Shown here: positions 1 to 64,000 of the stretch, in pieces
Numbering within the stretch: position 1 is the first letter of the stretch
Layout: the number at the start of each line of letters is the position of its first letter
Assembly: GCA_015999745.1 (NCBI GenBank)
Contig: JAECQP010000012.1
Span: 1-64,000, forward strand
Reading direction: 5' to 3'
Origin: Sphingobacteriia bacterium
GTDB lineage: Bacteria > Bacteroidota > Bacteroidia > Chitinophagales > Chitinophagaceae
DNA: 64,000 bases
Translations under genes and position numbers: made by a program
Notes under the pieces: model-generated
What the model was told of the DNA's origin: nothing
What the model saw: the letters and a program-made list of their open reading frames with translations, nothing else
Database searches by the model: none

Positions 1-1
1 G

Positions 2-475
2 AAGTTCATGACCAGTATGACGGCCCTGTTGAATACCACGTTCAAAGCCTATGGCAGGGGCATTTCTGCGGTGAATGCAGCCGTGTCTTACAATCTGCAA
101 AACGGCATCAGTGGTGCGGCGTCTCCGTTCAACCTGAGTTATCCCAATATCCTGCTCAGCAGGGGCGATCTACCGAACACCAACAGCGCTACTGCCGTTG
201 CAGAAGCAGGCAATGCGGTAAAGTTCACCTGGGAGAACAACGCAGGCATGGGCAAGGCCAAGGTTACCGACAAAGTGATTCTGGTGGTGCACTGCCCTGC
301 ATTGAATCATACCGTGTATATACCGGGTGGGAACATGCGCGGTGAACTCACGCAAAGCCTTAGCGTGGCAGCGTTCACCGGAGAAACCGTAGAGACCTGG
401 CTGGCTTTTATTGCCACCAATGAAACCGTGGTATCCAACAGCATGTATACCGGATCGGTCAACATTGCACCATAG
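2..475 (+). CDS. DUF6266 family protein, 5' end outside the window
   Basis: The reading frame is open to the left edge, so the start lies upstream. An internal ATG at 8 is in frame but is probably not the start. The visible 157 residues match the C-terminal part of DUF6266, a Bacteroidota family of about 200 residues with no known function. The recognisable stretch is SYPNILLSRGDLP, followed by a beta-rich tail with FTWENN and KVILVVHCP. No signal peptide or membrane segment is visible in this part. The gene ends just before a strong terminator, so it is transcribed apart from the DUF5675 gene that follows. The family call rests on the overall pattern. The function is unknown. Confidence 0.75.
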   Translation, partial: KFMTSMTALLNTTFKAYGRGISAVNAAVSYNLQNGISGAASPFNLSYPNILLSRGDLPNTNSATAVAEAGNAVKFTWENNAGMGKAKVTDKVILVVHCPALNHTVYIPGGNMRGELTQSLSVAAFTGETVETWLAFIATNETVVSNSMYTGSVNIAP

Positions 476-495
476 CAGGCAATTCATTCAATCAT

Positions 496-524
496 CCCGT
501 TCAGCACTACGCTGAACGGGTTTT
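496..524 (+). terminator. Rho-independent terminator after the DUF6266 gene
   Basis: A perfect 10-bp stem (CCCGTTCAGC at 496-505 with GCTGAACGGG at 511-520) closes a 5-base loop and is followed directly by TTTT. It lies 20 bases after the stop codon of the DUF6266 gene. Confidence 0.85.
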
Positions 525-536
525 AAAACCAAGATT

Positions 537-950
537 ATGGAACTCCATATCCTCAGAACCTATTATCCCAACGGAATCAATGGTTTGTTGCTGGTGGATC
601 AAACCATCTGCTGCAACAGCATTGAGCTTCCCTGGCAAGAGAACGAACCCTGTATTTCCTGTATCCCGGAAGGCCGTTATCCTGTCCTTAAAAGACACAG
701 CGATCGATATGGCTGGCACCTGCATGTTGCGGATGTTCCGGGTAGATCGCTGATCCTGATGCACCCGTTCAACCATGCACTCGAAGAATCCAAAGGCTGT
801 ATTGCCCCGGTGAGCGAACTGACGGGGCAGGGGATGGGAACCCGCTCCCGGATTGCGTTTCACCGTTTGCGGACGGCCGTGTATCGGGCGATGGATCTGC
901 AACAACCTGTTTTTTTAACCATTCAAAAAGCATTCAATGAAAAAGACTAA
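537..950 (+). CDS. DUF5675 family protein
   Basis: This 137-residue soluble protein matches DUF5675, a family of unknown function found in bacteria and phages. Visible family features are an N-terminal LxRTYYPNGxNG, the core CxSIELPWQENEP, CIPEGRYPVLKR, and the C-terminal HPFNHALEESKGCIAPV. A conserved histidine, asparagine and cysteine in that last stretch could form a catalytic or metal site, but this is inference. No signal peptide is seen. The gene begins just after the upstream terminator and overlaps the next small gene by 14 bases, suggesting one transcript with the two tiny membrane proteins downstream. Confidence 0.8.
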   Translation: MELHILRTYYPNGINGLLLVDQTICCNSIELPWQENEPCISCIPEGRYPVLKRHSDRYGWHLHVADVPGRSLILMHPFNHALEESKGCIAPVSELTGQGMGTRSRIAFHRLRTAVYRAMDLQQPVFLTIQKAFNEKD

Positions 951-1176
951 AAAATCAACAACCACTACCATTATTGAACGTGCCAAAGCGCCTACACCGC
1001 GGTTCTTTAAGCAACTCCGGAACATCGGGTTGCTGCTGGCTTCTGTTAGTACAATTGTAGTCACTGCACCGATCAGTTTACCGGCTGCTGTTGTTACTGC
1101 CGCCGGTTATATTGGTGTTGCGGGCGGTGTTATGAGTGCCGTGAGCCAGTTAACCGTTCAATCTCCTAACCAATAA
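937..1176 (+). CDS. Small membrane protein of unknown function (79 aa)
   Basis: The protein has a basic, threonine-rich N-terminus (KKTKKSTTTT) and then a hydrophobic, alanine/valine/glycine-rich region at about residues 30-72 that could form two membrane-spanning helices. The start overlaps the end of the DUF5675 gene by 14 bases, which supports translation as part of the same operon. I do not recognise a family. The size and layout resemble phage holins, but that is a resemblance only. Confidence 0.55.
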   Translation: MKKTKKSTTTTIIERAKAPTPRFFKQLRNIGLLLASVSTIVVTAPISLPAAVVTAAGYIGVAGGVMSAVSQLTVQSPNQ

Positions 1177-1188
1177 AAAATCAATTCT

Positions 1189-1380
1189 ATGGAACAGCCA
1201 TTTCAGAAGCTTACCCATTGTGGTTTTGATATCGTTACCGGTACGGCATTCGCCTTGTATTTTTCTATGACGATCAACGATGTTTTAACCACCGTTGTAC
1301 TGGCAGCCATTGGTGCGGTGGTGAGTTTTTGCACTTCGCTGGCTTTAAGGAGGCTCATTAAGTGGTTTAAAGGTAAATAG
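1189..1380 (+). CDS. Small membrane protein of unknown function (63 aa)
   Basis: Twelve bases separate this gene from the one upstream. The protein has one or two hydrophobic stretches (about residues 15-30 and 33-52) and a basic C-terminal tail (RRLIKWFKGK) typical of an inner-membrane protein with a cytoplasmic end. I do not recognise a family. Together with the upstream DUF5675 and 79-residue proteins it forms a compact three-gene unit. Confidence 0.55.
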   Translation: MEQPFQKLTHCGFDIVTGTAFALYFSMTINDVLTTVVLAAIGAVVSFCTSLALRRLIKWFKGK

Positions 1381-1425
1381 CAGGTATATACCGTCTCCTG
1401 ATTATTCAGCGTTATGCCTACATTT

Positions 1426-1433
1426 TAGGTTTG
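1426..1433 (+). promoter_or_regulatory. Bacteroidota -7 box before the RteC-like gene
   Basis: TAGGTTTG matches the Bacteroidota -7 consensus TAnnTTTG and lies 38 bases before the ATG at 1472. No convincing -33 TTG element is visible at the usual distance. Confidence 0.3.
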
Positions 1434-1471
1434 TTTGTAACCCCTTTATTTATTCAATCTAAAGGGATTTT

Positions 1472-2557
1472 ATGTATACTGTTTTTGAACTATTGAACGG
1501 ATTGATGGACCAGATTGTTCCCCGTCCTGGTTATGCTGTTGGATCGGCCAAAGAGCAGGATAAAATACTGGAAGCCATCGAAAGCCTGCAGATCCATTTT
1601 CTGAAAGCCCATCTGGCGCAGGATGCAGGCAAGATCGGCAAAGTAGCTGTACGGTCTTCCCAGGCTGTTGGAGGTTATTTGCTGAACAGTGTGTATGAAT
1701 ACAACCTGGCAGAACCGGCTGCGATTTATCAGAACATGCAAAACGGCCTTTGTGGCTTTATTGATAGTTTGCACAGGAACTTCCCCGGCCAGTTCGATTA
1801 CAGTTTGCCCATGCCGCAACCCGTCTGGCAAAAGATCAGGACTGTATTGGAGAAAAGCCTGTTGGGCCTTGGTAAGCAAGGGGTATCAAAGGAGTTAATT
1901 GCCCTGATCCGTTCTGAACTCAACCACTCCTGCAGGGACCACACGCCGGATTACATCACCGGACAATATTGGCAAACCCTGGCGCAACACCTGGAAGAAC
2001 TGGATCCCGAATTTAACCGGGAAACGGTGCCATTCAACGATGCTGTAGTGAACACGCTGGTGGGCTGTAATTTTAATTCCGGGAAGTTGATTCACTATGT
2101 GCTGGAAACAGCAGCAGCCGATTTAACCGATGAAGATGCCCCCGTGGCTTATTGGACAGACCTGTTGAAGCGAATCAACAGACTACCCATTACCCCGGAG
2201 ATGCAGTTGTACCGGAATACGGATTCCTGCCAACAGCAGTTGATACAGTCGATCAATACGGAACTATTTGCCGCGGAGCAACTGCATCGGGAAGATGAAA
2301 TGCAGGATAAGTTAATCATCGGCTTGTCGGTGGACCAGTTTGCTTTGTTGATCCGTTTGATGGTTGATGCCCATATTTTTAAATGCGAGAACATCAACCA
2401 GCTCCTCCGGTTTTTCAGCAGGCATGTACAAACCACCCGGACATTACAGATTTCTGCTGAAAGCCTTCGCCAGCGCTATTATACCATCAGCAAGGCTTCT
2501 GTAAAAATCATGCGCGATCATCTTGTGGAAATGATGAATAAACTGAAAGGGTATTAG
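1472..2557 (+). CDS. Conserved hypothetical protein with an RteC-like C-terminal helical module
   Basis: This 361-residue soluble protein is predicted to be largely helical. The last 80 residues (LSVDQFALLIRLM, then NQLLRFFSRH and ISAESLRQRYYTIS) resemble the C-terminal module found in RteC and many small Bacteroidota proteins. RteC itself controls excision of conjugative transposons. The N-terminal 270 residues contain no motif that I recognise. No membrane segment or signal peptide is seen. A role in regulation of mobile DNA is possible by analogy but not shown. It stands alone after the DUF5675 unit and before a long gap. Confidence 0.6.
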   Translation: MYTVFELLNGLMDQIVPRPGYAVGSAKEQDKILEAIESLQIHFLKAHLAQDAGKIGKVAVRSSQAVGGYLLNSVYEYNLAEPAAIYQNMQNGLCGFIDSLHRNFPGQFDYSLPMPQPVWQKIRTVLEKSLLGLGKQGVSKELIALIRSELNHSCRDHTPDYITGQYWQTLAQHLEELDPEFNRETVPFNDAVVNTLVGCNFNSGKLIHYVLETAAADLTDEDAPVAYWTDLLKRINRLPITPEMQLYRNTDSCQQQLIQSINTELFAAEQLHREDEMQDKLIIGLSVDQFALLIRLMVDAHIFKCENINQLLRFFSRHVQTTRTLQISAESLRQRYYTISKASVKIMRDHLVEMMNKLKGY

Positions 2558-3072
2558 GGAGGGCTAAATGGTAATGAGCCATATATCCGAATCAAGGGTA
2601 AATGGTTACAGGATTTTGGCTTTATCAGGGCCAAAATATCTGTATCCAGGCGGCAGATAAAAAGCTGGTTATCACAGTAGAGGAGGCCCTTTAATCTGAT
2701 CCTGAAATTTTGCCTTTAACCATAGAAAAATTAGGTTATTCCGCTGATTTATTTATATTGTGTAATTGTTGCTTGTATCACCACTCCCCGAAAATTACTT
2801 TGTTGAAACTGCAATGCCTTTCCTCACCGAATAGGGCATTGACTTACCCCTTTGTGGGACTGAGGTGGCGTGAGCGTGGGGGAGGACCCAATGTATGATT
2901 TAGCAGTTCTCTTAAGTAGATATAAGCCTTCTAGTTGAAATGGTGCGGGTGTAATCAAATGATTATGGGTTGTTATAGTGAGAAGGGGTTCTTACTTTTA
3001 AGTGTTGTGTGCAATACTGAAGAGTCAAATAACTTGGTGGAGTTACTTATATTTGAATAAACTAAAAATAAA
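2558..3072. other. Gene-free stretch before the DUF262/HEPN pair
   Basis: No open frame here looks like a real protein; the longest (2710-2898) has no family features. The stretch becomes more AT-rich toward its right end and probably holds the left boundary of the accessory DNA. Only the -7 box at 3048-3055 could be assigned. Confidence 0.5.
3048..3055 (+). promoter_or_regulatory. Bacteroidota -7 box before the DUF262/HEPN operon
   Basis: TATATTTG is a full match to TAnnTTTG and lies 17 bases before the ATG at 3073, which would give a very short leader. A -33 element is not clear. Confidence 0.4.
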
Positions 3073-4134
3073 ATGAGTATAGATATTTCAAAAATTGTAA
3101 GCAAGTTTGACACAGCTCAAGACTCTCTTGTTCTTCAGCAATCTGACTTATCGCTGCAATCTATTTCTGACATGGTAGAGAGTGGCTCTATTGATATTAG
3201 TCCAAAATATCAGCGTAGAGAGCGTTGGGACGAAGTAAAAAATTCTGGTCTAATTGAATCCTTTTTATTAAATATTCCTGTACCTCCTATTTATTTGGCT
3301 GAAGATGAATACGGAGTTTATTCAGTAATTGACGGTAAGCAAAGAGTGACGGCAATTTACAAATTCCTCAAGGAAAATTTGGCGCTACGACATTTAGAGA
3401 AATTCAATGAATTAGAAGGATATAACTTTGAGGGTTTACCTACTCCTCTTAAAAATGCATTAAAAATTAGACCATATTTAAGAGTTGTCACTTTATTGAG
3501 ACAATCCGATCCTGATTTAAAACATGAAGTTTTTCTAAGACTAAACAAAGCTGGTGTTGCTCTTAATGCCCAAGAAATCAGGAATGTTGCATTTAGGGGA
3601 AAGTTCAATGAAATGTTATTTGAACTTTCTGAAGCCCCCTATTTAAAAACACAATTAAAAGCAACTAAAGAAAGTAAAACCTACAGGGAAATGATTGATG
3701 TGCAATATGTATTGCGTTTTTTTACAATAAAAGAGTTTTGGAAGAATTTCCCAGGTAACATGGATAAGGCAATGGATAGGTTTATGGCTGCGAATTATAA
3801 AAATTCAGCACAGGTAATTGAAGGCCAGAAAAAGGATTTTTTAGACGCATTGAATTTCTGTCAAGCAATTTGGGGTAAAGACGGCTTTTTGAAACCTAAT
3901 TCAAATAGCCGAGTTCTTCAAGGTTTTTATGATATTCAAATGGTATGCTCATCTATGCTCTCCGCAAGACAAAAATCAATATTGATTGGCAAAAAAACTC
4001 AAGTTAAAAACGCATTAGTAAAGGCATTGAAAGATGATTCCGACTTTTCAGAGTCAGTCACTCAATTTACATCCAACCCTACCAATGTAGAGTATAGGAT
4101 TTCAAAGTTTATTGAAGTACTTAAATCCATTTAA
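3073..4134 (+). CDS. DUF262 (GmrS/ParB-like) domain protein
   Basis: This 353-residue protein carries an N-terminal DUF262 domain. The signature is visible as PKYQRRERW (residues 44-52) and VIDGKQRVTAI (residues 85-95), where DGKQR is the nucleotide-handling DGQQR-type motif. The rest (about 180-353) is helical and replaces the HNH/DUF1524 nuclease half found in full-length GmrSD-like proteins, so the protein seems to rely on its partner. DUF262 domains occur in type IV restriction enzymes (GmrS half) and other defence systems. The stop codon shares one base with the ATG of the HEPN gene (TAATG), indicating translational coupling. Both genes are more AT-rich than the flanking core genes, which suggests horizontal acquisition. 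Confidence 0.85.
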   Translation: MSIDISKIVSKFDTAQDSLVLQQSDLSLQSISDMVESGSIDISPKYQRRERWDEVKNSGLIESFLLNIPVPPIYLAEDEYGVYSVIDGKQRVTAIYKFLKENLALRHLEKFNELEGYNFEGLPTPLKNALKIRPYLRVVTLLRQSDPDLKHEVFLRLNKAGVALNAQEIRNVAFRGKFNEMLFELSEAPYLKTQLKATKESKTYREMIDVQYVLRFFTIKEFWKNFPGNMDKAMDRFMAANYKNSAQVIEGQKKDFLDALNFCQAIWGKDGFLKPNSNSRVLQGFYDIQMVCSSMLSARQKSILIGKKTQVKNALVKALKDDSDFSESVTQFTSNPTNVEYRISKFIEVLKSI

Positions 4135-5063
4135 TGTCTGCGAAGTCCGACTTGATGACTCGTCTCGAATATTTGAGCGATGCAATAATGGAGGAGCCCT
4201 CTTTAATCGATGTAGGAGTATTACCCTCAACTCATAACGGCGTTGCAAACTTACTTAGAAAGGGGTTAGGCATTGTTGCTTTTAATATAATAGAAGACTT
4301 TATAAAAAAGAGAGCTGAGGAAGCCTTATTATCGGTTTCAAATTCGGGTGTAAGTTTTGCTAATTTGACAAATGCCCTTAAAGAATCCTCTACTTTAGGT
4401 GCGATAAAATCTCTCCTTTTCAATGCAAATCTATTAAAGAAAGATCCGGCTTTTGATGTAATCAATTTGGTCCAAACTGAGGCGTATAATGTTTATTCAA
4501 CTAAAGTCCATCCATTTTCACTTTCAAAATATTCTTTAGTTTATTCTGAATCAAATGTGTCATCAAGTGCGATTCCCGACTTACTAAAATCGTTTGGTAT
4601 AGATAATTGTTGGCCAACATTAAAATTAATTTCTGATTCAATTTGTGGCGGTATTCCGGATTTAGCAAGCGCTTTTAATAATGCAAGTCAACGAAGACAT
4701 AGTGCAGCACACAATGTTGATTTTAACTATTCTCATGTGTGGTTAAGCAATATTAAATCTGAAATTTTGGCTATAGCTGCAGCAATTGATATAGCACTGT
4801 CTGCCAAGTGTAGGCAAATCAATAGATTTCCGGCAAATCAAATTTCCAGTTTAGACATTTCTATAGACTTGAACTATAGATTTATCGAGTTAGTTTCACC
4901 GACCTTATTCAAAGAGAGAAAAAACCTCGGAGGGAAAGTAATTAAAAACTGGCCAACCCTTGCTGCTGCAATTGCAAGCCATCAGCCAAGACTAATAACC
5001 AAAAAGGAATTTCTCATTATTTTAAATTCAAGCAGTAGGATAATTGATTGGCACACAGCTTAA
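4134..5063 (+). CDS. HEPN-domain protein (candidate RNase), partner of DUF262
   Basis: This 309-residue protein has a central helical region with the HEPN nuclease motif R-x4-H: NASQRRHSAAHN places R188 and H193 at the expected spacing. It most resembles the RiboL-PSP/MAE_28990 class of HEPN domains, which Anantharaman and colleagues linked to DUF262 proteins. The N-terminal third (about 1-60) contains a hydrophobic helix, GLGIVAFNIIEDFI, that looks like a dimer or packing helix and not a membrane anchor. The gene starts on the last base of the DUF262 stop codon. A role as the toxic RNase effector of a two-gene defence system is inference from the motif and the pairing. Confidence 0.7.
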   Translation: MSAKSDLMTRLEYLSDAIMEEPSLIDVGVLPSTHNGVANLLRKGLGIVAFNIIEDFIKKRAEEALLSVSNSGVSFANLTNALKESSTLGAIKSLLFNANLLKKDPAFDVINLVQTEAYNVYSTKVHPFSLSKYSLVYSESNVSSSAIPDLLKSFGIDNCWPTLKLISDSICGGIPDLASAFNNASQRRHSAAHNVDFNYSHVWLSNIKSEILAIAAAIDIALSAKCRQINRFPANQISSLDISIDLNYRFIELVSPTLFKERKNLGGKVIKNWPTLAAAIASHQPRLITKKEFLIILNSSSRIIDWHTA

Positions 5064-5105
5064 CTGATGTACTGAACAACATCAGCTTGGCAAAAGTTAG
5101 GCTGA

Positions 5106-5255
5106 CGAATATCGCCCATCGACTTTTGGAATACTGACTCGACTTCAGTAAATTGGCCATCAACTAATCTGCTAGTAGTGGGCCAAGCCAGCGATAGAAT
5201 CACAGATACCAAATACTCAATTTTAGCCTTTGGAGGCAGCACATACAATGAATGA
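5106..5255 (+). pseudogene. Possible C-terminal remnant of a gene once upstream of the GT32 gene
   Basis: After an in-frame TGA at 5103 a frame stays open for 49 codons and ends at TGA 5253-5255, overlapping the GT32 ATG by eight bases (ATGAATGA). The reading (RISPIDFWNTDSTSV and later YSILAFGGSTYNE) looks protein-like, and a stop/start overlap of this sort is typical of an operon. It may be the tail of a truncated gene left when the cassette was inserted. The evidence is short and could be chance. Confidence 0.25.
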
Positions 5256-6129
5256 TCACATGAATGTTAATGAAACCAGTGAAATAGACCCTCTGGGGGA
5301 AAGCGATCGTACTCAGTCCAATTTTGTCCGAGAATTGGTACAACTTTATAATAAACCAGTTCCAACACCCGCAGCGTACTTATTGACATCCCCACCAAAA
5401 TGCATTGTGCAGTTCTGGGATGATCTTGACCGATTGCCTCTGGATGTTAAAGATTGTATGGCATCATGGAAGCAGCTCGAACAGTCTGGATTCGAACTTC
5501 AGGTTTTCGACGAGAAGTCAACGAGGGAATTTATACGTGTCCATTTGGGTTCAAGATATGTAAGGGCTTTTGATAAGTGCTATCATCCTTCAATGAAATC
5601 AGACTATTTCCGTTACAGCTACATTTATGTAAAGGGCGGCTTTTATATCGATGCTGACGATATCTATCACGGCAAGACAATAGATCACCTCTTCACTGAT
5701 GGAAGGTTGAAACTTCAACCATTCTGCTACGACATTGCAACAGCTCAAATGGTTCAACCTTCAGTTTTTCTCAATCCGGAGGCAGACAAGCTAGGCTGGA
5801 TTTTCTACTTCAATACCACCCCTATGATCGCAGGTCCAAATCATCCTATAATAGAGCGTGCACTTCTGAATGCAACAGCAGCTCTTGAGCAAGAATCAAG
5901 CGATGAATTACCTGAAGTTCAGGCAACCACTGGTCCTGGTAATCTCACGAGATCTATATTTGAAGTGATGACCGAAGAAAGTTGCCGGGAGGAAACGCTG
6001 CTGGTTTTGCATGACTGGGAGACGACTTCCACAAGTAAATGGCCACTCAGTTACCGAAATGATAAGAGAAACTGGAGACTGTCAAATCAACAAATCTATC
6101 GAGCGTTAAGGGGGGCGGAAGATCAGTGA
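5248..6129 (+). CDS. Glycosyltransferase family 32 (DXD sugar transferase)
   Basis: The enzyme transfers a sugar from a nucleotide donor and is expected in the cytoplasm. From the chosen ATG it has 293 residues. The family hallmarks are KCIVQFWDDLDRLP near residues 51-64, PSMKSDYFRYSYIYVKGG (114-131) and the metal-binding DXD motif in FYIDADD (D135, D137). The same frame could start at a TTG at 5230, but GGAGG at 5232-5236 is a well-placed Shine-Dalgarno for the ATG at 5248, so that start is preferred. The stop overlaps the GTG start of the next gene (GTGA). The acceptor is unknown. It is coupled to the GT25-sulfotransferase-GH16 protein and the carbamoyltransferase. Confidence 0.85.
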   Translation: MNDHMNVNETSEIDPLGESDRTQSNFVRELVQLYNKPVPTPAAYLLTSPPKCIVQFWDDLDRLPLDVKDCMASWKQLEQSGFELQVFDEKSTREFIRVHLGSRYVRAFDKCYHPSMKSDYFRYSYIYVKGGFYIDADDIYHGKTIDHLFTDGRLKLQPFCYDIATAQMVQPSVFLNPEADKLGWIFYFNTTPMIAGPNHPIIERALLNATAALEQESSDELPEVQATTGPGNLTRSIFEVMTEESCREETLLVLHDWETTSTSKWPLSYRNDKRNWRLSNQQIYRALRGAEDQ

Positions 6130-8324
6130 ACTTAGCACGCCCATCAATAGCAGTTGTCGGTTATGTTTTCCGATTATGGTTGAATCTTCGCCGGCTGTTA
6201 CCCAAGAGAAAGTGTAAAGTATTCTCTGTTCAAGGTGCCGGAACAGTCCCTGCAATTAGCATGATCTATGTCATCAATCTCGACCGTGAACCGAGCCGTT
6301 GGTCCAAGATGAAGAAACAGCTTAAGTACATTTTGGATTCATCGGGAACAGAAATTCTGAGGCTCACTGAGCGCCATGTCGCCGTCGATGCCAATCAATT
6401 CTCGCAGGAGCTAGGCAATTACGCTGAAGTTGATCCATTTTATACGTTAGGAGATCAGCTTTTTGTAGAACCCCAACCTTTAGTTCTTCCTACGCGTCTT
6501 GAGTTAAATACCCCAATTCGAATGAGCCGAGCGGAAATTGCAGTCGCCCAGTCACATATCAATGTTTGGAAGAAAGTTTCTGCGGGTAATTATGAGTATG
6601 TACTTATTCTTGAAGACGATACATGGTTTCATTCCAGATTTGCCAAATATCTGGATCAGGCTTGGGCCGAAATAGTGGCAGAAAATGATGTAAAAGGTAA
6701 ATTCGATGTTCTTTATGTGTCGTATCTCGAAGTGAAGCACGGTGCTCCAAAAAACTTTATTTCAAGTAATGTATTCCGCCCGATGAGAGGGCTCTGGCAT
6801 TTGTCCGGATATGTTCTCTCTCGCGAAGGTGCGGAAAAACTCATCCGCCTGCTTCCTTGTCGTGGCCCCGTTGACCTCTGGATAAATAAGCATTTTGAAG
6901 CATTGGATGTACGTGCAATTAAAAGTTCTCTTATTAGCCAACGACGCGACTTTAAATCTACCAACTCATATTCAATACTCCCTTCGCTTACTAAAATCGG
7001 TGTTATCAATAGTGAAGGTGCATCTTCATTCAATATCCGCCCAATTGAGTATCCTGTGTTTGCTTTTGGTCCAGAAGGTTCTGGCCATTCATCACTTGCG
7101 ATGGCTTTGTCCATGCTGGGGTACAGATGTTGCAGTGATTTTAAAAATTTACCCGCTTCTGAGATGGAGCGACTTCTTACGGGAAAAGAAGATCGTATTT
7201 TTAACGCATATGTAAACATTGGATCTTTGAATGCAAATATCTGGGAACTTCGAATTCGCTACCCCAAGGCCAAATTTATTATTACCGCTACCAATGATAG
7301 TACTACAGACTGCACTTCCCCATGTGTTGAGGGCGACCTTAATGGTGCCAACACTACTGTACTTCACCTGCATGAATTAAATAAATGGCAAGTCATTTGC
7401 GAGCACCTCAGATGTGCTCCGCCTGCATGCTCTTTCCCGGAGCTAAAGGATCTAGGTCAAAGAGAAATTCTCGACGAAATCATCGAAGTAGATAAGGTTC
7501 CAAAATGTAAAATACCCAGGCGAGATAATTCACCATGGCTGGTTGAGCTTCATAGTTGGTGGAAAGGTATTAACTCTGTTGTAGAAGAAGATGGGCTGAA
7601 GGGAAATGGGAGGTTAGTTAGGATCATCGACCGTTTGGAACATCTTGATACGCAACGCTGGCTCCTACGGAGTGATACTTTCGCAGATAATTTAGCGTTG
7701 TTTCGTCCTTCAAACATCGAATTTCGTTCAGGAATAGGGGCAATATTTTCAATTAAAAAGGAGCCCCTCGGTGTTCGAGATTATTCTGCAGCATCGTTAT
7801 GCAGTCTTGATCAGTATTTGTTTGGGAAATTCGAAGCGACCATTCAAGCGTCAAATGTGCCCGGTGTGATCACCGGCATATTCCTATACCGTATTTCACC
7901 ACGACAAGAAATAGATATCGAGATTGCAGGTAACCGACCAGACCGCCTTTTGGTCAATGTCTTCTATAACCCGGGTGATGAAGGAGCAAATTTTGGCTAT
8001 GGCTATAGAGGCGCGCCAACCTATATTGAACTTGGATTCGATGCATCCAAGGCATACCATCGCTTTGCTATTGAATGGAGTGCGTGCGAAATTAGATGGT
8101 TAGTTGACGATAAGCTCGTCCATAGGCGTTCGATCTGGGATCCGACACCAATCCCAAATCTTCCAATGACGTTTCATGTCAACAGTTGGCTAACTCGTTC
8201 TAAACAGCTTGCCGGGCGAATCAAAAACCGATGTCTTCCTGCAACCATAATAGTAGGTAAGATTGCTCTGGAGGCAAATCCTATTATTGCCTTGTCCAAA
8301 TCTTATGATCAACAGCAGTCATAA
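6126..8324 (+). CDS. Three-domain protein: GT25 glycosyltransferase + sulfotransferase-like + GH16
   Basis: The protein has 732 residues and starts with GTG overlapping the previous stop. Domain 1 (about 46-285) is a family 25 glycosyltransferase of the LPS type: IYVINLDREPSRW at 47-59 and the DXD-like LILEDD at 160-165. Domain 2 (about 308-445) follows the P-loop sulfotransferase fold: FGPEGSGHSSLAMAL (314-328), LGYRC, LRIRYPKAKFI (375-385) and an ICEHLR..P...FPEL end. The usual basic residue of the PAPS loop and the Arg of the second loop are missing, so activity is doubtful. Domain 3 (about 515-715) is a GH16 beta-jelly roll with the intact catalytic motif EIDIE (595-599). No signal peptide or clear membrane helix is seen, so the GH16 domain appears to be cytosolic, which is odd for that family. 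Confidence 0.8.
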   Translation: MNLARPSIAVVGYVFRLWLNLRRLLPKRKCKVFSVQGAGTVPAISMIYVINLDREPSRWSKMKKQLKYILDSSGTEILRLTERHVAVDANQFSQELGNYAEVDPFYTLGDQLFVEPQPLVLPTRLELNTPIRMSRAEIAVAQSHINVWKKVSAGNYEYVLILEDDTWFHSRFAKYLDQAWAEIVAENDVKGKFDVLYVSYLEVKHGAPKNFISSNVFRPMRGLWHLSGYVLSREGAEKLIRLLPCRGPVDLWINKHFEALDVRAIKSSLISQRRDFKSTNSYSILPSLTKIGVINSEGASSFNIRPIEYPVFAFGPEGSGHSSLAMALSMLGYRCCSDFKNLPASEMERLLTGKEDRIFNAYVNIGSLNANIWELRIRYPKAKFIITATNDSTTDCTSPCVEGDLNGANTTVLHLHELNKWQVICEHLRCAPPACSFPELKDLGQREILDEIIEVDKVPKCKIPRRDNSPWLVELHSWWKGINSVVEEDGLKGNGRLVRIIDRLEHLDTQRWLLRSDTFADNLALFRPSNIEFRSGIGAIFSIKKEPLGVRDYSAASLCSLDQYLFGKFEATIQASNVPGVITGIFLYRISPRQEIDIEIAGNRPDRLLVNVFYNPGDEGANFGYGYRGAPTYIELGFDASKAYHRFAIEWSACEIRWLVDDKLVHRRSIWDPTPIPNLPMTFHVNSWLTRSKQLAGRIKNRCLPATIIVGKIALEANPIIALSKSYDQQQS

Positions 8325-8362
8325 TATAGGTTGATAATTTTTAATTCAAGTCAGCTAGCACA

Positions 8363-10000
8363 ATGAAAATATTATCATTCAACCCAGGCCATGATGGCGC
8401 ATTCGCTTATCTCGATGATGGGCATTTAGTTGCTTCCATTGAGGCCGAGAAACATTCTCGTTATCGTCACTCAACACTGTCTATTCCAGATGTATTCAGC
8501 GCTCTTGCTGAACTCAAAGAAGTTCCTGATGTGCTTTGTAGAGGTGGGTGGTGGCCTAGCGAGGGCTATCTATCTGAACATCGCTTTCAAGCAGGATATC
8601 ATGGCGTTAGCAACAGCGATATAATTGTTGGCTCACAGCGCCTCTTGGGGAAGGCAGTTAGATATTTCTCATCTTCCCATGAACGTTCCCATCTTCTCTG
8701 TGCTTTTGGTATGTCGAATCTGCCTAAAGGAACCCCATGCTATGCATTACTTTGGGAAGGAGTAATCGGATCATTTTACAAAATCGATGCTGCATTGAAC
8801 TTGATTAAGCTCGCCGATGTCATGCCTGAACCTGGACACCGCTACGCCTTGCTTTATGGCCTAGGAGATCCAACTTTTGATAAGAGCGTTGCCGAATTTT
8901 CCAGATTTTCTGACGCAGGAAAACTTATGGCTTTGGCTTCATTTTCGAAGCGAAGGAAGCCGTCGGATGACGAAGAGAAGATAATCGAATTTCTAATGCA
9001 GGATTGCTTGCACCTCAAGCCGAAAGAGTGTGAAACCTTAAGGCACTACCGACACTACAACGTTGGGCTTGATGATCAGGAGTTTCGCAACTTCGCAGGT
9101 ATCGTTAGCGATAAAATATTTGATCGTTTTTATCAATATGCTAAATCAAATATGAAGGAGAGGATACCATTGCTGATTTCAGGAGGCTGCGGATTAAATT
9201 GTGATTGGAATACAAAATGGAGGGAAGCCGATCTTTTTTCAGAGGTTTTTGTGCCTCCTGTTGCAAACGATTCAGGATCCGCTATCGGTACAGCTATTGA
9301 TGCCCAATTCCATTTTACAGGAAATCCCAAGATAAATTGGAATGTCTACTCTGGTCTTGAATTTATTGCCAGTGATACATTTGACTCATCATTATTTGAT
9401 GAATACGAGACCAACTTCACTATGATTGCTGAAATGTTAGCAAACAACCTAATCATCGGCTGGGTAAATGGAAAATACGAAATCGGACCACGCGCATTAG
9501 GAAATCGTTCTATTCTTGCCTCACCATTCGAGGAAAAAACGAGGGAGCGATTGAATCAGATTAAACAGCGCGAACAGTTTCGTCCGATTGCGCCCGTGTG
9601 TCTGGAAGAAGATGCTGAAAGATGGTTTGGCTGTCATGGCCCTAGCCCATTTATGCTATACACACAGCTCGTTTCTACGGACGCACTAGCAGCGGTAACA
9701 CATGTCAACCGAACGGCGCGTATTCAAACTGTATCCTCTGTGACTAATAGTCCCTTGTATAAATTGCTTATGGCATTTAAGGCGCTTACCGGTTATGGCA
9801 TCTTGTGTAATACTTCCCTGAATTTCAAAGGAAGGGGATTTATAAATAACATAACCGATCTTTCGGCTTATACGATAGACCGAAATTTGGATGGCTTTGT
9901 GATTGAAGGGCGAGGTTATATGCTGAAGTCGTCGAAAAATTATCAGGCGTACTTGAATAAGACAAATCTGGTAGCAGGCTCGGGAGCGGTAACGGATTAA
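8363..10000 (+). CDS. Carbamoyltransferase, NodU/TobZ/CmcH family
   Basis: This enzyme family makes carbamoyl-AMP from carbamoyl phosphate and ATP and passes the carbamoyl group to a hydroxyl of a sugar or natural product. The 545-residue protein has the full length of the family: N-terminal Kae1/YrdC-type fold with FNPGHDGA (6-13), a metal-ligand region HERSH (106-110), the glycine loop ISGGCGLNCDWN and the C-terminal EIGPRALGNRSILA and ILCNTSLNFKGRG stretches. It starts 38 bases after the trimodular gene on the same strand, so it probably belongs to the same transcript. The likely acceptor is the glycan built by the two upstream glycosyltransferases, which is inference. Confidence 0.88.
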   Translation: MKILSFNPGHDGAFAYLDDGHLVASIEAEKHSRYRHSTLSIPDVFSALAELKEVPDVLCRGGWWPSEGYLSEHRFQAGYHGVSNSDIIVGSQRLLGKAVRYFSSSHERSHLLCAFGMSNLPKGTPCYALLWEGVIGSFYKIDAALNLIKLADVMPEPGHRYALLYGLGDPTFDKSVAEFSRFSDAGKLMALASFSKRRKPSDDEEKIIEFLMQDCLHLKPKECETLRHYRHYNVGLDDQEFRNFAGIVSDKIFDRFYQYAKSNMKERIPLLISGGCGLNCDWNTKWREADLFSEVFVPPVANDSGSAIGTAIDAQFHFTGNPKINWNVYSGLEFIASDTFDSSLFDEYETNFTMIAEMLANNLIIGWVNGKYEIGPRALGNRSILASPFEEKTRERLNQIKQREQFRPIAPVCLEEDAERWFGCHGPSPFMLYTQLVSTDALAAVTHVNRTARIQTVSSVTNSPLYKLLMAFKALTGYGILCNTSLNFKGRGFINNITDLSAYTIDRNLDGFVIEGRGYMLKSSKNYQAYLNKTNLVAGSGAVTD

Positions 10001-10220
10001 TGCTCGAGGATGGTATGTAAACTGCCTACTCCTATTAACTTGTTATTGATGTTTTATGGATATCGCCGATAAAAAATTATGAAGTGGTGAGTAATAACAA
10101 AAAAGGTAATTGCTGAGGAGAATAATCGGCATGCTTCTATTCTTACATGTCAGATCAACTATTGGTTGCTTCAAATCAAGTAAACAATGTTTGCTTGCAA
10201 ACCAACCCCTTACTCAATAA
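10001..10220. other. Gene-free stretch after the glycan cassette
   Basis: I see no gene, hairpin or repeat here that I can support. With the decayed fragment that follows it marks the right side of the glycan cassette and may hold the boundary of the inserted DNA. Confidence 0.4.
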
Positions 10221-10463
10221 CAATCAAGCTCACCTAAATTTAGTATTATAAAAAAAGGTATTTTAATCTTTATCTGTTTTCTTCTCGCTCTCAGAGCCGT
10301 GAAGTCTGTGATGATTTTTGGGAATTTAAACGCTTTCTTTGTTTCTAATGAATCAACGGCATTTCACTCGGGTCAAATAACCGGACTGATATTCAACGTA
10401 CTTGCCTCATTGGGACTGAGTAGGTGATTCTGGAAGAAATATAGTGCACGGCTTTCAAAGTAG
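10221..10463 (+). pseudogene. Decayed small membrane-protein gene
   Basis: One frame is open from 10221 to a TGA at 10425-10427 and reads as a plausible membrane protein: a basic start (SIIKKG), a hydrophobic helix (ILIFICFLLAL), a middle with NAFFVSNEST, and a second hydrophobic segment (ITGLIFNVLASLGL). Reading through the TGA gives FWKKYSARLSK and then TAG at 10461-10463, a typical basic tail. There is no ATG at the expected place. The lost start plus internal stop suggest a gene fossil of about 75-80 residues. Confidence 0.35.
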
Positions 10464-10505
10464 TAAGCTTCATACCGGTAATTTATACGCCAATCTTAAT
10501 AAACA

Positions 10506-11149
10506 ATGACCCTAAAACCCATATTCATCATTTTCTGGACTGTATTTGCAGGCCTGTTCCTGTTTTTCTTCTTCCCCGTATTCGGTTATATGTTCAACGG
10601 GCTTCCGGAGCGGGCCACACTCAACACGCCGGTTAAAAAAATAGTTTTCTCTATACATATTCTTTGCGGCGTTGTGGTATACATTACTGCTTTTTTACAG
10701 TTTGCCCCATTTATCCGGAACAGGCACATGAAGCTGCACCGGCAGTTGGGTAAACTGTGTGTGGCATTTGCCATGGTTTGCATCGCCACACTGTACTATT
10801 TAATTTATTTTGGTAAAAATGTTGGCCGGCCCTTCTGGCCATCGCAATATACTGCCACCACGTTCTGGCTGCTGTTCACCTTACTTGCCGTATATTTTGC
10901 ACGCCAAAAAAAGATCTTGTGGCACCGCAGGTTCATGTTGAGTGGGTTTATTTGTGCGGCCTATTTTGTAACCGTGCGGCTGATTGACCGGTTTTGTATG
11001 GGGATCTTCAATTCCCTTTTGAAAATGACGCCACGGCATTACTGATGTCAGATGTATTTGTGTGGCTCGTTCCTTTGGTTTTCTGCTGGGGTTACTGGCT
11101 TCTATTGCCCCAGCGCTCAGGTAAAATGCGCACCAACCCGGGTATATAG
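10506..11149 (+). pseudogene. DUF2306 membrane protein broken by a one-base frameshift
   Basis: The protein begins as a typical DUF2306 multi-pass membrane protein: helices at about 5-28, 48-68, 83-101 and 118-134, with the conserved HRQLGK and WHRRFML segments between them. The uninterrupted frame stops at 11045 after 179 residues in an unrelated tail. The shifted frame from 11021 continues as ENDATALLMSDVF, then a final hydrophobic helix (VWLVPLVFCWGYWLLL) and a basic end, with TAG at 11147-11149. The shift lies in the TTTT run at 11017-11020; one more T would restore a protein of about 214 residues. Either this is a recent inactivation or a homopolymer sequencing error. The function of the family is unknown. 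Confidence 0.7.
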
Positions 11150-11194
11150 CACTGTGCGTGCGACAATAAGCTTTAATCACCTAAACCCTTTGTT

Positions 11195-12925
11195 ATGGCC
11201 AGATTTTTATTGCCCTCCCTCTCCGTTTTGCTCCTCCTTGCCTGTAACAGCAACCAGGCATCCAAAGAGGAAGCCAATGAAAAAGACAATTCCATCGTAG
11301 GCTGCTACGGCACCATCACCACCGACAAAGACTGGTACAGTTCCGGCAAAAAAGCGCCGAAATTAAACGGATTAAAAGGGATTGATTTTCGAATCTCAAC
11401 TACCAACAAAGAAGCGCAGGACTATTTCAATCAGGGAATGATGCTGTCCTATGGTTTCAATCATGCCGAAGCTGCCAGGTCTTTTTACGAAGCTACCCGG
11501 CTGGATTCCTCCTGTGCCATGGGGTATTGGGGCTTTGCCTATGTGTTAGGCCCCAACTACAATGCCGGTATGGAAAAAGACCACTATCAACGGGCCTATG
11601 ATGCCACGGTAAAAGCGCAGTCGCTTGCTGCTAACTGCACACCCAAAGAGCAGTCGCTGATCAAAGCATTGGCGTTCCGGTACGCTGCCAATCCGCCGAA
11701 AGACCGCAGTTCGCTAGACCTGGCCTATGCAGCTGCCATGAAAAAGGTCTACAACCAGTTTCCTTCCGACCCCGATATTGGAGCGCTTTATGCTGAATCG
11801 CTGATGAACCTGCATCCCTGGGATTTATATGAGAAGCAGACCAAAAAGCCCCGGCCCTGGACGCCGGAGTTGGTTGCGGTACTGGAACACCTGATTCAAC
11901 AAAACCCCCGCCATCCGGGTGCGCATCACTTTTATATTCATGCCCTGGAAACCTCCTCCACGCCCGAAAAAGCGTTGGAGAGTGCCCAATTGCTCTACAC
12001 ACTGGTTCCCGGCTCCGGCCACCTGGTGCACATGCCTTCTCATATTTACATCAACACCGGAGACTATCACCAGGGTTCACTCGCCAACCTGAAAGCCGTG
12101 GAAGCAGACAGCATTTACACCACCGCCTGCCATGCACAGGGCATGTACCCCTTAAGCTACTATCCGCACAATCATCATTTTTTAGCAGCCACGGCCACGC
12201 TGGAAGGGAATTCCTCGCTGGCCTGGATGGCCGCCAAAACATTGCAGCAACATACAGCCAAAGACATCATGCACCTGCCCGAATGGGGAACCCTGCAGCA
12301 TTACTATACGATCCCTTATTATGTGGCTACCAAATTGTCTTTGTGGGACACCCTGCTTACGATTCCTGCGCCTCCCAAAGACCTGGTATATCCCAATGCG
12401 GTGTGGCACTATGCCAGGGGAATGGCTTGCCTGGGTAAGCAGGATCTACCGCAAGCCAAAGCCGAATGGAAGCAGCTCAACGCTTTAGCAGCCGACCCTT
12501 CGCTGCAACAGTTGACGGTATGGGGAATCAATACCACCGCCGATCTGGCGCAAATTGCTTCCAAAGTATTGGCCGCAGGCATTGCGGCAAAGCAAAAGGA
12601 CTATGAGCAATCCATCACCCTGCTGAAACAGGCCGTTGCCATAGAAGACAACCTCAATTACAATGAACCCCCCGATTGGTTTTTCTCTGTAAGGCATCAT
12701 CTGGGAGCCGTATTGCTCAAAGCCGGAAAATACAGTGAGGCAGAACAGGTGTACCAAAAAGATTTACAAGCCTGGAAGAAAAACGGATGGGCTTTAATTG
12801 GCTTGTACAACGCCCAGCGCCTACAGAAAAAAGACGTCCTTGCCCAAACCACCCAAACCGCTTTCAACCAAGCCTGGAAATATGCAGACATCAACATCAC
12901 CGCTTCGTCGGGGATGGGGGATTAG
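11195..12925 (+). CDS. TPR-repeat lipoprotein
   Basis: The 576-residue protein has a short signal peptide ending in the lipobox LLLAC, so Cys17 is the predicted lipid-attachment site and the protein sits on the periplasmic side of a membrane. The mature part is helical with tetratricopeptide repeats, clearest near residues 65-110 (AQDYFNQGMMLSYGFNHAEA) and at the C-terminus (LGAVLLKAGKYSEAEQVYQ, about 505-525). The central part has the histidine-rich stretches PGAHHFYIHALE and VHMPSHIYI, characteristic of a widespread uncharacterised TPR family. TPR proteins usually act as docking partners. No neighbour suggests a specific pathway. Confidence 0.8.
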   Translation: MARFLLPSLSVLLLLACNSNQASKEEANEKDNSIVGCYGTITTDKDWYSSGKKAPKLNGLKGIDFRISTTNKEAQDYFNQGMMLSYGFNHAEAARSFYEATRLDSSCAMGYWGFAYVLGPNYNAGMEKDHYQRAYDATVKAQSLAANCTPKEQSLIKALAFRYAANPPKDRSSLDLAYAAAMKKVYNQFPSDPDIGALYAESLMNLHPWDLYEKQTKKPRPWTPELVAVLEHLIQQNPRHPGAHHFYIHALETSSTPEKALESAQLLYTLVPGSGHLVHMPSHIYINTGDYHQGSLANLKAVEADSIYTTACHAQGMYPLSYYPHNHHFLAATATLEGNSSLAWMAAKTLQQHTAKDIMHLPEWGTLQHYYTIPYYVATKLSLWDTLLTIPAPPKDLVYPNAVWHYARGMACLGKQDLPQAKAEWKQLNALAADPSLQQLTVWGINTTADLAQIASKVLAAGIAAKQKDYEQSITLLKQAVAIEDNLNYNEPPDWFFSVRHHLGAVLLKAGKYSEAEQVYQKDLQAWKKNGWALIGLYNAQRLQKKDVLAQTTQTAFNQAWKYADINITASSGMGD

Positions 12926-12974
12926 GGTGGGGGTGCTTATAGCGTAAATAGATATATTGGCGTTAATTCGCAAT

Positions 12975-13001
12975 TCGCAATTCGCAAATTGCGAATTGCG
13001 A
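12975..13001. repeat. 27-bp near-perfect palindrome built of CGCAATT units
   Basis: CGCAATTCGCAA (12976-12987) and its exact complement TTGCGAATTGCG (12989-13000) flank a single central base, and T/A at 12975/13001 extends the pairing. One more CGCAATT unit precedes it directly, so the site combines direct and inverted repeats. It lies between the TPR lipoprotein and the ATPase gene. It could be a regulator site, a short mobile repeat or a cruciform-forming element. Confidence 0.7.
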
Positions 13002-13107
13002 TACAATTTTATACTGTGTCTGAGCAGAATGAGGTCCAAATACCACTAAACCCTTAATATTTAATGAAATTTTAAAATTAAACCTTAGAATTTTTAAAGT
13101 TATGCTT

Positions 13108-13115
13108 TAAATTTG
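13108..13115 (+). promoter_or_regulatory. Bacteroidota -7 box before the AAA/DUF4143 gene
   Basis: TAAATTTG matches TAnnTTTG exactly and ends six bases before the ATG at 13122. This would give a leaderless or almost leaderless transcript, and it argues against the in-frame TTG at 13113, which lies inside the box. Confidence 0.4.
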
Positions 13116-13121
13116 CAAGAT

Positions 13122-14381
13122 ATGATGGATTTTGTAAACAGGCATATCACTGAAAAACTCAAAAGAACGCTGAAGGCTAACCCGGTAACATTTCTCAACG
13201 GTGCAAGGCAAACCGGAAAAAGCAGCCTGGTGCAACAATTGGCCCCGGAGTTGGGGGATGCAAAACATCCTGCTGAGTACCAGACCTTCGACCGGCCCAC
13301 CGTCATGGCTGCAGCTTCAGCAGCACCTGAAGCTTTTTTGAAAGCTTACCAGCTACCGCTGATCCTTGATGAAGTACAACTGGTACCTGGTCTTTTCAGA
13401 GCGCTGAAGGTAGTGGTGGATGAGATGCGTTTATCGGATAAGTCTACCGCAAACGGGAAATTCATTCTTACCGGATCTGCCAATATTATGGCGCTTCCAC
13501 AACTGGCAGACCCGTTGGTAGGCAGGATGAGTATGCTTACTTTGTATCCTTTTACTGCAAGCGAAGCCACCTATAATATTTCCGGAGGAATAGACCGCTT
13601 ATTAACAATGAATTTCAGGGGAATGCAAGATCGCGGACTTACTTTACAAAATGCGATCAGATGGGCCACTTACCCTGAGATATCAAAGGCGGAAGATGAG
13701 GAAAGAAAAACCTGGTTTGATGGTTATATCACTTCTATTCTTCAAAGGGATGTAAAGCAGATTGCAGACTTAGAGAAAAGCGCTTTGCTGCCGCATATGT
13801 TGCAGGTACTGGCATCTCGTATTGGTGGAATCATCAATGAATCTGATATCGGCAGAGAGGTAGGCATGAACTCAGTGACGGGTAAATCGTACCGCAACAT
13901 CCTTAAGATGATGTTTCTCACTTTCGACATCAAACCCTGGTCGCGCAATATTGCAAAGCGATTGGTTAAATCACCAAAAGGATATTTTATTGATACCTCA
14001 CTGGCCTGTCATATTCTGGACTATAAGTTGGAGGACATTGCCAAAACAAAGCCAGAATTATATGGCCATATGGTAGAAAACTTCGTGGCTACAGAACTAC
14101 TCAAACAGTTGGCCAATGGCGATATCAAAGCTGCATTGTATTATTATGGAACAAGCGATGGTAAAGAAATAGATTTTATTCTAGAAAAACCGGATGGCAC
14201 CGTACTGGCCATTGAAGTCAAAAAGAATGAAAAGGTTACCAGCGAAGACTTTAAAATAATCAGACAGTTCGAAACGATTGCCGGGCCCGATTTTATTGGC
14301 GGTATTGTATTGTATGCCGGAAAGGACGTAGTTCCTTTTGGTACCAACCTGTGGGCCGTTCCGTTTCACGTACTCTGGTAA
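13122..14381 (+). CDS. AAA-family ATPase with DUF4143 domain
   Basis: The protein (419 residues from this ATG; a second ATG follows directly at 13125) has an N-terminal AAA_14 ATPase domain with Walker A GARQTGKSS (27-35) and Walker B LILDEVQ, plus the sensor stretch KFILTGSAN. The C-terminal half is a DUF4143 domain with a PD-(D/E)xK-like region: GKEIDFILEKPDG followed by LAIEVKKNEK, where D, E and K could form a nuclease site. Proteins of this kind are very common and often multi-copy in bacteria, and their role is not established. It stands alone. The choice of start is supported by the -7 box just upstream. Confidence 0.88.
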   Translation: MMDFVNRHITEKLKRTLKANPVTFLNGARQTGKSSLVQQLAPELGDAKHPAEYQTFDRPTVMAAASAAPEAFLKAYQLPLILDEVQLVPGLFRALKVVVDEMRLSDKSTANGKFILTGSANIMALPQLADPLVGRMSMLTLYPFTASEATYNISGGIDRLLTMNFRGMQDRGLTLQNAIRWATYPEISKAEDEERKTWFDGYITSILQRDVKQIADLEKSALLPHMLQVLASRIGGIINESDIGREVGMNSVTGKSYRNILKMMFLTFDIKPWSRNIAKRLVKSPKGYFIDTSLACHILDYKLEDIAKTKPELYGHMVENFVATELLKQLANGDIKAALYYYGTSDGKEIDFILEKPDGTVLAIEVKKNEKVTSEDFKIIRQFETIAGPDFIGGIVLYAGKDVVPFGTNLWAVPFHVLW

Positions 14382-14717
14382 AACAGTTTACACAATGATT
14401 CAGGAACAGGGATGCCTGGAAGGGAATATTTCCTTATGGTAGATTACTAAAGAATGATCTTTCATAGCTGTTTTGTCAGGATTAACCTGACTAGTTAACT
14501 ATGCGTAATCAGTATTTAATTGCAAGAATACGAGTTAGCGTACCTAGATTTATACTCAATATATAGAACCACAAACACGGTGCAGCAAAGTAGATATACC
14601 CTATAGCTGTTTCTGAAATCTAATAAGATATAATTTGTTGGGTCTAAGTTAAAAGACGCTGCAATTCAAAAACAACTGTTTAAAATTGTAAATTCGCTCC
14701 ATAATTGAATTGAATTC
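14382..14717. other. Gene-free AT-rich stretch before the ImmA/PIN pair
   Basis: I see no gene, strong hairpin or repeat here. AT content rises toward the following gene pair. A TATAATTTG near 14630 resembles, but does not match, the -7 consensus. Confidence 0.4.
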
Positions 14718-15875
14718 TTGAAAGTAGAACAAAATATATCGAGACTGAAATATTTGCTGTCATTATACAAGATGACACCAGATCAATTGCTTTTGCTAAT
14801 CAGCGAAGGGCTTAAAAACCCTTTGACCAAAGAGGATATTTTAACCACTGAAATAAAAGTCAGCAACTTAAAACGAATAGACAAAGTTTTCAATAAAGGA
14901 CTTCATTATTACCTGGACCCGAAATCTCCGGAAGTATCAAAAGAAGCGAGTATATTTTTTCGGAAAACCAAATTTAGTGCTGACCTGAATATCGGTGCGA
15001 AGAAAATAGTAAATCAGTTTGAAGAGTTTAAAATTTCTCTCTCAGCAATTTCAAAACTCGCAGAAATTAAAATTGAAAGGTCCTTGCCTGTTTTTGGAAT
15101 AAATCAAGATCCTAAAATTGTTGCTAAACAAATCCGAAAAGAATTATATCCGGAATTCAATCCTGTTCCAAAGGAGTTTCTTAGAGATTTAATTTCAACC
15201 TTTGCAAAAAACAACATACTGGTATTTGAGTTTGTTGAAACATGGAACAAAAAAGAAAAAGCCAATATTGATGGATTCTTTTTAAATCCCAATGTTATTG
15301 TTCTTAAAAGGCAACAGTCCTCATTCAGAAGAGAAATCTTTACTTTAATTCATGAGTTAGGACATTACCTGATCAATGAAGAGGAAATTGAACAATTAGA
15401 TATTTCAAATTTTGGCAATAATAAACTTTCGGCAATAGAACGATGGTGCAACGATTTTGCCTATTATTTTCTTGCGGGTGAGTTTGATAATGCTTTTGAA
15501 CAAATTGAAAAAGCGGAGAGTAAAAACGACTACCAATTTGATTTAATAAAAAACATTTCAAAAGAAACTCACCTTAGTCAAATTGCTTTGTTTACAAAAC
15601 TTCTATATCAGCAGAAAATATCTCCAGCTAATTACAACTCAATTAAGGCCGATTTTGATGAACAATACAGAATTAGGCTGGAAGATGAGAAGAAACAAAG
15701 GGAGTTGGATAAAATGCATGGAATTAAGAAAGGTGGCTCAACACCTAAGCCAATAAATTCTCCTTTACTTATCTCAACTATCCAGACAGCTTTTTATGAA
15801 GGTATTATTAACGAGTACGACGTTTGTAAAACGTTGAATATTTCACCTGATCAATTAGACAAGTATCTTCCGTGA
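14718..15875 (+). CDS. ImmA/IrrE-family metallopeptidase (COG2856)
   Basis: The 385-residue protein contains the zinc-protease motif HELGH at residues 212-216, in the context FTLIHELGHYLINEEE, with the downstream glutamate-rich helix and the ERWCNDFAYYFL segment typical of ImmA/IrrE. Such proteases cleave regulators, for example phage-type repressors or antitoxins. The usual N-terminal helix-turn-helix is not obvious; residues 1-60 are helical and might replace it. The start is a TTG because no ATG occurs near the N-terminus. The stop overlaps the GTG start of the PIN-like gene (GTGA), so the two are translated together. The pair is AT-rich. Confidence 0.82.
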   Translation: MKVEQNISRLKYLLSLYKMTPDQLLLLISEGLKNPLTKEDILTTEIKVSNLKRIDKVFNKGLHYYLDPKSPEVSKEASIFFRKTKFSADLNIGAKKIVNQFEEFKISLSAISKLAEIKIERSLPVFGINQDPKIVAKQIRKELYPEFNPVPKEFLRDLISTFAKNNILVFEFVETWNKKEKANIDGFFLNPNVIVLKRQQSSFRREIFTLIHELGHYLINEEEIEQLDISNFGNNKLSAIERWCNDFAYYFLAGEFDNAFEQIEKAESKNDYQFDLIKNISKETHLSQIALFTKLLYQQKISPANYNSIKADFDEQYRIRLEDEKKQRELDKMHGIKKGGSTPKPINSPLLISTIQTAFYEGIINEYDVCKTLNISPDQLDKYLP

Positions 15876-16447
15876 AAGTAGTAATCGATACTAATTCGCT
15901 TCTGTCGTTGGTTCGTTACTACTTGCCATTCGACAAGAATGGGGTACTTTTTCAGTTCTTCAAAGAAAAGATCGAAACAGGCGAAATTATTATAGTTGAC
16001 AAAGTTTTTGAGCAATGCGAATATATCTCAAAAGGTATCGTACTTACAAAACTTATTTACCTAAAAGAGAAAGATTTTTTAAAGGCAGCAAAACTGCCTT
16101 ATAAAACGGACTCTCTGCTGGCCCCTTCGCCAGCAAAATTTCTACGGCAGGTAGAAAATCAGTTCATTAATAATATAGTTAGAAATCAGCGAAAGCTGAC
16201 CGAAACGGAATTTGAAAATCAGAAAAATGCTTTTCTGGATGATGCAGACATGAAGCAAATTATTCTTTGCCTGAACCTAATAAAAGATGGGGAGAAAGTT
16301 GTATTGGTGACAGAAGAGACAGAAAACAGCAACGACAACAAACTTTTCAAAAAAATTCCTGCAATCTGTAAGGAATTAAATATTGATACACTGACTTTGC
16401 CGGAACTGTTGGCAAAATATGATGGTATTGACATTGATTTCCAATAA
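15872..16447 (+). CDS. PIN-like (DUF4411-type) protein, partner of the ImmA/IrrE peptidase
   Basis: The 191-residue protein begins VVIDTNSLLSLVRYY, the N-terminal strand and first acidic residue of a PIN nuclease, and has further acidic positions in FLDDADMKQI and in the VTEET strand. The layout matches the DUF4411 branch, which is commonly encoded beside COG2856 peptidases and is regarded as a toxin-antitoxin-like pair. A ribonuclease activity is likely from the fold but not shown. The start is GTG overlapping the upstream stop. No terminator is visible before the convergent HAD gene. Confidence 0.7.
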   Translation: MKVVIDTNSLLSLVRYYLPFDKNGVLFQFFKEKIETGEIIIVDKVFEQCEYISKGIVLTKLIYLKEKDFLKAAKLPYKTDSLLAPSPAKFLRQVENQFINNIVRNQRKLTETEFENQKNAFLDDADMKQIILCLNLIKDGEKVVLVTEETENSNDNKLFKKIPAICKELNIDTLTLPELLAKYDGIDIDFQ

Positions 16448-16513
16448 CAGCCTTATACTCAACGCTAATAACTACTACCCAATCCGGTAGAACCAGATTT
16501 TGTCTACCCCCTC

Positions 16514-17209
16514 CTACAATATCCCCTCCAGCTCCTTCAAATGATAAATGGTGTAAGTGGGCTGAACATCTGTTACTTCGTTGATATGGTTTACAAATAC
16601 CGTATCCAGCCCCGCATTCATTCCTCCCAGGATATCCGCTTCTATATTGTCCCCGATCATTATGCTCTCGGTCCGCTCGGCGCCGGCCCGCATCAATGCA
16701 TGATCAAAAATCTCCTTGTTCGGCTTCAGGCTGTTACTGGTTTCGGAGGTAACCACTTCCTTAAAGTATTGGCCGATATTGCTTTTCTCCAGTTTATTGT
16801 ATTGCACTTTCTCAAAACCATTGGTGATCAGGTGCAGCTCGTATCCCTTGTTCCGGAGGTAGGTTAAAATTTCATGCGTATACGGAAACAGCCCGTTCTT
16901 ATTGGGCAGGATCTCCAGGAAGGTCGCGCCCATGGCGCGGGCCAGCGGTTCGTCGGCAATTTTGAAATCCACCAGCGTCAGCCACATCCGCTTCCATCTC
17001 AGCTCTTCCTGCTTCATCTGTCCTTTCGAATACTTGTCCCATAACCGGTGGTTGTGGTAATTGTATCGCTCAAAGAATTGATCGAAGTCGCCGATTCCCC
17101 TCTTGTCCAATTCCTGGCTATTGTATACGTCCTGCATGGCTTCTTTGGAATTGGTGTTGAAATCCCAAAGCGTATGATCTAAATCGAAGAAGAGGTGTTT
17201 GTATTGCAT
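16514..17209 (-). CDS. HAD-family noncanonical pyrimidine nucleotidase (YjjG-like)
   Basis: The 231-residue enzyme belongs to the HAD hydrolases. It has the nucleophile motif FFDLDHTLWDF (D9 and D11), motif II LITNG, the lysine in SLKPNKEIF and motif IV IMIGDNIEADILGG. Length, the TLWDF signature and the cap region (NYHNHRLWDKYSKG) fit the YjjG group, which dephosphorylates noncanonical pyrimidine nucleotides such as dUMP and 5-substituted analogues and so helps clean the nucleotide pool in the cytoplasm. The gene has its own -7 box and is divergent from the SDR gene. Confidence 0.88.
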   Translation of the reverse strand: MQYKHLFFDLDHTLWDFNTNSKEAMQDVYNSQELDKRGIGDFDQFFERYNYHNHRLWDKYSKGQMKQEELRWKRMWLTLVDFKIADEPLARAMGATFLEILPNKNGLFPYTHEILTYLRNKGYELHLITNGFEKVQYNKLEKSNIGQYFKEVVTSETSNSLKPNKEIFDHALMRAGAERTESIMIGDNIEADILGGMNAGLDTVFVNHINEVTDVQPTYTIYHLKELEGIL

Positions 17210-17214
17210 GGGCG

Positions 17215-17222
17215 CAAAGGTA
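17215..17222 (-). promoter_or_regulatory. Bacteroidota -7 box for the YjjG-like gene
   Basis: On the minus strand the sequence reads TACCTTTG, a full match to TAnnTTTG, ending five bases before the ATG. The transcript would be leaderless or nearly so. No -33 element is evident. Confidence 0.4.
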
Positions 17223-17225
17223 AGT

Positions 17226-17258
17226 CTTGACCGGTAAATAGGATATGTTGTAGCTTTG
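17226..17258 (+). promoter_or_regulatory. Bacteroidota promoter for the SDR gene
   Basis: CTTG at 17226-17229 and TAGCTTTG at 17251-17258 (full match to TAnnTTTG) are separated by 21 bases. The ATG follows 27 bases after the -7 box. Together with the oppositely oriented box at 17215-17222 this is a divergent promoter region. Confidence 0.5.
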
Positions 17259-17285
17259 ACCTGTCTGAACCCTTAACTATTCTTT

Positions 17286-17984
17286 ATGATCGTTGTTATT
17301 ACGGGCGCTTCCAAAGGAATTGGCAAAGCCATTGCTGAACAGTTTGCCGCTGCCGGGCACCAGTTGTTGCTCTGCAGCCGGGGCGAAAAATCCCTCTACG
17401 ATACAGTGGCCGATCTGCAAACCCGCTTTCCGGAATGCACCGTTAAGGGTCGTGTTTGCGACATGAGCAATAAAGCGGATGTTCAGTCTTTTGCTTCCTG
17501 GTGTTTGCAGCAGGGCACGCCGGATATCCTGGTGAACAATGCCGGCCAGTTTGTTCCGGGCAGTATCCACAACGAAGCCGATGGCATCCTGGAACAAATG
17601 ATTGAAGTGAACCTCTACAGCGCCTATTATTTAACAAGGGCGCTTTTACCCAATATGATTAATGCTAAATCCGGTCATATTTTCAATATCTGTTCCATTG
17701 CTTCGCTCAATGCCTACGCCAACGGGGGCAGTTACAGCATCAGCAAATTTGCCCTCCTGGGCTTCAGCAAAAACCTGCGGGAAGAGTTAAAACCCCACGG
17801 CATTAAGGTGACGGCGGTTTGTCCGGGCGCCACCCTCAGCAGCAGTTGGGATGGCTTTGAGATCGACCCCAGGCGGATCATGGAAACGAATGATGTGGCC
17901 AAAATGGTTTTTGCCGCTACCAGCCTTTCCCCGATGGCGGTGGTGGAAGACATCATCCTGCGTCCGCAACTGGGCGACCTGTAA
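17286..17984 (+). CDS. Short-chain dehydrogenase/reductase (SDR)
   Basis: The 232-residue cytosolic oxidoreductase has the classical SDR layout: NAD(P)-binding TGASKGIG (residues 6-13), the NNAG motif in ILVNNAGQFVPG, the catalytic serine in FNICSIASL and the YxxxK pair in SYSISKFALLG. A C-terminal PGATLSSSW stretch follows the active site as usual. The substrate cannot be read from the sequence; 3-ketoacyl or sugar alcohol reductases are the nearest types. It is followed by the LpxH-like gene after 91 bases, which may or may not share the transcript. Confidence 0.88.
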   Translation: MIVVITGASKGIGKAIAEQFAAAGHQLLLCSRGEKSLYDTVADLQTRFPECTVKGRVCDMSNKADVQSFASWCLQQGTPDILVNNAGQFVPGSIHNEADGILEQMIEVNLYSAYYLTRALLPNMINAKSGHIFNICSIASLNAYANGGSYSISKFALLGFSKNLREELKPHGIKVTAVCPGATLSSSWDGFEIDPRRIMETNDVAKMVFAATSLSPMAVVEDIILRPQLGDL

Positions 17985-18075
17985 GGGCAAAGACCGGGCC
18001 GCCCCTTAACAATAGCGTAATCATTCCCTAACATTCACTTCATATACCGATTGGAACTTTGCTAAACTCCAATCT

Positions 18076-18933
18076 ATGGACAAACGTCCGCTTGATGTTG
18101 TAGTAATGAGTGACCTGCATTTAGGTACCTATGGTTGCCATGCTACAGAAATCGTAAACTACCTCAAAAGCATTCAACCACAAATCCTGGTATTGAACGG
18201 TGATATCATTGATATCTGGCAGTTCAATAAAAGATACTTCCCCGTGTCACATATGCAGGTGATCAAAGAGATCATGAATATGCTGAGCAAAGGCACCCGC
18301 GTGATTTACATCACCGGCAACCACGATGAGTCCCTCCGCAGGTACAGCGATATGCAGATGGGCAATTTTCAGCTCACCGATAAAGTGGTGATGGAGATCA
18401 ATGGTAAAATGACCTGGATCTTTCATGGCGATGTGTTTGATGCCACCACCAAGGGCAGCGCCAAATTACTGGCCAAGCTGGGCGGTCATGGCTACGACCT
18501 GCTGATCCTGATCAACAGTTTCATCAACTGGTGTCTGAAAGCAATGGGTAGGGAAAAGATGAGTTTCAGCAAGAAAGTAAAGAACAGCGTTAAAAAAGCG
18601 GTTTCCTGGATCGGTGATTTTGAACAAACTGCTGCTGAGCTGGCCATCGAAAAAAAATACGATTACGTGATCTGCGGCCATATACACCAGCCGCAGAAAA
18701 GGGAAGTGGTTACCGAAGATGGTTCTGTGATGTACCTCAACAGCGGCGACTGGATCGAGAACCTGACGGCGCTGGAATACAGGCAAAATGAATGGACCAT
18801 TTTTCAATACAATGAAAAGGATTTTGTAAAAGCAAAAGCGCCGGTGGTTACCATGGATAAAAAACTGCCCAAGCTGAACGTATTAACGGATGAAGTTGCT
18901 TTATTTATTCACTCTTTAGCCCTGCAATCATGA
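18076..18933 (+). CDS. UDP-2,3-diacylglucosamine pyrophosphatase-like metallophosphoesterase (LpxH family)
   Basis: The 285-residue protein has all calcineurin-type metal motifs: MSDLHLG (11-17), LNGDIIDIW, ITGNHDE, WIFHGDVFD and CGHIHQP. The arrangement and the SDLHLGTYGC start match the LpxH-like group seen widely in Bacteroidota, where a similar enzyme hydrolyses UDP-diacylglucosamine in lipid A synthesis. Assignment to LpxH itself is probable but not certain, because related phosphoesterases have the same motifs. Its stop overlaps the start of the next gene (ATGA), so a lipid or glycan role shared with that glycosyltransferase is likely. A 7-bp hairpin (18049-18074) lies right before the ATG. 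Confidence 0.8.
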   Translation: MDKRPLDVVVMSDLHLGTYGCHATEIVNYLKSIQPQILVLNGDIIDIWQFNKRYFPVSHMQVIKEIMNMLSKGTRVIYITGNHDESLRRYSDMQMGNFQLTDKVVMEINGKMTWIFHGDVFDATTKGSAKLLAKLGGHGYDLLILINSFINWCLKAMGREKMSFSKKVKNSVKKAVSWIGDFEQTAAELAIEKKYDYVICGHIHQPQKREVVTEDGSVMYLNSGDWIENLTALEYRQNEWTIFQYNEKDFVKAKAPVVTMDKKLPKLNVLTDEVALFIHSLALQS

Positions 18934-19982
18934 AAATATTATACGCAGTTCAGGCAACAGGCAACGGCCATATCAGCCGCGCTATGGAGTTGTTACCCTT
19001 TATTGAGCAATACGGATCGGTGGATGTGTTCCTGAGTGGCAACAACAGCCACCTTCAACCGGCGCTCCCGGTTAAATTCCGCAGCAAGGGCCTCAGCCTG
19101 TTTTACGGCAACAAGGGTGGACTGGATTATTGGAAGATGCTGAAAGATTTCAGTATCCGTCGCATCTGGAACGAAGCCAATTCCTTACCCGTAGAAAACT
19201 ATGATATTGTACTCAATGATTTTGACAGCATTACCTCATTGGCCTGTAAGCTGAAGCGGGTACCCAGCGTTGGTTTCGGGCACCAGGCCGCTTTCAGGAG
19301 CGATGCCACGCCCAGGGCGGCTAAAAAAGATTTAGCGGGGGAATTGGTCCTGAAAAATTACGCCACTGCCACTGCTTATACAGGGCTGCATTTTGCGTCC
19401 TATGACGATTTTATTTTTTCTCCCGTGATCAAGAGCGATGTGTTGCGGGCCAACCCGGAGAACAAGGGGCATATTACGGTTTACCTTTCGCACTACAGCG
19501 ATGAAGTGGTGATGCAATCGCTCCAACAGTTGGAGGGTATCCGCTTTGAGTTGTTCTCCAAAAAAGTGCAGGAGCCGGTTCGTTGCGGTAACATCACGCT
19601 GTATCCGATCAGCAACGAAGGGTTCACCAACAGCATGATCAACAGTGCCGGTGTGATCACCGGTGCCGGTTTTGAAACCCCGGCGGAAGCGCTTTATCTT
19701 GGGAAGAAGCTGCTTTGTTTGCCTATTCGTGGCCAGTACGAGCAATGGTGCAACGCGGCTGCCTTAGAAAACCTGGGAGTTCGCATCACTGAGAAGATCG
19801 ATGCTGCTTTTGCAACAACCGTTGCAGAATGGTTGAATGCGCCTGCTCCGCAACAGTTGATCCTGCAACAGAACACTTACGAGATTGTACAGCATACGAT
19901 TGAACTGGCCCGCAGTATCCGGCCAGAACAAGTCCGCGAAGCGGATTGGATTTCAGAAGAAGATTTTATTACCCTGCAGTAA
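18930..19982 (+). CDS. Glycosyltransferase, MurG/GT28-like (MJ1255-type)
   Basis: The 350-residue protein begins with ILYAVQATGNGHISRA, the glycine-rich N-terminal loop of GT-B enzymes of the MurG/GT28 kind, and ends with a donor-binding region VITGAGFETPAEALYLGKKLLCLP followed by QYEQWCNAAALENLG, also typical. Such enzymes add a sugar to a lipid or glycan acceptor at the cytoplasmic face of the inner membrane. The gene overlaps the LpxH-like gene by four bases, which suggests a shared role in envelope lipid or glycolipid synthesis. The sugar and acceptor are not known. Confidence 0.82.
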   Translation: MKILYAVQATGNGHISRAMELLPFIEQYGSVDVFLSGNNSHLQPALPVKFRSKGLSLFYGNKGGLDYWKMLKDFSIRRIWNEANSLPVENYDIVLNDFDSITSLACKLKRVPSVGFGHQAAFRSDATPRAAKKDLAGELVLKNYATATAYTGLHFASYDDFIFSPVIKSDVLRANPENKGHITVYLSHYSDEVVMQSLQQLEGIRFELFSKKVQEPVRCGNITLYPISNEGFTNSMINSAGVITGAGFETPAEALYLGKKLLCLPIRGQYEQWCNAAALENLGVRITEKIDAAFATTVAEWLNAPAPQQLILQQNTYEIVQHTIELARSIRPEQVREADWISEEDFITLQ

Positions 19983-20005
19983 TCAGGCGGAGATCAATAC
20001 TAATT

Positions 20006-20887
20006 CTATCCTGCCAGCAATACCTGCCAGGCTTCCGCCACTTTGTTTTCATTGAGTAAGGCTGCGGCATACAAGTGCAGCTCCTTTTCCATTTCTGCGG
20101 GGCTGATGGCATAATACCCGATAATATTGCGCAGCCGGTCGTCTTCAAATGCAGGATCAATCAATGGTTCCTCGTGTACATTGGCCAGTTGTCCCAAATG
20201 ATTGCCCGTTAATATTTTACTGTTGCGGATGCTCTCCGGTAAAGCGTCTATGCCAATGCCCAGTTGTGTATTGGGTTTGGCTACTTTAAATAAATTGCTG
20301 CTGTTGACCCTGCAATACCAGTCGCCGCCGAGGCGGGCTACATGATGTATTTTCTCCTGGTCGATCATGGTTTGATCTGCATTCAGGATGGCCTCATCTA
20401 CATGCATGCACAATACTTCCGCAATCACGAGCTGCCCTGCTCCGCCCTGGTCTCCCAGGCTCTTTACTTCATTCACCCTGCATTCCAGTTTGATCTTTGC
20501 CTCTTTTACCATGGGGGGCTTTACCATGCTGGCGGCTTCCCTGGTAAATCCGGACTTGGTAAACTCATCCACTGTTTTGGGATATTCACAACTGGATAAG
20601 CTCATCTGCTGCACCATATCGTAGTCCACTATATTGATCACACATTCCGGTACTTCCAGTACGTTTTCCAGCGTGTGTTTGATAGTATTGTCGCGCCCTC
20701 TTCTGGCCGGCGAAAAGATCACCACCGGCGGGTTGGAAGAGAATAAATTAAAAAAGCTGAATGGACTCAGGTTTACATGGCCTTCCCGATCAATCGTACT
20801 TGCAAAACAAATGGGCCGGGGTGCTATGGCATGTTGCAGCCAGGCCTGCTTCTGCATGATGCTTAAATCGGATAGAATCAGTTTCAT
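20006..20887 (-). CDS. Flavin reductase family protein
   Basis: The 293-residue protein has the FMN-binding split-barrel pattern of the flavoredoxin/DIM6 group: IAPRPICFASTID near residues 21-33, NLSPFSFFNLFSSNPP (39-54) and the RRGRDNTIKHT phosphate-binding loop. A C-terminal extension after about residue 200 is common in the Bacteroidota members. The ATG directly follows the stop of the FAA-hydrolase gene (TAGATG), so the two form an operon. Pairing with an FAA hydrolase suggests a job in catabolism of tyrosine or another aromatic compound. The exact substrate is unknown. Confidence 0.85.
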   Translation of the reverse strand: MKLILSDLSIMQKQAWLQHAIAPRPICFASTIDREGHVNLSPFSFFNLFSSNPPVVIFSPARRGRDNTIKHTLENVLEVPECVINIVDYDMVQQMSLSSCEYPKTVDEFTKSGFTREAASMVKPPMVKEAKIKLECRVNEVKSLGDQGGAGQLVIAEVLCMHVDEAILNADQTMIDQEKIHHVARLGGDWYCRVNSSNLFKVAKPNTQLGIGIDALPESIRNSKILTGNHLGQLANVHEEPLIDPAFEDDRLRNIIGYYAISPAEMEKELHLYAAALLNENKVAEAWQVLLAG

Positions 20888-21895
20888 CTACAAATGTTTT
20901 TTTGCCAGGAGGGAAAATTCGCTGTCGTCTTTGATGATCCGGTTGTTGAGTTTTCCAATACCTTCTATTTCCATTTCCACCTCATCGCCGGGTTGCAACC
21001 ATTGTTCCTGGTAGTTGGGGTCATTAAGCTTTCCTGTTCCGTTCAATTCCAGGAAACAGCCGGTACCTACAGTTCCGCTTCCGATTACATCGCCCGGATG
21101 CAGGTCTACGCCATAAGCGCAACGCTCGATGATTTCTGCAAAGGTCCAGTCCATCTCTCCGATATTGCCCTCACTTACTTGTACCCCGTTCACACTGCAG
21201 GTCATTTTTAAATTCCAGCTTTTCCCCACATGGCCTTCTTTAGCCGGTATCTCAAATGGTTCCAGCTCGTCCAGTGTAACCAGGCAGGGGCCGATAACGG
21301 TTGAGAAATCCTTTCCTTTTGCAGGCCCCAGGTTGAGCAGCATTTCTTCCATTTGTAAGCGACGTGCGCTCATATCGTTCATGATCATCAGTCCGCCGAT
21401 ATACTGGTCTGCATGTTCTGCGGGAATATTTCTCCCTTGCTTGCAGATGACGATGGCTGCTTCCAGTTCAAAATCCAGTTTCTCCAGGTGGTCGGGCATA
21501 CAGCGTATATCGCCGGGTCCCTGGATGCTGTGGTGATTGGTAAAATAAAAAATGGGATACTGATCAAATTCCGGGATCATCTCCACTTTTCGGTTTCTGC
21601 GTGCTGCCGCTACATGCTGCCTGAATGCATATCCATCCCTGCAGGAAGTGGGGAAGGGTACGGGCGCTAGCAGTTGCAGGCCTTCTACCGGTACACCATT
21701 ATCGCTACTGACCCTGCCCGATTGAATGGCCGCTTCCGTTTGCTTTGCAATCGGGAACATATCATCCCAATATTGCAGGAACATATTCATACTGTTCGGT
21801 AATTCCGGGTGCATCAGATCACAGTCGTACAATAATCCGTCTACTAAAAATGCCAACTGATCCCGTCCGTCGGACAGATAAGAAACAAGCTTCAT
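20888..21895 (-). CDS. Fumarylacetoacetate hydrolase family protein
   Basis: The 335-residue enzyme carries the FAH metal-binding signature: HHSIQGPGDIR, the acidic pair in KLDFELEAAIVI (E-x-E), and the MNDMSAR motif, followed by KGKDFSTVIGPCLVT and the GDVIGSGTVGTGC end region. FAH-family enzymes hydrolyse a carbon-carbon bond of acylpyruvate-type substrates, as in the last step of tyrosine degradation. Length and the RDGYAFRQHV segment fit the group found in tyrosine catabolic clusters of Bacteroidota. It is the first gene of a two-gene operon with the flavin reductase. The remaining genes of the tyrosine pathway are not in the window. Confidence 0.88.
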   Translation of the reverse strand: MKLVSYLSDGRDQLAFLVDGLLYDCDLMHPELPNSMNMFLQYWDDMFPIAKQTEAAIQSGRVSSDNGVPVEGLQLLAPVPFPTSCRDGYAFRQHVAAARRNRKVEMIPEFDQYPIFYFTNHHSIQGPGDIRCMPDHLEKLDFELEAAIVICKQGRNIPAEHADQYIGGLMIMNDMSARRLQMEEMLLNLGPAKGKDFSTVIGPCLVTLDELEPFEIPAKEGHVGKSWNLKMTCSVNGVQVSEGNIGEMDWTFAEIIERCAYGVDLHPGDVIGSGTVGTGCFLELNGTGKLNDPNYQEQWLQPGDEVEMEIEGIGKLNNRIIKDDSEFSLLAKKHL

Positions 21896-21973
21896 CGTTA
21901 TTATTTTACCGTACGAAATTAGGTGAAAAATGACTGCCTTATCGTTCCTATATTTATAGATAATTACAAGGCC

Positions 21974-24469
21974 ATGCAGAGAAGTTTCCTCCTGAGCGTA
22001 TTTATACTGTTAACGGTTACGGTCTTTGCTGCACCAGACAGCAGTTGGATCCGCATCAACCAGTTGGGCTATTTACCCAACAGCTCCAAAGTGGCGGTGT
22101 GGGTAAGTAAACAGGACAAGCCTGTACAGCAGTTTTCCCTGGTGGATGCCGCCAGCGGCAAAACCGTACTGACCAGGCCGGCCGGAAAGCCCTTCGGTAA
22201 ATACGGTCCTTTTGCACAATCCTATCGCCTGAACTTTTCTGCCTATACACGGCCGGGCAGGTATTTTTTAAAAGCGGGTAATACGGTTTCCCCGGTATTT
22301 GCAATTGATCAGCAGGTCTATTCCGGCACTGCGGATTTTTGTTTGCAATACATGCGGCAGCAACGCAGCGGCTTCAACCCCTTCCTCAACGACAGTTGTC
22401 ATGCGCACGACGGATACACCCTGTATGGAGCATCGGCCGGATTGCCCGACAGTACCCATATAGATGCAACCGGCGGCTGGCACGATGCCAGTGATTACCT
22501 GCAATACAGCTCCACTTCATCCAATGCATTGTATCATTTACTGATGGCCTACAGGGATTTCCCCTCCGTTTTTTCCGACAGGTATACTTCCAATGGATTG
22601 AACGGCAGCAACGGCAGAATGGATGTACTGGATGAAGCCAAATGGGGGCTGGACTGGCTGGTGAAAATGCATCCCCGGCCCGACCGGTTGTTTAACCAAC
22701 TGGGCGACGACAGAGACCATCGCGGAATGCGGATTCCTAAAGAAGATACCTATTACGGAAAAGGATTTGAACGCCCTGTGTATTATATCAACGGAGAAAT
22801 ACAGCAAAGAGGGAAGTTTATGAATCATACAACCGGAACCAGTTCCACTGCGGCCAAATTCAGCAGCGCCTTTTCACTGGCCGCCCAACTGATTCCGGAA
22901 TCAAAGGAGCTCTACCGCGAAAAAGCCCAAACCGCCCTGGACTTTGCCTACCGCAAGCCGGGTGTTACACAAACGGTTTCTGTGGTGTCGCCCTATATTT
23001 ATGCAGAAGACAACTGGGTGGATGATATGGAGCTTGCCAACGCCCAGTTGAGCTCAATCGATAAAGCGGGTTTCCTGAACCGTTCTTATTCCTATGCAAA
23101 ACAGGAGCCGCTGACGCCTTGGTTGGGAAAGGATACGGCCAGTCATTATCAGTGGTATCCATTCATTAATCTTGGTCATTACGAATTGGCCAAACAATTA
23201 AAAGGATCGCAAAGAGATACGGTGATTGAATTTTATCGAAAAGGGATTGAAGCGGTTTGGCAAAAAGCTTCACAGAATGCGTTCTACAGGGGCATTCCTT
23301 TTATCTGGTGCAGCAACAACCTCACCGTTGCTTTTGCCATGCAGTGCAAATGGTATAAAGAACTGACGGGCAGTAAACAATTTGAGGAACTGGAACAGGC
23401 CAACCTCGACTGGATTTTTGGTTGCAACCCCTGGGGTACCGGTATGGTCTATGGATTACCCGGTCGCGGTGATACGCCGGTGGATCCGCATTCCGCTTTT
23501 ACGCACCTGAAGAACTATCCGATCCATGGCGGACTGGTGGATGGTCCTGTGTATACCAGTATTTATAAAAACCTGATCGGTATTAAATTGAGTGATCCGG
23601 ATGAATATGCGGAATTTCAGAGTGATCTGGCCGTGTACCACGATGATTATGGAGACTATAGTACCAATGAGCCCACCATGGACGGAACCGCCTCACTGAT
23701 CTACCTGCTGGCGGCGCAGGATGCATCTTCAGGCATAAAGTATACCACAAAAAAACAGGTTCATGCGCACCGGGAAATCAGCAGGGGAGCTATTCTGAAG
23801 GCAGTGCCGGTTGCAGGAAAATCGGTTGCCCTGGTGTTTACCGCCGATGAATTTGGGGAGGGACTTTCTGCGATCACGCAAACCTTACAAAAAGAAAAAG
23901 TGCAGGGCAGTTTCTTTTTCACCGGAAGATTTTACCGGAACCCTTCCTTTACCAAAAACATTCAGGAACTGATTAAAGACCGCCATTACCTGGGCCCGCA
24001 CAGCGATCAGCATCTCTTGTATGCAGACTGGAACAAACGGGACAGCCTGCTGGTAAGTTACTCGCAGTTCAACGACGACCTCAACCGGAACCTCCTGTCG
24101 ATGGAAGCGCTGGGCATTCAAACGAGCGGGTTGCGTTATTTTATTCCGCCCTACGAATGGTGGAACGACAGCATTGCCAGTTGGACGAACTGGAGAGGAA
24201 TGGAATTGGTCAGTTTTACACCGGGAACATATACCAATGCTGATTATACCTGGCCCGGAATGGGTAAGGCTTACCGAAGCAGCGATGACCTGATGCAAAA
24301 GATCAGCACTTTGTTGAAGGAGGATAAATTGAATGGTTCCATCCTGTTGATTCATGCGGGTACCGATCCGCGCAGAACAGATAAGTTCTATCACCACCTG
24401 GGTGAATTGATACAGTTACTGAAACAGAAGGGCTACTCGCTCAGCAGGATAGATGAGTTGTTGAACTGA
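21974..24469 (+). CDS. Secreted GH9 glycosidase with C-terminal NodB-like deacetylase domain
   Basis: From the ATG at 21974 the protein has 831 residues. An earlier GTG at 21923 is in frame, but the signal peptide MQRSFLLSVFILLTVTVFA begins at 21974. Next is a CelD-type Ig-like domain (about 23-112), then a GH9 (alpha/alpha)6 catalytic domain (about 115-585) with the base/nucleophile motif GGWHDASDY (D171, D174) and the acid in STNEPTMDG (E566). The last part (about 615-831) is a polysaccharide-deacetylase-like domain: HSDQH at 676-680 is kept, but motif 1 reads FTADEFGEG and not TFDDG. The protein should act in the periplasm or outside the cell on a beta-glucan, chitosan or mixed glycan. The pairing of glycosidase and deacetylase hints at an amino-sugar substrate, which is inference. 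Confidence 0.88.
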   Translation: MQRSFLLSVFILLTVTVFAAPDSSWIRINQLGYLPNSSKVAVWVSKQDKPVQQFSLVDAASGKTVLTRPAGKPFGKYGPFAQSYRLNFSAYTRPGRYFLKAGNTVSPVFAIDQQVYSGTADFCLQYMRQQRSGFNPFLNDSCHAHDGYTLYGASAGLPDSTHIDATGGWHDASDYLQYSSTSSNALYHLLMAYRDFPSVFSDRYTSNGLNGSNGRMDVLDEAKWGLDWLVKMHPRPDRLFNQLGDDRDHRGMRIPKEDTYYGKGFERPVYYINGEIQQRGKFMNHTTGTSSTAAKFSSAFSLAAQLIPESKELYREKAQTALDFAYRKPGVTQTVSVVSPYIYAEDNWVDDMELANAQLSSIDKAGFLNRSYSYAKQEPLTPWLGKDTASHYQWYPFINLGHYELAKQLKGSQRDTVIEFYRKGIEAVWQKASQNAFYRGIPFIWCSNNLTVAFAMQCKWYKELTGSKQFEELEQANLDWIFGCNPWGTGMVYGLPGRGDTPVDPHSAFTHLKNYPIHGGLVDGPVYTSIYKNLIGIKLSDPDEYAEFQSDLAVYHDDYGDYSTNEPTMDGTASLIYLLAAQDASSGIKYTTKKQVHAHREISRGAILKAVPVAGKSVALVFTADEFGEGLSAITQTLQKEKVQGSFFFTGRFYRNPSFTKNIQELIKDRHYLGPHSDQHLLYADWNKRDSLLVSYSQFNDDLNRNLLSMEALGIQTSGLRYFIPPYEWWNDSIASWTNWRGMELVSFTPGTYTNADYTWPGMGKAYRSSDDLMQKISTLLKEDKLNGSILLIHAGTDPRRTDKFYHHLGELIQLLKQKGYSLSRIDELLN

Positions 24470-24757
24470 TTACCACTTTTCTTCTTCGGACTCAATATGA
24501 TTGTGCTGTTTAAAAATTTCTTTGGCGGCTTTCTTTTGATTGAGTCTTTCTATGATAGCATCCGCAATTAATTCGGCTGCATTGGTGTCGGTTTTGGTAG
24601 CAAGCAGGCTCTTGATTTTCGCCTCGTTTACATCTATTCTGTACAACACAAATACCAGTTTTTCAAAATCGTGCAGAATGAGGTCGTTGACGGTATTGAT
24701 CAAATCCTGTCTGTTTAATTGCTCAAATGTGGCAATATCAATATTATGTTCGTGCAT
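24470..24757 (-). CDS. Conserved hypothetical protein (95 aa)
   Basis: The protein is small, soluble, helical and acidic, with the central stretch LINTVNDLILHDFEKLVFVLYRIDV followed by a linker and a helix AAELIADAIIERLNQKK. I do not recognise a named domain, but the pattern is that of a small cytosolic Bacteroidota protein often encoded near TIGR02757 genes. It lies 24 bases after the stop of the TIGR02757 gene on the same strand and is probably the last gene of that operon. Confidence 0.6.
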   Translation of the reverse strand: MHEHNIDIATFEQLNRQDLINTVNDLILHDFEKLVFVLYRIDVNEAKIKSLLATKTDTNAAELIADAIIERLNQKKAAKEIFKQHNHIESEEEKW

Positions 24758-24781
24758 AAGGAATCGCTTTCTGTAATTTAC

Positions 24782-25555
24782 TCAATATTTCTCAATTACT
24801 CCCAATCCGAACAGGGCAAAATCATATTTTGACGGATCTTTTTTGTCCATTTTTTGCAGGTACCCGGTCAGCTCTTCCGCTGCCTGCCAGTCTATTTGTT
24901 TCCGGTCCAGTAAATGAAAGCGTTTGGCTACCCTTGCCACATGCACATCGATCGGGCAGATCAGTTGTGCCGGGCTGAATTGGTTCCAGATGCCAAAATC
25001 AACGCCCTTATTGTCTTTCCGGACCATCCACCGCAGGTACATGTTCAGCCGCTTGCAGGTGGAGCCTTTGGCCGGATTGGAAATATGTTTCCTGGTGCGC
25101 TCCGGTGCGTCTTCCAGCGAAAAAAAATACCGGTGAAACTGCACCAGGGCTGCATACACAGATTCAGGTGGTTGCCCCTTAATTAAAAAAGCGGTTTCCA
25201 GTGTATCGGATTGCCGGTAATGCTGCCTGAAAAATTCTATACAGTAATAGAGGTCGGTTGCATTGAATGTTCGGTGCTTAAAACCCTCCAGTTTCCGGAG
25301 CGCCTTATCGGATGCATGCAAGCAAAATGCATGGGGCTGCATGTCCATGAGCTCCATCAACTCCTTCGATTTGTTGATGATGGTGGTGCGGTTGCCCCAG
25401 GCAAAAATGGCCGCGAAAAATCCGGCGATTTCAATGTCTTGTTGTTGAGTGAACAGATGGGGTATGCACACGGGATCTGTATCAATAAATGCCGGCTGGT
25501 TGTATTGCTGAACCTTCCCGTTAAAGAAATCGGTCAGTTTGTTGAATTCCGTCAT
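24782..25555 (-). CDS. TIGR02757 (DUF2400) family protein
   Basis: The 257-residue protein matches TIGR02757: the N-terminal DPVCIPHLFTQQQDIEIAGFFAAIFAWGNR, the middle SPAQLICPIDVHVARVAKR and the C-terminal DPSKYDFALFGLGV. The fold of this family resembles helix-hairpin-helix DNA glycosylases, and CPIDVHVARVA is the region matching the HhH/aspartate site, but no activity is known. It is cytosolic and overlaps the serine hydrolase gene by one base, so it is translated from the same message. Confidence 0.85.
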   Translation of the reverse strand: MTEFNKLTDFFNGKVQQYNQPAFIDTDPVCIPHLFTQQQDIEIAGFFAAIFAWGNRTTIINKSKELMELMDMQPHAFCLHASDKALRKLEGFKHRTFNATDLYYCIEFFRQHYRQSDTLETAFLIKGQPPESVYAALVQFHRYFFSLEDAPERTRKHISNPAKGSTCKRLNMYLRWMVRKDNKGVDFGIWNQFSPAQLICPIDVHVARVAKRFHLLDRKQIDWQAAEELTGYLQKMDKKDPSKYDFALFGLGVIEKY

Positions 25556-26613
25556 TATGGATACTGTAACAGTTTGGTCATGATCTCAATACCGAAGGCA
25601 TCTCCGATATTGTTTTTATTAAAAGCGTTCACAGACAGGAACAGGGCTTTGCCGCTCTCTTTGTGGAAAGCACAAAAGGTGGAAAAACCAAAAGTGCCGC
25701 CATTGTGCCAGAACAGGGAGGACTGATTGGGCATGATCAGGATATGCCAACCCTTTGCTACCAATAACCTGTTATTGATGGAGGCAGTGGGGGTGGTAAT
25801 ACTGCCGACAACTGCTGATTGCTGGTTCCGGATCAGTTGTTCGAGGTAGTTCAACATATCTGCTGCATCTGATTTTACACCTCCGGCTGGCTTTAAAACA
25901 TGCATGGTCCAGTATTCGGCTGGCTGTTCATTGTAATAACCGGTACTGAACGGACGTCCGGGCGCTGCTGAGGTATCGGTATGATGCATACCGAATGGGA
26001 TGGTAATGTATTTTTTCAGCAATTGCTCATAAGGAATGCCGCTGATCCGTGCTGCGAGTATACCTGCCAGGCCGGCCCCCAGGTTGGAGTAACTCACTTT
26101 GTGGTTACTGTCGGGAATGGCTTTTGCCAGGTACGCATACAATTGTTCCGGGCCGTATGCCGCATAGGGTTGCAAGGGATTCTTCACAGTAAGGTTGATG
26201 TTATCCGGCAACCTTGGTAACCCGGAAGTATGGTTCATCAGTTCCACAAACCGTATGGTGGATAGATGTGGATTGGTGCGTACACTGTCGGGAAGGTAGG
26301 GGCCAATTGCGGTTGTGTCGCTGATCCTTTGCTCTTGCAATACAGCAGTGAGCAGATAGGCTGTCATTGTTTTGGTGATGCTGCCTATTTCTACCTGTGT
26401 TGCCGTATCAAACAATTGCCTGGTGGCTTTATTGGCAAAGCCACCACTGTAATAACGGCGTACACCCTGATCACTGATCCCCACCATGATGCCGGGAACA
26501 GCCTTGCTTTTTACAAGGCTGTCTATTTTCTGTTGAATCCAGTCGTTGCCGGTCTGTGCGCTGGCTGTATTCCAGCCAATGCAACAAAGCAATATGAGGG
26601 TATATTTCATCAT
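25555..26613 (-). CDS. Secreted serine hydrolase of the class C beta-lactamase family
   Basis: A signal peptide (residues 1-19, ending TASA) sends the protein to the periplasm. The catalytic motifs of the PBP4*/class C group are present: SxxK as SITK (S78, K81), YSN as the second motif (near residue 172) and WHNGGTFGF near residue 310 in place of the KTG box. Length of 352 is normal. Members act as esterases, D-aminopeptidases or peptidoglycan-related hydrolases, and the substrate here is unknown. It sits five bases after the cystathionine gamma-synthase/lyase gene and overlaps the TIGR02757 gene. An alternative start is the second Met. Confidence 0.85.
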   Translation of the reverse strand: MMKYTLILLCCIGWNTASAQTGNDWIQQKIDSLVKSKAVPGIMVGISDQGVRRYYSGGFANKATRQLFDTATQVEIGSITKTMTAYLLTAVLQEQRISDTTAIGPYLPDSVRTNPHLSTIRFVELMNHTSGLPRLPDNINLTVKNPLQPYAAYGPEQLYAYLAKAIPDSNHKVSYSNLGAGLAGILAARISGIPYEQLLKKYITIPFGMHHTDTSAAPGRPFSTGYYNEQPAEYWTMHVLKPAGGVKSDAADMLNYLEQLIRNQQSAVVGSITTPTASINNRLLVAKGWHILIMPNQSSLFWHNGGTFGFSTFCAFHKESGKALFLSVNAFNKNNIGDAFGIEIMTKLLQYP

Positions 26614-26618
26614 CGGAT

Positions 26619-27758
26619 TTACACAAGCGCCTGTTCCAGGTCGGCGATCAGGTCGTCCGCATCTTCCACTCCCACACTCAAACGGATCAGGGTATCGCTC
26701 AGCCCGTTGGCGATTCTTTTTTCCCTGGGGATGGATGCATGGGTCATGGAGGCCGGATGATTAATCAGGCTTTCCACGCCGCCCAAACTTTCTGCCAGTG
26801 AAAACAGTTTGGTGGAGGACAGTACTTTTTTTGCCGCTTCCATGCTGTCGTCTTTCAATTCAAAAGAAAGCATACCGCCAAAGTCGCGCATTTGCTTTTT
26901 GGCGATTGCATGATTGGGATGGTCTTCAAAACCACACCAGTATACCTTGCCTACTTTGGGGTGATTGCGCAGCCACTGTGCTATTTTCCGGCCATTCTCA
27001 CAATGCCGCTCCATGCGGAGGTGCAAGGTTTTGATCCCCCTCAGTACAAGGAAGCAATCCATGGGGCCCGGTACGGCGCCGCAGCTTTTTTGTATAAAAT
27101 AAAGTTGTTCCCGCAGGTCCGCATCGTTCATCATCAGCGCTCCCTGTATCACATCGCTGTGGCCTCCCAGGTATTTGGTAGCGGAGTGCATGACAATATC
27201 GGCCCCCAGGTCCAACGGGTTTTGCAGATAGGGGGAGGCAAAGGTATTGTCTACGCAAAGAATACAGCCGGCGGCTTTTGCAATGGCGGATACGGCTGCT
27301 ATATCGGTGATGTTCATCAATGGATTGGTGGGTGTCTCAATCCAGATCAGCTTGGTTTTTGCAGATATGGCTTTCTGTATATTGTTTGCATCGGTGGTGT
27401 CTACATAGGTAAACTGTATACCGAATTTTTCATAAATCTTTGAAAAGAGGCGATACGTGCCGCCATACATATCGTTGGCCGCAATCACTTCATCTCCGGG
27501 GGCCAGCAACTTCATCACCGCATCGGTTGCAGCCACACCGCTTCCGAATGCCAGTCCGAATTTACCATGCTCGATCTGCGCGTAGGCTTCTTCCAGCGCC
27601 TTACGGGTAGGGTTCTGGCTGCGGGCGTATTCAAAGCCTTTATTTACGCCGGGGGCTTCCTGCACATAGGTAGAAGTCTGGTAAATAGGGGTCATGATGG
27701 CGCCTGTGGAAGGATCCGGTTCTGAACCTGCGTGTATGTAGGTAGTAGCTGTTTTCAT
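26619..27758 (-). CDS. Cystathionine gamma-synthase/lyase (PLP, trans-sulfuration)
   Basis: The enzyme has 379 residues from the ATG at 27758, with motifs TPIYQTSTYV, the YARSQNPTR phosphate-binding segment, FGSGVAATDAV, and the PLP lysine in HSATKYLGGHSDV. The frame stays open upstream to 28079, but that part runs through the ACP phosphodiesterase gene and has no homology pattern, so the start at MKTATTYIHAG is chosen; a -7 box lies 27 bases upstream of it. The family includes CGS (cystathionine from O-acyl-homoserine) and CGL (cysteine from cystathionine), which cannot be told apart by eye. It links cysteine and methionine metabolism; metH lies 34 kb away in the same window. Confidence 0.9.
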   Translation of the reverse strand: MKTATTYIHAGSEPDPSTGAIMTPIYQTSTYVQEAPGVNKGFEYARSQNPTRKALEEAYAQIEHGKFGLAFGSGVAATDAVMKLLAPGDEVIAANDMYGGTYRLFSKIYEKFGIQFTYVDTTDANNIQKAISAKTKLIWIETPTNPLMNITDIAAVSAIAKAAGCILCVDNTFASPYLQNPLDLGADIVMHSATKYLGGHSDVIQGALMMNDADLREQLYFIQKSCGAVPGPMDCFLVLRGIKTLHLRMERHCENGRKIAQWLRNHPKVGKVYWCGFEDHPNHAIAKKQMRDFGGMLSFELKDDSMEAAKKVLSSTKLFSLAESLGGVESLINHPASMTHASIPREKRIANGLSDTLIRLSVGVEDADDLIADLEQALV

Positions 27759-27785
27759 ACGATGATGTTTATTGTAATGATGGGG

Positions 27786-27793
27786 CAAATATA
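27786..27793 (-). promoter_or_regulatory. Bacteroidota -7 box for the cystathionine gamma-synthase/lyase gene
   Basis: On the minus strand this reads TATATTTG, a full match to TAnnTTTG, 27 bases before the ATG at 27758 and just past the end of the upstream ACP phosphodiesterase gene. It supports the shorter start and a separate transcript. Confidence 0.45.
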
Positions 27794-27798
27794 AGCCG

Positions 27799-28392
27799 CT
27801 ATTGCCTGACCAGGCTTTGAAATTGATCCACGGCAAATTTCTTAACATCTTTGATGAACAAGTCAGACAATTGTGCGGCATCCGGATAGTTGTCTGTGAA
27901 AAGCCGGAACGCTTCTTCGGAACTATCCAGGTATTTAGCCCTTCGGGTAAGTCCTCCAAAACTGTTTTCGATTCCCCAGGTATAGCGGTAATTGAAAAGC
28001 CAGTTCTGTTGCTGCATATAAGGAAACATCCTTGCAAAATGTTCCGGGAAATATTCCTGCTGCAGGCCCAGGTGTCCATAAGTAGTTTGGGTAAAATCCA
28101 TCCATTCGGGCTCTTTCAGTTCTGCTTCGTTCAGCGCAAGAAAGTGATCGTAGATCACATCCACAAACGCCCCGGAATACAAACGGACCGCCGGGGTAAA
28201 TATTTTTTTCAATTCCCTGGTAATGGGATGTTCATCTGTAAAAGCATCAATGGCCCTGTGCAGCCGGATGCCCTGTTGTATGGACTCGGGGTAATCGTAT
28301 TGTTTCCGGCCCTTCACAAAATCACTGATCATATTGCCCGTCAGGATCTGCGGATGATCAAAGGAGAAATATGCGTGGGCCAGGTAATTCAT
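27799..28392 (-). CDS. ACP phosphodiesterase (AcpH-like)
   Basis: The 197-residue protein matches the acyl-carrier-protein phosphodiesterase family: MNYLAHAYFS at the N-terminus, GNMISDFVKG (19-28), GIRLHRAIDAFTDEHP and VDVIYDHFLA, where the H and D residues form the HD-like metal site. AcpH removes the 4'-phosphopantetheine arm from holo-ACP in the cytosol. The Bacteroidota members have the conserved C-terminal RRAKYLD...A..LF pattern that is visible here. The gene begins two bases after the stop of the alpha/beta hydrolase gene. Confidence 0.85.
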   Translation of the reverse strand: MNYLAHAYFSFDHPQILTGNMISDFVKGRKQYDYPESIQQGIRLHRAIDAFTDEHPITRELKKIFTPAVRLYSGAFVDVIYDHFLALNEAELKEPEWMDFTQTTYGHLGLQQEYFPEHFARMFPYMQQQNWLFNYRYTWGIENSFGGLTRRAKYLDSSEEAFRLFTDNYPDAAQLSDLFIKDVKKFAVDQFQSLVRQ

Positions 28393-28394
28393 AG

Positions 28395-29837
28395 TTATTT
28401 GGTCGTGTTGTTGATCCAGGTACTGATGTATAACAGCGCTTCTGTAGAAAAAGTTTCATCTATGCGGTTATAGGGCTCTGCGGGCGATTTAGAGGTTTGA
28501 AACAGGTGATTCAGGTTGGGGAATGCCCTGATGGTAAACTGTTTGTTTTTCCCTTTTGTAAGGGCGGCCCTGATGCCTTCCAGGTTTTCTTTGGCGGACA
28601 CTTGTATATCAGATTCCCCGTTCACCGCCAGTACCGGGCATTTCAGTTTGGACAGGTTGATGGACGGATGGTAATTCATAAAATAGTTCAGCCAGGTCAA
28701 TCCGGCTCTGAACTGTTCCAGCAGATTCAGGTAGGCTTTGTCGCCTACGGTATTCAGCAACCTGCTTTCTTCTTCTGCGCTGTTGCCGGCTCTCCAGTTA
28801 CTATAGGCCTCCTGCATTTGCTTTTTGATGGTGGCATAATCGGTGGATTGTTTAAATGGCTCGTTCATGGCATTCACCATGGCGCCTGCTTTGGTTGCAT
28901 CTTCCGGTGCCAGACCTGTTTTGACAAAGCTTCTTCTCATCTGAAAATTCCAGATCTGGTCGCCAGGTATGCCGGGCCCTGCCAGTAAAACAACAAATGC
29001 CACTTTGTTGTTGCGGGCGGCCACCATCGGTGCAATCATGCCTCCCTCGCTGTGTCCGATCAATCCGATTTTCTTCGGATTGATTTCTTTTCTCCGCAGC
29101 AGGTAGTCAACACCCGCTTCCACATCTTTGGCAAAATCCTCCGATGTTACTCCGGCCGGGTTGGGCCCGATGGTAGATGAACCGATTCCCCTGTCATCTA
29201 CCCGTAATACGCCAATGCCCTGCCTGGTTAAATAATCTGCCAGCACCCAATAGCTGCTGTGTCCAAACATGTTTCCGTCCCGGTCTTGTGTGCCGCTTCC
29301 GGAAATAATGATCACAACCGGAACATCCGTTTTATTCGCAGGCAAGGTTAAAGTGGCGCCAAAATGCACCGTACTGTCTGCATTATTGTATTCAACTTCT
29401 TCCGACTTGTAATAAAGGGGGGGCTGGGGTGTTTGCGGGCGCAGCGTAGCTTTGGGCTTTTTAGGGGCATCTTTTTCATTCATCCGCACAAGTACCAGGG
29501 GCGTTTTGTAAGCCCCTTGCTGTAAGGTTCCGCTGATGGTATCGGTCCTGTTCCATTTACCCGCGTATACCCCGGCCAGCACAGGAATCTTTGCCACCAG
29601 GCTGTCTCCGCTTAGGGTAGTTTCACCGCCCTTGATATCGAATGCATTCTGCTCAGGACTGTCGAATGTGGTTGTGTAGTGTACCCCGTTTTGAGCCACT
29701 TTCATGATGAACAACAGTTTCCTGTTGCCTAAATCAATTTTACCACCCCATACACCGGTAATGGTCTGGCTGTTCACTGCACTGATCAACAGCATACACG
29801 AAATGATGAACAAGAGGTGCTTCATATATTTGATCAT
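28395..29837 (-). CDS. Secreted alpha/beta hydrolase
   Basis: The 480-residue protein has a signal peptide (MKHLLFIISCMLLISAVNS; it may start at the second Met, 29825). A small N-terminal beta domain (about 25-115) is followed by a long linker and an alpha/beta-hydrolase domain with the oxyanion region ISGSGTQDRDGN, the RVDDRGIG strand and the nucleophile elbow LIGHSEGG. The C-terminal acid/histidine region is near VNGESDIQV and FPNLNHLFQ. This layout is typical of a Bacteroidota periplasmic esterase or peptidase-like hydrolase of unknown substrate. It leads a tight pair with the ACP phosphodiesterase gene. Confidence 0.85.
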   Translation of the reverse strand: MIKYMKHLLFIISCMLLISAVNSQTITGVWGGKIDLGNRKLLFIMKVAQNGVHYTTTFDSPEQNAFDIKGGETTLSGDSLVAKIPVLAGVYAGKWNRTDTISGTLQQGAYKTPLVLVRMNEKDAPKKPKATLRPQTPQPPLYYKSEEVEYNNADSTVHFGATLTLPANKTDVPVVIIISGSGTQDRDGNMFGHSSYWVLADYLTRQGIGVLRVDDRGIGSSTIGPNPAGVTSEDFAKDVEAGVDYLLRRKEINPKKIGLIGHSEGGMIAPMVAARNNKVAFVVLLAGPGIPGDQIWNFQMRRSFVKTGLAPEDATKAGAMVNAMNEPFKQSTDYATIKKQMQEAYSNWRAGNSAEEESRLLNTVGDKAYLNLLEQFRAGLTWLNYFMNYHPSINLSKLKCPVLAVNGESDIQVSAKENLEGIRAALTKGKNKQFTIRAFPNLNHLFQTSKSPAEPYNRIDETFSTEALLYISTWINNTTK

Positions 29838-29881
29838 TTTAACTTTGAACTATCCATTGCATGAACCGGAAAATGACCGGT

Positions 29882-30655
29882 TTATGATACGCTTATATGC
29901 AGTGCGGGCAACTGATTAATCGGAATGAACTCCGCTTCTTTTTTCAGGTCCTTCACCAGCCGTTGCAGCCGCTCTGTTAATGCCGCCCCGCACCACCTGC
30001 GGGTATAGCCGGGTAAACCCAGGTTGTTGATGTCAGTGAATTCCCAGGGGTGAAAATACAAACAGATATAGCCATCCTTGCGCAGGGTTTGTAAACAAAG
30101 TGATTTGAATACAGCATAAGGCATGTTCTTAAAACTCAGCCAGAACAAAGGTATCCGCAAACCCGGTGAAACCGAAGCCGGGATCCGGGTCATTCCCTGG
30201 TCGGTGTATACGGTTCTGGGTAAATGAAGGTTGTTGTACCTGCCCGGTAAATAGGTCGGATTGATGGAAGAATCGTACCGGTATCCCGCTGCCGCTACTG
30301 CCTCCATGGACACTTTACGCATCCTGGGCATTCTCAGCCCGGTTACTTTCTGCCCGCTGATTTCCTCCAGTTTTAACCTGGACGCAAGCAGGTCTTCGTC
30401 TTTAAAGGCCGTATGATAATAAGTATGGGAAGCGATCTCATGCCTGGCAGCCAGTTTGCTGACCTGGCTCTGGTGATGATCGGCAAAATTGGCGGTGGTA
30501 AATAAGGTGGCGTTGACCTCCTGCAATACGGGGTCGATGGCTTCCAGCCCCTGCCTGCCAATTCGCATCTGTTCCTCCAAGGTAATATTGAATCCGTATT
30601 CCAGCGGCATATCAAATTCCTCTACATCAAAACTCAACAGTATATACCGGTTCAT
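29882..30655 (-). CDS. Polysaccharide deacetylase (NodB-like)
   Basis: The 257-residue protein has the CE4/NodB pattern in a Bacteroidota variant: LLSFDVEEFDMP (7-18, motif 1 with a metal-binding aspartate), an HEIASHTYYH motif (motif 2, H-x3-H-type ligands), RMPRMRKVS as the arginine motif and YFHPWEF near the end in place of the usual leucine-histidine motif. No signal peptide is present, so it acts in the cytosol, as do deacetylases working on lipid-linked sugars. It overlaps the GT2 gene upstream by one base, and a GT87 gene precedes that, so the three likely build or trim a lipid-linked glycan. Confidence 0.85.
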   Translation of the reverse strand: MNRYILLSFDVEEFDMPLEYGFNITLEEQMRIGRQGLEAIDPVLQEVNATLFTTANFADHHQSQVSKLAARHEIASHTYYHTAFKDEDLLASRLKLEEISGQKVTGLRMPRMRKVSMEAVAAAGYRYDSSINPTYLPGRYNNLHLPRTVYTDQGMTRIPASVSPGLRIPLFWLSFKNMPYAVFKSLCLQTLRKDGYICLYFHPWEFTDINNLGLPGYTRRWCGAALTERLQRLVKDLKKEAEFIPINQLPALHISVS

Positions 30656-31590
30656 CAGTGAAGGTTCGATTCTTTAATAATATAGTGCGGGCGTTGTTTG
30701 CTTTGTATAAACAGTTTGCCCAGGTACAACCCGATGATTCCGAGGATCATCAATTGCAATCCGCCAAAGAATGAGATGGTGGCTATAATAGACGCCCAAC
30801 CCGATATTACATGGCCAAAGTAGTAGCTATAGATTACATAAGGAATAAAAAATAAGGAGCAGCAGGCGAAGATTAATCCCAGGTAAGTTGCAGTATACAG
30901 CGGCCTGGTGCTGAATGAAGTGATGCCCTGCAGTGCAAAACGGGTCATTCGCTTAAACGTGTATTTCGACTTTCCATGGGTTCGCTCGGAGGCATCATAT
31001 TCAATGCCTTTTTGCGAAAACCCAATCCATTTAACCAGCCCCCGCATGAACAGGTCGGTTTCCTGAAATGTCCGGAATACGGTGATGACTTTTTTATCCA
31101 TCAACCTGAAATCGGCTGTTCCCTGCTCCAGCTCTATGTCAGAGAGGTTATTGATGATATTGTAAAAAAGGTTGGAGGTTTTCCGCTTTATCAACGGAAG
31201 GCTTTCGGGGTCTTTCCGGATGGTATAAACGATATCAAATCCCTTCTCCCATTCGGCCAGCAGGGTAGGTATCAACGCAGGTGGATGCTGAAGGTCTGCG
31301 TCCATCATGATCACCGCGTCTCCATCGGCCAGGTCCAGGCCCGCTTTTAAGGCATTCTGGTGGCCAAAGTTCCTGGACAGGCTGATAAAAAAGAAGTTGT
31401 TTCTTATAGAGGCTTGTTCCTTCAGGGTTTGAAGGGTATGATCCGTACTGCCATCGTCTATAAACACAAAACTATAATAATAGTCCGGCAGTGTTTGAAA
31501 AACGGCAACAATAGCTTCAACGAGAATGGGCACATTCGCCTCCTCGTTGCAAACGGGCACAACAATCGAAACAGATTTCTTCATGTACAA
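30655..31590 (-). CDS. GT2 glycosyltransferase with two membrane helices (DPM1/ArnC/GtrB-like)
   Basis: The 311-residue enzyme has a GT-A domain: VSIVVPVCNEEANV at the N-terminus, FIDDGSTD, the MMDADLQHPP metal-binding DXD segment and the RTHGKSKYTFKRM lid. Two C-terminal membrane helices (about 230-260 and 265-295) anchor it in the inner membrane. This is the architecture of enzymes that move a sugar from a nucleotide donor to undecaprenyl phosphate. The GT87 enzyme just upstream uses such lipid-linked sugars, so the two may work in sequence. Confidence 0.88.
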   Translation of the reverse strand: MYMKKSVSIVVPVCNEEANVPILVEAIVAVFQTLPDYYYSFVFIDDGSTDHTLQTLKEQASIRNNFFFISLSRNFGHQNALKAGLDLADGDAVIMMDADLQHPPALIPTLLAEWEKGFDIVYTIRKDPESLPLIKRKTSNLFYNIINNLSDIELEQGTADFRLMDKKVITVFRTFQETDLFMRGLVKWIGFSQKGIEYDASERTHGKSKYTFKRMTRFALQGITSFSTRPLYTATYLGLIFACCSLFFIPYVIYSYYFGHVISGWASIIATISFFGGLQLMILGIIGLYLGKLFIQSKQRPHYIIKESNLH

Positions 31591-31619
31591 ACTTTATCCT
31601 TATAAGCAGTGCTTGCAAT

Positions 31620-32789
31620 TTAATTGATTTGGGCGGATCTTTCACCTGTAATGGCCCCGGGTTTATAAATGTAGAGTTCATACATGCATATAAACCATAC
31701 TATGATGCAGGGGATGGCCTTCACATGCCAGGGTTTTAAGAAATGATCCTTGATATAGCCGGGAAATACCTCTGTGGGAGACAGGCAGGTGAAAACAAAT
31801 ACCAATACCATAATCCAGCCATGCCAGCTTTGTCTGTCTTTGTTGGTGTACCAAAGGGCAACTCCGGCCACGCCAATGATATAACTGGGCGACTCTACCC
31901 CGGGGTTGAATACCACTGTAAACAGGAGGATGCCGGCCAGGTAAAGCAGCCGGAACTGCAGGTTACGGTATACCTCTTTTTTCAGCAGTACGAGCAGCAT
32001 GGCAAAGGTTCCGGTCAGTACAATCCACGCTTGTGGTACCGCATTGGGGAAATAATCCCCGATGACGCCGATAATGCTCATGGAGTTGCGCTCAGACTGT
32101 GCCTGTAAGCGCGCTATCCAGCTCTGGTAAAGGAAGAGCAGTTGGTCCGGGGATACCACCAGCAGGGGCAATCCCAGGAAAACCAGCGCCCAGCCGATTG
32201 ATTTTAATATAAATGATCCTTTTTTGTTGTAACACAGGAAGAACACGCCCGCGGTAAGCACATATATTTTAAAGAAGAAACCGAACACCAGGAAAAAAGC
32301 CGACCAGGTGGTCTTTTCTTTTTGCTGATAGATGAGCACCAGCATAATGAATGCCGCTACATTGGAATTGGTTTGTACGCTTTCTGCTGCCGTAATGAAT
32401 TCGACCAGGCAGAACCAGAGCAGGAAAACCTTGTTTCTGGCGGATACCGGCAGCAGGTGTACCGCTACCAGGAAGGGGATGGTATTGACGATGTTCCAGA
32501 GCACAATGCCCACCCCGTTGGGGAAATAGGCAAATGTCCCCATCATAAAGGCAAAGAACGGACTGTAATTGTATTCCGTATGGTACTCCTGCGGGTACAT
32601 CAGATAGAGGTCCAGGTTCCCGATCAGGTGAAACCAGGAGGCTTTGAAACAATCATAATTGTCGCAGGTTTCCAGGAATACAATTTTCAGGCTGATCAGT
32701 ACACAGACGATCAGGTAAATGCGGATCAACTGTTTTTCACTGTTGAAAAACGGTTTTTTGAAGAAGTTTTGGATGGAGTTTGTACGCAT
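31620..32789 (-). CDS. GT87 (DUF2029) polyprenyl-dependent glycosyltransferase, multi-pass membrane protein
   Basis: The 389-residue protein has about nine or ten hydrophobic helices. The first long loop carries the acidic, aromatic stretch CDNYDCFKASWFH and the region EYNYSPFFAFMMG, which is the hallmark of GT-C enzymes of family 87 (DUF2029). GT87 members use a polyprenyl-phosphate sugar as donor on the periplasmic side. It lies 29 bases before the DPM1-like GT2 gene, which could supply its donor. The exact sugar is unknown. Confidence 0.8.
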   Translation of the reverse strand: MRTNSIQNFFKKPFFNSEKQLIRIYLIVCVLISLKIVFLETCDNYDCFKASWFHLIGNLDLYLMYPQEYHTEYNYSPFFAFMMGTFAYFPNGVGIVLWNIVNTIPFLVAVHLLPVSARNKVFLLWFCLVEFITAAESVQTNSNVAAFIMLVLIYQQKEKTTWSAFFLVFGFFFKIYVLTAGVFFLCYNKKGSFILKSIGWALVFLGLPLLVVSPDQLLFLYQSWIARLQAQSERNSMSIIGVIGDYFPNAVPQAWIVLTGTFAMLLVLLKKEVYRNLQFRLLYLAGILLFTVVFNPGVESPSYIIGVAGVALWYTNKDRQSWHGWIMVLVFVFTCLSPTEVFPGYIKDHFLKPWHVKAIPCIIVWFICMYELYIYKPGAITGERSAQIN

Positions 32790-32874
32790 AGCTGGTACTG
32801 CGAAAATAGCGGATTCTGTTTGCTATCAGGGCATTCCGGTTATGAATATTATTCGATGGTACCGTTTAAAAAAT

Positions 32875-32882
32875 TATCTTTG
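32875..32882 (+). promoter_or_regulatory. Bacteroidota -7 box for the deoxyhypusine-synthase-like gene
   Basis: TATCTTTG is a full match to TAnnTTTG, 19 bases before the ATG at 32902. It supports that start over the upstream extension of the frame. A -33 element is not clear. Confidence 0.45.
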
Positions 32883-32901
32883 CGACGCTAAAATTATCAA
32901 T

Positions 32902-33876
32902 ATGAGCAAGGGACCTGTTTCTCAGTTTATTCAACACCATTACCGGCATTTTAATGCGGCTGCCCTAGTAGATGCCGCCAAAGGATATGAAACCCATTTG
33001 CTGGAAGGTGGTAAAATGCTGGTTAGCCTGGCCGGCGCCATGAGTACCGCCGAACTGGGTATCAGCCTGGCCGAAATGATCCGCCAGGACAAAGTGGCCA
33101 TCATCAGTTGTACCGGCGCCAACCTGGAAGAAGATATCATGAACCTGGTTGCCCACAGTCATTATAAAAGAGTACCGCACTACCGCCATTTAACTCCGCA
33201 GGAAGAGTGGGATTTACTGGAAAATCATTACAACAGGGTAACCGATACCTGTATTCCGGAGGAAGAGGCTTTCAGAAGATTGCAAAAGCATATCCATAAA
33301 ATCTGGGCCGAAGCAGATGCCGCCGGTGAGCGTTATTTTCCGCATGAATACATGTACAAAATGCTGAAAAGCGGCGTGCTGGAACAGTATTATGAAATTG
33401 ACCCGAAGAATAGCTGGATGCTGGCTGCTGCCGAGAAGAACCTGCCGATTGTGGTTCCGGGCTGGGAAGACAGCACCATGGGTAATATCTTCGCCTCCTA
33501 TGTGATCAAAAATGAACTGAACGCAAGTACCATGAAGAGTGGTATTGAATACATGGTTTGGCTCACAGAATGGTACCGTGCCAACAGTGGCGGTAAAGGC
33601 GTAGGGTTCTTCCAGATTGGCGGTGGTATTGCCGGGGATTTCCCCATCTGTGTGGTGCCCATGATGTACCAGGACCTGGAATGGCATGATGTTCCTTTCT
33701 GGAGCTATTTCTGCCAGGTAAGCGATTCAACCACTTCTTACGGATCTTATTCCGGCGCGGTTCCCAATGAAAAAATTACCTGGGGTAAACTGGATATCAA
33801 CACCCCTAAATTTATTGTAGAGAGCGATGCAACGATTGTGGTTCCCCTGATCTTTGCTTACCTGCTGGGCTGGTAA
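32902..33876 (+). CDS. Deoxyhypusine synthase family protein
   Basis: From the ATG at 32902 the protein has 324 residues. The frame is open back to 32719, but that part overlaps the GT87 gene start and has no family pattern. Conserved segments are LAGAMSTAELG, SCTGANLEEDIMN, the HEYMYK segment and, near the end, WGKLDINTPKF followed by ESDATIVVPL. The lysine of WGK (K296) matches the active-site lysine of deoxyhypusine synthase. Bacteria lack eIF5A, and bacterial members are thought to make homospermidine or related polyamines, so the substrate is uncertain. The enzyme is cytosolic and NAD-dependent. Confidence 0.88.
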   Translation: MSKGPVSQFIQHHYRHFNAAALVDAAKGYETHLLEGGKMLVSLAGAMSTAELGISLAEMIRQDKVAIISCTGANLEEDIMNLVAHSHYKRVPHYRHLTPQEEWDLLENHYNRVTDTCIPEEEAFRRLQKHIHKIWAEADAAGERYFPHEYMYKMLKSGVLEQYYEIDPKNSWMLAAAEKNLPIVVPGWEDSTMGNIFASYVIKNELNASTMKSGIEYMVWLTEWYRANSGGKGVGFFQIGGGIAGDFPICVVPMMYQDLEWHDVPFWSYFCQVSDSTTSYGSYSGAVPNEKITWGKLDINTPKFIVESDATIVVPLIFAYLLGW

Positions 33877-33900
33877 TTTATCCCGGCTTACGCTAATAAC

Positions 33901-33936
33901 AAAAAACCTCACAGCATCAATCCTGTGAGGTTTTTT
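33901..33936. terminator. Bidirectional terminator between the DHS-like and M28 peptidase genes
   Basis: An A6-CCTCACAG / CTGTGAGG-T6 hairpin with an 8-base loop gives T runs on both strands. It lies between two convergent genes and can stop both transcripts. Confidence 0.9.
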
Positions 33937-33964
33937 ATTGAGGTAACGATTTGTTGCTGCTACA

Positions 33965-35512
33965 CTATCTGGAATTAGGCATATTCAGCGGGGTGTCGCG
34001 TTTTAGCATATTGTCCTGGTTAGCCATCACCCAGGCTGTGTGAAATACGAGTTTGGTTCTTTTCTCCATCAGTTCAAAATTGATTTTATCAATGGTGTCT
34101 GTTGGCTTGTGATAGTCGGCCTGCAGCATACCATCATAAAAGAAAAGGATCGGCACCCCTTTTTTGGCAAAATTATAGTGGTCACTTCTGTAATAAATCT
34201 GGTTCTGATCTTTTGGATCATCGTATTTGTAGTCCAGCGTTAACCTGGTGAATTGGTTGTTCACCGCCTCATTGATGACCTGTAATTCACTGCTCAGCTT
34301 ATCGTGCCCGATCACGTAGATATAATTCAGGCTGTCTGCTGTTTCACGCTCTGTGTCAACCCTTCCGATCATATCGGTGTTCAGGTCTACACTGGTTTTA
34401 TCCAGCGGGTAGACCGGGTGTTCGGAGTAGTAATCAGAACCCCATAATCCTTTCTCTTCACCACTGACGGTCATGAAAACCATGCTGCGCCTTGGACGAT
34501 TGCCTTTTTTGGCGGCTTCCGCAAAAGCTTCCGCCATTTGCATTACACCCACGGTGCCGGACCCATCATCATCGGCTCCGTAATAAATTACATCGCCCCT
34601 TTTACCCAGGTGATCGTAGTGCCCGGTCAGGAATACATATTCATCCTTCTTGTCGGTGCCGGGCAATAAGGCAATGACGTTACTGCTTTCAAGGTTTTCT
34701 GTGTTTTTAGCCGTTACCAGCTTTAACTCGGCGGTATAACTTCTTTTAGGAACTTCTTTCAGGTCTTCAAAAGAGAGGGCGCTGGTTCTGCCTATCAGGG
34801 CAGAAGCCACTCTGGCGGAGATATTTACGACCGGGAAAACGGATGCATTGGCTTTCAGGTACATTTCTCCCCTGGTAGCTGAAGCATTCTTCTTGGGGAA
34901 ATCATTGGTTACGGTTAATACACCCGCTGCACCGGCTCTGCGGGCCGCGGTGATTTTTCCGTTTAAAGACGCCGGGCTGAAAAACCTGCGCCCGCTTCCT
35001 TCCGGCGCTTTGTATCCGGCAGGTGCGCCATCCAGTACAATGACCATTTTCCCTTTTACATCCAAACCGCCCAGATCATTGATCTTGTTGGCAGAGTCTA
35101 CGATGCCGTAACCTGCAAAAACAGTATTGGTATAAGACCAGTCGCCAAAAGCCAGGCCGCGCAGGGAAAGGGAAAAATCTTTGTCCCATTCAAAATGGAG
35201 GCCATTTACACGGAGTTGTTTGGTAGTCAATTCGTCCCGATATACTGGATAAAGCTGTTGGTAGCTGTTTCCGTTACCGGGCTGCAGCCCCATTTTGCGG
35301 AACCGCTCCTCAATGAATGCCGCAGCCCTTTTTTGACCTGGGGTTGCGGTTTCCCTTCCTTCCATTGCTGCACTTGCCAGAATGGTCAGTTTTTCTTTCA
35401 TAGCAGAAACCGTGATGAGTTCCGCATGTTTTGCTGCAGTTTCATCTTTTTGCGCAACGGCAACGCCGGTACTGAGCAACAGTACCAGTAATAGATTTTT
35501 TTTCATAAGCAA
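33965..35512 (-). CDS. Secreted M28 zinc peptidase with PA insertion
   Basis: The 515-residue protein has a signal peptide (KKNLLLVLLLSTGVAVA; start may be the third codon, Met at 35506). The M28 zinc ligands are visible as TGHYDHLG, YGADDDGSG, SGEEKGLWG and the final RSDHYNFAKKG. A protease-associated (PA) domain is inserted at about residues 130-260 (VKGKMVIVLDGAPAG and AARRAGAAGVLTV). The enzyme is expected to be a periplasmic or secreted aminopeptidase with two zinc ions. It is the last gene of a run with rpiB and tatC upstream on the same strand, 12 bases after rpiB. Confidence 0.9.
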   Translation of the reverse strand: MLMKKNLLLVLLLSTGVAVAQKDETAAKHAELITVSAMKEKLTILASAAMEGRETATPGQKRAAAFIEERFRKMGLQPGNGNSYQQLYPVYRDELTTKQLRVNGLHFEWDKDFSLSLRGLAFGDWSYTNTVFAGYGIVDSANKINDLGGLDVKGKMVIVLDGAPAGYKAPEGSGRRFFSPASLNGKITAARRAGAAGVLTVTNDFPKKNASATRGEMYLKANASVFPVVNISARVASALIGRTSALSFEDLKEVPKRSYTAELKLVTAKNTENLESSNVIALLPGTDKKDEYVFLTGHYDHLGKRGDVIYYGADDDGSGTVGVMQMAEAFAEAAKKGNRPRRSMVFMTVSGEEKGLWGSDYYSEHPVYPLDKTSVDLNTDMIGRVDTERETADSLNYIYVIGHDKLSSELQVINEAVNNQFTRLTLDYKYDDPKDQNQIYYRSDHYNFAKKGVPILFFYDGMLQADYHKPTDTIDKINFELMEKRTKLVFHTAWVMANQDNMLKRDTPLNMPNSR

Positions 35513-35524
35513 TCAATAGATGTT

Positions 35525-35986
35525 TTAATTACAGGCAATCTTGCCAACACGGGTTGCGTGACGGCCGCCCTCAAAAGGGGTATTCATAAAAATTTCCAGC
35601 ATTTGCTGCGCCAGGGGCAATGCCACAAAACGGGCGGGTATACAGATGATATTGGCATCATTGTGCTGACGGATCAGTTGGGCAACATCATTCTGCCAGC
35701 AAAGCCCCGCTCGGATGCCCTGGTGTTTATTGGCGGTGATGGCCACCCCGTTGGCGCTGCCGCAAAGCAGGATGCCAAAAGCCGCTTCCCCCTTTTCTAC
35801 CGCCGTGGCGGTGGGGTGGGCGAAATCGGGGTAGTCTACAGAGTCGGCCGAATATGTGCCAAAATCGGTAACGGCATATTCCTTATCGTTCAGCCATTTA
35901 ATCAATGCTGTCTTGTACTCCAGCCCTGCATGATCGCAGCCAATCGCAATTGGTTTTGATACATCGAAAACATAACTCATATCCAT
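35525..35986 (-). CDS. rpiB: Ribose-5-phosphate isomerase B
   Basis: The 153-residue enzyme interconverts ribose 5-phosphate and ribulose 5-phosphate in the pentose phosphate pathway. The RpiB/LacAB pattern is clear: IAIGCDHAGLEYK, TDFGTYSADSVDYPD, GILLCGSANGVAITANK with the active-site Cys, and AQLIRQHNDANII. Length is normal. It lies 11 bases after tatC and 12 bases before the M28 peptidase gene, so a shared transcript is likely. Confidence 0.92.
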   Translation of the reverse strand: MDMSYVFDVSKPIAIGCDHAGLEYKTALIKWLNDKEYAVTDFGTYSADSVDYPDFAHPTATAVEKGEAAFGILLCGSANGVAITANKHQGIRAGLCWQNDVAQLIRQHNDANIICIPARFVALPLAQQMLEIFMNTPFEGGRHATRVGKIACN

Positions 35987-35997
35987 CTAGATTTTAA

Positions 35998-36852
35998 TTA
36001 ATCCCATTCTGCGTCCGCTTCTGCCAGTTCTTTTTTATAAACCCGTGCAGAAACCAGGATACTTAATTCGTACAATAACCATAACGGGATGAAAACAATC
36101 AACTGGCTCATCCAGTCGGGACTTGGGGTAATGAATGCGGCCACGATCAGGATGACCACCACTGCATATTTACGGGTTTCGCGTAAAAAAGCCGGCGTAA
36201 TCAATCCTATTTTAGTAAGGATAAAAGCAAGTACCGGTAGCTCAAAGGCCAACCCGCATCCCAGAATGATATTGGTAAGATTGTCCAGGTAATCGGAGAA
36301 TGTGGGTTTGGTTACAATCATGTTCTCCGTACCCAGTTGGAAGCCCGCCAGGAAATTGAACGTGAAGGGCCCCAGTAAGAAATAGCCAAAAGCTGCACCG
36401 ATAAAGAAGAAAAAAGATACCCAGAAAATGATGAAGCGGGTGTTCTTTAATTCCCTATCCTTTAAAGCGGGCTTCACAAAACGCCAGAACTCCCAGAATA
36501 TGAAGGGGAAGGCAATAATAATGCCTCCGACAATAGCCATGGTAATACTGCTCAGGAACTGGCCGCCGAATGTAGTACTCTGCATGGTAACATCCACCGG
36601 AGGCATACAAAGGGATTCTCCCAGGTGCGCCCAGTGACTGAAGTCGCAAAGCACTTTATAACTGATGAAATTTTTATTGATGGGCCCCACAATTACATTG
36701 TCGAAGATCCAGTTGCGGTAAATGAAGATGACAAGGGCACCCACCAGGATCGCCAGTGCGGAGCGGATAATATGTATACGCAATTCTTCCAGATGATCAA
36801 TAAAGGTCATCTCTTCTTTTCCTTCTCCTGCTGTTCTGTTAAATAATGCCAT
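35998..36852 (-). CDS. tatC: Twin-arginine translocase subunit TatC
   Basis: The 284-residue inner-membrane protein has the TatC N-terminal signature EEMTFIDHLEELRIHIIRSA, which binds the twin-arginine signal, and six hydrophobic helices. The FAFELPVLAFILTKIGL and the PSPDWMSQLIVFIPLWLLYELSI segments are typical. TatC is the receptor of the Tat machinery, which moves folded proteins across the inner membrane. No tatA or tatB gene is next to it. A PLP enzyme with an RR leader in this window (52072-53373) is a possible cargo. Confidence 0.93.
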   Translation of the reverse strand: MALFNRTAGEGKEEMTFIDHLEELRIHIIRSALAILVGALVIFIYRNWIFDNVIVGPINKNFISYKVLCDFSHWAHLGESLCMPPVDVTMQSTTFGGQFLSSITMAIVGGIIIAFPFIFWEFWRFVKPALKDRELKNTRFIIFWVSFFFFIGAAFGYFLLGPFTFNFLAGFQLGTENMIVTKPTFSDYLDNLTNIILGCGLAFELPVLAFILTKIGLITPAFLRETRKYAVVVILIVAAFITPSPDWMSQLIVFIPLWLLYELSILVSARVYKKELAEADAEWD

Positions 36853-36877
36853 GTTGCTGGTTGCTGAACTGAGTCCG

Positions 36878-36885
36878 CAAAGTTA
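36878..36885 (-). promoter_or_regulatory. Bacteroidota -7 box for tatC-rpiB
   Basis: On the minus strand this reads TAACTTTG, a full match to TAnnTTTG, 25 bases before the tatC ATG. The -33 element is not clear. Confidence 0.4.
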
Positions 36886-36904
36886 GGGGTATGAACGGGA
36901 GTTT

Positions 36905-38164
36905 TTATTGCAAAACCTTCATTTTAACCATTTCTATGCGGGTATCGCTTACGGTAAGGATATCGAATTTGAAATTATTGATAATAATGGTTTCTTTCTG
37001 TTTAGGGATGGTTTCATGCTCGTTGATGATATAACCACTCAGGGTTTCTGAATCACTTACCGGGAAATCGAGGTTGTATTTCTCGTTCAGGTAGTCCAGT
37101 TCCAGCCTGCCGCTGAAGATAAACTCATCTTCGGCCAGCTGTTTTTCTACAAATTCCTCCACATCATATTCGTCGTGGATCTCCCCGAAGATTTCTTCCA
37201 GCACATCTTCCATCGTTACAATGCCGGCAGTACCGCCAAATTCATCTACTACCCAGGCAATGCTTTTCCGCTCCTTGGAAAATTTACTGATCAGATCGGT
37301 GGCGCTCATACTCTCTGGTACGGCCACAATCGGGTGCAGCATGGCTTTCAGGTTCTCGGGTTTGTTAAACAGGTCCAACTGGTGGATATATCCCACAATA
37401 TTGTCGATGCTTTCTTCGTACACGAGTAACTTACTCAGTTTGGTGCTGACGAATTCGGCCCTTGCTTCTTCAAGGCTGCTGTTGATATCGAGGGCAACTA
37501 CCTCGGTACGCGGAACCAGGCACTGCCTGATTTTAATGCTGGGAAGGCTGAGGGCATTCTCGAACAGCTCGGTATTCAGCTCCTGGCTCTCTTCGTCCTG
37601 CTCCTTGGTCTGCTGAAAAAAATGTTCGAGGTCTACCTTCGAAAAAACTTCGTTCTTGTTGTTGACCCGAACATTGAAAACATACTTGAGGATCCACTGG
37701 GAAATATTGACAAAAATATTCGTCAGCGGCAGGAACATATTATGGAAGAAATTGGCCAGCGGGGCAAAAAACGTAAGCAGGAAGTCTTTTTTGGCCCGGA
37801 AAATAGCTTTGGGCAGGAGTTCTCCGATTACTAGCACTACCAGGGTGGATAGTAGTGTGTCAAATACCATTTTCAGGAATTCATTCTCAATATTGAGCGG
37901 ATTCCAGATCCCCTTGTTTAGCAACTCATCAAAAAGCAACCCGTAAATCACCAGGAAGAAGTTCAGACCGATCAGGCAGGTGCTGATGAAACGGGCGGGA
38001 TATTCCATGAAGCGGGCCAGTATGGCGCCGCTTCTTTTGCCCTGTTTTTTCTTCAATTCGATGCTCAACCGGTTGGCGGTTACAAACGCAATTTCATAAC
38101 CTGCAAAAAAAGCAATGAACAAGAGGGTTACAGCTATACTAATAATGGTATAGAGATGTGTCAT
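36905..38164 (-). CDS. CNNM/CorC (HlyC)-family membrane protein with CBS domains
   Basis: The 419-residue protein has three parts: an N-terminal DUF21/CNNM membrane domain (helices at about 5-27, 58-80, 90-115 and 125-150), two CBS domains in the middle (about 215-335, with LVPRTEVVALD and DEFGGTAGIVTMEDVLEEIFG), and a C-terminal CorC/HlyC domain (FIFSGRLELDYLNEKYNL). CNNM/CorC proteins are linked to magnesium and other divalent cation export. A close Bacteroidota relative is the gliding protein GldE, and this protein could belong to either group. It carries its own -7 box. Confidence 0.88.
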   Translation of the reverse strand: MTHLYTIISIAVTLLFIAFFAGYEIAFVTANRLSIELKKKQGKRSGAILARFMEYPARFISTCLIGLNFFLVIYGLLFDELLNKGIWNPLNIENEFLKMVFDTLLSTLVVLVIGELLPKAIFRAKKDFLLTFFAPLANFFHNMFLPLTNIFVNISQWILKYVFNVRVNNKNEVFSKVDLEHFFQQTKEQDEESQELNTELFENALSLPSIKIRQCLVPRTEVVALDINSSLEEARAEFVSTKLSKLLVYEESIDNIVGYIHQLDLFNKPENLKAMLHPIVAVPESMSATDLISKFSKERKSIAWVVDEFGGTAGIVTMEDVLEEIFGEIHDEYDVEEFVEKQLAEDEFIFSGRLELDYLNEKYNLDFPVSDSETLSGYIINEHETIPKQKETIIINNFKFDILTVSDTRIEMVKMKVLQ

Positions 38165-38168
38165 TTTT

Positions 38169-38176
38169 CAAAGTTA
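38169..38176 (-). promoter_or_regulatory. Bacteroidota -7 box for the CNNM gene
   Basis: On the minus strand this reads TAACTTTG, a full match to TAnnTTTG, only four bases before the ATG, which suggests a leaderless transcript. It follows directly after the terminator of the preceding operon. Confidence 0.4.
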
Positions 38177-38195
38177 AGGGATATACATAAACAAA

Positions 38196-38217
38196 GTACC
38201 CCGTGGAAACGGGGTAC
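38196..38217 (-). terminator. Terminator after the sigma / anti-sigma / surface-protein operon
   Basis: A perfect 9-bp stem (GTACCCCGT with ACGGGGTAC) closes a 4-base loop and, on the minus strand, is followed by TTTGTTTA. It lies 46 bases past the stop of the gene at 38263-39705. Confidence 0.7.
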
Positions 38218-38262
38218 GATACCGATGATAACAACATGAGAAAATCGGCTGTAGTCCTTTAT

Positions 38263-39705
38263 TTATTTAAAATCAACTGTGCAATTCTGGCAATTCATCT
38301 CAATTTTAAGGCCTTTACCATCGCCGCCGGTGGCAGTAAACCTGTTTTCGATATTATTTCTCTCCCCTGCAAACCTGAGTTCCTGCGCAATCCGGCCGGA
38401 AATTGCGTCTGAAATAGATGGATCTTTCTTTTCAGTTTTTTTGGTCTCTTCCGCCAGGGCGTTTCTTTCAAAATTTCCGTAAACAGAGCTGAATGGACCG
38501 TTGTACCTGATGTTGAAGTTTTTCACCTGTTTTAAAGGCAGGCGGATATCGGCGTACTTATTATCGACCCTGATCAGGCTGGCGCCGGCATCTATATTCC
38601 GGATCTTGATATCGGCATTGGTACCATCCAGTTCCAATGAATTGCTCAGCCGGGTAATGCGCATATTTCCATAATTCTTTCTTCCACGCAGCTCCTGCGC
38701 TTCTTCAAACTCATATTCGTCGTTGGTGCTGCGGAACACGCCTTTTTTTACAAGCACCGCCTCAATGGTGGAATACTTGGTATCCAGGTCGGCATCATCC
38801 AGGTTTTTTGCAGAGAATCTTCCATTCATGAATTCAATTTCTGCATAGGCAACATTACCAACCGATACATTGGAATATTTGGAATGCAGCATCAGTTTGC
38901 TGAAGTTTTCCGCATCCAGGTTGCCATTGGCCAGGTCAATACTGGCGGTGCCCAGCGACCCGCTGATCTGCACATCTGCATATTTGCTTTCCACATCCAG
39001 CTTACTGCCTGCAGGAATATAGATGGTTACCAGTCTTTTGGTATTGCTCTTAGTGCCGATGTTCATGCCTTCGGCGCTGAATACCGCCACACCGCCCCCC
39101 TGTCCGGTCCAGCCAAAGCTGTTGCCGTTGAAGGTATAGCTGCCTCCGCCGACATTGCCCGATTTGATTTTAACGGAACCTCCCATCGTTTTCAGGGAAA
39201 GATTCATTTTTTCGAACCATTCTTCATCACTTAGTTTGCCCTCTCCTTCAAAGTAAACGGTGGTAGTTACTTTTACCTTCGGCTGATCCCAGGTTTTTAT
39301 GACGATATTCCTGGAAGTATTGTCGATAAATATGTCCGGCGTTTTGGAACTGGCAATTTCCTGGCTCACTTCTTTCGATTTGAGGTCATCCTTATCGGTG
39401 AACTGTTTTCCTTCCCCCATTTCCATGAAGGTGGCTCCTTCAGAAAGCTCCATTGGCTCCATTGGCGGCATCGGCGGCATCGGCGGTGTAGGCGGGAAGT
39501 CCGACACATCGGAATACACCCTGCCTGTAGCGGGGGCAGAACTGGTTTTGCTGATGGTGGTTGTTTTGGTAACCGATTTCTGTTTTGGGGAACCGGCCTG
39601 GGTATTCGTTTGGGTAACGGTTCTCACGGTTTGTGCACCCACTGCCGTAACGCAGGCCATCCAGATAAATGCAAGCATGCCTTGCCGTACTGTTGAACGA
39701 TTCAT
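38263..39705 (-). CDS. Secreted DUF4097-like beta-repeat protein
   Basis: The 480-residue protein has a signal peptide (about 1-24, ending AVGA). A low-complexity segment follows at about 60-90, with PPTPPMPPMPPMEPME, and a beta-rich region at about 125-420 whose repeated strands (KYADVQISGSLGTASIDLANG, KYSNVSVGNV, KYADIRLPL) resemble the DUF4097 putative adhesin fold. Three KYxDV/KYSxx repeats are visible. The end has a CQNC motif. It is third in an operon behind the ECF sigma factor and its anti-sigma protein, so expression is probably under that sigma factor. The function is unknown; a periplasmic or surface role is inferred. Confidence 0.7.
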   Translation of the reverse strand: MNRSTVRQGMLAFIWMACVTAVGAQTVRTVTQTNTQAGSPKQKSVTKTTTISKTSSAPATGRVYSDVSDFPPTPPMPPMPPMEPMELSEGATFMEMGEGKQFTDKDDLKSKEVSQEIASSKTPDIFIDNTSRNIVIKTWDQPKVKVTTTVYFEGEGKLSDEEWFEKMNLSLKTMGGSVKIKSGNVGGGSYTFNGNSFGWTGQGGGVAVFSAEGMNIGTKSNTKRLVTIYIPAGSKLDVESKYADVQISGSLGTASIDLANGNLDAENFSKLMLHSKYSNVSVGNVAYAEIEFMNGRFSAKNLDDADLDTKYSTIEAVLVKKGVFRSTNDEYEFEEAQELRGRKNYGNMRITRLSNSLELDGTNADIKIRNIDAGASLIRVDNKYADIRLPLKQVKNFNIRYNGPFSSVYGNFERNALAEETKKTEKKDPSISDAISGRIAQELRFAGERNNIENRFTATGGDGKGLKIEMNCQNCTVDFK

Positions 39706-39716
39706 ATACTCCTGTT

Positions 39717-40463
39717 TTAAATGCTGATGAAATAAGTGCGGGTGGTATCTACCGGCCCGCGGTTTTGTTTGTAACGGTTGTTGGTTTTATTCATCTCCAG
39801 CTGCAGCTGTTTCAGAATAGTTAGTTTCTGCTGATAGAGATTGATGAGCTGATCCAGTAAATCATTGCTGATTCCACGTTTGGAAATCGTTGATAAAATG
39901 GCCTTCTCCTCTTTCCCCATCTGCCTGATTTCTATACTAAAGTCTTTGAAATAATCCGCTGATTCCGCATACATCGGAATGGTACTGATCCTCGCTTTCT
40001 GCAGGTTGATGACCTGGATAAAACCGGCCTGGATATTCCGGAACGCAGCCAGATCATCGGTTGAGCCCTTCGCAGGTGAAGCAGCGGCAGCCTTGCTCAT
40101 TTCGGGGGAATGATGCAACGGTGAAGTATTTGGCTGCCTGGTTGTGTTGCCTGCAAGGCTTGCCGGCTGTGCTTCGGGTAAAGTAGATTTTATTGCCGGG
40201 GCCGGTTTGCGGTTGTTTTGTGCAACCGGTTCATTTTTGAGCGGCAATTGCGGTTTGTTCTGCACGAGAATGGACCATGCGCCTACGCCGGCAAGTGCAA
40301 TGATGCAGGCAGCAGCAGCCCACCGGACCAGCCGGATAACCGGAACCGATCTTTGGGGAGCGGTCTCAACTTTGGCAAGGATCTCCTGCAAAAGTTTTGG
40401 AGCCGGCTCATCGCTGTTGAGCTGTTCCCTGTTGGCCTGTATATATTTTTTTAACTCATCCAT
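39717..40463 (-). CDS. Probable anti-sigma factor (single-pass membrane protein)
   Basis: The 248-residue protein has a short cytosolic N-terminal region (1-46), one membrane helix (about 48-67, AAAACIIALAGVGAWSILV) and a larger periplasmic part rich in Pro, Ala and Ser, ending in a helical region (about 145-230). The gene overlaps the ECF sigma gene by eight bases, which is the usual layout of a sigma/anti-sigma pair. No zinc-binding HxxxCxxC motif is seen, so the fold is not the classical ZAS type. The role is inferred from position and topology. Confidence 0.7.
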   Translation of the reverse strand: MDELKKYIQANREQLNSDEPAPKLLQEILAKVETAPQRSVPVIRLVRWAAAACIIALAGVGAWSILVQNKPQLPLKNEPVAQNNRKPAPAIKSTLPEAQPASLAGNTTRQPNTSPLHHSPEMSKAAAASPAKGSTDDLAAFRNIQAGFIQVINLQKARISTIPMYAESADYFKDFSIEIRQMGKEEKAILSTISKRGISNDLLDQLINLYQQKLTILKQLQLEMNKTNNRYKQNRGPVDTTRTYFISI

Positions 40464-41007
40464 TTACTACGATCATTTTGGTGATACGCTCTTTTAATAA
40501 TTGTCTTGCCCGGTGATACTGGCTCTTGCTGGTTGATTCAGAAATACCCAGTTCGGCTGCTATTTCCCGGTGAGAATAATCCTCCGCCACAAACAGGTTG
40601 AACACCTGCCGGCAACCCTCGGGCAGGGCCTTGATTTCCCGGTGAATCATCGGCAGATCTACCGTTTTCCACCATTCAGTACTTTCTTCCATTAAGCCGT
40701 TCAGGTTGGTTTCTTCCAGGTTTTGCCACTGTACTTTCTTTTTGGTATAACGGATGCATTCATTGATCACAATCCTTTTCAGCCAGCCGCCAAACTGTTC
40801 GGCTTCTTTCAGCTGATGCAGCTTGTTAAAAGCAATGATGAATGCGTCCTGTAAAAGATCTTCTGCATCGGATCTGTCCGAAGCCATCCGCATACAAATG
40901 TTGAACATGGCTTTACTGTATTGCTCGTACAACCATGCCCGGGCCGCTGCATCTCCTTTGCAGGCCTTTCTCACAACAGCCGTTTGTATGGTCAGTTCCT
41001 GTTCCAA
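40456..41007 (-). CDS. ECF-type RNA polymerase sigma factor
   Basis: The 183-residue protein has sigma region 2 (MRMASDRSDAEDLLQDAFIIAFNKL, with the following GGWLKRIVINECI) and region 4 (LFVAEDYSHREIAAELGISESTSKSQYHRARQLL), which carries the -35-binding helix-turn-helix. Spacing and length are typical of group IV (ECF) sigma factors. It is the first gene of a three-gene operon with a membrane anti-sigma protein and a secreted surface protein, which suggests a response to envelope conditions. Confidence 0.92.
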   Translation of the reverse strand: MEQELTIQTAVVRKACKGDAAARAWLYEQYSKAMFNICMRMASDRSDAEDLLQDAFIIAFNKLHQLKEAEQFGGWLKRIVINECIRYTKKKVQWQNLEETNLNGLMEESTEWWKTVDLPMIHREIKALPEGCRQVFNLFVAEDYSHREIAAELGISESTSKSQYHRARQLLKERITKMIVVNG

Positions 41008-41085
41008 TCAGTCGTCTTATAAAGGAGTGGGTAATGGTGAAAAGGTTGGAAAAAAGGTAGGATTTTTTTCAGGCAGGCTAAAAAC

Positions 41086-41114
41086 AAAAGGCAGGGTGGT
41101 AGTCCCTGCCTTTT
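41086..41114 (-). terminator. Terminator after the aldo/keto reductase gene
   Basis: An 11-bp stem (AAAAGGCAGGG with CCCTGCCTTTT) closes a 7-base loop. On the minus strand it is followed by GTTTTT. It lies between the end of the reductase gene and the start of the sigma factor gene. Confidence 0.85.
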
Positions 41115-41133
41115 AAACGGTTCTTTAAAATGA

Positions 41134-42123
41134 TCAATATTCTGCCAGAACCGGCTTGTTTTGCATCATATCATCGATCTTTTTCATCACTTCCGGGGTC
41201 AGTAAAGGCAGCGCATCCAAGGCCTTTAAATTATCGGTTAGTTGCTCTTTTTTGGTGGCACCCAGGATCGCGGTGGTTACATGTGGATTTTTTACACACC
41301 AGGCAATGCTTAAAGAAGCCAGGGAAACGCCCAGCTCCGTAGCCAGTTGCTGCAACTGCTTCACTTTTTCAATCTTCGCCTCTACCAGGGTCTTTTCTTT
41401 GAGCCAGTCGAGACCTTCCACCGCAAGCCTGCTTCCTTCAGGAATCCCGTTGTTGTATTTACCGGTTAGCAGGCCGGAAGCCAGCGGGCTCCAGATGGTG
41501 GTGCCCAGGCCCACATTCTTATACACTTCCAGGTAATCGTTTTCGACCTTCTGTCTTTCGAAGAGGTTGTATTGTGGCTGCTCCATAGATGGGCCAATCA
41601 GGCGATAAGCCTGTGCCACCCGGTGGGCTTCCATGATTTCCACCCCGCTCCATTCACTGGTACCCCAGTATAATATTTTCCCCTGCTGTATCAGGGTGTT
41701 CATGGTGAAGACCACTTCTTCTACCGGCACATTTTTATCGGGTCTGTGACAAAAGAATAAATCGAGGTAATCGGTCTGAAGGCGTTGCAGCGCTTCATTA
41801 CAGGCTTCTGTCAGGTGCTTGCGGCTTAACCCGGTTTGATTGGGTTTATTGTCTTTACCCCTCCAGCCGAAAAAGGCCTTGGAGGATAATACATAGGAGG
41901 TACGGTCCCAATTTTTCGCCTTTAGTACACGCCCCATCATTTTTTCGCTTTCTCCCAGTGCATACACTTCTGCATTGTCGAAGAAGTTAATCCCGTTATC
42001 GTAGGCGATGCTCATCAGTTCTTCCGCACTGTTATCGCCTATCTGTTTATGAAAGGTAACCCAACTGCCAAAGCTGAGTACGCTTAGTTGCAGGCCGGTT
42101 TTGCCCATTATCCTGTATTCCAT
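41134..42123 (-). CDS. Aldo/keto reductase (KCNAB/YghZ-like)
   Basis: From the ATG at 42123 the protein has 329 residues. The start is placed at MEYRIMGKTGLQLS, and seven codons of open frame precede it. The AKR tetrad is visible as D and Y in FDNAEVYALGESE, K in LSSKAFFG and H in LFFCHRPDKNVP. The NADPH site is seen in the C-terminal GATKKEQLTDNLKAL. The group to which this belongs includes the voltage-gated potassium channel beta-subunit homologues. The substrate is unknown. It is a monocistronic gene with a strong terminator behind it. Confidence 0.9.
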   Translation of the reverse strand: MEYRIMGKTGLQLSVLSFGSWVTFHKQIGDNSAEELMSIAYDNGINFFDNAEVYALGESEKMMGRVLKAKNWDRTSYVLSSKAFFGWRGKDNKPNQTGLSRKHLTEACNEALQRLQTDYLDLFFCHRPDKNVPVEEVVFTMNTLIQQGKILYWGTSEWSGVEIMEAHRVAQAYRLIGPSMEQPQYNLFERQKVENDYLEVYKNVGLGTTIWSPLASGLLTGKYNNGIPEGSRLAVEGLDWLKEKTLVEAKIEKVKQLQQLATELGVSLASLSIAWCVKNPHVTTAILGATKKEQLTDNLKALDALPLLTPEVMKKIDDMMQNKPVLAEY

Positions 42124-42176
42124 GATGAATGTTTTAGAGGGCAAAATTACGAACAGTAGCCCATCTGCGGATTAAC

Positions 42177-42830
42177 TTATTGTTTAACAGGCACTGCCGC
42201 TGGTGCCGCCGTGCCCGGAGTTGGGGTTGCAGGGGCGGAAGGGTTGGAGGTGCTGTCGGGCAGAATGATGAAACTGCCCGGTTGTACCGAGTGATAAGTA
42301 AATTGGGTCAGTTGCTGGTTGGAAGTAAATCCCTTTTGGGCAAAGACTTTCTGCCTGGGTTCCCGCTGACTGATCTCCACAAACTTATCGGTGTAAAATT
42401 TTTCTGCTACCTGGTCCCAGTACAGTTCACTGGTATAAAGGGTGTCACCATTTACCCGGATAACCACCACACTGTCTCTCAGGTAAATTTTTTTATCCTG
42501 TTCCAGGTATCTGCCATACTTGGCGCTTAGTGTACTTTGTAATTTGGCGCTATCGTTGTAGAACTCTACATAGAGAGACTTTGGGAATTCTGATTTTAGT
42601 GCACTGTCTCCCTGGTAACGCAGTAAAAGCGGAGCGGTGAGTTTGGCTTTCATAACACCGTTTACACTCATGTAGCTGACAATATCAATTCCCTCTTCTA
42701 CTCCCGGTTTTTTTACGCCCAGTTGTTTTACCTCGTTTACATCGTTTTCGCAGGATGCCATAAAAAAGCAGCCCAGAACAAGGGCTGCGATCCAATTCCT
42801 TTGAATGATATCGGTACGAAGATTAATCAT
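42177..42830 (-). CDS. lptC: LPS export protein LptC (lipoprotein)
   Basis: The 217-residue protein has a signal sequence with a lipobox-like FFMASC, so it is probably lipid-anchored at the periplasmic face, which is common for the Bacteroidota LptC. The LptC/OstA-like beta pattern follows: KAKLTAPLLLRYQG, KYGRYLEQDKKIYLRDSVVV and GDTLYTSELYWDQVAEKFYTDKFVEI. A Pro/Ala/Thr-rich tail ends the protein. LptC links the LptB2FG transporter to LptA in LPS transport. It overlaps the outer-membrane protein gene by eight bases. That position after coaX and a porin-like gene supports the call. Confidence 0.82.
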   Translation of the reverse strand: MINLRTDIIQRNWIAALVLGCFFMASCENDVNEVKQLGVKKPGVEEGIDIVSYMSVNGVMKAKLTAPLLLRYQGDSALKSEFPKSLYVEFYNDSAKLQSTLSAKYGRYLEQDKKIYLRDSVVVIRVNGDTLYTSELYWDQVAEKFYTDKFVEISQREPRQKVFAQKGFTSNQQLTQFTYHSVQPGSFIILPDSTSNPSAPATPTPGTAAPAAVPVKQ

Positions 42831-44199
42831 ATTTACGTTTGATAAACCAGTTGTCGGTCAGGCTGAAGCCGAGGGAAACCTGCAGGTAGTTCTCTGTAAC
42901 ATTGTTGACAGAAGAACCTCTTTTCCCAAACTGGATCCCTGTTTGAATAACGGTGAACTGGGTTTCATAGGCTCTCCATTTGCGGATCGGGAAACCGGCG
43001 CCGAAAGAAACAGATGCATGCTTCAGGCCATTGCCATCAGCGTTGATATAGTCTTTACCGATATTGATCCCAAAACGGTAGTTCACGTTGCTGAGGTAAC
43101 TTCTGATGGCCTGCGGATTCGGACTGAACTGTGTACCCAGTTTAAGACTCCAGCTGTTATTCAGCGATGCATCCGGGCTGCCATAAAAACGATAGCTGTT
43201 CCACTGGGTGGTACTGTATTCCAGGCCAACAGACCATAATTCGAACAAGCCACTGTTGCTTACCACTGTTTTACGGAACATGATTCCGGCATCATAACTG
43301 GCAGGAAGTACAACGGTCCCCTTTATATTATCCCTTTTTTCGATGCTGTCGATCGCAACATAGTTACCGGAAGTACCAACGGTGAATGTTTCCCTGTCCA
43401 GGCTTTGTGTTGCATTCAGATTTTGTTTCAGGGAAGCCGTGGCGCCGAGTCGGAGCAGGTAGTTTTCGGTTGATTTAGTGGCTTTATTCTCCTTTTTGCC
43501 AACGGAGAATTCATATTGAACACCTATTTGGGCAAATGCATTGCCAAAGTTGGTCAGAGAAGAAGTGTTGGACTGATAATAGGTAACCGTATCGTTGAGG
43601 AAAGTTTTCTTGGTGCTGATTTCTTTTTTGCCAAAAGTATAACCGGTGTTCAGACCGATGCTGAAGTTTTTCCACTTCTTGCCTATTCCAATGAATGCCT
43701 GGTTCACACCCCCGGATCCTTCATAGCTGGTACCCAGTGTGTCGCCGGCTACCCGCTCCCTGGTGATAACGTTGTAATTGATCCTGCTCACCGGTCTGAG
43801 ACCAAAGGCCAGGCCCAATCTTTTGGCTTTGTTCAACGGCATACCGATCGCAACATAAGAAGGAATCAGGTAAACGGAGCTGAATGTTCCGGAAGGATTA
43901 TTGCTTTTCAGATTCCTGGAATCGAGCAATAATGCCAGATCATAGGAAACCATGTAAAAGGAATTGTAAGAAGCCGGGTTGTTGAAATTCACCGACTGCC
44001 CTACGTTATTGGTCATCCCGTCTGCATAAGCAGCCTGAAGTCCCCCCATAGAACGACCAATGGTATGCTGAGAACCGGTCAGGTTGCCGATACCATACCT
44101 GGAAAACGGAGAATTTACCTGAGCAGTTAACTGTAAAGAAATGAAGATGAAACTAACCACATAAGCCAGCCTACCTGTTGTTGTACTCACTAATCGCAT
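42823..44199 (-). CDS. Outer-membrane beta-barrel protein (OmpP1/FadL-like)
   Basis: The 458-residue protein has a signal peptide (about 1-26, ending LTA) and then NSPFSRYGIGNL, a conserved Bacteroidota start. Alternating polar and hydrophobic strands continue to a C-terminal aromatic residue region (LQVSLGFSLTDNWFIKRKYD). The family belongs to the OmpP1/FadL/TodX-like outer-membrane porins. The gene overlaps coaX at its 5' end by 29 bases and lptC at its 3' end by eight, so the three are one operon. Its location with lptC fits a role at the outer membrane, but cargo is unknown. Confidence 0.82.
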   Translation of the reverse strand: MRLVSTTTGRLAYVVSFIFISLQLTAQVNSPFSRYGIGNLTGSQHTIGRSMGGLQAAYADGMTNNVGQSVNFNNPASYNSFYMVSYDLALLLDSRNLKSNNPSGTFSSVYLIPSYVAIGMPLNKAKRLGLAFGLRPVSRINYNVITRERVAGDTLGTSYEGSGGVNQAFIGIGKKWKNFSIGLNTGYTFGKKEISTKKTFLNDTVTYYQSNTSSLTNFGNAFAQIGVQYEFSVGKKENKATKSTENYLLRLGATASLKQNLNATQSLDRETFTVGTSGNYVAIDSIEKRDNIKGTVVLPASYDAGIMFRKTVVSNSGLFELWSVGLEYSTTQWNSYRFYGSPDASLNNSWSLKLGTQFSPNPQAIRSYLSNVNYRFGINIGKDYINADGNGLKHASVSFGAGFPIRKWRAYETQFTVIQTGIQFGKRGSSVNNVTENYLQVSLGFSLTDNWFIKRKYD

Positions 44200-44899
44200 A
44201 TAAGCCTTTATAAATTAGGTTTGGGTCGGCAAATATCCTGTTTTTTAGGTGCGGTACAAAAAAAGGCATGTCCCCCCCGGTTAATAGCACGTTAAAGTTG
44301 CTGTATTTCAAGGCATATGCATCAATAATGCCATCTATTTCCTTAGACATTCCCAGGATCACCCCGCTTAGAAGATTGGTTTTGGTATCATATCCAACCA
44401 GCGGAAAATGGTGCTCCGGTTCAATCATGGGTAAAAGTGCCGTGTATTCGTTCATAGACCTGAACCGCATGGTCATACCGGGTGAAATGCCTCCACCCAG
44501 AAATTCATGCCGGTTGCTGATAAAATTATAGGTAATACAGGATCCAAGGCCAATGGCCAGGTTATGCTGGTCGGGAAACATGTCTACGGCTGCCGCACAC
44601 ATGGCCAGCCTGTCGGCGCCGATGCTTTCAGGTTTCCCGACCGGGGTGGAAAAGGTTAACCTGCTGGTATATCCAAGTGAATGAAACCGGGTATGTTCTT
44701 TCAGCAGGGCTTCAATTTCGGCCGGATGTCGGATAACGGAAGATAGAATGCTCTTGGAGGGATGGTATTGCTGTATCAGTTGCAGCATGGTTGCCGGGGA
44801 TGCATCCGGGAGTACCCGTTCTTCCACAAAATCCCGCCCGCTGAATACAGCGGCCTTTAAACGGGTATTCCCAAAATCCAGACAAAGCGTTTTTTCCAT
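44171..44899 (-). CDS. coaX: Type III pantothenate kinase
   Basis: The 242-residue enzyme phosphorylates pantothenate, the first step of coenzyme A synthesis. The ASKHA-fold motifs are present: LCLDFGNTRLKAAVF (5-19), the GADRLAMCAAA substrate loop, GLGSCITYNFI with the catalytic acidic position replaced in context, and the GGGISPGMTMR phosphate-2 loop. Length is normal. It is the first gene of the coaX / outer-membrane protein / lptC operon and overlaps the second gene by 29 bases. Confidence 0.9.
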   Translation of the reverse strand: MEKTLCLDFGNTRLKAAVFSGRDFVEERVLPDASPATMLQLIQQYHPSKSILSSVIRHPAEIEALLKEHTRFHSLGYTSRLTFSTPVGKPESIGADRLAMCAAAVDMFPDQHNLAIGLGSCITYNFISNRHEFLGGGISPGMTMRFRSMNEYTALLPMIEPEHHFPLVGYDTKTNLLSGVILGMSKEIDGIIDAYALKYSNFNVLLTGGDMPFFVPHLKNRIFADPNLIYKGLYAISEYNNR

Positions 44900-44915
44900 G
44901 ACGGGGCTTAAAAAT

Positions 44916-44923
44916 CAAATATA
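44916..44923 (-). promoter_or_regulatory. Bacteroidota -7 box for the coaX operon
   Basis: On the minus strand this reads TATATTTG, a full match to TAnnTTTG, 16 bases before the coaX ATG. A -33 element is not clear. Confidence 0.4.
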
Positions 44924-45018
44924 TGCAGAACAATGGCCAATGGAAATAAAATTAATCATGTTGTAGCGGTAGGGGGGATGCAAAAGATTTCGGTTATTTG
45001 GGGTTCAATTTAGGAAAA

Positions 45019-45891
45019 ATGCGAATCTCGGGTTTCACCATTATTAAGAATGCTGTGTTCAATGATTATCCCATAGTGGAAGCGGTGAAATCGATATTAC
45101 CGGTGGTAGATGAAATGATTATCCTGGTGGGAGATTGTTCCGACGATACGCTGGCGCTGATGGAATCCATTCAGGATCCCAAGATAAAAATCCATCATTC
45201 CGTTTGGGACCCAACGCTCAGAAGCGGTGGAACCGTACTGGCCGTAGAGACCGATAAGGCTTTCGGGCTGATCAGCCCCGACAGCGACTGGGCTTTTTAC
45301 ATACAGGGAGATGAAGTGATACATGAAAAATACCATTCGGCCATCCGTGCGGCCTGTGAACAATATGCCGGTGACAAAAGGGTGGATGGCCTGTTGTTCA
45401 GGTACCTGCATTTCTATGGCACCTACGATTATGTGGGCGACAGCAGAAAATGGTACAGCCATGAAGTGCGGATCATCCGCAACGATAAAACCATCCGTTC
45501 CTACAAGGATGCACAGGGATTCAGAAGAGGAGAGAAAAAACTGATGGTAAAGCCCATAGATGCCTGTGTGTATCATTATGGTTGGGTAAAGGACCCGGTG
45601 CAGATGATGAAAAAGCAAAAAGATGTGAGCAAATTCTGGAACAAAGACGAGGCCCTCAAAGCCTTCCTCGCCAGCCCGGATTATTTTGATTTCAACCAGT
45701 TTGATTCACTGGAAAAATTCAAGGAGACCCATCCCGCCGTAATGCAACAAAGGATTGAAAGATTGAACTGGAAAGTGGAACTGGACACTGCTAAAAAACA
45801 GTTCAGCCTTAAGGACAAGCTGCTCTATTATTTTGAAAAAGCCACAGGTATCCGCCTGTTTGATTTCAGAAATTATAAAATGCTCCGCTAG
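45019..45891 (+). CDS. GT2-like glycosyltransferase
   Basis: From the ATG at 45019 the protein has 290 residues. The N-terminus ISGFTIIKNAVFNDYPIVEAVKSILP is the nucleotide-binding part of a family 2 GT-A fold with the acidic stretch GDCSDDT. The metal-binding motif is probably in WAFYIQGDEVIHE, where the usual DXD is reduced to QGDE. A helical C-terminal part follows with the VYHYGWVKDP motif common in this subgroup. It is cytosolic. An earlier TTG at 44998 is in frame, but the ATG is preferred. The stop codon overlaps that of the convergent ligase gene (CTAG). Confidence 0.85.
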   Translation: MRISGFTIIKNAVFNDYPIVEAVKSILPVVDEMIILVGDCSDDTLALMESIQDPKIKIHHSVWDPTLRSGGTVLAVETDKAFGLISPDSDWAFYIQGDEVIHEKYHSAIRAACEQYAGDKRVDGLLFRYLHFYGTYDYVGDSRKWYSHEVRIIRNDKTIRSYKDAQGFRRGEKKLMVKPIDACVYHYGWVKDPVQMMKKQKDVSKFWNKDEALKAFLASPDYFDFNQFDSLEKFKETHPAVMQQRIERLNWKVELDTAKKQFSLKDKLLYYFEKATGIRLFDFRNYKMLR

Positions 45892-47081
45892 GTAAAGTCG
45901 GTTGGCGCCTGCTTCCTGTAATGCCAGAGCAGTGCAAGCGGCCATGCGTGCAGCAATGCGCCAAACTGGTAGTTCAGATTGCATTCCACCAGGCAGGAAG
46001 CGGCAATAGCCAGGGTCCAGATCACTAAAAAAGGATTGCGTTTTTTCCAACCGTAATAGGCCGGAAAGAACAGCCATCCGGTAAAAAGGAGCATACCCCA
46101 CCACCCACTGCCCATCCACCAGAACAGCCATTGATTAAATGGCCACCCAAAAGGAGGAATAGTTCCGTTGTACAGGAGCGCGAACTGTTGCTGAAGTTCG
46201 GTCGGAACAGCGGCCCAGCCAACCGCAGCATGTTCATTGGATTGAATGTATTGCCAGGCAGCCGTATTGACGGCTCTTCTTACCCCGTCGGAGTAAGTGG
46301 AGTCGTAACCCCTGCTGTTGAATTGCTCCCAGTCGTAGATGCTGTAACGGATTTTTTGATTTGCAGTTGGCAGGAACCATAAAGCAGCGGCTGTTAAGAT
46401 CACCAGCGCTGCTGTCCGGAGCAGGATCCTTGTTTTGCCCGAAGCACTCTTCAGACTGTACAGGCTGAACCCGCCCAATAGGATAAAAGCCATCACCCAC
46501 GCGGTTCTTACAGATAAAAAAAGGACACTGCCTGTTAAAAGAATGAATGCCGTTTTTTTATATTGAAGCGGGTTTTCGGGAAGCAGGCAAAACAGCAGGG
46601 CGCTGCAGATAAACATACCGAACCGCAGATGATCATTGTTCATGAACACAGGCAGGGACTGCCCTGAACCATACTGCGCAATGACTTCGGCGCTATGCAG
46701 CACAAACCATCCCAGCGGATACAGCATGGCCAGCAATGCTGCATGAATCCAAAGCGGAACAAATGATTTGGTGAAATTCATTTTTGACACAGCCAGCGCA
46801 CCGAGACCCGCAACAGGATATGCGCAATAATTCATCCATAATCTGTGATTGGCTGCTGCAAGGGGCTGTTGGTATATGCCCAACACTAAAAGCAGCACAG
46901 GAGCGAAACTCCACCATACCAGCGGCTCTTTCACTAAAGAAGGTATACTTTTCCGCAGCAGGTAAACTGCATACAACAACCATAGCGCTGTTGTGATGGA
47001 AAGAACAGCCCTGCTCCACAATAACCCTCCCAGCAGCAGAGCCGTAAGTGATAACAGAATATTTTTTCCCTTTTCTTGCAT
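45888..47081 (-). CDS. O-antigen ligase/polymerase-like membrane protein
   Basis: The 397-residue protein has about ten hydrophobic helices and one larger periplasmic loop near residues 235-310 with YDWEQFNSRGYDSTYSDGVRRAV and SNEHAAVGWA. The pattern of a long loop with Arg followed by a glycine-rich HxxxG-like stretch resembles the Wzy_C/WaaL family, which joins O-antigen or other polysaccharide to its lipid carrier. The GT2, GT4 and methyltransferase genes around it support a surface polysaccharide role. Polymerase and ligase cannot be told apart by eye. Confidence 0.75.
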   Translation of the reverse strand: MQEKGKNILLSLTALLLGGLLWSRAVLSITTALWLLYAVYLLRKSIPSLVKEPLVWWSFAPVLLLVLGIYQQPLAAANHRLWMNYCAYPVAGLGALAVSKMNFTKSFVPLWIHAALLAMLYPLGWFVLHSAEVIAQYGSGQSLPVFMNNDHLRFGMFICSALLFCLLPENPLQYKKTAFILLTGSVLFLSVRTAWVMAFILLGGFSLYSLKSASGKTRILLRTAALVILTAAALWFLPTANQKIRYSIYDWEQFNSRGYDSTYSDGVRRAVNTAAWQYIQSNEHAAVGWAAVPTELQQQFALLYNGTIPPFGWPFNQWLFWWMGSGWWGMLLFTGWLFFPAYYGWKKRNPFLVIWTLAIAASCLVECNLNYQFGALLHAWPLALLWHYRKQAPTDFT

Positions 47082-47116
47082 ACAGTTGCCATAAATTTAC
47101 ATTTACAGTATTGTAT

Positions 47117-48028
47117 ATGTGGGATCAATTATTAACAGGCATTATTCAGGGCAATTCAAAATCGCTGGCAAGGGCTATTTCACTGGTAGAAAATGAAGTG
47201 CCGGGGTTTGAACATTTTTTACAGCAATTGCCGGCAGGGCATACGCCTGTTACGGGCATTACCGGCCCTCCCGGAGCTGGCAAAAGTACATTGGTGGATG
47301 CCATGATCGCTACCTGGGTAGCCGCCGGAAAGCGGGTGGCGGTTCTTTGTGTGGATCCTTCATCGCCCTTTAACCTGGGCGCCCTGTTGGGCGACCGGAT
47401 CAGGATGAATGAATGGTATAACAATCCCAATGTCTTCATCCGTTCACTGGCAACCCGCGGATCGCTGGGCGGATTGCATCCGCATATCATTGAAATAACC
47501 GCCATCCTCCAGGTGGCGGGTTTCGACCATATCATTGTTGAAACGGTAGGCGTGGGACAGAGTGAAATAGAAATAGCAGGGCTTGCAGATGTAACAGTGG
47601 TGGTAGTGGTGCCGGAAGCGGGAGATGAAGTGCAAACCATGAAGGCCGGTTTGATGGAGATTGCAGACATATTTGTGGTGAATAAAAGCGATCGGCCGGA
47701 TGCGGATACCTTTGTCAAAAACCTGCGCATGATGCTGGCGCCCGCGTTCAATACCGATCAAAAAATCAGTGTGGTTAAAACAGTGGCATCGGCCCGCAAA
47801 GGGGTGGATGAGCTATGCAAACTTATAGATGAACACGTACAACTGGCAGGAATATCCGACAGGAAGCACTGGCTGATGACAGAGCGGGTATACCAACTGA
47901 TCCAGAAAACAAAAATGAAAGGCTTCGACAAAGCCGCCATCAAAAAAGCGATTGCCGCAGCATCGGCTCATCCGGGCTTTAACTTGTTTACTTTTGCGCA
48001 ACAGTACCTGAATGAATCAGAACAATAA
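47117..48028 (+). CDS. meaB: Methylmalonyl-CoA mutase-associated GTPase MeaB
   Basis: From the ATG at 47117 the protein has 303 residues. The frame is open upstream to 47048, but that part overlaps the divergent ligase gene. The G-protein motifs are ITGPPGAGKSTL (Walker A), VETVGVGQSE (switch region) and VVNKSD (NKxD). VLCVDPSSPFNLGALLGDRIRM is the MeaB/ArgK signature. MeaB guards adenosylcobalamin-dependent methylmalonyl-CoA mutase. The mutase genes are not in the window, and the gene is set among glycosyltransferases. Its end overlaps the next gene by 17 bases. Confidence 0.92.
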   Translation: MWDQLLTGIIQGNSKSLARAISLVENEVPGFEHFLQQLPAGHTPVTGITGPPGAGKSTLVDAMIATWVAAGKRVAVLCVDPSSPFNLGALLGDRIRMNEWYNNPNVFIRSLATRGSLGGLHPHIIEITAILQVAGFDHIIVETVGVGQSEIEIAGLADVTVVVVVPEAGDEVQTMKAGLMEIADIFVVNKSDRPDADTFVKNLRMMLAPAFNTDQKISVVKTVASARKGVDELCKLIDEHVQLAGISDRKHWLMTERVYQLIQKTKMKGFDKAAIKKAIAAASAHPGFNLFTFAQQYLNESEQ

Positions 48029-48968
48029 CCATCCGCTGGTTTCCATCGTGATCGCCACCTACAATGGCGAACGTTTCCTGGAAAAACAGCTCAACAGCAT
48101 ATTAGCGCAAACCTACCCCAACCTGGAAGTGGTGGTGGTAGATGATTGTTCCTCCGATGGAACACTGACCCTGCTTCGCAGGTACGAGGCGCAATATCCG
48201 CAGGTACATGTTTACGCAAATGAACAGAACCTGGGCTATGTCAAAAATTTTGAAAAGGGCATGTTGCTGGCAAAGGGGAACTATATAGCCCCCAGCGACC
48301 AGGATGATATCTGGCTACCGGAAAAAATCAGCGTCCTGATGGCGGCAATGGGCGATTATGATATTGTTTACTGCAACTCTGCCTTAATAGATGATGGCGA
48401 TCACCTGGTGGGCAGAAAACTATCTGATGTAAAACAGTTATCTGATTTTAACGACCCGGTGATGTATGCAATCGGCAATTCTGCACCCGGACATGCCATG
48501 ATCCTCCGGCGCAAAACCGTAGCGGATTCGGTGCCCTTACCGGAGATGATTCCGCACGATCATTGGTTGAGTTTTGTAGCCACCTTCCACACCGGGCTTC
48601 ATTTTGTGGATCAGCCGCTGGTGCTTTACAGGCAGCACAATGCCAATGTGTTTGGGGCGGCCAAAGTGAAATCTGTCACCGACGACGGTTTGCCGGTAGT
48701 GCGGAAAAAGAAGGCCGGTAAAAAAGAGCGTTACGCCAAAATCAGGGAACGGGTACAACTGATGTACGAAAAATGCCCGGATGCGCTGCCGGCTCAGAAA
48801 CAATTCTTTAAAGAAATGCTGCACTGCTATCAGAACTTTTCTTTACTGAATAATGGCAAACGGGTAGCGCTTTTTTTCAGGAATCGCCATAAAATTCTAT
48901 CTTTCAAAAGAAGGCCGGAATGGAGGCGCTGGCTTTTTTGTATCAAAATGTTCTGGACTATTCAGTAA
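48012..48968 (+). CDS. GT2 glycosyltransferase
   Basis: The 318-residue enzyme has a GT-A fold: LVSIVIATYNGERFLEKQL at residues 9-27, VVVDDCSSDGT, and the metal-binding segment IAPSDQDDIWLPEK. The C-terminal part has the typical IPHDHWL catalytic motif and LVLYRQHNANV. It resembles rhamnosyltransferase-type GT2 enzymes of O-antigen and capsule clusters. There is no membrane segment. It overlaps the end of meaB by 17 bases and is followed by a GT4 gene, 25 bases downstream. Confidence 0.9.
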   Translation: MNQNNNHPLVSIVIATYNGERFLEKQLNSILAQTYPNLEVVVVDDCSSDGTLTLLRRYEAQYPQVHVYANEQNLGYVKNFEKGMLLAKGNYIAPSDQDDIWLPEKISVLMAAMGDYDIVYCNSALIDDGDHLVGRKLSDVKQLSDFNDPVMYAIGNSAPGHAMILRRKTVADSVPLPEMIPHDHWLSFVATFHTGLHFVDQPLVLYRQHNANVFGAAKVKSVTDDGLPVVRKKKAGKKERYAKIRERVQLMYEKCPDALPAQKQFFKEMLHCYQNFSLLNNGKRVALFFRNRHKILSFKRRPEWRRWLFCIKMFWTIQ

Positions 48969-48993
48969 GCTTTGTTCATCAAACCCGGAATCA

Positions 48994-50049
48994 TTGAAAA
49001 AAAATATTTTGATCGACTGTGAAAGAATGCGGTATCCGTTTACCGGATTGTATACTTTTTGTAACCAGTTGGTGAAATCACTGTTGCCGGAGCTGTCGGC
49101 TGCCGAGCAACTAACCATCTACGGACCGGCTTCACTGGAAAAGGTATTCGGCCCCCGCGCCCATTATGATCACCACCATGCCTATCATAAGTTATTAGCG
49201 CCTGCTGCAAAGGGGGTGGATTGCTGGCATGCCACCCACCAGGGAACGGATTATTTTCCGCGTAATAAAAGGACCAAACTGGTACTCACCGTGCATGATA
49301 TCAATTTTATGCATGAGCATACCAAAACGGCCGCAAAACAGAAAAGCTACCTCGCAAAACTTCGGCTAAAAGCAGAAAGGGCGGACCATATGGTATTCAT
49401 TTCGGATTTTGTAAAAAACGATTTTAGCCGGTACATTCCTTTGAACGATAAACCGGTTTCCGTTATTTACAATGGTTGCGAAACAGCAACCGTAGCTATC
49501 AGCGAAAAGCCTGCAACCGCTCCGGATGCGCCGTTTATTTTTGCACTGGGACTAATCACTGCCAAGAAGAACTTTCATGTATTGCCGGCCCTGTTGGTGA
49601 ACAATGACCTGAAACTGGTGATTGGCGGTTCGGTGCAGCAGCAGGAATACCGGAAGCAGATTGAGGCGGCCGCCCGCAAACAGGGGGTTGCCGACCGGGT
49701 GATTTTTACAGGAGCTATCTCCGAGCAGGATAAACAATGGTATTACCAGCATTGTACTGCTTTTGCCTTTCCTTCCATTGCAGAAGGGTTTGGATTGCCC
49801 GCAGTAGAAGCCATGCGTTACGGGAAGCCGGTGTTTCTCTCTGATCAAACCAGTTTACCCGAAATCGGCGGGAACGCAGCGTTTTATTTTACCGATTTTG
49901 ATGCAGCAGCCATGCAGGAAGTATTCTCCGGGGGTATGCGGCAATATCAGGAACAATCCATGGAAAAAATGATCAGGCAGCATGCTGCAAAGTTCAGTTG
50001 GTCGGATACCGCAAAACAATACCTGGATGTTTACAGGCAATTGTATTAA
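48994..50049 (+). CDS. GT4 glycosyltransferase
   Basis: The 351-residue GT-B enzyme starts with TTG, as no ATG occurs near ILIDCERMRYPFTGLYTF. The C-terminal donor half shows VIYNGCE, LGLITAKKNFHVLPAL and the E-x7-E motif in FPSIAEGFGLPAVEAMRYGKPV, which binds the nucleotide sugar. The N-terminal part has HDINFMHE. The enzyme is probably a mannosyl- or related transferase in the surface polysaccharide pathway. It is convergent with the methyltransferase gene, with only five bases between. Confidence 0.88.
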   Translation: MKKNILIDCERMRYPFTGLYTFCNQLVKSLLPELSAAEQLTIYGPASLEKVFGPRAHYDHHHAYHKLLAPAAKGVDCWHATHQGTDYFPRNKRTKLVLTVHDINFMHEHTKTAAKQKSYLAKLRLKAERADHMVFISDFVKNDFSRYIPLNDKPVSVIYNGCETATVAISEKPATAPDAPFIFALGLITAKKNFHVLPALLVNNDLKLVIGGSVQQQEYRKQIEAAARKQGVADRVIFTGAISEQDKQWYYQHCTAFAFPSIAEGFGLPAVEAMRYGKPVFLSDQTSLPEIGGNAAFYFTDFDAAAMQEVFSGGMRQYQEQSMEKMIRQHAAKFSWSDTAKQYLDVYRQLY

Positions 50050-50054
50050 GGCCG

Positions 50055-50786
50055 TTATTTGTGCGCGTATCCCCACAGCCCCGAAGGCATAGTGTGGTTC
50101 TGAAAATCGGTGTAACCTTTATTATAGGTAGCATATTTGTGGTCGTTTTTTATCAGTGTTCTGTGAAAACAGAGCATGAAAAATTTCACCACCAGCCTGA
50201 TGAAGCCCTTGCTGCCGGCCTGTTTGGCCCATAAGCTCATCATCACCAGCAGGCTGTAATTGAATCCGCCCCTCGGAAAAATTTCACTGGAAGAAAATCC
50301 GGCATTTTCAAAATACCTGGTTAGGGCATAAGGTGTAAAGCGGTGGTGATCGTGCGGCACTTCGTGCAGGCTATAAATAAAGGGAACCGAAAAGAAAATA
50401 CTGCCGCCGGGCTTCAATACCCGGTGTATTTCTTTCAGTATATGATCCGTATCAAAATAGTGTTCCAGGAATTCAGTGGCTACAATCCAGTCCTGGCTGT
50501 TGTCTGGCAACGGAATGGTATATCCGTCCCAGAACAGGTCGGGTTTTACTTTGTTGTGGTACTCGGAATATTCCAGGTCCACGCCTGTATATTGCGTGAT
50601 CCTGCCCGACTCCTGCAGAAACACTTTGTAAGGCATTACGCCGCAGCCCAGGTCCAGTACATTTCCACTGATTTTAGACCGGAGATCCGTCACCGCCTCT
50701 ATCAAAGATTGTTGAATCAGGTAATAGCCGTATCCCAGTTTCAGGGTGGGTTTGATGTAAATCTTATGAATTTGTTCCTGGGTCAT
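50055..50786 (-). CDS. Class I SAM-dependent methyltransferase
   Basis: The 243-residue protein has the SAM-binding motif NVLDLGCGVMPYK (42-54), the acidic strand end in YTGVDLEYSE, the FDTDHILKEIHRVLKPGG helix and strand typical of Methyltransf_11 proteins, and the HHRFTPYALTRYFENAGF stretch often seen in glycan- or lipid-modifying methyltransferases. The substrate is unknown, but its position next to GT2 and GT4 genes suggests a sugar or lipid-linked glycan. Confidence 0.87.
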   Translation of the reverse strand: MTQEQIHKIYIKPTLKLGYGYYLIQQSLIEAVTDLRSKISGNVLDLGCGVMPYKVFLQESGRITQYTGVDLEYSEYHNKVKPDLFWDGYTIPLPDNSQDWIVATEFLEHYFDTDHILKEIHRVLKPGGSIFFSVPFIYSLHEVPHDHHRFTPYALTRYFENAGFSSSEIFPRGGFNYSLLVMMSLWAKQAGSKGFIRLVVKFFMLCFHRTLIKNDHKYATYNKGYTDFQNHTMPSGLWGYAHK

Positions 50787-50804
50787 CGGGTTGTTTGAAG
50801 CGGT

Positions 50805-51701
50805 TTATTTTTTAGGACTTGCGTACAATGATAACTTTTTCCTGGCTCTTACAACAGGCCTTTCCAGTATACCCAGCCAATAAAGCAAATAGATAAATGG
50901 AGCCAACGGAAAACGGAGAATATCTATATCGTATCGCTCTCTTACATAGGCCAGCTTCACCAGTTTTTCCAGGAAGAAATCGGAATGTTTTTTGGCAATA
51001 TAGCGGTGGTTCTCTACAATTCTTTGACTGTTGTCGTAGCCGGAAACAACAGAGTTGGCCACGATGCGGTAATAAAACAGTTTTTCTTTGATCAGGTGGA
51101 AGCGAAAGCCATTGGCCGCAGCATGGATCCAGAATTCCCAGTCTTCAAATCCGTGATAAGGAATGGCCGTATCATAGCCGTTGTTTCGGATCCACACTTC
51201 TTTCCTGTAAACGGCACAGGCGTCGGCGCAGTTACCGGTAACAATGGCAAGATCATCGAATGCCCTGACCTTGTACTGTCTTTTTTTAACCTGTGTATCG
51301 CCAAAGAATTCTGGTTCGGCATACACTATATCGCAGCTATCGTTTTCCAGTAAAGGAATGGCCTTATTGATGTAGCCGGGTTTGATCTTGTTGTCTGCAT
51401 CTACCGGCAGGATGTATTTTCCGTTTGCCAGTTGCACACCGGTATTGCGTGCTTTTGCAGGCCCCCCGTTGGCCTGCCGGATTAGTTTGTAATTCAATTG
51501 CTCCAATTCCTCCAGCTTCTGTAAAGTGAGCGGGTCGGTAGAGCCATCGTCTACAATAATGATCTCAAAAGGGAATGTGATCTGCGTAGGATCAATGCTG
51601 TCCAGCGTTTCCTGGATGAATTTACCATGATTAAAACAGGGGATCACGATGGAGAGCATTACTGCATCGTTCGTCTCGCCCAAACGCCTTTCTGCTTGCA
51701 T
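50805..51701 (-). CDS. GT2 glycosyltransferase
   Basis: The 298-residue protein carries a GT-A fold: MLSIVIPCFNHGKFIQETL (residues 15-33), IIIVDDGSTD, the GGPAKARNTGV donor loop, and the metal-binding ILPVDADNKI. HGFEDWEFWI is the catalytic region. Two starts are possible: 51701 (MQAERR) and 51659 (at MLSIV). It is the gene upstream of the methyltransferase on the same strand, 18 bases away, so the two may form one transcript. Confidence 0.88.
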   Translation of the reverse strand: MQAERRLGETNDAVMLSIVIPCFNHGKFIQETLDSIDPTQITFPFEIIIVDDGSTDPLTLQKLEELEQLNYKLIRQANGGPAKARNTGVQLANGKYILPVDADNKIKPGYINKAIPLLENDSCDIVYAEPEFFGDTQVKKRQYKVRAFDDLAIVTGNCADACAVYRKEVWIRNNGYDTAIPYHGFEDWEFWIHAAANGFRFHLIKEKLFYYRIVANSVVSGYDNSQRIVENHRYIAKKHSDFFLEKLVKLAYVRERYDIDILRFPLAPFIYLLYWLGILERPVVRARKKLSLYASPKK

Positions 51702-51768
51702 TCAATAAAAGTAAGGATTCTGAAATAATTTTTTAGCGGGCGGGGCAGGCGGCAAAACCGGAGACCCG

Positions 51769-51996
51769 TTATTCCTGGCTGGCCAGTTTTTCACTTTTCC
51801 ACCAGCGGTAACCAATGAACCCCACAATGGCAAATGGTACAAATGCCAGGTAAATAATGGCGGAATTTAAGGCAGAAGCGGGGCCGTCTCCCAATTGGGA
51901 AGCGGTTTTCGTACAAATGGAGCATTGTGCATACAGGCTGTTATCCGCCATTATGGCTACCAGCAATACCAATAATAAACCCCATTTCTTTTTCAT
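51769..51996 (-). CDS. Small membrane protein with CxxC motif (75 aa)
   Basis: The protein has a signal sequence (MKKKWGLLLVLLVAIMADNSLYA), then a short extracytoplasmic stretch with QCSICTKTASQL, and one C-terminal membrane helix (about 46-66) followed by a basic/acidic end. The CxxC could bind metal or undergo redox. Similar small proteins are common in Bacteroidota, but I cannot assign a function. A -7 box lies 20 bases upstream. Confidence 0.65.
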   Translation of the reverse strand: MKKKWGLLLVLLVAIMADNSLYAQCSICTKTASQLGDGPASALNSAIIYLAFVPFAIVGFIGYRWWKSEKLASQE

Positions 51997-52015
51997 AATC
52001 TCCTCATTGTCGACG

Positions 52016-52023
52016 CAAAGATA
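52016..52023 (-). promoter_or_regulatory. Bacteroidota -7 box for the small CxxC protein
   Basis: On the minus strand this reads TATCTTTG, a full match to TAnnTTTG, 20 bases before the ATG at 51996. Two short inverted repeats (52024-52041 and 52042-52060) lie on its upstream side, in the gap shared with the divergent PLP enzyme gene. Confidence 0.4.
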
Positions 52024-52071
52024 TAACCCAAAATCGGGTTAAATGGTTAACTTGACCATTAAAATTACTGC

Positions 52072-53373
52072 ATGGAGCAAAGAAGGAGTTTCTTAAAAAA
52101 AGTAGGCGCCCTCACCGGTGTTTTTGCCGGCTATGGTTTTTTTAATGAACTGAATGCTGCCTCTTTTGAGGATGCTGCCCGGAAAATTGCCCACCTGAGC
52201 CCACTGGAAGCCGCTTCAGATGAGGATTACTGGCAGGTGATTCAACAAGGGTTCACTGTCAATTCCAACCTGATTAATCTCAACAACGGAGGTGTAAGCC
52301 CTTCACCCAGGGTGGTGCAGGAAGCGGTGGAACGCTACAACAGCCTGTCTAACCAGGGCCCCTCTTATTATATGTGGCGGATTCTGGACCAGGGGCGGGA
52401 ACCGCTCAGAACCAAGCTGGCTTTACTGGCAGGCTGCTCTCCCGAAGAAATTGCCGTTAACCGCAATGCAACCGAAGCCCTGAACACGGTGATTTACGGG
52501 TTGAATTTTGAAAGAGGAGATGAAATCATCGGCACCAAACAGGATTACCCGAATATGATCCAGGCATGGAGGCAGCGGGCATTGCGCGACGGGATCGTAT
52601 ACAAACAGATCAGTTTTGATTTTCCGATAGAGGATGATAACGCTATTGTAAAAGCGTATGAACAGGCCATCACTCCTAAAACAAAAATGCTCCACGTAAC
52701 GCATATTATCAATTGGGTAGGGCAGATCCTTCCTGTGCAGAAAATCTGCAGGATGGCGCACAGCAAAGGAATTGAAGTGATTGTGGATGGTGCGCATTCC
52801 TTTGGCCTGCTCGATTTCAATATTCCGGACCTGGAATGCGATTACTTCGGTACCAGCCTCCACAAGTTCCTGAGCGCCCCGATCGGCAGCGGGATGCTTT
52901 GGATCAGGAAAGAGAAAATCGGTAAAGTATGGCCCCTGATCTGTAACGACAAACCCAACGGTACGGATATCCGGAAGTTTGAAACCCTGGGTACCCGCAG
53001 CTTTCCGATTGAACAGGGTATTGGGGAGGCCATTGCTTTTCATACGGCTATTGGCAAAAAGCGAAAAGAAGAGCGGGTGCGCTATCTGAAGAATTACTGG
53101 GCAACCAGGGTGAAAGACGTTCCGGGAGTAAAACTCTACACATCATTAAAAGACCAGTATTCCTGTGCCATCTGCGGTGTTGGCATAGATGGGATGACAC
53201 CTGCGCAGCTGGATTCCGCACTTTACAGCGGTTATAAGATTCACACGGTTGGAATAGTTTGGGAGAATATCAGTTGTGTACGCATTACCCCGCATGTATA
53301 TACCAGGTTGCAGGACCTGGATCAGCTGGTAACAGCTATCAAAACCATTGCGGCCAACAGGCCCATCAAATAA
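52072..53373 (+). CDS. Class V aminotransferase-fold PLP enzyme with twin-arginine leader
   Basis: The 433-residue protein opens with EQRRSFLKKVGALTGVFAGYGFF, a twin-arginine signal followed by a hydrophobic segment, so export in folded form by the Tat system is likely. The PLP fold is clear: SNLINLNNGGVSPSP (65-79), VNRNATEALNTV, VIVDGAHSFG (D239, H242) and the Schiff-base lysine in TSLHKFLSAP (K265). The closest well-known type is isopenicillin N epimerase / cysteine desulfurase-like. The substrate is unknown. A periplasmic PLP enzyme is unusual, which makes the leader worth notice. Confidence 0.85.
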   Translation: MEQRRSFLKKVGALTGVFAGYGFFNELNAASFEDAARKIAHLSPLEAASDEDYWQVIQQGFTVNSNLINLNNGGVSPSPRVVQEAVERYNSLSNQGPSYYMWRILDQGREPLRTKLALLAGCSPEEIAVNRNATEALNTVIYGLNFERGDEIIGTKQDYPNMIQAWRQRALRDGIVYKQISFDFPIEDDNAIVKAYEQAITPKTKMLHVTHIINWVGQILPVQKICRMAHSKGIEVIVDGAHSFGLLDFNIPDLECDYFGTSLHKFLSAPIGSGMLWIRKEKIGKVWPLICNDKPNGTDIRKFETLGTRSFPIEQGIGEAIAFHTAIGKKRKEERVRYLKNYWATRVKDVPGVKLYTSLKDQYSCAICGVGIDGMTPAQLDSALYSGYKIHTVGIVWENISCVRITPHVYTRLQDLDQLVTAIKTIAANRPIK

Positions 53374-53399
53374 AGCCCGGCTGTTCGGGTTGAAGATAG

Positions 53400-53433
53400 A
53401 AGGGTCAGTTTCTTAATAGAGGAACTGACCCTT
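53400..53433. terminator. Hairpin between the PLP enzyme gene and the THX gene
   Basis: A perfect 11-bp stem (AAGGGTCAGTT with AACTGACCCTT) closes a 12-base loop, between two convergent genes. There is no clear T run, so this is probably a shared terminator, but not a textbook one. Confidence 0.6.
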
Positions 53434-53442
53434 AATGATTTA

Positions 53443-53568
53443 CTAGGAAGCTTTTACTGCTGCTTTTTTAGCAGCCTTGGTGGCTTTAGCAGGGTTGGCT
53501 GGTCTTGATTTACCAAATGATCCCTGAAATCTTTTTCCTTTAGCTGTTTTTTTGTCGCCTCTGCCCAT
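53443..53568 (-). CDS. 30S ribosomal protein THX-like (41 aa)
   Basis: The protein starts MGRGDKKTAKGKRFQGSFGK and continues with a lysine/alanine-rich tail (ANPAKATKAAKKAAVKAS). The MGRGDKKT...G...GS.GK.R pattern is that of bacterial THX proteins, which sit at the top of the 30S head. At 41 residues it is shorter than most gene-calling cut-offs and easy to miss. It lies downstream of HU on the same strand, separated by the HU terminator. Confidence 0.82.
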   Translation of the reverse strand: MGRGDKKTAKGKRFQGSFGKSRPANPAKATKAAKKAAVKAS

Positions 53569-53612
53569 GGTATTAGTTTATAATAAAGATGATTAAAGTG
53601 TAAAAATAGAAA

Positions 53613-53632
53613 AACCCCGCCAAAGCGGGGTT
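53613..53632 (-). terminator. Terminator after the HU gene
   Basis: On the minus strand AACCCCGC-TTTG-GCGGGGTT forms an 8-bp, GC-rich stem with a 4-base loop and is followed by TTTCTATTTTTA. It lies 21 bases past the HU stop codon. Confidence 0.9.
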
Positions 53633-53653
53633 CAATTCTTTTTAGAGGTGGAA

Positions 53654-53923
53654 TTAGAGCTTACCGCTTAATTCTTTACCAGCCTTAAAGCGCGCAACTT
53701 TCTTCGCTTTAATTTTGATGGTTTCACCAGTCTGAGGGTTACGGCCGGTACGGGCAGCACGCTTAGATACAGAGAAAGTACCAAAACCTACTAAGGTTAC
53801 TTTGTCGCCTTTTTTAAGTGTTTTAGTAACTGCATCGATAAAAGAATCTAAAGTAGCGTTTGCTTGTGTTTTGGTGATACCCGCATCATCAGCCAGGTGT
53901 GCGATTAATTCAGCTTTGTTCAT
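53654..53923 (-). CDS. hup: HU-family DNA-binding protein
   Basis: The 89-residue protein is a full [23 protein letters not shown] at the start, [31 protein letters not shown] with the beta-arm, then [21 protein letters not shown] at the end. It is a small dimeric chromosome-architecture protein. It stands alone between its own promoter (53955-53984) and terminator (53613-53632). Confidence 0.95.
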
Positions 53924-53954
53924 AGATGTGTTTTTAATGTTTTTGTTAACGTAA

Positions 53955-53984
53955 CAAATTTATTCGCTTTTGCTGATCAACAAA
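53955..53984 (-). promoter_or_regulatory. HU promoter, Bacteroidota type
   Basis: On the minus strand TTTG (53984-53981) and TAAATTTG (53962-53955) are separated by 18 bases, close to the consensus TTTG-N19-TAnnTTTG. The ATG follows about 31 bases later. This is the most complete promoter in the window. Confidence 0.65.
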
Positions 53985-54096
53985 ATATTTTCTTTCTTTT
54001 TTTTAATAGTTTGTTTGCGGCAAAACCCCTATAAATAAAGGGCTGGAGGCGAAATGGCTCCCCGTTTTTTCAACGGCATTTTGTAGTGTAAAACGC

Positions 54097-54163
54097 TGAA
54101 ACCCTTTGCCAGATTGAGTTTCGACGACAAATTGGCTGTAAATCAATGCCTATAAGGGTTTCA
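54097..54163. repeat. 10-bp inverted repeat with a 47-base loop, upstream of HU
   Basis: TGAAACCCTT at 54097-54106 and its exact complement AAGGGTTTCA at 54154-54163 lie in the 296-base gap between HU and DUF4286. The arms may pair in an RNA or form a binding site. The rest of the gap shows no gene. Confidence 0.5.
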
Positions 54164-54219
54164 AAGAAATATAAGGAAGATTTTGAATTACCAACTGCAA
54201 ATTGTAAAACTATCCACAC

Positions 54220-54525
54220 TCAATTCACAACCTGCATTAAAGACCTGAAAGCAATCAGTTGGTTACCCCAGCGGTTGAAGGTGTCCTGGCGAAGTGCCGG
54301 CGCAAATTCGTTGATGTAGCGATCATAATCTGCTTTTGCGGCGGCGGAAAACTGAACGGCAAAAGTGGGCCCTTCCTCCTCCTCAATTTCCAGCAGGCGC
54401 ACAAACTTAAAGCCGGTAAAGCAGCCGGATTGCATCACTGCAGGAATATGTTCCTCCCTCATCCAGTTGACCCAGGCAGTATGGATGCCATGCGACACTT
54501 TCGTGGTTACATTATAGATATACAT
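54220..54525 (-). CDS. DUF4286 family protein
   Basis: The 101-residue protein matches DUF4286, a ferredoxin-like small protein common in Bacteroidota and of unknown function: MYIYNVTTKVSHGIHTAWVNWM at the start, HIPAVMQSGCFTGFKFVRLL, and QFSAAAKADYDRYINEFAPAL at the end. It is soluble. It begins three bases after the stop of the exonuclease III gene, so the two are probably in one operon. Confidence 0.85.
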   Translation of the reverse strand: MYIYNVTTKVSHGIHTAWVNWMREEHIPAVMQSGCFTGFKFVRLLEIEEEEGPTFAVQFSAAAKADYDRYINEFAPALRQDTFNRWGNQLIAFRSLMQVVN

Positions 54526-54528
54526 CCC

Positions 54529-55299
54529 TTATTTCTTTAGTTCAATAAATACCGGGCAATGGTCGCTGTGCTTCACTTCCGGGTAAATATCAGCGGATTT
54601 CAACCTGGGAAGCAGGTTTTTGGTAATACAGATATAATCGATGCGCCAGCCCTTGTTGTTCAGGCGCACAGAGGGAAAACGCTGGCTCCACCAGGAGTAG
54701 GCACCGGTAGTTTCCGGATGCAGGTGACGGAAACTGTCGATCCAGCCGTTTTTCAGGAACCCGGTCATCCAGGCCCTCTCTTCCGGTAAAAATCCGGAAG
54801 AGTTTTTATTGCCCTTGGGATCGTGTATGTCAATGACTTCATGTGCAATGTTATAGTCGCCCACCACAATCAGCCTGGGACGTTTTTTCTTTAACTCTTC
54901 CAGGTAATTGTTGAATTCTTCCAGCCATTGATATTTATAAGCCTGTCGCTCTTCACCGCTGGTACCGGAGGGATAGTAGGCGTTGATCAGGGTAATGTCT
55001 CCAAAGTCCGCCCTGATCACCCTTCCTTCAAAATCGCTTTGTTCAATCCCATTCCCGAAATACACATGATCCGGCTCTATACGGGTCAGGATGGCTACCC
55101 CGCTGTACCCTTTTTTTTGTGCAGAAAACCAGAAACTGTTATAGCCTGCTTTTTCAAAATGGGTATGGTTAATGTCTTCTTTATTGGCCTTCGTTTCCTG
55201 CAGGCAGATAATATCGGCCGGATGGGTGGCGATCCATGCGGAAAAGCCTTTTTTAATGGCCGCACGAATACCGTTGACATTATAAGAAATAATACGCAT
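54529..55299 (-). CDS. xth: Exodeoxyribonuclease III
   Basis: The 256-residue enzyme is an AP endonuclease/3'-5' exonuclease of base excision repair. The EEP-fold motifs are present: IISYNVNGIRAAIKKG at the start with the catalytic Asn, ICLQETKA with the metal-binding Glu, INAYYPSG, VVGDYNIAHE (Asp/Asn pair), WRIDYICI and KHSDHCPVF at the end (Asp-His pair). Length is normal for XthA. It leads the DUF4286 gene. Confidence 0.95.
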   Translation of the reverse strand: MRIISYNVNGIRAAIKKGFSAWIATHPADIICLQETKANKEDINHTHFEKAGYNSFWFSAQKKGYSGVAILTRIEPDHVYFGNGIEQSDFEGRVIRADFGDITLINAYYPSGTSGEERQAYKYQWLEEFNNYLEELKKKRPRLIVVGDYNIAHEVIDIHDPKGNKNSSGFLPEERAWMTGFLKNGWIDSFRHLHPETTGAYSWWSQRFPSVRLNNKGWRIDYICITKNLLPRLKSADIYPEVKHSDHCPVFIELKK

Positions 55300-55308
55300 G
55301 GTAATGAG

Positions 55309-56652
55309 TTATTGAAAATAGGTGTTAAATCCGATGATCAGCAGCGCATTGAAAAGCTCGGCAGAAACGGATGGATCGAAGATAACAAACCTTTCCGGAG
55401 CTTTGTTGCCAAGCGCAATTGAAATCAGGCGATTGTTCAGAAAAAATTCCCTGATATAAGCGCCGCTGCTGATTTCGATCCGAAAGGGGGCGCCTTTTAT
55501 ATTTCCTTCCACCAGGAAGTCGTACTTCAACGGTACAACGGAGGGGGTTTCGGTGATGGTATACAGGGATGCGGGGTCTATTCCATTGGAAACCTGGTGA
55601 AAGAAGAGCTTTTTCTCCGGATCAGGAACATCCCGTCTGATGGAAAAAAGCGCAACGGTATCATTGCCAGATAGCAAACTATGGAAAACACCGGGCAGCA
55701 GGTGAATAAAAGGAGCTGCCTGAAATTCGCTGGAAGCACTGCTCAGTTGTGCGGGCATCTGTAGCTGATAATTTTTATCGCCAATTACATCCCTGCCTTC
55801 CTGCAGTAAAAAGACAAAGTCGGAGGCGCCTGAAGTTCTGTGTTTTGAGATGGCGTCCTGCATTGCACTGCTCAGAAGCGTTTTATTTTTTCCCTTCAGT
55901 ACAATATCCCTGTATTCCTGTTCGCCCCAGCGGAGGATCTGCTGCCGGTTGAATAACAGGAAACGACTGACCCTTTTTGAAGACTGCACTTCTGTTCTGG
56001 GCATTCCTGCCGTTTTAGCCAGCACAAAATTATCACCGATATAGGGCCTGCTCACTTTCATTTCTACCTGCTCATGTTGGGCGGAAGTGTCCAGCAGGAT
56101 TTCTATCGATTTTTGCATCAGTTGAGTGAAGCCTTTTGCGGTTACCGATACATTGTGCACCGGAACACCCATTCCATTCCCGGGGCCGTTTTTAATGAAA
56201 ATGTCGATGGATTTGGCGAAGGAAGTTTGTTCTGCGTTGGCCTGGAAGTTGACCTGCAGGCTGAATACGGATTGAACCTCCCGTACAAAAGCAGTATCGA
56301 GGATATCAAGATTAAATTGTTGAATATACCCTGCAGTAGAAAATTCAATCAGGTCTATATTGATTTTCGGGAACTTGTTTTTATCGTCTGCAGCCGGAGT
56401 TTCCGTTCCGCTTTTTTTAAAAGGGACAAACCGGAGACTGGCATGCTGCGGCAGGCGCAAATTCATTTTTTGTTGCAGGAGGTTATCCAGCTCATTGGTG
56501 AACTGCTGTATGATGGCGGAATCTTTCCAGTAATTCATGACCGGTCCGTTGTCGGAAGCAAAGCGGAAGCTTCCAGGATAAATGATTTGTTGTGCCCTTG
56601 CGACAAAACAAATCAAACCGAACATACTGCAGAAGATTATTTTGTTCATCAA
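55309..56652 (-). CDS. Secreted protein of unknown function (447 aa)
   Basis: A signal peptide (about 1-20, ending ARA) is followed by a mixed alpha/beta protein with no domain that I recognise. Noted segments are LPQHASLRFVPFKKSG, VFSLQVNFQANAEQ and, near the C-terminus, ISSGAYIREFFLNNRLISIALGN. A role in the periplasm is likely from the signal. It starts 73 bases from the divergent LOG gene and ends nine bases before the exonuclease III gene on the same strand, so it could share a transcript with the repair genes, though this may be incidental. Confidence 0.65.
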   Translation of the reverse strand: MMNKIIFCSMFGLICFVARAQQIIYPGSFRFASDNGPVMNYWKDSAIIQQFTNELDNLLQQKMNLRLPQHASLRFVPFKKSGTETPAADDKNKFPKINIDLIEFSTAGYIQQFNLDILDTAFVREVQSVFSLQVNFQANAEQTSFAKSIDIFIKNGPGNGMGVPVHNVSVTAKGFTQLMQKSIEILLDTSAQHEQVEMKVSRPYIGDNFVLAKTAGMPRTEVQSSKRVSRFLLFNRQQILRWGEQEYRDIVLKGKNKTLLSSAMQDAISKHRTSGASDFVFLLQEGRDVIGDKNYQLQMPAQLSSASSEFQAAPFIHLLPGVFHSLLSGNDTVALFSIRRDVPDPEKKLFFHQVSNGIDPASLYTITETPSVVPLKYDFLVEGNIKGAPFRIEISSGAYIREFFLNNRLISIALGNKAPERFVIFDPSVSAELFNALLIIGFNTYFQ

Positions 56653-56725
56653 AAGGATGGTATTAGATGGTCTGGTAATGCAATGAATATGCTAAATTGA
56701 ACAGGATTTAAAAATAGGCATCTTT

Positions 56726-57451
56726 ATGGATACTAATAACCGGATTATTCCGGCAAAAGAACCCGTGTTTCTGGAAGGTCCGCGACCCAGGAGAAAGGAA
56801 TTGGTCTTTGCATGGAATGTGTTTACGCAGTTTATTAAGGGTTTCAGGACATTGCACTTTGTAGGCCCTTGCATCACCGTATTCGGCAGCGCGCGCTTTC
56901 ATGAGGGGCATCCCTATTATGAAAATGCCAGAAAAATTGGCAAAATGATATCGGAACTGGGTTTTACCACCATGACAGGAGGTGGCCCCGGCATCATGGA
57001 AGGGGCCAACCGGGGGGCTTTTGAAAATGGCGGAACTTCGGTGGGGGTGAATATTAAATTGCCTTTTGAACAGCATCCAAACCATTATCTCACCAAATCC
57101 ATCACCTTCGACTACTTCTTTATCCGGAAAGTATTGCTGGTCAAATATTCCTATGCGTTCATTATCTTACCCGGCGGCTTTGGTACCATGGATGAGTTGT
57201 TTGAAACCATTACACTGATCCAGACCAAAGTGATCTATGATTTTCCGGTGGTGCTGTTTGGAACGGAGTATTATGCCCCCCTGCGGGCGGTCATTGATGA
57301 TATGGCCGTAAAAGGCTCCATCTCTGAAAATGATAAGAAGTTAATCCTGTTCACCGATGATGTGGATGAAGCCATGAATTTTATTGCATCCTATATTAAG
57401 AAGACCTTCAAGGTGAAATATCGTTTCCACCGGTACTGGTTGTTTGAGTAG
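56726..57451 (+). CDS. LOG family protein (TIGR00730)
   Basis: The 241-residue protein has the lysine-decarboxylase-like Rossmann fold of LOG enzymes: ITVFGSARFHEGHPYYENA near residues 50-68, the PGGGxGT-type loop as MTGGGPGIMEGANRGAF, and the second motif LPGGFGTMDELFE. Such enzymes release a free base from a nucleoside 5'-monophosphate, as in cytokinin activation; bacterial homologues often act as AMP or other nucleosidases. The substrate is not known here. Confidence 0.9.
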   Translation: MDTNNRIIPAKEPVFLEGPRPRRKELVFAWNVFTQFIKGFRTLHFVGPCITVFGSARFHEGHPYYENARKIGKMISELGFTTMTGGGPGIMEGANRGAFENGGTSVGVNIKLPFEQHPNHYLTKSITFDYFFIRKVLLVKYSYAFIILPGGFGTMDELFETITLIQTKVIYDFPVVLFGTEYYAPLRAVIDDMAVKGSISENDKKLILFTDDVDEAMNFIASYIKKTFKVKYRFHRYWLFE

Positions 57452-57591
57452 GGGTTTAGGCTATGTCAAGTAAATATGCCTACTATAAGATACTGATTGG
57501 GAAAGATGGTATAATATTGATGAGATATGAAGGAACAGAAGGTAATAGTCATTTATACAAGGCTTTATCACAAAACCTCCGATAATATTAC

Positions 57592-59406
57592 ATGAAAAAC
57601 ATTTTTTTCTTCCTGATTTTACTGCTTTCCGCTTCGGAGAGTTTTGGGTCTTATGAAGATGGAAAAGTATTCTTTGTGCCTGCACGTCAATCTTTCGCGA
57701 TGCATGCGCCGATTGAAATGGGGTTGCAACTATTTATCCAAAAATCTTCAGAAACCCCTCTGCCATGCAATCTGGATATTTTTGACAGCAGCATGAATTT
57801 GGTGTATAGTGGCAGATATGCGATTGGTAAAGATCTGCTGACCATACGTGTATCCTTGCCTGATCACTGCAGGCCCGGTTATTACCTGATGAATGCCTAT
57901 CTCAGCCATGCTGACCTGGATAATGCAAACAATCTGGATCAGGTGTTGATTTATTACGGGGCCAACACGATGCCTGCTGTAAAAGAAACCAAACGGGCTT
58001 TTATAGTTGCAATGCCGGAAAGCGACAGGCTGCTTACTAATTTTACCAATCGCTTTATTGTTCAGATCAGCAACCAGGACACTGTGCCTGTTATCCGGGA
58101 TTTTTTTGTCCGAAACCAGGAGGGATTATTAATAGCCAAAGGAAAAACGAATCGTTCGGGAATAGCTTTGGTGGATATTCCCAATATCAGGAATGACTAT
58201 TACACGATAACAGCCGAGAATTGTGAGCCAATTACTTTGTCCGGCTTTACTGATACTGGTTTTGCTATCCAGTTTAAGGAAATGGAGCAACTGTCAGTTT
58301 CTATATTAAAAGCTGAGCTGGAGCCATTACTAAACCCCATACTGAGGGTTTATTTAGATACGGTATTAATCAGTGAGGCCGCATTAAATTTTGAAACGGA
58401 TATTGGTATTATTGAAACAAAGATCGATATACCCGGGATCTATGGTGAATTGCTCCAATTCAGGCTGGTCAATTCCGCCGGCGCTTTGCTTACACAACAA
58501 TATTATTGGTTGAATAAAGAGGCTGCAAGTGTGGCTGTCTTCATCAAAGGCCTGAGTAGCCGCGAGCCAACTTTTACCGAGCCCGTCAATCCGGCATTTA
58601 AGCTCCATTTTCAAACATCCATACCTCCCGGTGAGTTGATCTCCTATCAATTGCTTGATTCGGGTAAGGCCATCATGGGGCTGGGTCAGGTGGCTGTTAA
58701 TAAGGATGGTTTTTTGGAAATCGTTGATTGTGACTTTTATGGAAAAGCATCCGTCTCGTTCTTTGTAAACCGTAAGCATGCAAGGAACCCTATTACCCCT
58801 GGTTCTCCCCTGCAATGGCGCAATGCCTTTATTCAGCGCTCATCCGGATATTTTCCCGGTGGCTTGGTGCTATCCGGAAAACGCAAACTTTCCAACGCCC
58901 CTGTAAGCGACACTTTCCTGAGCAGTACCGGGTTGCAACCAGTGTTGGTGAAAGGTCGTAGTAAATCACGTAATCAGGAAATGGAAGAAAGATATGTGGC
59001 AAACGGTATGTTCAGAAGCCCCTTGAGCCGGGATCTTATCGTAGAAGACGATGCTTCCGCGATCAATTATAATAATCGGTTTAAGGAATACCTGCAAAAA
59101 TATTTTGCGGGATTACAAATTGTAGGAGATGAACTAAAATACCGAAACGGGCATGTGGAAATTTATGTTGATGAATCGCTGGGAAAAGATCCACCGGAAT
59201 CTATGTCGGATATCGCTTATATCAAATTTATCAAAGGTTCTCTCCGGGGCATTAATCCCAGCAAAAATGCCGGCCCTCTGTCGCCCGGAGCGGCTTATGA
59301 TGTTGGCGTTACTGCTTATGTAGCTGTTTACACCAAGAAATATGATCCCAATGGAAACAATGGCATTGTAAGAATTGACCTGGAAGTGGATGGCTTTAGA
59401 AACTAA
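57592..59406 (+). CDS. Secreted MG2-like protein with TonB plug domain but no barrel
   Basis: The 604-residue protein has a signal peptide (about 1-19, ending SFG). Residues about 20-400 are beta-rich, in the style of the MG2/macroglobulin-like region found in Chitinophagaceae proteins that carry TonB plugs. Near residues 435-560 there is a plug-like domain: LQPVLVKGRSKSRNQE, then IYVDESLGKDP and a SDIAYIKFIKG segment like the VEVLKG end of plug domains. No outer-membrane barrel follows, and the protein ends soon after. I infer a periplasmic or surface partner protein; function is unknown. It stands alone. Confidence 0.7.
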   Translation: MKNIFFFLILLLSASESFGSYEDGKVFFVPARQSFAMHAPIEMGLQLFIQKSSETPLPCNLDIFDSSMNLVYSGRYAIGKDLLTIRVSLPDHCRPGYYLMNAYLSHADLDNANNLDQVLIYYGANTMPAVKETKRAFIVAMPESDRLLTNFTNRFIVQISNQDTVPVIRDFFVRNQEGLLIAKGKTNRSGIALVDIPNIRNDYYTITAENCEPITLSGFTDTGFAIQFKEMEQLSVSILKAELEPLLNPILRVYLDTVLISEAALNFETDIGIIETKIDIPGIYGELLQFRLVNSAGALLTQQYYWLNKEAASVAVFIKGLSSREPTFTEPVNPAFKLHFQTSIPPGELISYQLLDSGKAIMGLGQVAVNKDGFLEIVDCDFYGKASVSFFVNRKHARNPITPGSPLQWRNAFIQRSSGYFPGGLVLSGKRKLSNAPVSDTFLSSTGLQPVLVKGRSKSRNQEMEERYVANGMFRSPLSRDLIVEDDASAINYNNRFKEYLQKYFAGLQIVGDELKYRNGHVEIYVDESLGKDPPESMSDIAYIKFIKGSLRGINPSKNAGPLSPGAAYDVGVTAYVAVYTKKYDPNGNNGIVRIDLEVDGFRN

Positions 59407-59524
59407 GTTTGTTGGTTTTTCTTGAACGAATAATCATACAAGCCAGTTGAACAAAGCCGAGAAAGTTCCTCGTAATTATATGAAATCTGGTTTGACAGCT
59501 ACGAAATTGCTGAATTTATAGATG

Positions 59525-60520
59525 TTATTGGTTATTGCTATTAATCAAGTTTACGACCACTTTTACCATAATATCCTTCTCATCCGGTTTGCTTTCCGCT
59601 ATCATTAAGGTAAGCGCAACCAGTGCATTATCGGCAATCTTTCGGCTGCCATCCTTTTTGTACAAAATTCCGTTCTTTTCAAGGAACCACACAAACAGGA
59701 ATGCGGCAATACGTTTGTTGCCATCAGAAAAGGAATGGTTCTTAATAACAAAATAAAGCAAATTGGCTGCTTTTTCTTCTATGCTTGGATATACAAACTC
59801 GCCACCGAATGTTTGGTAAATAGCGGCCAGCGAACCTTGAAAAGATTCGTCTTTTTCATTACCAAAAAGCGTACTCCCCCCAAATTTATGCCTTAATCCG
59901 TCAATGGCTTTCATGGCTTCGGAATAAGTGATCTGGAACAATTCTTCTCTTGTGGTGGCACCAATTTCCAATACCTGATGGTCATACCTGTCAAGCACAT
60001 CAAGAGCGTAGGTATAATCGGTAAGAACTTTCAATAATCCAGTGGCTTCATCGGAATTGAGTGGTTGTGCTTCGATCACATTTCCCAGCAGCTTTACCGC
60101 CTGTTTCAGGCTTTCTAGCTGCCCTGCCTGTTCTTTTAAGCATTTTTCGTTGATGGAATACCCTTTAATCAGATAATTTTTAAGTACTTTATTTGCCCAA
60201 ATACGGAATTGTGTACCATTTTGTGATTTTACCCGGTAGCCCACTGAAATAATCACGTCCAAAGAATAATATTCAATTTTTCGCTTGACGGATCGTTTTC
60301 CCTCTTTTTGAACTGTCAAGGATTCCTTGACAGTTGCCTCCCTGTCCAATTCCTGTTCATTAAAAATGTTCTTTATATGCAAACTCATATTCTGCTTAGT
60401 CTGCTGAAATAACTGCTGCATTTGGCTTTGGGTTAACCATACAGTTTCGTCTTCCAGTTTCACATCAATGGCGGTTTGGCCATCCGGTGCCTGGTATATA
60501 ATGATTTCACCTGTTTGCAT
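59525..60520 (-). CDS. RhuM-like protein fused to a Fic/Doc domain
   Basis: The 331-residue protein begins with the RhuM (virulence protein) domain: ETVWLTQSQMQQLFQQTKQNMSLHI (25-49), REATVKESLTVQKEGKRSV and YSLDVIISVGYRVKS, and FRIWANKVLKNYLIKGY. The C-terminal part (about 165-331) is a Fic/Doc domain with the motif HSFSDGNKRIAAF (H262 to R270). The motif ends GNKR, as in Doc, and not GNGR as in AMPylating Fic. So the activity could be Doc-like phosphorylation or something else. No antitoxin gene is evident beside it. It is probably a toxin-like element acquired by transfer. Confidence 0.85.
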   Translation of the reverse strand: MQTGEIIIYQAPDGQTAIDVKLEDETVWLTQSQMQQLFQQTKQNMSLHIKNIFNEQELDREATVKESLTVQKEGKRSVKRKIEYYSLDVIISVGYRVKSQNGTQFRIWANKVLKNYLIKGYSINEKCLKEQAGQLESLKQAVKLLGNVIEAQPLNSDEATGLLKVLTDYTYALDVLDRYDHQVLEIGATTREELFQITYSEAMKAIDGLRHKFGGSTLFGNEKDESFQGSLAAIYQTFGGEFVYPSIEEKAANLLYFVIKNHSFSDGNKRIAAFLFVWFLEKNGILYKKDGSRKIADNALVALTLMIAESKPDEKDIMVKVVVNLINSNNQ

Positions 60521-60691
60521 ATAACTTTCTTTTATGGTCGCGTTATTATTGAACGTGTGTAATTTTTCCAGAAGTTACAGTGCAAAAATAGAAGCTGATC
60601 ATTCAGTTTATTTGAAGTATTTTATACTGGATTCAAGTCGCAAACAGGCACGGACCAAAGGGTTGTTCGTGTTTTAGGCTATCGTTCTAAC

Positions 60692-61522
60692 TCATTGATA
60701 TACAGTAGGGGTAAATTTCCCCGCCTGGAACGTATAACCTAAACTCAGGATCATGATATAGGAGCCGAATGCTTCTTTGGCTTTTCCTTCATATACTTTC
60801 AGGCCACTGTAACGGGCATAGTCCACTTTGCTGGCGTATTCCAGGAATACATGTTTGTAGAAAGTGGCTCTGATAGCGCCTTCCGCACCCACATTCCATC
60901 CGCCTAACTGGAACCCGTCTTTATTGGCTTTGCCGAACAGGGTGTTTTCTACGTGAGGAATCACCGGGCCGATACCGGCTTTTCCGAGGAAGTCTACTTT
61001 TACATTGCCATTGAGGCTTTCATAGATCTTCCATCTTTTTACGATGTTGAACAGCAAAAAGTTGGCGCCGTTGTTCAGGTAATAATTGAATCCGTTGCCT
61101 TTGGAGAAGAGCACACTGGTATCCACTGCCCTGCCACCCAGGGTTCCCACCACACGGGCAGTCTGTCCATCGGTCAGGATATGTTTGGTATGGTCGAAAT
61201 TGATTTCAAAGCCCAGGTTTTTCTTCTTATTGAAGAAATATCCCAAACGGTAACTGTACTGCGGGATGCTGATGGGTTTTTTCAGCAGGTCCTTGTCCCA
61301 TCCCGGATTGTCGTGAGACGTCATGCCGGTCATGGTGTAATTATTGCTGAGAGAAGGCTGGTTAACGTGCAGGTCGGAATTGGTATACCACTCTTTGTTG
61401 TAGCCCCAGGCAAAATAAAACTCACCCTTTCTTTCTTTCTTCACTTTTTGATCCTGCTTATCCTGGGCCTGTGCCAATACAGGCAACAACAGGATGGCCA
61501 GCGCCATCTTTACGTTTTTCAT
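60692..61522 (-). CDS. Small outer-membrane beta-barrel-like protein
   Basis: The 276-residue protein has a signal peptide (about 1-19, ending AQA) and a short charged linker (KQDQKVKKERKG), then strands with a GEFYFAWGYNKEWYT start that is common in Bacteroidota outer-membrane proteins. Alternating strands continue to a final YIMILSLGYTFQAGKF. No catalytic motif is visible. It is likely an eight- to twelve-strand barrel of unknown role. It lies between the RhuM-Fic gene and metH on the same strand. Confidence 0.65.
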   Translation of the reverse strand: MKNVKMALAILLLPVLAQAQDKQDQKVKKERKGEFYFAWGYNKEWYTNSDLHVNQPSLSNNYTMTGMTSHDNPGWDKDLLKKPISIPQYSYRLGYFFNKKKNLGFEINFDHTKHILTDGQTARVVGTLGGRAVDTSVLFSKGNGFNYYLNNGANFLLFNIVKRWKIYESLNGNVKVDFLGKAGIGPVIPHVENTLFGKANKDGFQLGGWNVGAEGAIRATFYKHVFLEYASKVDYARYSGLKVYEGKAKEAFGSYIMILSLGYTFQAGKFTPTVYQ

Positions 61523-61547
61523 TTTGCAAATATCGGCAATAATTGGC

Positions 61548-64000
61548 TTATTCCAAGACCGGGCTTAACCATCTTTCTGCAGTGGGCAGATCCATGCTTT
61601 TCCGGTTGGCATAGTTGTTCAACTGGTCTTTTTGGATCTTCCCGATACCAAAATACTGGCACTGCGGATGTGAGAAATACCAGCCGCAAACAGAAGCGGC
61701 CGGATACATGGCCAGGCTCTCCGTAAGGGTAATGCCGGCTGCTTTTTCTGCATTCAGCAGCTCGAATAATTTGTATTTCTCCGTATGGTCCGGACAGGCA
61801 GGGTATCCCGGCGCGGGTCTGATGCCGGTGTATTGTTCCTTAATCAGTTGTTCATTGGTGAGCTGTTCATTGGTATCATATGCCCAGAACTCCTTCCTGG
61901 TTCTCAGGTGCAGGGCTTCTGCAAAGGCTTCGGCTAAACGGTCGGCCAGGGCCTGCAGCATGATTTTATTATAATCGTCGTGGGCGGTTACATATTGATT
62001 TAAATGTGGTTCAATTCCATGAATGCTTACTGCAAATGCCCCGATATAATCTGCCATTTCCGGGTTGGTTCCGGCTGGCTTGATGAAGTCTGCCAGGGAC
62101 AGGTTCGGTTGTCCGGGTGCTTTTTTAACCTGTTGTCTCAAAAATTGTAATTCAACCGGCGCTGCATGTTCTCCGGGTTTTACGGTTACTGCATCGTCTT
62201 CGGAAGCGGCTTCCCAGAAACCAATCACCCCCTTTGCGTTCAGCCATTTCTCTGCGATCATTTGATCGAGCATGGCATTGGCATCTTTGTATAATTTGGT
62301 GGCTTCCACGCCTACTACCTGGTCGGTCAGGATCTCCGGAAAATTCCCATGCATTTCCCAGGTAATGAAAAACGGTTTCCAGTCTATAAAACTGCGGAGT
62401 TCGCTGAGATCGTAATTGTCGAATACCATGGTGCCGAGGACTCCGGGTTTAACAGGCTGGTAGCTGCTCCAATCGATGGCTGTTTTGTTGTTTAATGCGT
62501 CTTCGTAAGAAAGATATTGTTTAACCGGTTTCCGGTTCTCAAAATCTGTTTTGAGTTTTGCATACGCTGTTTTCAGTTCGGACAGGAACGGCGCTTTCTG
62601 TTCCTTACTCAGCAGGGAACCTGCAACCGTTACGCTCCTGGATGCATCCAGTACATGCACTACCCCCTCTTCAAATTCCGGCGCAATTTTTACTGCGGTA
62701 TGAATTCTGGAAGTGGTGGCGCCACCGATCATCAGCGGTTGCTTCATGTTTCTGCGCTTCATTTCTTTGGCGATATGCACCATCTCGTCTAAAGAAGGGG
62801 TAATCAGCCCGCTCAGACCAATGATATCGGCTTTTTCTCTTTCGGCTGCATCCAGGATCTTGTCTGCCGGAACCATTACGCCCAGGTCTACAATATCATA
62901 CCCATTACAACCGAGTACCACACCTACAATGTTCTTACCAATATCATGCACATCCCCTTTTACGGTAGCCAATAATATTTTGGCGGCACCTGCGGTTTCT
63001 TCATTCATGGTGCCTGCGGCAATATGGGCATTCTTTCTGTCTTCTTTTTCCTGTTCAATATAAGGCGTGAGCACTGCAACACTTCTCTTCATTACGCGTG
63101 CGCTCTTTACCACCTGTGGTAAAAACATTTTACCTGCGCCAAAGAGATCGCCTACAATGTTCATTCCGTTCATTAAAGGACCTTCAATTACATCCAGTGG
63201 TTGGGGATATTTTAATCTTGCTTCTTCCGTATCGGCCTCAATATAATCGGTGATACCATTGATCAGGGAATGGGCCAGTCGTTTCTCCACGGGTTCTGCT
63301 CTCCACGCTTCATTCTTCACTTCCACCTTGCCCTTGGCTTTTACTGTTTCAGCAAGTGTAATCAGTTTTTCGGTGGCTTCATTATTGCTGTTGTTCCTGT
63401 TCAGGATCACATCTTCACAGTGTTCGCGCAGGGTAGGTTCTATTTCGTCATATACCACCAACTGTCCTGCATTTACAATACCCATGTCCATGCCTGCTTT
63501 GATGGCATGCAACAGGAATACGGAGTGAATGGCTTCGCGTACATGATCGTTTCCGCGGAAAGAAAAAGATACATTGGATACACCGCCGCTTACCTTGGTA
63601 AGGGGCATGGCTTTTTTGATTTCCCGGGTTGCTTCAATAAAATCCACCGCGTAATTGTTGTGCTCCTCAATGCCGGTGGCTACAGCAAATATGTTCGGAT
63701 CAAAAATAATATCCTGCGGATCGTATCCTACCTGTTTGGTGAGAATGGTGTAGGCCCTTTTGCAGATCTCTATCTTTCTGTCTTTGGTGTCTGCCTGTCC
63801 TGCTTCATCAAAAGCCATTACAATCACTGCAGCGCCATAAGCTTTACAGATATGCGCCTGTTCTATGAATTTCGCTTCTCCTTCCTTCATGGAGATGGAG
63901 TTTACAATGCTTTTTCCCTGTACACATTTCAGGCCGGCTTCAATGATCTCAAACTTGGAGCTGTCGATCATGATTGGAATCTTAGCGATATCCGGTTCGC
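61548..64000 (-). CDS. metH: Methionine synthase (MetH), N-terminal end outside the window
   Basis: The frame runs to the right window edge, so the start and part of the pterin domain are missing. Visible are most of the methyltetrahydrofolate-binding domain (up to about residue 185 of the 807 counted from the first in-frame ATG at 63971), the cobalamin cap domain (about 195-290), the B12-binding Rossmann domain with the cobalt-ligand histidine in [15 protein letters not shown] and VVDLG-type strand, then the AdoMet reactivation domain (about 480-807; [15 protein letters not shown] and [16 protein letters not shown]). The enzyme makes methionine from homocysteine with methyl-B12 in the cytosol. 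Whether the homocysteine domain is in the same gene cannot be told. Confidence 0.93.

Follow-up and report, generated by a model that had tools for sequence, protein, structure and literature searches.

A mobile gene cassette encoding a GT25–GH16 fusion protein that may build and trim a carbamoylated envelope glycan

Serotype-converting glycosyltransferase modules are known to block phage adsorption. Among single enzymes, the described relatives of the proteins considered below are the GT25 lipooligosaccharide galactosyltransferases and human COLGALT1, GH16 lichenases (Bacillus BglS, 3i4i) and ExoK-type glucanases, the O-carbamoyltransferases TobZ, GdmN and NodU, and the sulfotransferases. GH16 domains are normally secreted, and sulfotransferases hold PAPS through a basic P-loop residue and an Arg in a second loop. 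The catalytic roles of the invariant motif residues of GT25, GT32, GH16 and carbamoyltransferases are known from the respective families. Here, we analyzed a window of 64,000 nucleotides (positions 1 to 64,000 of contig JAECQP010000012.1, assembly GCA_015999745.1, Sphingobacteriia bacterium, Bacteroidota), in which all features given below lie on the forward strand. At 6126..8324 it carries a gene that joins GT25, a sulfotransferase-like remnant and GH16, and this gene is the middle one of a horizontally transferred cassette of two or three genes, namely a GT32-like gene, the fusion gene and, usually, a carbamoyltransferase gene. The original prediction, a sequence-only reading, missed the cassette as the larger context. 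No recognisable description of the fusion enzymes or the cassette was found in literature titles and abstract openings, and term searches of the main text of PMC11238990, PMC6827312, PMC8649781 and PMC10121019 found no such fusion.

The fusion gene encodes 732 aa in a single open frame with a GTG start and zero internal stops, overlaps the gene upstream by 4 nt, and begins with MNL, as do most of the 17 aligned copies. Pfam and motifs confirmed the predicted order of GT25, sulfotransferase-like and GH16 parts within the 732 residues. The GT25 domain (6261..6875, residues 46-250) matched PF01755 (E 2.4e-16, 60.7 bits, cut-off 24) and is followed by the sulfotransferase-like remnant (residues ~311-445) and a lichenase-type GH16 domain (7608..8285, residues ~495-720), which matched PF00722 at residues 548-694 (E 3.1e-23, 82.6 bits, cut-off 22). 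Both motifs pointed out in the original prediction, LILEDD in GT25 and an intact EIDIE in GH16, held up: EDD lies at residues 163-165 (6612..6620) and does not vary among the 122 aligned homologs, and EIDIE lies at residues 595-599 (7908..7922), with E595, D597 and E599 kept in all 122. The longer GH16 pattern Q-E-x-D-x-E was likewise present in 122/122. We take the EDD to have a donor or metal role. The GH16 part showed the jelly-roll fold, and structure searches with the whole model returned almost solely GH16 chains, which makes them uninformative on the middle domain.

The fusion recurs widely among homologs. By-eye counts over the homologs listed in three protein-database searches gave both PF00722 and PF01755 in 120/120, 120/120 and 118/120, together 358 of 360; the remaining two proteins are short, at 436 and 449 aa. 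The fusion is therefore present in no fewer than 358 distinct homolog clusters, which their sources, where they give a name, mostly call a beta-glucanase, a family 16 glycosylhydrolase or an LPS-type glycosyltransferase. A chimeric assembly or a frame error that had joined two separate genes is refuted, with practically no probability left to it, because the identical fusion recurs in these 358 listed clusters, in complete plasmids and in E. coli chromosomes.

Residue conservation, assessed in the 122 aligned homologs picked from the three lists, and dN/dS in three pairs separate the middle domain from its neighbors. The dN/dS was 0.09-0.15 in GT25 and GH16 (0.09-0.12 in GH16 alone) and about 0.09 in the carbamoyltransferase, indicating purifying selection on all three, and the alignment points to strict selection on the motif residues of GH16. 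The middle domain gave 0.30, 0.37 and 0.135, higher than GT25/GH16 in all three pairs, with a small gap in the third, where dS is saturated.

The middle domain (7056..7460, residues 311-445) resembles sulfotransferases. In the window protein, Sulfotransfer_4 (PF17784) matched residues 311-388 below threshold (E 0.0017, 18.6 bits, cut-off 22.8), and about 34 of the 360 listed homologs have a precomputed PF17784 match (2, 1 and 31 of 120 per search, counted by eye). A profile built from 17 copies found the sulfotransferase family protein 9kf1 as its best solved-structure match, with a whole-sequence E of 5.9e-5 and weak single stretches, followed by 8y9p (0.02) and 5tiz (0.031). The order of alpha and beta elements in the full AF2 model fits a P-loop fold; the domain folded alone from 6 sequences gave a poor model (pLDDT 45.6). 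The predicted lack of a basic P-loop residue and of the second-loop Arg stood for the window protein, in which the P-loop GPEGSGHSS (7068..7094, residues 315-323) contains no Lys or Arg and the strand expected to bear the Arg reads KFIITATND, but it did not extend to the whole family. The P-loop is variable across the 122 homologs: 35 of them have Lys or Arg at position 320 or 321, 10 have an Arg within 387-392, and 32, every one belonging to the Rhizobium-type list, have a gap at position 320, which amounts to P-loop loss in one clade. Since the PAPS-contact residues are not kept, the middle domain is probably structural. This agrees with the first of the two fates originally suggested, structural or changed in donor. 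A working sulfotransferase in the window protein was judged unlikely, given the missing PAPS contacts; some relatives retain a P-loop Lys.

The original prediction also called the protein cytosolic. By-eye inspection of the sequence agreed that it has no visible signal peptide, whereas a freely cytosolic location fits less well with the N-terminus, where AF2 predicts an amphipathic, basic helix that may contact the membrane (6147..6191, residues 8-22). The hydrophobic moment reaches 0.57 at residues 10-27. The sequence of the helix is poorly conserved among copies, and in two of the three pairs conservation of the protein is lowest across its first 43 residues (dN/dS 0.52 and 0.45, against 0.14 in the remaining pair). 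From this predicted helix, attachment to the cytosolic side of the membrane is a better guess than a free cytosolic protein.

The first gene of the cassette encodes a GT32-like glycosyltransferase (5230..6129, 299 aa, TTG start; Pfam Gly_transf_sug 9.8e-08, 33 bits, cut-off 23). Its DxDD motif lies at residues 141-144, and D141, D143 and D144 are invariant in the 16 copies aligned out of 17. The third gene encodes a TobZ/NodU-type O-carbamoyltransferase (8363..10000, 545 aa; Carbam_trans_C 9.6e-54, Carbam_trans_N 7.4e-21), in which 220 of 545 residues are invariant in 12 copies and a HERSH motif at residues 106-110 presumably has a metal role. In a comparison of 17 loci whose fusion gene is complete, the GT32-like gene adjoined the fusion gene in all 17 and the carbamoyltransferase was present in 13, in two gene orders. 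On plasmids, the GT32 partner accompanied the fusion gene in 9/9 records with a near-full-length fusion. The cassette contains no flippase, polymerase or export gene.

DNA similarity between the window and six full-length copies elsewhere starts at 5249-5404 and runs to 9945-9957, which places the mobile cassette at 5249..9957; beyond these ends, similarity to the other copies ceases. The cassette is sporadic: it recurs in various bacterial groups, with no more than about 1% of the genomes sampled carrying it. With the genome of origin or the sampling center counted, a full-length fusion was found in 4/395 genomes of the phylum sample, 2/396 of the order sample, and 2/398 and 1/297 in two other phylum samples, and in 0/14 other genomes of the same genus. 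Four of 5,426 E. coli genomes carried it when the Klebsiella copy was the query; neither the window DNA (near mode) nor the Citrobacter copy (distant mode) found these copies. The E. coli copies occupy an integrated region that also carries conjugation genes of the VirB type, and four of six plasmid records examined were typed as conjugative. In the tree, the window copy grouped with that of a Firmicutes MAG (100/100) and not with other Bacteroidota copies, at 82% DNA identity and a dS of 0.6-0.96 depending on the gene. This MAG was the sole carrier among 299 genomes of its phylum, a weak negative at such frequencies. Members of the cassette family include this MAG, whose contig may be misbinned, and an Anaerolineales protein.

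As to the vehicle, a phage origin of the fusion was rejected: 50,697 phage records gave zero matches, and an IMG/VR scan, which reaches close relatives only, yielded four stretches matching the peptide pattern, none coding for a relative. A transposon of fixed structure was also rejected, given that no flanking repeats were found at the window copy and that those of the Klebsiella and Aliarcobacter copies differ in kind. The genes flanking the window cassette matched in just 1/41 and 2/41 genomes of the same genus (own genome included), so that no empty site could be identified through the flanks.

We then examined the genes around the cassette. In the window, a pair of defense genes lies upstream of and outside the cassette (3073..5063), comprising a GmrSD_N/DUF262 protein (3073-4134; PADLOC NsnA 1.5e-72, PD-T4-2_A 4.3e-36) and a RiboL-PSP HEPN protein (4134-5063), both by Pfam. 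Known or candidate defense genes recognized by PADLOC (Wadjet, Shedu, type I R-M and GmrSD-type) were found within 10 kb of the cassette at 8 of 18 loci, and none was recognized at another 8. The 107 neighboring ORFs matched 391 PADLOC families and 105 control ORFs matched 52, a contrast that counts families rather than proteins and involves redundant models that overlap with ordinary ATPases and methyltransferases. Phage_integrase was found in 6/107 neighbor and 2/105 control ORFs. The control set excludes L064 (7 ORFs), which contains the cassette of G396; with it kept (112 ORFs), the control still matched 52 families, with Phage_integrase in 4/112. Scanned neighbors without a PADLOC match were two each in L050, L031 and L033, and others in L055 and L056. 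In L050, where the cassette appears to lie between core genes, a RadA-like neighbor with a weak BrxL match (1.1e-6) was left out of the defense count. The three cassette genes themselves matched no PADLOC model at E ≤ 0.01. The neighbors in L052 read as glgC and glgA.

We propose, with a probability of roughly 40%, that the mobile cassette works at the inner membrane, on its cytoplasmic face, where it builds and trims a short glycan that bears carbamoyl groups and is carried by a lipid-linked acceptor of the envelope, likely giving protection from phages. The GT32-like and GT25 domains would add sugars one after the other, and GH16 would cut or re-join the chain as a hydrolase or a transglycosylase; transglycosylase activity of this putative enzyme may be considered as a possibility of its family. 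The sulfotransferase remnant could serve as a spacer keeping GT25 and GH16 together, the N-terminal helix would dock the fusion enzyme to the membrane, and the carbamoyltransferase would cap hydroxyls, a step that may be dispensable since some copies lack the gene. As the cassette brings no flippase, polymerase or export gene, an envelope product would need host export. The envelope reading is backed by the Pfam description of GT25 as LPS biosynthesis, by the amphipathic N-terminal helix and, as a weak negative, by the rarity of the cassette in the phylum of the Firmicutes MAG (1/299); the Firmicutes MAG and Anaerolineales members sit badly with an LPS acceptor. The glycan would then mask or change a phage receptor, and a virus-protective role is suggested by the occurrence of the cassette in very different bacteria, often beside phage-defense genes. 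Speaking against such a role are the 8 of 18 loci in which no defense gene was recognized, the apparent core-gene setting in L050 and the lack of PADLOC matches to the cassette genes.

Other functions would account for part of these observations. The transferases and the carbamoyltransferase might act entirely in the cytosol, modifying a soluble target (phage DNA, a nucleotide, tRNA or protein) or making a small glycosidic inhibitor whose level GH16 sets. Such a universal soluble acceptor would fit the lack of export genes and the many bacterial groups, and GmrSD, namesake of the GmrSD_N proteins that neighbor the cassette at 3/18 loci, cleaves sugar-modified DNA. We regard this as unlikely, as the amphipathic helix and the LPS-type affinity of GT25 favor the membrane and the known DNA glucosyltransferases belong to other families. 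Also improbable to a similar degree is an ordinary accessory module that decorates the envelope and moves for reasons other than phages, such as surface variation or the exclusion of other plasmids. Its conjugative context (4/6 plasmid records, and VirB-type genes beside the E. coli copies) agrees with this, and mobile DNA generally lies near defense genes, so that the association may be passive. Against it stand the constant pairing of the two core genes in 17/17 complete loci despite two gene orders, and the absence of glycosyltransferases from the 25 commonest of 139 neighbor Pfam families, glgC/glgA-like neighbors in L052 notwithstanding. Finally, GH16 might no longer be an enzyme and instead hold the acceptor for GT25 as a sugar-binding module, which would suit a normally secreted domain in a protein without a signal peptide visible by eye; the invariance of E595, D597 and E599 in 122/122 homologs and a dN/dS of 0.09-0.12 make this very improbable.

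Returning to the proposed envelope glycan, its broadest form would be a widespread class of anti-phage defense in which conjugative plasmids and integrated elements of many groups of bacteria carry GT32 and GT25-GH16, with or without the carbamoyltransferase, and the fusion, working on the cytoplasmic side, both makes and recuts a carbamoylated oligosaccharide. We hold this extension to be rather doubtful. If the cassette does protect against phages, it would represent a class of defense drawn from intracellular glycan chemistry rather than nucleases or toxins, and it would explain why a glucanase domain of the secreted type is retained inside a glycosyltransferase with intact active-site residues. 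With copies found both on conjugative plasmids and within an integrated element of E. coli, laboratory E. coli lends itself to a direct test.

Among known systems, the GT25 galactosyltransferases and COLGALT1 are not fused, as here, to a sulfotransferase-like remnant and GH16. The lichenases and ExoK-type glucanases differ in that the present GH16 shows no signal peptide and is C-terminal to a glycosyltransferase, and NCBIfam scores of the fusion fall far under the cut-offs (BglS 82.4 of 300; ExoK 42 of 350). With the sulfotransferases 9kf1, 5tiz and 8y9p (named SgdX2), the middle domain shares YP-x-AK and W-x-x-(L/I)C...P...FP stretches, but it is shorter than those chains (about 146 aa compared with 212-263), lacks the basic P-loop residue and second-loop Arg in the window copy, and has lost the P-loop in one clade. 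The carbamoyltransferase has both Carbam_trans domains in common with TobZ, GdmN and NodU (7xb6 2.2e-35, TobZ ~1e-27), falls under the NodU cut-off of NCBIfam NF041651 (249.9 bits vs 1000) and so is not a NodU equivalog, and differs from all three in being tied to two glycosyltransferases and mobile DNA. A functional parallel would be the serotype-converting modules, which are likewise small mobile glycosyltransferase sets that change an envelope glycan, as the cassette would; they use different enzyme families, and the cassette is set apart from them by carrying neither flippase nor bactoprenol transferase genes and by its lack of matches in phage records.

An uninterrupted reading frame at positions 6126–8324 on the forward strand encoded a protein of 732 residues, in which Pfam placed a GT25 domain at residues 46–250, a Sulfotransfer_4 domain at 311–388 (sub-threshold score) and a GH16 domain at 548–694. 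This agreed with the original prediction both in domain order within one open frame and in the lack of a signal peptide, none being seen in the fusion protein when judged by eye. Three protein searches with the window, Rhizobium and Aliarcobacter fusions as queries (about 8,000 scored candidates each) yielded 2,537, 1,353 and 2,279 matches at E ≤ 0.001, respectively, totals that may include proteins matching through a single domain. Counted by eye among the matches listed per search, GT25 and GH16 were both present in 120 of 120, 120 of 120 and 118 of 120. These comprised at least 358 distinct clusters with both domains (358 of the 360 matches listed), which argues against a frame error joining two genes, one of the refuting cases named in that prediction.

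The fusion starts at a GTG codon, which gives the MNL... beginning found in most of the 17 aligned copies; this start codon lies in a 4-nt overlap with the 3′ end of the preceding gene. Many lipid-linked glycan enzymes dock on the inner membrane, and a predicted amphipathic helix at residues 8–22, whose hydrophobic moment reaches 0.57 and which precedes a basic stretch, suggests that the fusion would do the same. The poor conservation of the first 43 residues (dN/dS of 0.52, 0.14 and 0.45 in three pairs) counts against such docking.

The upstream gene (5230–6129) encodes a GT32-like transferase and the downstream gene (8363–10000) a TobZ-type carbamoyltransferase; we refer to these genes and the fusion as the cassette. 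At all 17 loci where the fusion gene is complete, the GT32-like gene adjoined it; the carbamoyltransferase did so at 13 of them, standing last in 11 and first in two (L032 and L033). The carbamoyltransferase was not found within the stretches around L030 (Klebsiella plasmid), L031 (Aliarcobacter plasmid pM830MA), L047 and L052, and was interrupted by an IS4-type transposase gene in L029 and broken across three frames in L056. Two truncated loci agreed with this arrangement: the GT32-like gene is kept at L007, and at L008 it is the carbamoyltransferase that is present. Among plasmid records with a near-full-length fusion, the GT32-like gene was present in 9/9 and the carbamoyltransferase in at least 4/9 (best 20 of 309 records matching the latter). 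The carbamoyltransferase was the most conserved cassette gene, with 220 of 545 residues invariant across 12 copies and a dN/dS of about 0.09. A tree built from the 17 fusions, in which some forks are left open, kept apart the two copies that have the carbamoyltransferase first, the two-gene copies, which fell on two forks, and a three-gene clade.

Full-length fusions were found in 4 of 395 genomes sampled from the window's phylum (its own genome counted), the other 85 matching genomes doing so mainly through GH16 alone, and in 2 of 396 genomes of its order, with none in the 14 other same-genus genomes of the order sample. Two further phylum samples gave 2/398 and 1/297 (centres counted), and the phylum of a Firmicutes MAG gave 1/299, the MAG itself. 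Fusions of 64–78% identity were present in five further genomes that bear a name, those of two Gammaproteobacteria and Maribacter together with two MAGs, a Phycisphaerae one and the one from Firmicutes. Near-full-length fusions of 37–59% identity occurred on nine of 72,556 plasmid records, from Citrobacter, Rhizorhabdus, Klebsiella, Aliarcobacter (four), Rhizobium and Sphingobium; four of the six records examined, which included one Aliarcobacter record, were typed as conjugative. Among the 5,426 E. coli genomes, four had a chromosomal copy; two of these four share one strain name, and the three copies examined sit in an island with conjugation genes. Phage records gave no match to the fusion.

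The window fusion paired with the Firmicutes MAG copy in the tree (100/100) at 82% DNA identity. Unless the contig of that MAG is misbinned, this pairing means horizontal transfer. Six full-length copies resemble the window in DNA from 5249–5404 up to 9945–9957; because this similarity ends at the cassette borders, the moving unit appears to be the cassette as such. The analysis shows its sequence, its co-transfer and its selection.

Several copies had distinctive surroundings. On the Klebsiella plasmid (L030), 706-bp direct repeats (94%; 12646–13351 and 17305–18010) flank the two-gene cassette, each holding a short tyrosine-recombinase gene, and one broken relative lies upstream of the E. coli copies. 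On pM830MA (L031, 1944–17143), gene modules to either side of the cassette are separated by repeats of about 90–300 bp, which resemble module-exchange sites. The copy on a Citrobacter IncC plasmid (L028, 10802–17364) has a region about 6–13 kb away that carries several resistance genes and blaLMB-1. A lone truncated carbamoyltransferase amid insertion sequences on a Sinorhizobium sojae plasmid (L084, 7028–8176; 70.5% identity to that of the cassette) is possibly a cassette remnant. The cassette directly adjoins genes reading as glgC and glgA (glycogen synthesis) in genome G250 (L052, 11096–13828), and in G152 (L050, 8225–18144) it appears alone amid core genes that read as RadA-like and AlaS-like.

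We compared the cassette neighbours at 18 loci (up to four ORFs per side, at least 150 aa, within 10 kb; 112 ORFs minus five above 1000 aa) with PADLOC, a collection of defence-system models. The resulting 107 ORFs matched 391 PADLOC families, versus 52 for 105 control ORFs (E ≤ 1e-5), a rough contrast since these families are redundant and it is families, not proteins, that were counted. The controls were drawn from the same genomes and plasmids at 15 stretches elsewhere, placed by the analyst and leaving out two too-short stretches, one stretch holding the G396 cassette, and E. coli. Phage_integrase occurred in 6/107 neighbours versus 2/105 controls, and GmrSD_N in 3/107, lying outside the 25 commonest control families.

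Individual checks with PADLOC, whose PDC models denote candidate systems, identified known or candidate defence genes at 8 of the 18 loci: NsnA/PD-T4-2_A in the window (1.5e-72), NsnA in L028 (6.7e-33), JetA (6e-135) and JetC of Wadjet in L051, PDC-S06 (1e-202) and PtuA (2e-72) in L053, PDC-S06 (8.5e-158) and AbiD (8e-70) in L029, Shedu SduA in L031 (1.8e-90), a GmrSD-type Orf5 in L032 (2e-169), and a type I methyltransferase with a restriction enzyme in L057. By annotation only, L047 has a candidate ABC-three-component system at 8–13 kb and L033 a candidate multiubiquitin/ThiF operon, two proteins from the latter region being without a PADLOC match. At the remaining eight loci, where some neighbours were scanned singly, no defence genes were recognised. 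In the window, a DUF262/GmrSD_N and RiboL-PSP HEPN pair at 3073–5063, whose first gene resembles NsnA and PD-T4-2_A (4.3e-36), is probably a separate defence system of its own. Downstream of the cassette, at 13113–14381 and 14718–16447, a DUF4143 ATPase matching PDC-S01 (1.8e-127) precedes an IrrE/M78 protein and a small protein, the latter two overlapping by 4 nt; these are candidates for further defence or toxin–antitoxin genes.

Read from its sequence, the cassette makes sense as a small unit that would build and trim a glycan. Organism names were attached to few of the listed homologs, and among the matches listed most named hosts are what we take to be diderms, one exception being an Anaerolineales protein. 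Given these mostly diderm hosts, the LPS-type GT25 and the amphipathic helix, we favour a lipid-linked envelope acceptor. Since the cassette is without export genes, several acceptors are possible, a soluble one among them. Its mobility and its neighbours likewise lead us to favour a phage-related benefit, with a surface trait other than defence as an alternative. Both the nature of the product and any protection by it are inferred.

Full-text literature searches, aimed either at the enzymes or at the cassette as a whole, brought up no description of the fusion or the cassette, and PADLOC (2023) contains no model for the cassette. Every domain of the fusion falls in an already known family.
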